In this document: piece by piece, positions 1-20,435 of the stretch
Layout: each line of letters opens with the position of its first letter
Position numbering within the stretch: position 1 is the first letter of the stretch
IMG/VR virus record: IMGVR_UViG_3300024518_001195
Coordinates: 1-20,435 of that record
Reading direction: 5' to 3' (one strand)
DNA length: 20,435 nt
DNA from: a virus
Program-made: the position numbers and the translations under genes
The notes under the pieces: model-generated
Told to the model about the DNA's origin: nothing
Seen by the model: the letters and a program-made list of their open reading frames with translations, nothing else
Database searches by the model: none

Positions 1-177
1 AGAAACTTGTGACAACTTAACGTGAACACCTAGAATATCATTTTTCCATGATTCACTATCAGTGTCAGAAGCGAGTACCACACACGGAGTGCAGCACCCC
101 TTAACGCCTCTATCTTCCTCTTCGAAACCTGAAGGCAAAGTAATTACATCAACACAGTTTTTGTATCTGTAATCCAT
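1..177 (-). CDS. Unknown tail-region protein, N-terminal part only
   Basis: The first 59 codons of a gene that continues past the left edge. It starts MDYRYKNCVDVITLPSGF and reads open to the window end. The ATG shares its A with the stop of the preceding gene (TAATG), the same coupling used at many junctions here, which supports the start. A cysteine-rich stretch, GCCTPCVV, lies at about residues 33-40. Acidic residues are frequent. It lies downstream of the fibre-like gene, so a tail-tip, fibre-assembly or adsorption role is possible, but no family is recognised. Confidence 0.6.
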   Translation of the reverse strand, partial: MDYRYKNCVDVITLPSGFEEEDRGVKGCCTPCVVLASDTDSESWKNDILGVHVKLSQVS

Positions 178-635
178 TACGCTACGTAGTTTTCAAGTTC
201 TGCTGCTGTTAAACCGTAGTAATCTCCAACTTTCATTTGCTCTACTGAATCCCAAGTGTCAAAAAGGCTTGTCACTCTGTCAATCTCCATCTTCATTAAG
301 TTATACTTAACATTATCGAAATCTTTATATAAAGTTTCGCCTACAACTACATCTAAAGTAGATTTCTTGTATTGTGCGTTACGTTGGTCAATTTGCATAA
401 ATACACGCCCGTCTAAAGGGTTTGTCATTGTTTCAATTCCTGCTGCTGTAAATTCAATCGCCTCTTGTGCTGTTAATTCCTTGTAAATCTTTACAGGGAA
501 TTGAGCCATTAAAACCTGCTCACCGTTTACTGTTGCGTAACCTTCATTCTTTAACCCAACTTCAAAAGCTAGTGTTCTGTCTTCTGTTCTGTTTCCTCCG
601 ACGTTAATCGTCTTTTGTACGTTTGTTATTAACAT
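177..635 (-). CDS. Unknown protein downstream of the tail fibre-like gene
   Basis: A 152-residue protein beginning MLITNVQKTINVGGNRTEDR. No signal peptide, transmembrane segment or catalytic motif is visible. The first half looks beta-rich (alternating hydrophobic residues, GYATVNGEQVLMAQFPVKIY) and the second half more helical, ending in an acidic, alanine-rich tail. The start follows an A-rich leader 11 bases after the fibre-like gene's stop, and its stop overlaps the next start by one base. Position in the tail operon suggests a virion or tail-assembly protein. That is inference from context only. Confidence 0.75.
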   Translation of the reverse strand: MLITNVQKTINVGGNRTEDRTLAFEVGLKNEGYATVNGEQVLMAQFPVKIYKELTAQEAIEFTAAGIETMTNPLDGRVFMQIDQRNAQYKKSTLDVVVGETLYKDFDNVKYNLMKMEIDRVTSLFDTWDSVEQMKVGDYYGLTAAELENYVA

Positions 636-646
636 AATTTATTTGT

Positions 647-1462
647 TTATGATGCTGATATAATTATACCTTTCTCTATTGTAAAATTTGTGTATGCTCC
701 TGTTCCTGAGAATCCTATCCCACCAGAAGGGACTCTAATGTCTCCGTTAAGTATGTCTAATGCGTAGTTGGTTGCTCCGTTTCTTGCGTCTGCCTGAAAG
801 CAGATGTTAGTACCTGTTCCAACCCCTCTCATTTCTGATTGATTACCTATATTTGTACCTGTAGTTGATACGTCTATTGTTTTCACAATTATACCTCCTG
901 CTTTTGAGTTTGAAGCGTAAATTCCATAATTAGAGCTTACACCTACAAGCATTCCCTGAGTAGTTGGAGTCCCCGATAAGTAAACACCAGTAGCATTGCT
1001 AGTACCCTGAACTAACAACTTAACTCCAGAATTAACAGAAGATGCCCCAATAGCAGTATTTCCGTCTATTTTTGTTTGTCCAACCAAGTTGATAGATTGG
1101 TCACCGTAAACAGTCATACACCTATTACCTAAGTTATTATTAACTTCGAACATTTCATCTGAAGACGTAGTTCCGAAACCTATAACTTCAATGTTAGCTC
1201 CTGAAACTGGAGTAGATGCACTCTCTATTACTAGTTGATTGTTATTTTTCCAATACTGTTGAAAGCCTGCAAAGTCTTGAACCCTGTTAGCTGTTTGTGT
1301 TAGGTCTGTATTTATAATATTTTTACTAAACGCTGCTTCCATTACTGACATGGGTACTTGCTCACTTTGAAAAGCTGCACCTGTCCAATTATCAACGTCA
1401 AATACCGCTAAAGGGTCTAACGATACTGTTGTGTTTGGATATTGATTTATTTGTAGTCCCAT
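647..1462 (-). CDS. Tail fibre-like protein
   Basis: A 271-residue protein poor in charged residues and rich in Gly, Ser, Thr, Asn and Val. From about residue 85 it runs in short beta-strand and turn units such as GNTAIGASSVNSGVKLLVQG and GMLVGVSSNYGIYAS, as expected of a beta-helical or trimeric fibre shaft. Residues 1-75 form a different, more mixed N-terminal part that could attach it to the tail tip. Its ATG directly follows the TAG stop of the 787-residue protein with no spacer. No enzyme motif or intramolecular chaperone domain is visible. Receptor binding is the likely role from composition and position, but the fold is inferred. Confidence 0.6.
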   Translation of the reverse strand: MGLQINQYPNTTVSLDPLAVFDVDNWTGAAFQSEQVPMSVMEAAFSKNIINTDLTQTANRVQDFAGFQQYWKNNNQLVIESASTPVSGANIEVIGFGTTSSDEMFEVNNNLGNRCMTVYGDQSINLVGQTKIDGNTAIGASSVNSGVKLLVQGTSNATGVYLSGTPTTQGMLVGVSSNYGIYASNSKAGGIIVKTIDVSTTGTNIGNQSEMRGVGTGTNICFQADARNGATNYALDILNGDIRVPSGGIGFSGTGAYTNFTIEKGIIISAS

Positions 1463-3826
1463 CTATGCTTCAATTTTAGTTGTTCCATCTGTCATTTCTT
1501 TTATAGTATTATCTGTCATTCTCTTACCGTCTATCACTTCTTCTGAAAATATTCTAGCTGATATACAAACCTTCGATACATCTACTTGATTAGTATCAAT
1601 TAAACACGTTAAAGTAGCTACATTAGAAGCTATTTGCAAGTCTAGTTTAGTTTGACCTGCTACAGGTTTTAAAGGGTTAGAGCTTATATTACCTTGGTCT
1701 AGTACTGAGCTTATAACCCACCTGTTACCGCTTTCGTAATCTTCAATAGTAACCTCTGCCCAAGGATTTACATAGTTTTGATTCCATGTTAAAACAGCTT
1801 CATAAGTGTGTAATTCATTATTAAGTAAACTAGTTGCAAACTGACCGCTATACGTTACTGTAAAAGTTTCTACTGTAGAGACGTTTAAATCATCTTCATA
1901 AGGTCTAATACCAAAAGGGTATATGTTAAAATCATCTACACCGTTAAGTCTGGTATAGTAAGCTATCCTTAACTCCCAATCAGTAGCAGCACTAAATACT
2001 TGCCAGTTTTTATTTTTACCGTCGTTTGGCTGTGTAGGGTCGTAAAAGTCGTTGTTAATATTATTGTCAGGCATCCAATACCTCCAATCGTTTAGGAAAC
2101 CGTATCTTAATTGGTAGCCATATTTCCCTGCTACATCTAAATTGGCTTTACGTACAAGTTCTAAAACATTGCGGTCTGTAGATGTAGGTAAGTTAAAGTT
2201 TCTGTTTACAGTTTGATTAGTATTGTACTGATTATTAACAAAAGGAACATTACTAAAACTAAAGAAATTATCTTCTAATGTAAACTCATCTTCGTTAACT
2301 GTATTGTAAGCGTAGATTCTAGTTCTTATACCTTCATACTCTAAACCTTCCACTAATAGAAAATCACTTTTATAAAGTACATCATCTTCAGTAGTTGTTT
2401 GAGGTAAAGCATTTCCCGTTATATCTATCCCTCCATGGTCGTATAAGTATTCGTTAACAACATCAGGAATCTGAACCCCTAAAGTAGGTGCGTCATAATT
2501 ATCAGCATCAAATATCTTTAGATTTACCCTATCAGAAAATTGTCCTGTGAAGTTATAATTTGACAACCCTACCCAAATAGTAATCTTACGCTCTCCGTTC
2601 GCTAGATTAGTAAAATAATCAGTATAGTCTGTATTTGGTATAACCTTACCAGTAACTGTTAAAGTTCCTGCGCTGTTAGTGAATTGTAAATCTGTAAAGT
2701 CAAAACCTGCTCCATCAACATTCTGGTAACTTGAATAAACCGTTGTATCAGGTGTTAAAGAGTGTACAAAATCAACTTCAGGCGCATTAACTATTAAGTT
2801 TTGCCCTGCATTAGTTGTTAAATCACTGTAGATGCTATCGTCTACAGGTCTAAATACTGCACCAATATTGTATATACTATTTACCGTGTCTTGGTTAGGT
2901 GCTGTTATCGTAGCTGTAAATGTACACTCTCCAGAATAATCTAAAGCGTCTATCGTATTACCTAGTGAATCCTGCCATTGAATCGACTGAAAAGTGTAGT
3001 TATTAATACCTCCATTATAATTCTCATCAAAACCACCAGTATTAGCTTCTAAATTAGAAGAACTAGCTTCCATTACTCCGTTAGGGTTTCCATATTGAGA
3101 ATAAGCCCTCATGTTTACGTATGGAGCTAAGCAGTCAGTGTTTTGGTAGTAGTTAGGTTCTGAATAGCCATCCTGTAAAACGCCCCATTGCCAAATCTTG
3201 TAAGATATAGACCAATCACGCCAACCGTCAGAAGCGTTTGCAACATAAGTTAACGTAGCATCTTTAATTAAGCCACCTGATAAGTCGCCTAATTGATTCA
3301 GAGATATACTATTACCAATCGTTAATCCTGACAAGTCCTGTATTTCAAAACGATTAACAGAACCATCTAAAACAGAGTTTGGTGATACCGTGCCGTTTGG
3401 CGTTAGATTTATGTATGTCTCTATTGCTGCTGGATTTTTAATCGCCTGAATACTTAAACCATAAGTTACACCGTCTTCTGGGAATTGCTGAGTTAAAGCA
3501 CCACCTGGTAAAGGAGTGTCTATAAATAAAACATTACCATTAACAAAAGTTATGTTTCTTGTATATGACTGATACACACCGCCAGCTATAGAGTAATAAG
3601 CTAAAGTAACAGAGTCGCCAGCTAAAAACCCATTATCTCCAAAATTAGTAATAGAAGAGGATATATAATGTTGAGTACCTGTAGAGGTGTATGTGTATAT
3701 GTCTTGTGTAGTAGAGTTTACATAGTACCTAGTGCTAAAGTTGAATGTACAGTCAATCCAATCACCAGCATTTGCATAAAGTGAGCCTAGACCGTTATAT
3801 GTTTCGTTATTAACTAATACTGGCAT
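1463..3826 (-). CDS. Large beta-rich tail-tip / baseplate protein
   Basis: A 787-residue protein rich in Asn, Asp, Thr, Tyr and Ser with few Lys, typical of extracellular beta-sandwich virion proteins. It has no signal peptide or transmembrane segment. Repeated stretches of alternating polar and hydrophobic residues (for example FTATITAPNQDTVNSIY near 310 and LTWNQNYVNPWAEVTIEDYE near 700) suggest several Ig-like or jelly-roll domains. Tryptophan and tyrosine clusters near residues 570-640 (GYQLRYGFLNDWRYWMPDN) could bind a surface carbohydrate. The start codon abuts the stop of the 65-residue gene. Placed after the hub candidate and before the fibre-like gene, it is probably a tail-tip or receptor-binding component. 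No family is recognised from sequence alone. Confidence 0.6.
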   Translation of the reverse strand: MPVLVNNETYNGLGSLYANAGDWIDCTFNFSTRYYVNSTTQDIYTYTSTGTQHYISSSITNFGDNGFLAGDSVTLAYYSIAGGVYQSYTRNITFVNGNVLFIDTPLPGGALTQQFPEDGVTYGLSIQAIKNPAAIETYINLTPNGTVSPNSVLDGSVNRFEIQDLSGLTIGNSISLNQLGDLSGGLIKDATLTYVANASDGWRDWSISYKIWQWGVLQDGYSEPNYYQNTDCLAPYVNMRAYSQYGNPNGVMEASSSNLEANTGGFDENYNGGINNYTFQSIQWQDSLGNTIDALDYSGECTFTATITAPNQDTVNSIYNIGAVFRPVDDSIYSDLTTNAGQNLIVNAPEVDFVHSLTPDTTVYSSYQNVDGAGFDFTDLQFTNSAGTLTVTGKVIPNTDYTDYFTNLANGERKITIWVGLSNYNFTGQFSDRVNLKIFDADNYDAPTLGVQIPDVVNEYLYDHGGIDITGNALPQTTTEDDVLYKSDFLLVEGLEYEGIRTRIYAYNTVNEDEFTLEDNFFSFSNVPFVNNQYNTNQTVNRNFNLPTSTDRNVLELVRKANLDVAGKYGYQLRYGFLNDWRYWMPDNNINNDFYDPTQPNDGKNKNWQVFSAATDWELRIAYYTRLNGVDDFNIYPFGIRPYEDDLNVSTVETFTVTYSGQFATSLLNNELHTYEAVLTWNQNYVNPWAEVTIEDYESGNRWVISSVLDQGNISSNPLKPVAGQTKLDLQIASNVATLTCLIDTNQVDVSKVCISARIFSEEVIDGKRMTDNTIKEMTDGTTKIEA

Positions 3827-4024
3827 TTACTTAAATCGTTTAGTTAATTCCATTGCTTTCTTCTTTAGCTTCTCAGGGTCTGAAACGTCTAAAGCTTCTT
3901 TAATTTGGTCAACTTGCTCGTCATTCATCTGTGCTAAAATATCATCCGTAACTAAAAATTTTAACAAAGAGTTAGCACTACCTAGTTCTTTTAGTGCTCC
4001 TGAAATGTCTATATCTTTATGCAT
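3827..4024 (-). CDS. Small helical protein between tail hub and tail-tip genes
   Basis: A 65-residue, highly charged, probably all-helical protein (MHKDIDISGALKELGSANSL, ending in the basic KKKAMELTKRFK). Its ATG overlaps the end of the 578-residue gene by eight bases (ATGCATAA), and its stop directly precedes the next ATG, so translation is probably coupled on both sides. Tight packing between two large tail genes argues that it is real despite its size. It could be a minor tail component or assembly factor. No domain is recognised. Confidence 0.7.
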   Translation of the reverse strand: MHKDIDISGALKELGSANSLLKFLVTDDILAQMNDEQVDQIKEALDVSDPEKLKKKAMELTKRFK

Positions 4025-5753
4025 TGATTAGTACGGTTTTAACGTTAAACGCTTCATTTGATTCCTCAGTGTAAGTGATTTCTGCGGTCTTAGACTCGTT
4101 GATATATGCAAAGGTAATAATTTTTAGTGGATTTCCTGTTAAATCTTGAACATAATTGTTAGAAATTAAACTTTCGAAGTTTTCAGTACTGAATTTTATC
4201 GTTGCATTATAGATACGTTTAAAGTTTTCTTTAACTTGGTTTTGCTCGTGAAAACGTTGATATATCGTATTTGCTCCTATTATATTTTTATACCCTGCTG
4301 GCTGCTTACCGCCTACCGCATAAAGTAGTTTAGTCTGTGTAAAATACTGTTGACTTATTTGAGTAACACCTACACGCCCTTTAATCTCGCTTACTAGATT
4401 TGAATTACCACCAAAGAAATTGATAGTATCATCAGCTAATTTAGCGAATGGAATACAAGCATCTTCAACTATTGTTAGTTTCTCTTTACGAATACCAAAG
4501 GCAAAAGGGAAGTTTATATCTACTAAACCTCTAATCGTAGTTAAATCAGGATTAGCAGTATTGACAGGTTCAGTTGAATACTCACAATCTGTAAACTCTA
4601 TTTGGTCTAATGTGTGCGAATCTGTCGGGTCTGTTTGGTAGTGTGTATAATATCGTTTCCAACTTTCGCCTGTGTTGTAAGTCCATTGATTTTCTCTCGA
4701 TTCTTGTAAGTTTAAAGTATTCGTTACAGTTACCGCTGGTTGGTTTTGCCAAAATGAATCTTCTTCTAAATAAACAGTTGCTCCTATGATTCTAAATTCT
4801 GCTTGCGTCCAATCTTCTAAAAAGTCCATTAACGAACCTAAAGTTGGTGTTGAATCGTTAGCAGTTGGATAGCCTTTGTTGTAGCTTCCATTATCTAACG
4901 TAAACAAATTAGTAAATATAGACTTGTTTGTTTTCTGTAAAGGAACAGGTAAAATACTAGCACCGCTAAACTCATCTAATATAGAGCTTACAAATGTAAA
5001 ACCGTTACCGATTGACTCACAACCTTTAGAAATTAATTCTTTGACCTTAGAAGCCTTTAAATAACGTTTAGGAGGGAATATTAACTCAATGATTTGTTTA
5101 GTGACTTCTATTAGTGCTAGAATTAACGCTGCCACATAAATAGTTTGTGCCGTAACCTTTAAAGCTGCTGCGATAATATCACCCGTATCAACCGAAGGTG
5201 GAACACCTGTATTTGGAGTGCTCGCACTTACTAAGTCTGCAACCGCTTCCGCAAGTGCTTTAACGCCCTCAATTGCTGCTTGTGTTAACGTGTAAGCAGA
5301 GATAGCTAAACTTATAAGTAATTCTAATTGATTGTCCTTTATAATTAAGTACGGAGTTTCAAACGTTGTTATAGGATTCTTTTTGTTTATAACCTCGAAA
5401 CTTAGTCCATTAGCCTGTTGTCTAAACCAATTAATTGCGTTACGTCTTTTAATGTTTACTTCGATTGTGCTATCACCCTCACCGCTAAATTTTGGGGAGT
5501 CAATTAAATCAATGTAGTAATCTAAACTTAAACCGCCTATTTGAATAGTCAGGGGTAAACCCTCATGGAATCCGTATGTTTGAGCGTGTTCTAACACTAA
5601 AGACTTTGCTTTGTTAGCTAGTATAATAGAATCAACCGTAAGTTCTGCCTCAGTCCAACCTTTTGTGAAGTCCATCTTAAAGCCAATCTCATCAGCGTTA
5701 ACAGGTCTAATTGCTTGACCGTTTATGTAGTAATTTGTTTCTATAATACTCAT
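4017..5753 (-). CDS. Tail hub-like / tail-associated protein with hydrophobic insert
   Basis: A 578-residue protein encoded immediately after the tape measure, where siphophages place distal-tail and tail-hub (Tal) proteins. Residues 1-135 and 240-578 look like soluble mixed alpha/beta structure. Residues about 143-175 and 192-227 are strongly hydrophobic, Ala/Leu/Ile-rich helices separated by a Pro/Gly/Ser linker (STPNTGVPPSVDTGD) and followed by PPKRYLKASK, which resembles a membrane-inserting helical pair. The start uses a TAATG overlap with the tape-measure stop. No lysozyme or peptidase motif is seen. A hub role is inferred from position. The hydrophobic pair might help the tail tip engage a membrane, but could instead be a buried helical bundle. 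Confidence 0.6.
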   Translation of the reverse strand: MSIIETNYYINGQAIRPVNADEIGFKMDFTKGWTEAELTVDSIILANKAKSLVLEHAQTYGFHEGLPLTIQIGGLSLDYYIDLIDSPKFSGEGDSTIEVNIKRRNAINWFRQQANGLSFEVINKKNPITTFETPYLIIKDNQLELLISLAISAYTLTQAAIEGVKALAEAVADLVSASTPNTGVPPSVDTGDIIAAALKVTAQTIYVAALILALIEVTKQIIELIFPPKRYLKASKVKELISKGCESIGNGFTFVSSILDEFSGASILPVPLQKTNKSIFTNLFTLDNGSYNKGYPTANDSTPTLGSLMDFLEDWTQAEFRIIGATVYLEEDSFWQNQPAVTVTNTLNLQESRENQWTYNTGESWKRYYTHYQTDPTDSHTLDQIEFTDCEYSTEPVNTANPDLTTIRGLVDINFPFAFGIRKEKLTIVEDACIPFAKLADDTINFFGGNSNLVSEIKGRVGVTQISQQYFTQTKLLYAVGGKQPAGYKNIIGANTIYQRFHEQNQVKENFKRIYNATIKFSTENFESLISNNYVQDLTGNPLKIITFAYINESKTAEITYTEESNEAFNVKTVLINA

Positions 5754-8700
5754 TAGTCTACTTTAAATTTGCTTGTTGTTACACCCTTACCGCTTACTGT
5801 TCGTTTAGTCATAGTGATATAGTTTTGCGTAATCTCTCCCATTTCTATGTTAGGCACTGGCTTGTCTTGTATCGCTTTTCTAACGCTTGACATTTCATCC
5901 TTTAAATTCAACATTTCGTTAACCAACAATTCAGAACCGAAACCAACCATAACTTGCGCCCCATCTGTTAACTCTCCAAGTCTATGTTGTTGCATAATAC
6001 TTGCTACTTCGTTATTAGAGTAATCGCCTATCATATCGTTCTGTCCTGACGTTAATACACGCTCATTTTGGTGAAGTACAGCATGAAAACCGCCTCTACC
6101 GTCTATGTTTTTACCTTTACCATGTAAGGAAGTGTTTTCTGTTCCCTCTTCGAAAGCAGGTAAAGCACTTACAAATTGACTTATTAGAGCTGTACTTGTA
6201 ATAGCTTTAGTTAACGCCTCTCCAGAAGTGTCACCCTGTTCTAAGTTAGAATTAAAAGCCTGTAATACTGAACTAACTAATAATATTCTTTGCTTACGTT
6301 CTTCTTCTTGCTTTTTCTTTGCATTAGCTTCTGCGATTATTTGGTTTTGTTCTGCTAGACTTTCTTTTGCTGAAATATTACCCTCTGCTGCGAGTTGTTT
6401 ATAATAATCACTTTGCTTAGTAGCTGCGTCAATCTCTTCTTGAATCTTTGCAATGCGTTCATCTGCTCTCTTTATAAAGTAGTCAGTTGCTAAATCAATA
6501 AACTCCTTTTGAATACCTAGTTTATTTTCTTCAACTTCTTTTAAATCGTTAACTCCTGATTCTCTAAGGTTTTTAATTTCTAACTCTGCTTCTTTCTCTA
6601 ATTTGACACGTTCAGCAGTTCCTTCTTTTAAGTATTTAGTTTCTAATTCAACTCGTTTTTGTATGCGTTCAATCTTAGCGTTTAATATAGCCTCTTCATT
6701 ACCTTCTAGCTCAGCATTTAAAACCTTAATATCTGCGATTTGCATTTCTTTAGCAAAAGTTTCTGCTTCTATCTCTGCAATTCTATCAGCTAAACCATCA
6801 TCCGTTTCTGTTCCGTTACCTCTATCAAGTGTTGCGCTGTTAAATCGCTCTGTTGCTTTTGTAGCTTTATTTACACTATTTGTTAAATTATTAACACTAT
6901 TTGAAGTTTCTGTTATTAATTCTGGTGAATCTTTAAACTCCCTCTTTAATAGGCTTATTCCATCCCTGTAAGCAAGTGTTTTAGCTCTTGATTCTGCATA
7001 AGCGTCTGACAATGCAAGCAGCTCTTCTTGTTCTTTTGAAAGTGTAGAGCCGAAACCTGACTCTCTTGCAGTTTGAGCTGCATCTAAAAAGAAACTATTA
7101 GCATCTAAATAAGCCTTTGTTGATTTTTGCCATTCCAACCTAGACTCTATATTTTGTTTAAGGTTTTTCTGTTGTTGTGCGTTCTCGGCTTTTAGAGTTT
7201 TAATTAAAGCTTCTCGTTCTTCTCTAGTTCCCTTAAACGTTTCTAGCTGTCTTTGTCTTTCAGATATTTCCTTACCTACAATCTCGTTAGTTTTTTGTGC
7301 TTGTCTATCTAAGGCTTCGGCTGCAATACGCGCCTCAGTCGCTCCGCTTGCTACGTCGTAAAATGCAGTTGCTAGACTAACTACAAATGATATTAACGCA
7401 GTCCATCCAATAGCAGTAATAGCTCTACCAAACTTCTTAACGTTTGTTGTAGCGTCTTTTATGTTTTTGTCACCTGATTTAACAGCCTTTCCAAAGTTGA
7501 CGAACTCCTTAACTCGGTCAGCCATTTTAAGCGAGAACATAACACCCTTGTAAATGATAAACGCCTTAGTTAATTTACCAATAGTTGAAAGTATAGTTTC
7601 TAGGTTATCCGCTAAGAATACAACTACTCTACGCAACTTATCACTAGCACCGCCAGCTTCATTCATTTTCAAGATGAAACCTTCCCACGCAGAAGTTAAC
7701 AGCTTTAACGCACCGCCTAAAGTACTACGCTGAGTTTCTGCCATTTTTTCAGCAGCCTTATCAGCATCATTAAGCTTATCTGTTAAATTTTCAACACTTT
7801 GTCCATTTTCTGCAAGGATAACTCCTAACGTAGCACCCCTTTGACCGAACAATTTTAAAGACTCACCTGTTTTATCAGAACTATTATTAATCTGCTCTAA
7901 TGCTTCATCTAGTGTTAATCCAGCCTTACCAGATAATAAGAACATATTTCTAAGTCCTGTACCTGCCGTACTTGCATCAATACCCCTATCTGTTAGAGTT
8001 CCTAATAATGCAGTAGTTTGTTCAATACTAAATCCTGATTGCTTTGCTACTGGTGCGACTGAAGCCATAGCAGTAGCAAACTTCTCCATATCTAAACTAG
8101 AAGAACTAAAGGACTTAGCCATTACATCAACTACCCTTTGCGTTTCGCTTGCGTCTAGTCCAAACCCTCTAAGCGTAGAACCTGTTACTTCTGCCGCTCT
8201 CGCAAGGTCTGTACCTGTAGCTTCTGCTAATAATAAAGTAGCCTCTGTAGTGTTAAGTATTTCTCTTTCAGTAAAACCTAGCTTTGCAAATTCTTTTTGA
8301 AGTTCAGCAACCTGTGAAGCTGTGAATGTAGTAGTCGAGCCTAGCTCTTTAGCTTGGTCGCTTAAAGCTTTCATTTCATTAACATTGATACCTAAAACAG
8401 ATGCTAAATCTGCTTGCGACTGTTCAAAGTCTTTTACAATGTTAAAACTATCTCTAAGTATGTTAAACACACCGAAAGCTAAGCCTAATTGAGCTAAAGC
8501 ACCTCTTAAACCTTGTACTGCTTGTTTATAGCGTCCAATTCCTAAACGCTGTTTTTTCATCTTATCACTAGACTTGTCAATAGTTAGATTGTTTTTGTCT
8601 AGTTGTGCGTTTATTTGTCTAAGTCTTGCTGTTCCCTCGGCAGTTTCTAAGTTAAGTTTTTCTCTTTCTCTTCTTAACTGTCTATTTTCTACCTGTAACT

Positions 8701-9082
8701 TTTCAAGAGTTCCTATCTGCTTGTTCTCTAAAGCTATTTCGTCTTTTAAAGCCTTTCTTTGTTCCGCGTTAGCTTTTTGAAGTCTTAATTTACCTTTTAC
8801 TTCCTCATCTCTAGCTGCGTTTAATTGTTTGTTTAATTGTACCTTACTTTTTGATAGGTCATTTGCCCTTAAATTTAATTTATTTAATTCTTTTATACCT
8901 TTAACGTCTTTAGGATTAATTAAACTTATCTGCTTCTTAGTCTGTTCAGCAAGTCCAACAACCGCTTTCATTGCAGTTTCAAGCATCTTTATAGAGGCTT
9001 CTGCCTCTTTAGCTCCCTGTGTTAAATTGTCTAACGGCTTTTTAGCTATTAAATCATCCTTTTCAATTCTCTTAATTGCCAT
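5753..9082 (-). CDS. Tail tape measure protein
   Basis: A 1109-residue protein that sets tail length and is ejected with the DNA. Residues 1-185 are charged coiled coil. Residues about 215-415 carry the conserved tape-measure core (DFEQSQADLASVLG, ELQKEFAKLGFTEREI, AEATGTDLARAAEVTGSTLR, GTLTDRGIDASTAGTGLRNM) of the phage minor tail/TP901 group. A hydrophobic segment lies at about 553-575 (AITAIGWTALISFVVSLATA). A long coiled coil covers roughly 760-930 and is followed by a small-residue, hydrophobic region and a conserved-looking HAVLHQNERVLT stretch. At the usual rule of about 0.15 nm per residue, the tail would be near 165 nm. It overlaps both neighbours by TAATG junctions. It is the longest gene in the window and the best tail anchor. 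Confidence 0.95.
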   Translation of the reverse strand: MAIKRIEKDDLIAKKPLDNLTQGAKEAEASIKMLETAMKAVVGLAEQTKKQISLINPKDVKGIKELNKLNLRANDLSKSKVQLNKQLNAARDEEVKGKLRLQKANAEQRKALKDEIALENKQIGTLEKLQVENRQLRREREKLNLETAEGTARLRQINAQLDKNNLTIDKSSDKMKKQRLGIGRYKQAVQGLRGALAQLGLAFGVFNILRDSFNIVKDFEQSQADLASVLGINVNEMKALSDQAKELGSTTTFTASQVAELQKEFAKLGFTEREILNTTEATLLLAEATGTDLARAAEVTGSTLRGFGLDASETQRVVDVMAKSFSSSSLDMEKFATAMASVAPVAKQSGFSIEQTTALLGTLTDRGIDASTAGTGLRNMFLLSGKAGLTLDEALEQINNSSDKTGESLKLFGQRGATLGVILAENGQSVENLTDKLNDADKAAEKMAETQRSTLGGALKLLTSAWEGFILKMNEAGGASDKLRRVVVFLADNLETILSTIGKLTKAFIIYKGVMFSLKMADRVKEFVNFGKAVKSGDKNIKDATTNVKKFGRAITAIGWTALISFVVSLATAFYDVASGATEARIAAEALDRQAQKTNEIVGKEISERQRQLETFKGTREEREALIKTLKAENAQQQKNLKQNIESRLEWQKSTKAYLDANSFFLDAAQTARESGFGSTLSKEQEELLALSDAYAESRAKTLAYRDGISLLKREFKDSPELITETSNSVNNLTNSVNKATKATERFNSATLDRGNGTETDDGLADRIAEIEAETFAKEMQIADIKVLNAELEGNEEAILNAKIERIQKRVELETKYLKEGTAERVKLEKEAELEIKNLRESGVNDLKEVEENKLGIQKEFIDLATDYFIKRADERIAKIQEEIDAATKQSDYYKQLAAEGNISAKESLAEQNQIIAEANAKKKQEEERKQRILLVSSVLQAFNSNLEQGDTSGEALTKAITSTALISQFVSALPAFEEGTENTSLHGKGKNIDGRGGFHAVLHQNERVLTSGQNDMIGDYSNNEVASIMQQHRLGELTDGAQVMVGFGSELLVNEMLNLKDEMSSVRKAIQDKPVPNIEMGEITQNYITMTKRTVSGKGVTTSKFKVD

Positions 9083-9537
9083 TATTTAGTTTGCTTTTGT
9101 TTATCGGCTTCTTTTTTCATTACGTTAAGCATTGAATAAAGCTCTAGTACTGTTGTTTCCTTCTCTCTAACGGGACTTCCTAACCATTTAGTAATATGTA
9201 TTAAAGTCTCTTGCATATCGCTCTTATACGGTCTGTTTAGTATCTCTTCTAATTCTCGCTTATACCTTTTAATTTTGTTGTTTATGAAGTTGTCATTTGT
9301 TATAATTAAATCGCATTGAAGCAAGGCAATGTCTTTTTGTAATTCTAAAACTCTTAAATAGTCTTTACCTAGTCCAAACTTTTCATAATAAGAATCTTGT
9401 ATCAGTTCCCATGCCAAAGCGTCATCAGCTTCGCGACCTATGTTTAAGTCTTTACGTGTGTAAATCAGTTCGCCCTCTTGACATTTACGCCAGTTGTAAA
9501 CCATACACTCATCAATGCTAGTTAGATAGTCTTTCAT
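9082..9537 (-). CDS. Pre-tape-measure protein, possible tail assembly chaperone
   Basis: A 151-residue, mostly helical protein starting MKDYLTSIDECMVYNWRKCQ, with C11 and C19, a hydrophobic helix around LRVLELQKDIALLQCDLIIT, and a basic Lys/Gln-rich C-terminus. It overlaps the preceding gene by 20 bases and the tape-measure start by one base. Tail assembly chaperones that coat the tape measure are normally encoded at this place, so that is the leading guess. I see no obvious slippery heptamer or long alternative-frame extension of the kind that makes G/GT-type fusions. A structural pre-tape protein is the alternative. Confidence 0.7.
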   Translation of the reverse strand: MKDYLTSIDECMVYNWRKCQEGELIYTRKDLNIGREADDALAWELIQDSYYEKFGLGKDYLRVLELQKDIALLQCDLIITNDNFINNKIKRYKRELEEILNRPYKSDMQETLIHITKWLGSPVREKETTVLELYSMLNVMKKEADKQKQTK

Positions 9538-9949
9538 GTAATTCCTTTATGTATTTATCTTTAATCATGTTTATCAGTACTTGGGTATTTTCTTCGGTAA
9601 GTCCTAAAATATCAATACCGTATCTTTCCGTTAAAACTGTATCTTCTTTTACATCGTCAGCAGCTATAAACATTCCCCACTTGTCAACCTTTACTCTAAA
9701 CGATTGGTAAAACTCTCCAGTATCTTTTAGGTTTATATGTCCTTCACGCTTTCCGAACTCTCTTACTGAACGTTCGCTATAGTCAGGCAAGAAAGAGCCG
9801 TCAGAGCGAACCCCATCATCATACAATTGGTCGTCTGTGTTTAGTCTAATGATTTCAAACTGTGTTTCACGGTCAATCACTTCAAACCAAATAGCGTTTT
9901 CGTCTATTGTAGTTAGGTTGGTTAGATATGTGTATAAGCTCTCAAACAT
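9518..9949 (-). CDS. Tail-completion-like protein, first gene of the tail operon
   Basis: A 143-residue soluble alpha/beta protein. Its centre, DTGEFYQSFRVKVDKWGMFIAAD, resembles the pattern of HK97 gp10-like tail-completion proteins (a TG-x-F/L motif, then a strand pair), and it ends in a charged helix. The likeness is by eye and weak. The start is fixed: the in-frame codons upstream run through the terminator to a stop with no other start. Unusually, eight U residues of an intrinsic terminator hairpin (9958-9984) run directly into the ATG, so expression probably needs read-through or refolding of the leader. Alternatives are a neck protein or a phage-specific structural protein. Confidence 0.65.
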   Translation of the reverse strand: MFESLYTYLTNLTTIDENAIWFEVIDRETQFEIIRLNTDDQLYDDGVRSDGSFLPDYSERSVREFGKREGHINLKDTGEFYQSFRVKVDKWGMFIAADDVKEDTVLTERYGIDILGLTEENTQVLINMIKDKYIKELHERLSN

Positions 9950-9984
9950 AAAAAAAAGACTCCCTAACTAATAGCTAAGGAGTC
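9950..9984 (-). terminator. Intrinsic terminator/attenuator abutting a start codon
   Basis: On the minus strand GACTCCTTAGC, loop TATTA and GTTAGGGAGTC form an 11-bp stem with two G-U pairs, followed by eight U. The last U is the base before the ATG at 9949. A transcript from the promoter at 10028-10035 would end here after roughly 70 bases. A second copy of GGACTC (10014-10019, minus sense) lies near the 5' end and could pair with the 3' arm instead, so an attenuator is plausible. Confidence 0.75.
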
Positions 9985-10005
9985 CAAAAATAGAATTATG
10001 AAAAA

Positions 10006-10023
10006 ATCAGAAAGAGTCCTGAT
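10006..10023 (-). promoter_or_regulatory. Small 5' hairpin in the tail-operon leader
   Basis: Minus-strand ATCAG, loop GACTCTTT, CTGAT forms a 5-bp hairpin followed by six T, just downstream of the promoter's -7 box. Its eight-base loop is complementary, with two G-U pairs, to AGGGAGTC, the 3' arm of the downstream terminator, so a loop-to-arm interaction could compete with termination. The hairpin is weak; the pairing is seen in the sequence but its use is speculative. Confidence 0.4.
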
Positions 10024-10027
10024 AGTA

Positions 10028-10069
10028 CAAAGATACAATAATTATTTACATATTGTTATATTTTTAACA
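10028..10069 (-). promoter_or_regulatory. Tail-operon promoter with upstream palindrome
   Basis: On the minus strand TATCTTTG (10028-10035) matches the Bacteroidota -7 box TAnnTTTG. No TTG is present at the usual spacing. Instead an inverted repeat, TGTTA-AAAATA-TAACA (10054-10069), ends 18 bases upstream of the box. The same layout, with a 17-base identical core AATTATTGTATCTTTGT, precedes the portal gene. An activator binding in place of the -33 contact is the simplest reading. The promoter lies directly after the terminator at 10086-10111 and drives the tail genes. Confidence 0.65.
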
Positions 10070-10075
10070 GTTTAT

Positions 10076-10111
10076 TGCAAAAGAAAACCCTCACAACTTA
10101 ATGTAAGGGTT
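10076..10111 (-). terminator. Intrinsic terminator of the accessory cassette
   Basis: Minus-strand AACCCTTACA, loop of six, TGTGAGGGTT gives a 10-bp stem with one G-U pair (10086-10111), followed by a T-rich tract (TTCTTTT). It sits about 45 bases after the stop of the 57-residue gene and just upstream of the tail promoter, separating the cassette from the tail operon. Confidence 0.8.
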
Positions 10112-10116
10112 TAAAT

Positions 10117-10152
10117 AGTACATTACTGGCGTAATTACTCCGCTTTTGTACT
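10117..10152. repeat. Nested inverted repeats after the coiled-coil gene
   Basis: AGTAC (10117-10121) and GTACT (10148-10152) form an outer inverted repeat around an imperfect 14-bp palindrome, GGCGTAATTACTCC (12 of 14 symmetric, 10128-10141). It lies between the stop of the 57-residue gene and the terminator. It could be an operator or a stabilising 3' RNA hairpin; a chance palindrome is also possible. Confidence 0.35.
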
Positions 10153-10154
10153 GT

Positions 10155-10328
10155 TTACAAATCAGTCGAAAAATGTTCTATATTTTCCTTGTGTTGTTTA
10201 ATCATAGCCTTTGTCATTTCTAAGTGATGTAAAGACTTCTTAATTTCTTTTTTAACAATCTTCTTTTCCTTTTTTAATGATACTAAATCTTCTTTTAGCC
10301 TCATTACGAATTCTTCGTTTTCTGTCAT
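10155..10328 (-). CDS. Small coiled-coil protein
   Basis: A 57-residue protein (MTENEEFVMRLKEDLVSLKK, ending NIEHFSTDL). Residues about 5-52 are one continuous charged helix with hydrophobic heptad positions, suggesting a coiled coil. The ATG follows an A-rich AACAAATAAACAAAT leader like those of its neighbours. It is the last gene before the cassette terminator. No function is recognised. Its coding status rests on the leader, lysine/glutamate periodicity and position. Confidence 0.65.
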   Translation of the reverse strand: MTENEEFVMRLKEDLVSLKKEKKIVKKEIKKSLHHLEMTKAMIKQHKENIEHFSTDL

Positions 10329-10338
10329 ATTTGTTTAT

Positions 10339-10671
10339 TTATTTGTTTTTATCTTTTGTATTATTTTCCTTCATTGATATAACTTGTAGATTTTTTAAAG
10401 TGTTATTTAAAGGATTGTTATCTATGTGGTCAACAACTATTTTTCTATCTCCATAGGTGTGATTTAAAAAAGTCATAGCCATTAATGAATGAACCCTTTT
10501 AGTAAACTTCTTACCATCCAAGTATAACGTTACTTGATGATAATTCCTTCTAGGAACACCGCTTAAGTGAGGTTTAATCACTCTGTTTAATTTACTGTCA
10601 TACACTAATGCATCCTTTGATATTAAATACCTACCATTAAACCCTTCTATTTCTTTAAACTTGTCATTCAT
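10339..10671 (-). CDS. Free-standing HNH endonuclease with NUMOD4-like N-terminus
   Basis: A 110-residue protein. Residues about 5-35 (FKEIEGFNGRYLISKDALVY) match the NUMOD4 DNA-binding pattern. HNH elements follow: H61 in RVHSLMAMTFL, then VVDHIDNNPLNN with D81-H82 and D84-N85-N86, and N94 in LKNL. These are the metal-binding and catalytic features of the HNH_3 homing-type nucleases that phages carry between genes. It cuts DNA and probably promotes its own spread. It starts two bases after the stop of the acidic 107-residue gene. No intron or split gene is seen, so it appears free-standing. At 110 residues it is compact, with little room for further C-terminal DNA-binding modules. Confidence 0.9.
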   Translation of the reverse strand: MNDKFKEIEGFNGRYLISKDALVYDSKLNRVIKPHLSGVPRRNYHQVTLYLDGKKFTKRVHSLMAMTFLNHTYGDRKIVVDHIDNNPLNNTLKNLQVISMKENNTKDKNK

Positions 10672-10673
10672 AC

Positions 10674-10997
10674 CTATCCGTTTTGTAAATAGTTACCCTC
10701 TCGCATATCATAAGCGACTGCGTAAGCATCATCATATGAGGTATTCTCAAACAAATAAAGCTCACCACCTGTAAGGTTAATATTGTCAAAATGGTCATGA
10801 GCAATAGCAACAACTACTTTCTCTAAATCTTCTGTCACTAATATTTCTGCATTTTCGCCACCATCACTGACAAGCCAAACAACACTTTTAAAGCCTGTGT
10901 TTTTTATGTCAATAATAAAGTCTGTAAGCTGGGTACTTGACTTAAAATAAAACTTGTCAACGTCACCTTTTCCAATTCCTAAATTTAATTCAATCAT
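10674..10997 (-). CDS. Small acidic protein of unknown function
   Basis: A 107-residue soluble protein, MIELNLGIGKGDVDKFYFKS onward, with 19 Asp/Glu against 7 Lys/Arg, so strongly acidic. The pattern suggests a compact alpha/beta domain (FIIDIKNTGFKSVVWLVSDG, then EKVVVAIAHDHFD). It lies in the accessory cassette between a small membrane protein and the HNH gene. Host-interaction roles such as inhibition of a host enzyme or nucleic-acid mimicry fit small acidic phage proteins, but nothing specific is seen. Its leader AAATTAAATAGAT is typical of this phage. Confidence 0.7.
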   Translation of the reverse strand: MIELNLGIGKGDVDKFYFKSSTQLTDFIIDIKNTGFKSVVWLVSDGGENAEILVTEDLEKVVVAIAHDHFDNINLTGGELYLFENTSYDDAYAVAYDMREGNYLQNG

Positions 10998-11003
10998 ATC
11001 TAT

Positions 11004-11168
11004 TTAATTTAAAGTTACTAATCCAGTAGCAAGGAAAGCCATTATTCCAGCTGCTATTAATGTCCCGTAAAGGACTACCTGTAAGTTTACCTTTGTTGAG
11101 TACGTGTTGTTGTAGATGCCTACTAATAACTCTTCTACTCTCTCTTCGTGTGTTTTTTCTTCTTTCAT
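11004..11168 (-). CDS. Small single-pass membrane protein
   Basis: A 54-residue protein starting MKEEKTHEERVEELLVGIYN, with a charged N-terminal helix (1-20) and one membrane segment at about 31-52 (VVLYGTLIAAGIMAFLATGL). The frame is open upstream to a possible ATG at 11246, but the ATG at 11168 follows an A-rich leader (AAACAGATAAAT) and gives a normal product, so it is preferred. The upstream extension would overlap the end of the preceding gene. A holin-like role is possible given size and topology, yet no endolysin lies nearby; a superinfection-exclusion or other membrane factor is equally possible. Confidence 0.65.
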   Translation of the reverse strand: MKEEKTHEERVEELLVGIYNNTYSTKVNLQVVLYGTLIAAGIMAFLATGLVTLN

Positions 11169-11224
11169 ATTTATCTGTTTTTTGTGTAAAGTTACTAATA
11201 TATATTTAATACGCAAGTTTTTAT

Positions 11225-11386
11225 TTATGAGCCGCAACCGATACAATCAAAATGGCTATCTTCAGGCTTCACTCCTTTAATTTCCATTTCTAAATTGTGA
11301 ATCTTGTCTTTAATATCCATGTCTTTAATCATGTCACCAGTTAATTGTTGCTTAAGTTCTTCGATTTGTTGTTGTTTACTTTTCAT
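11225..11386 (-). CDS. Small protein with coiled coil and C-terminal CxxC
   Basis: A 53-residue protein, MKSKQQQIEELKQQLTGDMI onward, with a Gln/Lys/Glu-rich helix and a C-terminal HFDCIGCGS tail (C48 and C51). The frame is open upstream to 11449, but the ATG at 11386 is preceded by the A-rich TAAATAAACAAATAACA leader seen at other starts and is chosen. The terminal CxxC pair could bind metal or act in a thiol exchange, though one pair alone suggests dimerisation through a shared metal or a partner. It is the first firm gene downstream of the repeat-bearing leader region. Function unknown. Confidence 0.65.
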   Translation of the reverse strand: MKSKQQQIEELKQQLTGDMIKDMDIKDKIHNLEMEIKGVKPEDSHFDCIGCGS

Positions 11387-11515
11387 TGTTATTTGTTTAT
11401 TTAATAATTTAATATACCAACTCCTTAATACTGCAATAGTAACTATCACAATAGAAGTCTAACTTAATAGACCTTTACCCAACCTTACACACTTCACTCT
11501 GCAACCTTTTCTTAT

Positions 11516-11639
11516 TAATTCAATCTTTCGATTAGGCTATTTGTCTCAGTTGTTAATTATCTCTTTCGAGTTTGCAGCACCTTGTTTCGGAGTAGAAGAG
11601 CAAGGATTTATAAAACAACCGTTGTAATTGAGTCTTTCG
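11516..11639 (-). repeat. Three direct copies of CGAAAGA-N3-AATTA
   Basis: Minus-strand CGAAAGAnnnAATTA occurs at 11625-11639, 11554-11568 and 11516-11530, all in one orientation and with 12 fixed positions. Spacing is irregular (71 and 38 bases between starts). They fall in the stretch between a leader terminator and the CxxC gene. Repeats like these can be protein-binding sites on DNA, RNA stem-loop parts or antitermination sites. Which of these applies cannot be told. Confidence 0.5.
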
Positions 11640-11692
11640 CTTTTGTTTAATGACTGAGGAACGGGAAACAATAAACAGTCTATGTCAAACAT
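11546..11692 (-). CDS. Possible 48-residue cysteine-containing ORF
   Basis: An open frame of 48 codons from ATG at 11692: MFDIDCLLFPVPQSLNKSER, then a segment with GCFINPCSSTPKQGAANSKE. It has three Cys and a hydrophobic N-terminal patch but no clear leader, since it starts nine bases after a terminator U-tract. A second frame is also open over much of the same DNA, and two of the three CGAAAGA repeats lie inside it, which argues that the conserved content may be RNA rather than protein. Treat as a weak candidate. Confidence 0.25.
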   Translation of the reverse strand: MFDIDCLLFPVPQSLNKSERLNYNGCFINPCSSTPKQGAANSKEIINN

Positions 11693-11700
11693 AAACACAC

Positions 11701-11735
11701 AAAAAAAGGTCTAAACACTCTCACCTGTCTAAACC
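11701..11735 (-). terminator. Intrinsic terminator in the cassette leader
   Basis: On the minus strand GGTTTAGAC, a 10-base loop AGGTGAGAGT and GTTTAGACC pair over 9 bp with two G-U pairs, followed by seven U. In the plus sense the same arms carry two C-A mismatches and no U-tract, so it works leftward only. A transcript from the promoter at 11812-11819 would end after about 105 bases. The loop octamer GTGAGAGT is exactly complementary to ACTCTCAC upstream (11778-11785). Confidence 0.75.
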
Positions 11736-11806
11736 TTAACTTGTAGTATTGCTACTCTTTTATAATGTCTTTTAAGCGTGAGAGTTACCTTGTTCGGTAG
11801 TGCTTA
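11701..11806 (-). ncRNA. Candidate short leader RNA or sRNA of about 105 nt
   Basis: The span from the expected start site below the -7 box to the terminator U-tract has no start codon with a usable frame. It contains a small GTAG-CAATA-CTAC hairpin, the ACTCTCAC segment and the terminator whose loop matches it. It may be an attenuated leader of the cassette genes or a stand-alone small RNA. The 5' end is estimated from promoter spacing. No known RNA family is recognised. Confidence 0.45.
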
Positions 11807-11811
11807 CATTA

Positions 11812-11819
11812 CAAAGATA
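11812..11819 (-). promoter_or_regulatory. Leftward cassette promoter (-7 box)
   Basis: Minus-strand TATCTTTG matches the Bacteroidota -7 box TAnnTTTG and is identical to the box of the portal and tail promoters. No TTG is found 17-23 bases upstream, and the TGTTA palindrome of the other two is absent. It is arranged back-to-back with the rightward promoter at 11831-11860. It would drive the leader at 11806-11701 and, if read through, the small-gene cassette. Confidence 0.55.
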
Positions 11820-11830
11820 ATGATTTTATT

Positions 11831-11860
11831 TTGATTATTAGAATAATATGTTTAGATTTG
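11831..11860 (+). promoter_or_regulatory. Rightward promoter of the 52-residue gene, with operator-like repeat
   Basis: TTG (11831-11833), a 19-base spacer and TAGATTTG (11853-11860) match the Bacteroidota promoter well. The spacer contains a 14-base inverted repeat, ATTATT-AG-AATAAT (11834-11847), which also lies upstream of the leftward promoter, so one bound protein could control both. The start codon is only 13 bases beyond the box. Confidence 0.7.
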
Positions 11861-11873
11861 AAGAAAAAAAGAT

Positions 11874-12032
11874 ATGGGAAAAGAAAAACCTATAGGAATA
11901 CTGACAAGTGATAATAAGTTAACAGACGAGGAAAAGGAACAACTTAAGAAAGAATTTGAAGAAGACAAAATCACTACATTTGTAAGATTTACTGAACATA
12001 AGCTTAATTACATTAAAATAGAAAACAAATAA
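11874..12032 (+). CDS. 52-residue plus-strand gene with its own promoter (moron-like)
   Basis: A 52-residue hydrophilic protein, MGKEKPIGILTSDNKLTDEE onward, with a charged helix (EEKEQLKKEFEED) and a strand-like C-terminal half (TTFVRFTEHKLNYIKIENK). It is the only convincing rightward gene in the window. A promoter with consensus spacing precedes it, an A-rich AAAAAAAGAT leads into the ATG, and a terminator shared with the head operon follows 19 bases after its stop. That self-contained layout inside an opposing late operon is the definition of a moron, a gene often expressed in lysogens. The product's role is unknown; a small regulator or host-interaction protein would fit. Confidence 0.7.
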   Translation: MGKEKPIGILTSDNKLTDEEKEQLKKEFEEDKITTFVRFTEHKLNYIKIENK

Positions 12033-12050
12033 ATATGTGGATTAAAACAA

Positions 12051-12078
12051 AAAGCCCCACCAATTACGGTAGGGCTTT
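12051..12078. terminator. Bidirectional terminator between head operon and plus-strand gene
   Basis: AAAGCCCCACC, loop AATTAC and GGTAGGGCTTT form an 11-bp stem with a single C-A mismatch on the plus strand, which becomes a G-U pair on the minus strand. A T-rich tract (TTTCTTTTT) follows in the plus direction and TTGTTTT in the minus direction. It lies four bases after the stop of the last head-operon gene and 18 bases after the 52-residue gene, so it ends converging transcripts. Confidence 0.85.
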
Positions 12079-12082
12079 CTTT

Positions 12083-12283
12083 TTACTTCTTAGTTCTCTT
12101 TCTCTTAGGCTTGGACTCTTTAACCTCGTAGTTAGGTTTAGTTAATCCGTGTGCGAGCTTCCAGAGTTTACGCAGTGAGTTGTGGTCAAACTTATGAGCG
12201 AACTTAGTGACAAATTCATCCTCTTTAAGCGACTTAATAAAGTCTTTGTTCCACTTCTCATTAGCGTGTTCAATAGTTCTCAT
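12083..12283 (-). CDS. Small basic protein after the major tail protein
   Basis: A 66-residue helical protein, MRTIEHANEKWNKDFIKSLK onward, ending in the strongly basic KPKRKRTKK. It starts in a TAATG overlap with the major tail protein gene and is the last gene before the operon terminator. The basic tail suggests contact with nucleic acid or with an acidic virion surface. In other siphophages the slot after the tube protein holds assembly factors; no family is recognised here. Confidence 0.7.
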   Translation of the reverse strand: MRTIEHANEKWNKDFIKSLKEDEFVTKFAHKFDHNSLRKLWKLAHGLTKPNYEVKESKPKRKRTKK

Positions 12284-13218
12284 TATAGAGATACAACTGT
12301 ATTAACTGCAACGTCATATCCAGCTTTAGTAATTGTCACTTGAATTACATCTCCTGTAGTCGGTGCTGCTGTAGTTACGTCAATCGTATAGTTACCTGCT
12401 GAAGTCTCAGTCACAGAATCAGGAACGATAGCCGCTGCTGTAGTGTTGTTGTAAACTGCGAAGTCTCCAATAACTAACCCTTCTAAGTAGTCAGGTGTAG
12501 CTGCTGAACCAAAAGCAGTACTAACTACGTCAACAATAGATGTTGCGGAAGCTGCTGTTAAAGATTGTGCTGCTGCGATATTAGCCTCTAAAGTAGTTGC
12601 TTTATATCCTAAGTCTTCTGGTGTTAAAGCCATAGAGCTAGATAGAGCTACGTCAGAATCTAAATCCCATGAAACCATCATTTTCTGTACTGTTGTATCA
12701 GTTGCGAACTCCATGAAAGCGTCAAACGTTTCTGCTGAAGCCATATAACCGTAAAGGTTGTTACCTTCTAACTCTCCCCATAAATTACCAGCTACATCTA
12801 CATAGTAGAAATCGAAGTCAGAACAACCAAACTTCTCAGCTTCTTTAAGGATAGCAGCTACTGCATCTTTTGCGTATGTTTTAAATGCTAAAGTATAAAT
12901 ACCACCTTGTCCTTGAATCTTATACTTTCTTTGAGATGGTGCAGTTTCATAAACTGTTTCTGTTCTCTCGAATGTAGGTTCTTCAACTCTTGGGAAAGGG
13001 TAGAATCTTGATTGTGCATCTAAAGACGCTAATAATAACGCTTGCACGTCTGCTCCTAGTGTTCCAGAAGTAACGTCAATGCTGTTTCTTGTTACGCCAT
13101 CCGCTTGGTATCGTGGTACGATAATAGGGAACGCCATTGTTCTCATTTCAATTACGCAGTTAGGTCTTCCTAAACTCCCAAAAGTTGGGCTTGCGCATGA
13201 GCAAATTCCTGTTGCCAT
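12283..13218 (-). CDS. Probable major tail (tube) protein
   Basis: A 311-residue protein. Residues about 25-200 have the mixed beta and single-helix character of tail-tube subunits (QRKYKIQGQGGIYTLAFKTY, then a helix AAILKEAEKFG). Residues about 225-311 are Thr/Ala/Val-rich and beta-patterned, ending in a motif like small Ig-type decoration domains added to tube proteins (SAGNYTIDVTTA, TTGDVIQVTITKAGYD). The N-terminus is unusual, with C6, C8 and C21. It follows the neck candidate after 20 bases and has an A-rich leader. Position and length fit a tube protein; the call rests on context and composition, not a recognised signature. Confidence 0.6.
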   Translation of the reverse strand: MATGICSCASPTFGSLGRPNCVIEMRTMAFPIIVPRYQADGVTRNSIDVTSGTLGADVQALLLASLDAQSRFYPFPRVEEPTFERTETVYETAPSQRKYKIQGQGGIYTLAFKTYAKDAVAAILKEAEKFGCSDFDFYYVDVAGNLWGELEGNNLYGYMASAETFDAFMEFATDTTVQKMMVSWDLDSDVALSSSMALTPEDLGYKATTLEANIAAAQSLTAASATSIVDVVSTAFGSAATPDYLEGLVIGDFAVYNNTTAAAIVPDSVTETSAGNYTIDVTTAAPTTGDVIQVTITKAGYDVAVNTVVSL

Positions 13219-13237
13219 TTCTTTTAAATTTTATTAA

Positions 13238-13924
13238 TTAACATTTACAAATATCAGTATCAAATAAGTCTAAGTCAAAACTAACCTCGATACCGCTCAA
13301 ATCTTCGTTTATTATCTTCTTTGTACTTCCCTTGTCTGAAACAACCACACCAAAACGGCTTCTAGGCTTGCTTCTAAGCGTCGTACTGCTTCTGAATGAA
13401 TAACTACCCTCAATCGCTAACTTTAAAGCGTCTCTAAGGTTCTCCATAGGCACAATTACATTAGTATTGTGTTCTACGTTCTTCCATTTAGGTTCATTCG
13501 CCCAATCCATAAAGAACATACGTCCATTAAATGAGCAATCTAACGCACTGTCTTTGTCTCCGTCCTCTTCGTCATAAGGCTCTAAAAGCCAAATAAAAGG
13601 TGTTTTGTCTAGTGTAGACTGACTGATTTGTACGTATTCTTGATTAGTACTCGCTGGTGAACCATGCAAAAAGGTAATAGAAGGAGCAACAACAATCGAA
13701 CCTGTGAAACTAAGGCTATGACCATACGGTTCTACCTCTATCCAATCGTTATTCGAAAACGCTGTTACTTTAAATTCATTCCCTAGTTCGTCCTTAACTA
13801 TTTTAGTTACTGTAATATGTAACGTCTTACAAACATAGATGCGATTACCTACAATGCTTAAAACATTAACGTTAAGGTCTACTAAAGAGATCGTATCCTT
13901 CAATATGTTTACCAAATTTGACAT
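13238..13924 (-). CDS. Neck / tail-completion candidate
   Basis: A 228-residue beta-rich soluble protein, MSNLVNILKDTISLVDLNVN onward, containing a long loop region (EPYDEEDGDKDSALDCSF) and ending DTDICKC with C226 and C228. It overlaps the connector-like gene by TAATG and precedes the tube-protein gene. In this position siphophages encode head-closure and tail-terminator proteins, so it is probably one of these. No signature motif was recognised. The CxC end is odd for a neck protein and is paired with a CxC near the start of the tube-protein candidate. Confidence 0.55.
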   Translation of the reverse strand: MSNLVNILKDTISLVDLNVNVLSIVGNRIYVCKTLHITVTKIVKDELGNEFKVTAFSNNDWIEVEPYGHSLSFTGSIVVAPSITFLHGSPASTNQEYVQISQSTLDKTPFIWLLEPYDEEDGDKDSALDCSFNGRMFFMDWANEPKWKNVEHNTNVIVPMENLRDALKLAIEGSYSFRSSTTLRSKPRSRFGVVVSDKGSTKKIINEDLSGIEVSFDLDLFDTDICKC

Positions 13925-14430
13925 TAAAAAGGATGATTAAATGGTTTATCTACTCCGTTAAACTCTGGGTATGTTGCCTCGTCTACGTTACACATATAGT
14001 ACTGAATAACTTTAAACGTTTCAACCGCTTCGTTGTATCTTCGTGTAATATCGTGGTAAATAGCTGAAACTGGCTCATTGTTTTCACTCAAAACCATACT
14101 AATCCCAGTTGTATCTACTCTAGTCACACGTTGACGTAAATAAGCGTAGTAAACAAAACCCTTTAACATCTCTTTAATACCATCAGACTTTATCAAAATA
14201 TCGTCTGTTTGGTCATAAAACGAATCAAAAACTTTAATAAATCGTGCTGAAGTCGGAACTTCTGCAACTAAATCAGCGATAAACAAGCCGTATAACTCCA
14301 CGCCAAACAACTCGAGAAGTCTATCTTCCTGCTCTTTAGTTATGAAGTTCTGTAAATCGGTGTCCTGCTCAGTGTTGATTGGTATCAAATACGGAGCATT
14401 GGCGAAATCACTTGTACTAATTACTGACAT
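13924..14430 (-). CDS. Head-tail connector-like protein
   Basis: A 168-residue mainly helical protein. Residues 25-60 (EQEDRLLELFGVELYGLFIADL) and 85-100 (GIKEMLKGFVYYAYLRQRVTR) form the helix pairs typical of small gp6/gp15-type adaptor proteins that sit under the portal. In Bacteroidota phages proteins of this pattern occur right after the capsid gene. A C-terminal helix (YNEAVETFKVIQYYM) precedes an Asn/Pro tail. It overlaps the following gene by TAATG. The adaptor role is inferred from fold pattern and position. Confidence 0.65.
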   Translation of the reverse strand: MSVISTSDFANAPYLIPINTEQDTDLQNFITKEQEDRLLELFGVELYGLFIADLVAEVPTSARFIKVFDSFYDQTDDILIKSDGIKEMLKGFVYYAYLRQRVTRVDTTGISMVLSENNEPVSAIYHDITRRYNEAVETFKVIQYYMCNVDEATYPEFNGVDKPFNHPF

Positions 14431-14439
14431 TTATAAACT

Positions 14440-14610
14440 TTATTTCTTTTTACTTGTCTTTTTTGCCGCTACTTTAACGGACTTTTCTTCTGCTACTTTA
14501 TACTTCGCAATCTTGCGAGAAACGAGGTTAGACGCTATTAAGCCATCTAACTTCATTGTCTCACCTTCTTTTTTAGAAGCATAGTCTTTAATAAAAACTA
14601 CCTCCCTCAT
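14440..14610 (-). CDS. Small basic protein between capsid and connector genes
   Basis: A 56-residue protein, MREVVFIKDYASKKEGETMK onward, with a short beta-like start, a central helix (LIASNLVSRKIAKYKVAE) and a Lys-rich tail ending KKTSKKK. Its ATG lies one base after the capsid stop and its stop ten bases before the connector ATG, so it fills the gap as a coupled gene. A longer open frame exists on the opposite strand here but lies antisense to the operon. Bacteroidota phages often carry a short protein at this place; role unknown, perhaps a capsid-associated or DNA-contacting factor. Confidence 0.75.
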   Translation of the reverse strand: MREVVFIKDYASKKEGETMKLDGLIASNLVSRKIAKYKVAEEKSVKVAAKKTSKKK

Positions 14611-14611
14611 A

Positions 14612-15877
14612 TTACGATGCTAAAGTAACTAATGCTGCGTCAATATCAGCAACTTTTCTGAATCCTGTTAAATCAGAGTTCTTAATAAGGAACTGTAAAC
14701 GCTTACGTACTTTCAATGTCATAACATCTTCTAAGAATTGGTTGTTTACCTCTCCTGTAGCGATAGTCATTCCACCGATTTCGATAATACGTGCATATCT
14801 TGAATCACCAACGTACATTGAATTTGCAGCTACACCGTTATTCTCAACAACTGTGATTCCAGAAACAACAGCACCATCACGACTCACAAATGGAGGCATT
14901 ACGTAGTTGTTATTACCGTCTTTCTTAAGCTTCATTCTGTTGATGTCAACAATGTTCATCAATACGAAGTTAGAGTTGTATTTATTACCTGTAAGAGCTG
15001 TAATATCTTCGTCAACCTTAACTACTAAGTCATAGATAGAAGCGTCAGTAATACCTGAAGCAGCCGCAGTATAAGCAGGTGCGTAAGTATCTAAACCTGT
15101 AATGTTGTTACCTGTTCCATCACCTAGTAATAACTGACCATCAATTAAGATGTCAACGTTTACTCTTAAGAACATCTCTAATTCAGAAGCAAACATAGCT
15201 TCATCTTCAAAGAACTCTTCTGTTACTGGTAAAGAATCACCGATTTTCTTAACGTCAATCGTGTATTGCTTGAATACAGCAGTAGACTCAGGAAAAGCAG
15301 CACCTTCAGCTACCATTGCAGCAGCACGTACAGACGTAGCCTCATCCCAATCAAAATATCTGTAAGTATGGTTATGGTTGTTACCTGTTAAAGATACTTT
15401 AGGGAATAAGTTGTACAAGTTTAAAGAACGCACGTCTAATTGCCCGATATTAGGGTCTACTTGTGAGTTCCAGTTAGGAGAGATAGTAGAAGTGTCAGAC
15501 GTTGCTTTTAATGCTACTTCTGCTCTTGATTCTCTCTGTGCAATAGACTTCAATGTTGCGTTATGCTCTTTGATTTGAGCTTTAAGAGATAAATCAGCTT
15601 TACCATCTGTAGCTTTCAATCCTTTAGCAATTGCAACACCTTGCTTTTCTACTGCTTGAACTAGTGTAGAAAGTTGTTTAGACGCTTCTTCTGAAATCTC
15701 TTTCATTTTAGCAATCTCTTCTGCTGTTGCGTTTCCTTTAGATTCCAAAGCTTCAAATGCTTCAGAGTTCTTTGTGTTTAATTCGTTGTAAATTCCAGCT
15801 TTTTTTTCTGCTGTCATTCCGTCGAAATCTTCCTTAGAGATACCTTTTACCTCCAAAAATTGGTTTAATGTTTTCAT
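14612..15877 (-). CDS. Major capsid protein, HK97 fold
   Basis: A 421-residue capsid subunit. Residues 1-120 are a helical, charged delta-like scaffold domain (LSTLVQAVEKQGVAIAKGLK) that the neighbouring protease would remove. The mature part probably begins near residue 125-140 and shows HK97-type features: the N-arm, then IKKIGDSLPVTEEFFEDEAM-like spine region (written in the gene as VKKIGDSLPVTEEFFED), the DGQLLLGDGTGNNITG loop near 247-261, the P-domain and a C-terminal A-domain ending LQFLIKNSDLTGFRKV. The order portal, protease, capsid confirms it. The start codon is one base from the protease stop. Length is normal for a capsid with an N-terminal scaffold. Confidence 0.93.
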   Translation of the reverse strand: MKTLNQFLEVKGISKEDFDGMTAEKKAGIYNELNTKNSEAFEALESKGNATAEEIAKMKEISEEASKQLSTLVQAVEKQGVAIAKGLKATDGKADLSLKAQIKEHNATLKSIAQRESRAEVALKATSDTSTISPNWNSQVDPNIGQLDVRSLNLYNLFPKVSLTGNNHNHTYRYFDWDEATSVRAAAMVAEGAAFPESTAVFKQYTIDVKKIGDSLPVTEEFFEDEAMFASELEMFLRVNVDILIDGQLLLGDGTGNNITGLDTYAPAYTAAASGITDASIYDLVVKVDEDITALTGNKYNSNFVLMNIVDINRMKLKKDGNNNYVMPPFVSRDGAVVSGITVVENNGVAANSMYVGDSRYARIIEIGGMTIATGEVNNQFLEDVMTLKVRKRLQFLIKNSDLTGFRKVADIDAALVTLAS

Positions 15878-15878
15878 A

Positions 15879-16715
15879 TTAAATGAAATTAAAATAGTTA
15901 ATATCAGATACTTTATCTGACTTTTCTTCTTGAGTGTCCGTAGACGGCTCTACAGTGTCATTCGACGGCTGTATATCTTTGGCTTCAATAGTACCAGTAG
16001 AACTGTTTGAACCAGCTAATACTAATGAAGATTCTCCTATGTTTTTCGCTTCTGAAACTATCCAGAAATGAGTAATCTCTTCGAAGTCTGCTTTGTTTGC
16101 AATGTTGTTTAAGTTGTCGTTATAGTTCTTTAACTCTGCTTGGTGTTCTCTATCGTTAGAGTTCATAGCTAAATCAATCTTAACGTATTGCATCCTAACA
16201 CTAGCTTCAATATCGTCGCCACTATCTAACCACTCTTTACCAACACCGTTTAAGGCTTTGTCTTTATGTAGCTTATAAACCAATGCTTGTGTATTGCCCT
16301 CGTAACCTTTGCCAACTGAACTAAAAGGAATTTCTGTTACGAACATTTCAATGTCACCTTTCTTACCAACAACATTAGACAACTCCATCTTATGGTCAGT
16401 AACTAAATAGTTTTTTCCTTGTTGCTCTTTAGCTGTCTTATTCCAAATACCTTTCACGTGAACATCACCATGTGAATCTAAAACGTTTGTAGTATTAACA
16501 ACTACATAGTAATAGTTCTTATCAGAAAACAATCCTTTAGTAGTATCGTCTGCTGATTTAAGGTCTAAACCTAATACAGGAATACCTGAACCTCTATCAC
16601 AAGATTTGAATATCTCTGAACGCTTTATGTTGATTAAGTCTTCTTTATTCTCTTTTAAAGCTTTAAACATAGCTTCATTAGAGTCAAAAGTTTTATTTAG
16701 TTCTTTACAAATCAT
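15879..16715 (-). CDS. Prohead maturation protease
   Basis: A 278-residue serine protease of the HK97 gp4-like group that cleaves the capsid scaffold. Candidate catalytic residues are H108 in YLVTDHKMELS and S172 in IEASVRMQYVKI, with the following conserved strand EEITHFWIVSEAK at about 212-224. An early NTTNVLDSHGDVHVKGIW segment is typical of the family. Residues 235-278 are Ser/Thr/Asp/Glu-rich and probably disordered; they may be a scaffold remnant. It lies between portal and capsid genes, 30 bases after the portal stop. Catalytic assignment is by pattern, not by alignment. Confidence 0.85.
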   Translation of the reverse strand: MICKELNKTFDSNEAMFKALKENKEDLINIKRSEIFKSCDRGSGIPVLGLDLKSADDTTKGLFSDKNYYYVVVNTTNVLDSHGDVHVKGIWNKTAKEQQGKNYLVTDHKMELSNVVGKKGDIEMFVTEIPFSSVGKGYEGNTQALVYKLHKDKALNGVGKEWLDSGDDIEASVRMQYVKIDLAMNSNDREHQAELKNYNDNLNNIANKADFEEITHFWIVSEAKNIGESSLVLAGSNSSTGTIEAKDIQPSNDTVEPSTDTQEEKSDKVSDINYFNFI

Positions 16716-16745
16716 TTAATTATCGTTTTACCGTTGTCAGCACTC

Positions 16746-18029
16746 TTAGTTTTCGCTTTGTGCTTCTTCTTGATTTCCTGTAGCTCCTTCGCTGTTAGTT
16801 TCTTTTCCATTTAAAGTGGCTGTTAATTCGTCGTTGTTAATGCTTTCTAGCTCTCCAATGCTTCTAAGCTCGTCAATCGTCATAACTTTCAAGAACTCAG
16901 CCGCTACCCTACTATCCATAGAGTTAATAGTTTGTAGTAATCTATTAGTTGTAGCTTTTAACTCCTCAATCGTAGTCACGTCAGTCACAACAATCTCGTC
17001 AAGCCCTAAACGCTCATTTAAGAACGTTGTAAGTGTAGATAGTATATTGTTATTCAAAGGAACATAAACGTCACTATAAGCTGTTATTTTAGCTTCTGAT
17101 ACGTTGTTATAAGTACTTGAATCGTTATCATTGAATAATACGCTAGGCATACCGTAAATAGCACTGATTAAACGTAAATCGTTCATTACACCTTCTAGCA
17201 ATTTTAAATCGCTTGGACTCATACCTGTTTGAATGTAGCTTAAATCGCTCGTACTGATTTTAATCTTGTTAAACTTATCAGCACCTCCTACTTCACCATC
17301 AAATTCGTCTTGTAATCTCTGACGTTCTTTTGGCAACATTGGTGCGTCTGACTTGTTAGTAAGGATACCGATAATACCTCTATTTTTAAAGATACTAGCT
17401 GAAGCACTAAACTTCTCATTACTTGATTGAATCAATGTCCACGCAGATTGTAAAGGGCTTAACCCTTGAAGAATTGAAGTAGAGCTTACATTTACTACGT
17501 TTGACATCTTGATATGACATACTTCCTCTGGTTCGTAATAGTAAATAGTTCCACTTGGTAAAGTATATCTATATCTTACTAGTTCGTCGTTTTTGTTTAA
17601 TTCTAACTCTAACAACTTAACCTTTAATACCTCTATCTCGTTACCCATCCCACCGAAACCCATCGTATGAAGTACGTAAGCATTACCACAAAGCAAAAAA
17701 GATTCCTCGATTTCCTGACGTAATAACGGGTCACTTAATAAGTCAACTATAACGCTATCACCTTCAATCTTCTCACCTTCCTCATCCACTTGTGCAATAT
17801 CTAGCTTTGAAGATGTTGTAGCAATCTTATTAACTACCATGTAAAGCAATGGATTATCACCGTATGCACTTAGATATGCTCTACCGTTACCTTTTGATTG
17901 AAACCCGAAAAAGTCTCTCAATACCTCAATACTAGTGTTAGAACGCACTATATTAGGTACATTTGGCGCACTTGGTAAATACGACTTTCCAGTAAAAATA
18001 GATTTAAAAGCGTCTAGTCTGTTAGACAT
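16746..18029 (-). CDS. Portal protein, HK97 type
   Basis: A 427-residue portal subunit that forms the dodecameric DNA entry ring. Family features include GLSPLQSAWTLIQSS, IFKNRGIIGILTNK, the stem helix LLEGVMNDLRLISAIYGMPS and the following TYNNVSEAKITAYSD. The C-terminus is Glu/Asn/Thr-rich. The frame is open to an ATG at 18068, but the -7 box lies at 18047-18054, so an mRNA from that promoter would begin downstream of 18068. The ATG at 18029 (MSNRLDAFKSIFTGK) gives a normal portal N-terminus and is chosen. It heads the head operon. Confidence 0.93.
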   Translation of the reverse strand: MSNRLDAFKSIFTGKSYLPSAPNVPNIVRSNTSIEVLRDFFGFQSKGNGRAYLSAYGDNPLLYMVVNKIATTSSKLDIAQVDEEGEKIEGDSVIVDLLSDPLLRQEIEESFLLCGNAYVLHTMGFGGMGNEIEVLKVKLLELELNKNDELVRYRYTLPSGTIYYYEPEEVCHIKMSNVVNVSSTSILQGLSPLQSAWTLIQSSNEKFSASASIFKNRGIIGILTNKSDAPMLPKERQRLQDEFDGEVGGADKFNKIKISTSDLSYIQTGMSPSDLKLLEGVMNDLRLISAIYGMPSVLFNDNDSSTYNNVSEAKITAYSDVYVPLNNNILSTLTTFLNERLGLDEIVVTDVTTIEELKATTNRLLQTINSMDSRVAAEFLKVMTIDELRSIGELESINNDELTATLNGKETNSEGATGNQEEAQSEN

Positions 18030-18046
18030 AAATGTTAGATTTTCAA

Positions 18047-18088
18047 CAAAGATACAATAATTTTGCAATATATCGTTAAAATCTTAAC
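18047..18088 (-). promoter_or_regulatory. Head-operon promoter with upstream palindrome
   Basis: On the minus strand TATCTTTG (18047-18054) is a TAnnTTTG -7 box. No TTG occurs at the normal -33 spacing. Instead GTTAA-GATT-TTAAC (18075-18088), extendable to TGTTA-N6-TAACG, lies 19-20 bases upstream. The core AATTATTGTATCTTTGT is identical to that of the tail promoter, and both follow a terminator directly. It sets the portal start at 18029. Confidence 0.7.
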
Positions 18089-18105
18089 AAAAATGTTTAG
18101 ACGTT

Positions 18106-18135
18106 AAAAAAAGCCGAACTATTAAGAACGGCTTT
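18106..18135 (-). terminator. Intrinsic terminator after the terminase unit
   Basis: Minus-strand AAAGCCG, a 12-base loop and CGGCTTT form a 7-bp stem followed by a run of T (A tract at 18106-18112 on the plus strand). It ends the terminase transcript and the short transcript of the 12-codon frame, and lies just upstream of the head promoter. Confidence 0.8.
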
Positions 18136-18155
18136 CGGTTTAGGTTGTTGGTTGG

Positions 18156-18194
18156 TTACAATAAAGGTTTTACTGTTTCTAATGTTAATTTCAT
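18156..18194 (-). CDS. 12-codon open frame in a promoter-terminator unit
   Basis: MKLTLETVKPLL followed by TAA. An A/T-rich AAATAAATAGAT leader precedes the ATG, like those of accepted genes here. The frame has its own consensus promoter 24 bases upstream and a terminator about 20 bases after its stop. It may be a leader peptide, a very small protein or simply a chance frame in a short RNA. Between stop and terminator lies an AACC-rich stretch. No function is recognised. Confidence 0.4.
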   Translation of the reverse strand: MKLTLETVKPLL

Positions 18195-18217
18195 ATCTAT
18201 TTATTTAATTGTTTATC

Positions 18218-18247
18218 CAAATATATATATAATTATTCGATTGACAA
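18218..18247 (-). promoter_or_regulatory. Consensus promoter upstream of the 12-codon frame
   Basis: Minus-strand TTG (18245-18247), a 19-base spacer and TATATTTG (18218-18225) match the Bacteroidota consensus exactly, unlike the head and tail promoters, so the host RNA polymerase could use it without a phage activator. The spacer is an AT run (TATATATA). It lies in the gap after the large terminase gene. Confidence 0.7.
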
Positions 18248-18266
18248 TACAAAAAGCAAAAAAAGA

Positions 18267-19460
18267 TTATAAATATGTGTAAACTACATAGCGAACCGAG
18301 TCCATACCGTCATCCCACTCCTTTACGGGTACATCTAAAACAACATCGGTCTTACTATCAACCTTCCATTTGTAGTTGTTAGCTTCTTTCTGTAGGTTAA
18401 CTGAGTCTTTATGTATGAAAATATTGAACTTTTGCATCTTACGTATTCCAGTAAGTACACTTCCAGCAGGTTTCTTTGCGTTAAATGCTGCAATGTTATT
18501 CTTTACTAATACATGAGTACTTTTCTTTTCAGCACTATCACATACTACATAGGTCTCCTCTCCTATTAGTTCCATGTCTGCTTTAAGCTGAGGCACTAAA
18601 CCGACTTCTAAATCCATTATGTTAGACTCATACACAACCTCTCTTAGATACAGGTTGTTACCGTTTACTGTTACCCTAGTACAGGCTAAAGGGTGATTAA
18701 TTCCCCAGTCAACACCGTAGAACACATTGTCATAACCGTCCAAGTCCTCGTCTACATAAGTACTCCACTTTTGGAATATGATTTCTTTACCTTTAAACAC
18801 TAACCCTTTACCGTAGATACTCCACATCCTTTCGTCGGCTGTTCCTGCTTCTATGTTTTCAGGTGTTGGCTCGTATGCTTTAATCTCCTTAACAATCGAA
18901 TCAGGTAAGAACGGATTATCTTCGTATGTACTCCTGTAAACCTTTACATCATCCCTTTGCTCTAGTTTATATACCCAACTATCAGGGGCACTAGGGTTGC
19001 AGTCTAATATGAATCCATCTTCACAACGTTGGTTTAATTGCCTGAATGTGTGAACGTATGTACTTACAGCCTCGTTAATGTAGAATAAGTCGTTACGTAA
19101 TCCGTAAACCCTCATCGGGTCATCTATCAACCCTATAAATGAAATATTGTTACCGTTAAGAATAGCGGTGTTATCTGACTTGTTAATCTTTACGTGAGGT
19201 GCTAACGGTGGGAAGTCACCTAATCCATAACACAGAGCAATAAAGTCTTTTAGAGTTGTTCTTTTAAGATTGACCAATGTATCTCTACATATTACAATCT
19301 CTTTACCTGTATTCTTTAAGCAGTAGACTATAATCCATTGAATAGCACTAATCGTTTTACTGGAACGTGTACCACCAACAAGGACAACACCTCTATTATC
19401 GTAGATGTTGTCCTCTATAAATTCGTAGTTACTTGTTACGCTTATATCTAAATTAGCCAA
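18267..19460 (-). CDS. terL: Terminase large subunit
   Basis: A 397-residue packaging motor. The ATPase domain has Walker A GGTRSSKT (29-36), Walker B LFYINEA with E130 (125-131) and the coupling motif DCNPS (153-157). The nuclease domain has D251 in YGVDWGINHP, D308 in VVCDSAEKK and D383/D387 in EWDDGMDSVRY, the three acidic sites of RNase H-like terminase nucleases. The frame has no ATG near its start: TTG at 19460 is the only reasonable initiator, because an in-frame stop lies six codons upstream and the next Met is residue 116. The gap to the small subunit is 55 bases. Confidence 0.95.
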   Translation of the reverse strand: MANLDISVTSNYEFIEDNIYDNRGVVLVGGTRSSKTISAIQWIIVYCLKNTGKEIVICRDTLVNLKRTTLKDFIALCYGLGDFPPLAPHVKINKSDNTAILNGNNISFIGLIDDPMRVYGLRNDLFYINEAVSTYVHTFRQLNQRCEDGFILDCNPSAPDSWVYKLEQRDDVKVYRSTYEDNPFLPDSIVKEIKAYEPTPENIEAGTADERMWSIYGKGLVFKGKEIIFQKWSTYVDEDLDGYDNVFYGVDWGINHPLACTRVTVNGNNLYLREVVYESNIMDLEVGLVPQLKADMELIGEETYVVCDSAEKKSTHVLVKNNIAAFNAKKPAGSVLTGIRKMQKFNIFIHKDSVNLQKEANNYKWKVDSKTDVVLDVPVKEWDDGMDSVRYVVYTYL

Positions 19461-19515
19461 ATTGTAAAATGTTGATTATCAGTGATTGAGTCTACTTGTT
19501 ACACACGGTGGAGAC

Positions 19516-19938
19516 CTACTTTTTTTTATTCTTTACTACGTTCACTGTAATCTCTGTTACCTTATCTTCAACTTTAACTTCTTGCTTGTCTGTTAAGCCG
19601 TTTAAACGTTGTGTAATGCTTGCGTTGTAGATTCCACACATACCGCCTTCTATTTGGTTTTGCCTGATTTCCATCTTAATATACGAACAGATACCGCAAT
19701 AGTCACCGTAAGAATCATTAGTATTCCTAAAATAATGTTCAACAGTTAACCCTTTCTTAAAGCAGTAAACCTCGAAACCAGCCATGGAATAAGGTCTTTG
19801 TTTCTCTCTATGTACTGAGCTTCCATCTTTACCTACAAAGTCATGCACAAGTATAGGTTTAGAATCTGTTTCTTTCTTGTACCCTTCAAACAGCTCACAT
19901 AGTTTTTCAGGTGTCTTTATGTACTTAGGTTTTGCCAT
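19516..19938 (-). CDS. terS: Terminase small subunit
   Basis: A 140-residue protein matching the gp3-like DNA-packaging group: the N-terminal TPEKLCELFEGYKKETDSKP, the VHDFVGKDGSSVHREKQRPY segment, the helix-turn-helix-like MAGFEVYCFKKGLTVEHYF, and the C-terminal INEASITQRLNGL-type region (here IYNASITQRLNGLTDKQEVK). It recognises the packaging site and regulates the large subunit. It starts in a TAATG overlap with the preceding 66-residue gene and ends in a Lys-rich tail. The adjacent large subunit supports the call. Confidence 0.88.
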   Translation of the reverse strand: MAKPKYIKTPEKLCELFEGYKKETDSKPILVHDFVGKDGSSVHREKQRPYSMAGFEVYCFKKGLTVEHYFRNTNDSYGDYCGICSYIKMEIRQNQIEGGMCGIYNASITQRLNGLTDKQEVKVEDKVTEITVNVVKNKKK

Positions 19939-20138
19939 TATCTTTTTATTTGTTTCTGTTTACTAAAGCCGTTCCTATATCCTTCTGCTCTCTCTTCCAT
20001 GAACGCAAGGAACAACATAGTTTTAGCTTCTTCTATTGTTAGTTTTTCGCTTACTAGGTCTGCTAGTACGCTTTTAATATCTTGACAGTTTTGTATTACT
20101 CTGTCCTTTCTTTTAATATCTTCTGAATACTTACTCAT
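19938..20138 (-). CDS. Small helical protein upstream of the terminase
   Basis: A 66-residue helical protein, MSKYSEDIKRKDRVIQNCQD onward, with an acidic/hydrophobic middle (LADLVSEKLTIEEAKTMLFL) and a basic C-terminus (NGFSKQKQIKR). It overlaps terS by TAATG, so it belongs to the packaging transcript. The shape is that of a small DNA-binding or regulatory protein, but no domain is identified. Confidence 0.7.
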   Translation of the reverse strand: MSKYSEDIKRKDRVIQNCQDIKSVLADLVSEKLTIEEAKTMLFLAFMEERAEGYRNGFSKQKQIKR

Positions 20139-20142
20139 GTCT

Positions 20143-20265
20143 TTAGTTTAATAGTTCTTCTCTGCTTACATATCCGTAACCCTGATTTAATAGGAATAAC
20201 TGTAATATAAGTACTGGCGTTGACTTGCTTTGAGTCTTATGTCTGTTTCTAAATCCGTTTAACAT
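20143..20265 (-). CDS. 40-residue protein in the pre-terminase gene string
   Basis: A 40-residue frame, MLNGFRNRHKTQSKSTPVLI onward, with an Arg/Lys-rich start, a hydrophobic helix (LILQLFLL) and a GYGYVSREELLN end. Its ATG overlaps the stop of the preceding partial gene (ATGTTAA) and its stop lies four bases before the next ATG, so it is spaced as a coupled gene. Small size leaves some doubt. Role unknown. Confidence 0.5.
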   Translation of the reverse strand: MLNGFRNRHKTQSKSTPVLILQLFLLNQGYGYVSREELLN

Positions 20266-20435
20266 ACTATCAAATAAATTATAATCCCTACGCTCACTCT
20301 AATAATACTATTTACAAGCTGTTTTAAAGGTAGTAAGTTAGTTGAGACAGGTATTAAGTCCATCCAAGGTAGAAAAGCGCATACGAAGCGGTCTAAGTAC
20401 ATTAGAGCTAACTGTAACACTAAAAGTATTAATCC
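20259..20435 (-). CDS. Partial small membrane protein
   Basis: The last 58 codons of a gene entering from the right edge. It has a hydrophobic stretch at its visible start (LILLVLQLALMYL), a loop with a Trp and prolines, and a second membrane segment at the end (SVGIIIYLIVC). It ends in the overlap with the 40-residue gene. The start lies outside, unless the internal ATG at 20402 is used. A two-pass membrane protein next to packaging genes might be a holin or exclusion factor, but no match is recognised. Confidence 0.5.
   Translation of the reverse strand, partial: GLILLVLQLALMYLDRFVCAFLPWMDLIPVSTNLLPLKQLVNSIIRVSVGIIIYLIVC

Follow-up and report, generated by a model that had tools for sequence, protein, structure and literature searches.

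Activator-dependent late promoters of phages are a known class, and the arrangement described here would be a variant of it in a group of flavobacterial phages. In phage P2, several late promoters have an inverted repeat on their upstream side, at about -55, which is read by one phage activator, Ogr/delta. CRP of E. coli binds half sites with 6-base spacing, and in class II CRP promoters 5-base half sites separated by a 6-base spacer are placed near -40. The middle promoter of phage Mu is devoid of a -35 box and depends on Mor, a phage-coded dimer that binds a dyad with its centre at -43.5; four late promoters of Mu are activated by protein C, a relative of Mor, through a related dyad (PMC4287176, PMC4461284). 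The -7 element of F. johnsoniae extends from -12 to -5 with the transcript start 4-5 nt below it, its revised consensus is TAHHTTTG, and the -33 motif is weak genome-wide (PMC6847099).

The window studied here, which is the whole stretch of DNA analysed, is a piece of 20.4 kb from the genome of a tailed phage. Its genes lie almost exclusively on the minus strand and include those for terminase subunits, portal, protease, capsid and tail proteins. The Mor/C promoters of Mu can be taken as the closest working analogy to its head and tail promoters. A dyad over the -35 region is common to several late promoters in both cases (here head, tail and, in the related phage G004, protease), and the Mor dyad at -43.5 is close to the inferred centre of the window palindromes. 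The two differ in that the -7 box here is of the Bacteroidetes type, the arms are TGTTA and TAAC, and the operator is a predicted one. An upstream inverted repeat at several late promoters is also shared with P2, but the Ogr site lies further upstream than the window palindrome. Class II CRP promoters are alike in half-site length, spacer and position near -40, and different in half-site sequence. Compared with Bacteroidetes primary-sigma promoters (TTTG / TANNTTTG), the box TATCTTTG fits the TAHHTTTG -7 element, whereas the -33 position is occupied by a conserved palindrome. In the literature searched, we found no description of a palindrome at this position in Bacteroidetes-type promoters, nor of late-gene switching in flavobacterial phages.

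Organization of the head and tail promoters

The features of both promoter regions, together with two promoters of the window used for contrast, are as follows.

16746-18029, minus strand: portal gene, first of the head operon (Pfam Phage_portal, 5.5e-29)
18047-18054, minus strand: head-operon -7 box TATCTTTG, fitting the TAHHTTTG consensus (PMC6847099)
18075-18089, minus strand: head-operon palindrome TGTTAAGATTTTAAC, inferred -47 to -33
9518-9949, minus strand: first gene of the tail operon, whose family was used for finding tail relatives
10028-10035, minus strand: tail-operon -7 box TATCTTTG
10055-10069, minus strand: tail-operon palindrome TGTTAAAAATATAAC, inferred -46 to -32
18218-18247, minus strand: contrast promoter (normally spaced TTG, no palindrome)
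11831-11860, plus strand: contrast promoter (normally spaced TTG, no palindrome)

Sharing of a palindrome by the head and tail promoters in place of a -33 box, as claimed in the original prediction, is confirmed. On the minus strand, TGTTA-N6-TAAC is followed by TATCTTTG after 20 bases at the head site, which begins 60 bases upstream of the portal ATG (18029), and after 19 bases at the tail site, ~120 bases upstream of the tail ORF (9949). The head palindrome begins at 18089, one base beyond the interval first proposed for this promoter. When the start rule of another organism, F. johnsoniae, is applied, the palindromes fall at inferred positions -47 to -32, with the centre at -40/-39. The same box, TATCTTTG, is present at both window sites and in all relatives compared. 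Neither TTTG nor TTG was found 17-23 bases upstream of the head or tail box, in line with the absence of TTG noted before; nevertheless, a missing -33 box alone says little, because the -33 motif is weak across the F. johnsoniae genome. At both contrast promoters a TTG is found at 19 bases and the palindrome is lacking, as had been proposed.

Similarity between the two sites extends beyond the palindrome. The identical 17-base core noted previously, AATTATTGTATCTTTGT, occurs in the window only at the head and tail sites, and the agreement estimated over ~44 bases amounts to 34 matches in 43 aligned positions with one gap. The word ATAT following the palindrome was seen at both window sites as TAACRATAT but shows poor conservation among relatives.

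The composite pattern (palindrome, spacer and TATCTTTG) was observed twice in the window, against 0.007 occurrences expected by chance from 1000 second-order Markov versions of it, none of which contained two composite sites. The palindrome alone, with at most one mismatch, is mildly enriched (26 observed vs 14.1 expected; 2 of 100 shuffles reach 26). A degenerate second operator, ~20 bp farther upstream than the window palindrome, was considered and rejected as unconvincing, having 2-3 mismatches and overlapping the terminator tail. At 11812-11860, divergent promoter-like boxes lie close together (TATCTTTG on the minus and TAGATTTG on the plus strand), flanked by accessory genes which interrupt the late genes.

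Conservation in related phages

Relatives were collected by protein similarity of the portal and the tail gene, and not by the motif. The palindrome is kept in all five distinct head promoters obtained through portal similarity (100-54% identity). Portal relatives with 78, 77, 67, 63 and 54% identity (L124, L125, L126, L127 and L220, respectively; promoters of the first two are nearly the same) all have TGTTA-N6-TAAC, 18-20 bases and TATCTTTG, and are preceded by a terminator hairpin of variable sequence. In the nearest relative of the tail gene (L142 in G011, 79%), the palindrome is kept 20 bases before the box. A further copy precedes the protease gene in G004 and G005.

Among the eight promoters compared, identity is 100% in the arms, 55% in the six central bases and 44-57% in the flanks; arm identity of the protease site is by construction, because this site was found by pattern, while the other seven are the window's own or protein-found. 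Constant arms around a variable centre form the pattern expected of a dimer binding site.

Conservation in related phages, proposed earlier as a check, therefore holds for head promoters and partly for tail promoters, where G011 has the palindrome and G431 and G432 do not. In the latter two (L340/L341; tail gene 69-70% identical), the terminator and TATCTTTG are kept with no palindrome. The palindrome was also not found in several portal relatives at 46-51% identity. In G431, a palindrome is present ahead of a lysis-type gene, with spacing 12.

The same arrangement is found before head maturation protease and virion genes of other phage types (L177, L004/L079 and the L179 group); since the motif served to pick these cases, they have descriptive value only. 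Viral contigs were also scanned broadly for TGTTA-N6-TAAC followed by TANNTTTG, but the outcome was not used as evidence because the matches, with spacings concentrated at 15, 18, 21 and 24, were mostly in coding sequence. In addition, a one-mismatch copy of the palindrome, TGTTGAAAATCTAAC, lies over the inferred head transcript start (18034-18048, minus strand). Copies of this type occupy the same place in five head relatives, with 1-2 mismatches, and are absent at the tail and protease promoters.

A second palindrome type in more distant relatives

Portal relatives at ~43-52% identity (L129, L225, L226, L237, L240, L245, L247, L251 and others) carry GATTA-N5-TAATC palindromes just upstream of the -7 region. 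In several of them the palindrome is doubled, with copies 21-22 bp apart, although the second copy is exact in some only. The copy nearer to the -7 box is 11 bases from it in L129 and 17 in L237, the box itself being uncertain at some loci. Neither TGTTA-N6-TAAC nor GATTA-N5-TAATC was found in L130, L228, L230, L234, L235 and L239. The operator type thus differs between related phages.

The exact tandem pair was detected in 12 viral stretches and in none of the 395 sampled genomes of the phylum. In one of the 12, L320, the pair precedes a protease gene of another phage type, with spacing 19. In L322, L323, L326 and L327, the tandem ends 2 nt before the start codon of a gene whose product is membrane-like and 83 aa long; the same operator seems to be put to another use there. 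We also observed that the terminase-to-portal proteins of L251 (G024) and L252 (G025) are identical while the early genes of these phages are different, suggesting recent exchange of the packaging/head module between them.

Host genomes and the origin of the regulator

The search for window-type sites in the 395 genomes of the phylum showed no excess over a reversed control and no visible spacing peak; matches were fewer than those of the control, with totals and spacing spread read by eye from the list. In host genomes represented by L313-L317, a promoter with TGTTAYAWTTGTAACA 15-16 bases before TANNTTTG is conserved upstream of a gene for a ~218-aa protein.

Because the operator is conserved at structural promoters, its centres have diverged, and there is no sign of a host regulon, the reading that we favour, and hold to be somewhat better than an even chance, is that the palindromes are operators of a phage-coded dimeric activator that would switch on the structural (late) promoters. 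The activator postulated in the original prediction is hence retained on the grounds of a conserved dimer-type operator without a matching host regulon; the missing -33 box, used as an argument for it, is not diagnostic, and the tail promoters of G431 and G432 lack the palindrome.

A rather unlikely alternative is that the palindrome binds a host regulator, for instance of the CRP/FNR type, borrowed by the phage. The 6-base spacing of half sites is that of CRP-type sites, a similar site occurs in phages with unrelated structural genes, and the CRP-type HTH (PF13545) gave no match in five phage relatives, which is also a difference from class II CRP promoters. This explanation is retained because the palindrome-like host promoter with TGTTAYAWTTGTAACA upstream of TANNTTTG is conserved in about fifteen sampled genomes; however, its spacing is 15-16 and not 18-20, and the 395 genomes have no general excess of sites. 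The absence of this excess and of the tandem GATTA variant from the same genomes, and the change of operator type among related phages, argue for a regulator of phage origin.

Candidates for a phage-coded activator

The window does not include the early region, and a regulator was therefore searched for in the records of relatives, which are fragments. Pfam scans of the early genes of G004 and G011 disclosed one recognisable HTH type, similar to DnaA domain IV, in proteins of ~110 aa. This DnaA-like HTH (PF08299) is present in G004, G011 and G431, which have the TGTTA type, and in G025 and G436, which have the GATTA type, and is absent from the large palindrome-free relatives G007, G017, G019, G020 and G026. 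It is a candidate only, being absent from G024, whose terminase-portal region matches that of G025. Against its role as regulator, it is also found in other phages with no palindrome near the -7 box in the examined stretches. In view of the small number of phages compared and their relatedness, we regard this domain as a lead and not as a result.

Regulators of the described systems were searched for in five relatives. In the fragment records of G004, G011, G431, G025 and G024, the Mor/C family (PF08765) had no match, in which these phages differ from Mu. The Ogr_Delta search yielded no match above the cut-off; one sub-threshold match was obtained, in G011 only (17.8 bits vs cut-off 26.3).

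Activation or repression

Activation rather than repression is suggested by the upstream position of the palindrome, by the lack of a -33 box and by the tandem copies seen in relatives. According to the proposed mechanism, the -7 box TATCTTTG of the structural promoters would be read by the host primary sigma factor. With the predicted operator at about -47 to -32 and no -33 box, a bound dimer would touch RNA polymerase at the place where sigma region 4 normally contacts DNA. A single regulator could in this way start the head operon. Where the series of late genes is broken by accessory genes and a terminator, a second copy of the module would restart the tail operon.

We consider it unlikely that the palindrome is a repressor operator which silences the structural promoters early in infection. 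Such a role would agree with the overlap between the site and the binding place of polymerase, and with the one-mismatch palindrome over the inferred head start, present in 6 of the 6 head loci examined. On the other hand, this second palindrome is absent from the promoters of the tail operon and the protease gene, a repressor would have no -33 box to cover, and the tandem variant extends upstream and not downstream. Furthermore, no phage repressor or integrase was recognised among the listed early genes of G004 and G011.

Terminators and leader hairpins

Hairpins around the two promoters are listed below.

18106-18136, minus strand: terminator-like hairpin with U-run just upstream of the head promoter (-12.3 kcal/mol, z -4.0)
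10085-10112, minus strand: terminator upstream of the tail promoter (-12.9 kcal/mol, z -4.4)
10006-10023, minus strand: small leader hairpin with an ATCAG/CTGAT stem, kept in G011 with a different loop
9957-9985, minus strand: leader terminator-like hairpin, 13 pairs followed by T8, downstream of the tail promoter and ahead of the tail ORF

Both promoters were thought to sit just after a terminator, and hairpins at 18136-18109 (head) and 10112-10085 (tail) are indeed found upstream of each site. The hairpin at 9985-9957, which had escaped mention, is identical in G011, with its eight U. Comparable hairpins precede the tail gene in most relatives, whether a nearby promoter is present or not. 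In most of the relatives L338-L369, down to ~36% protein identity, a terminator-like hairpin with a long U-run is placed just before the tail-gene ATG; stem sequences vary, and TTGGAAA often precedes them. RNAalifold gave no consensus for the hairpins before the tail gene because their stems do not align. Two Rfam matches near the tail promoter were discarded, as they score below gathering and are biologically unlikely.

Such a hairpin ahead of the tail gene could serve as a conserved attenuator separating expression of the head genes from that of the tail genes. Since transcripts from the tail promoter would meet a strong hairpin before reaching the tail ORF, the tail operon probably also needs read-through as a second control, and with this leader terminator present a promoter switch alone is possibly insufficient.

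The same hairpin, kept in relatives, would suit a palindrome acting as a loading site for a phage antiterminator, similar to lambda Q, that carries polymerase past downstream terminators. We find this quite improbable, given that the head promoter has a leader of 17 bases without a terminator, the G004 protease promoter has no leader hairpin, and the tail-gene hairpin is found also in relatives without a promoter or palindrome just upstream. Derivation of the tail promoter from the head promoter by recent copying, with the palindrome carried along functionless, could account for the shared 17-mer and the 34 of 43 matching positions but is highly improbable, as centre and flanks have diverged across the head, tail and protease copies and the arms have not.

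Implications for phages of Bacteroidota

As a tentative and broader proposal, to which we give clearly less than an even chance, a family of Bacteroidota phages would have activator-dependent late promoters in which the place of the -33 box is taken by a palindromic operator, either a single TGTTA-N6-TAAC or a tandem GATTA-N5-TAATC, whose type switches between related phages. The regulator would be of a new type, with the DnaA-like HTH as one candidate.

The operator conserved at head and tail promoters can be used as a bait for finding the regulator, and as a marker of late promoters in metagenomic phages of the flavobacterial group. Promoters with the palindrome are also a possible inducible part for Flavobacterium genetics. 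For the biology of these phages, the shared operator suggests that the virion genes would be turned on jointly by one DNA-binding protein.
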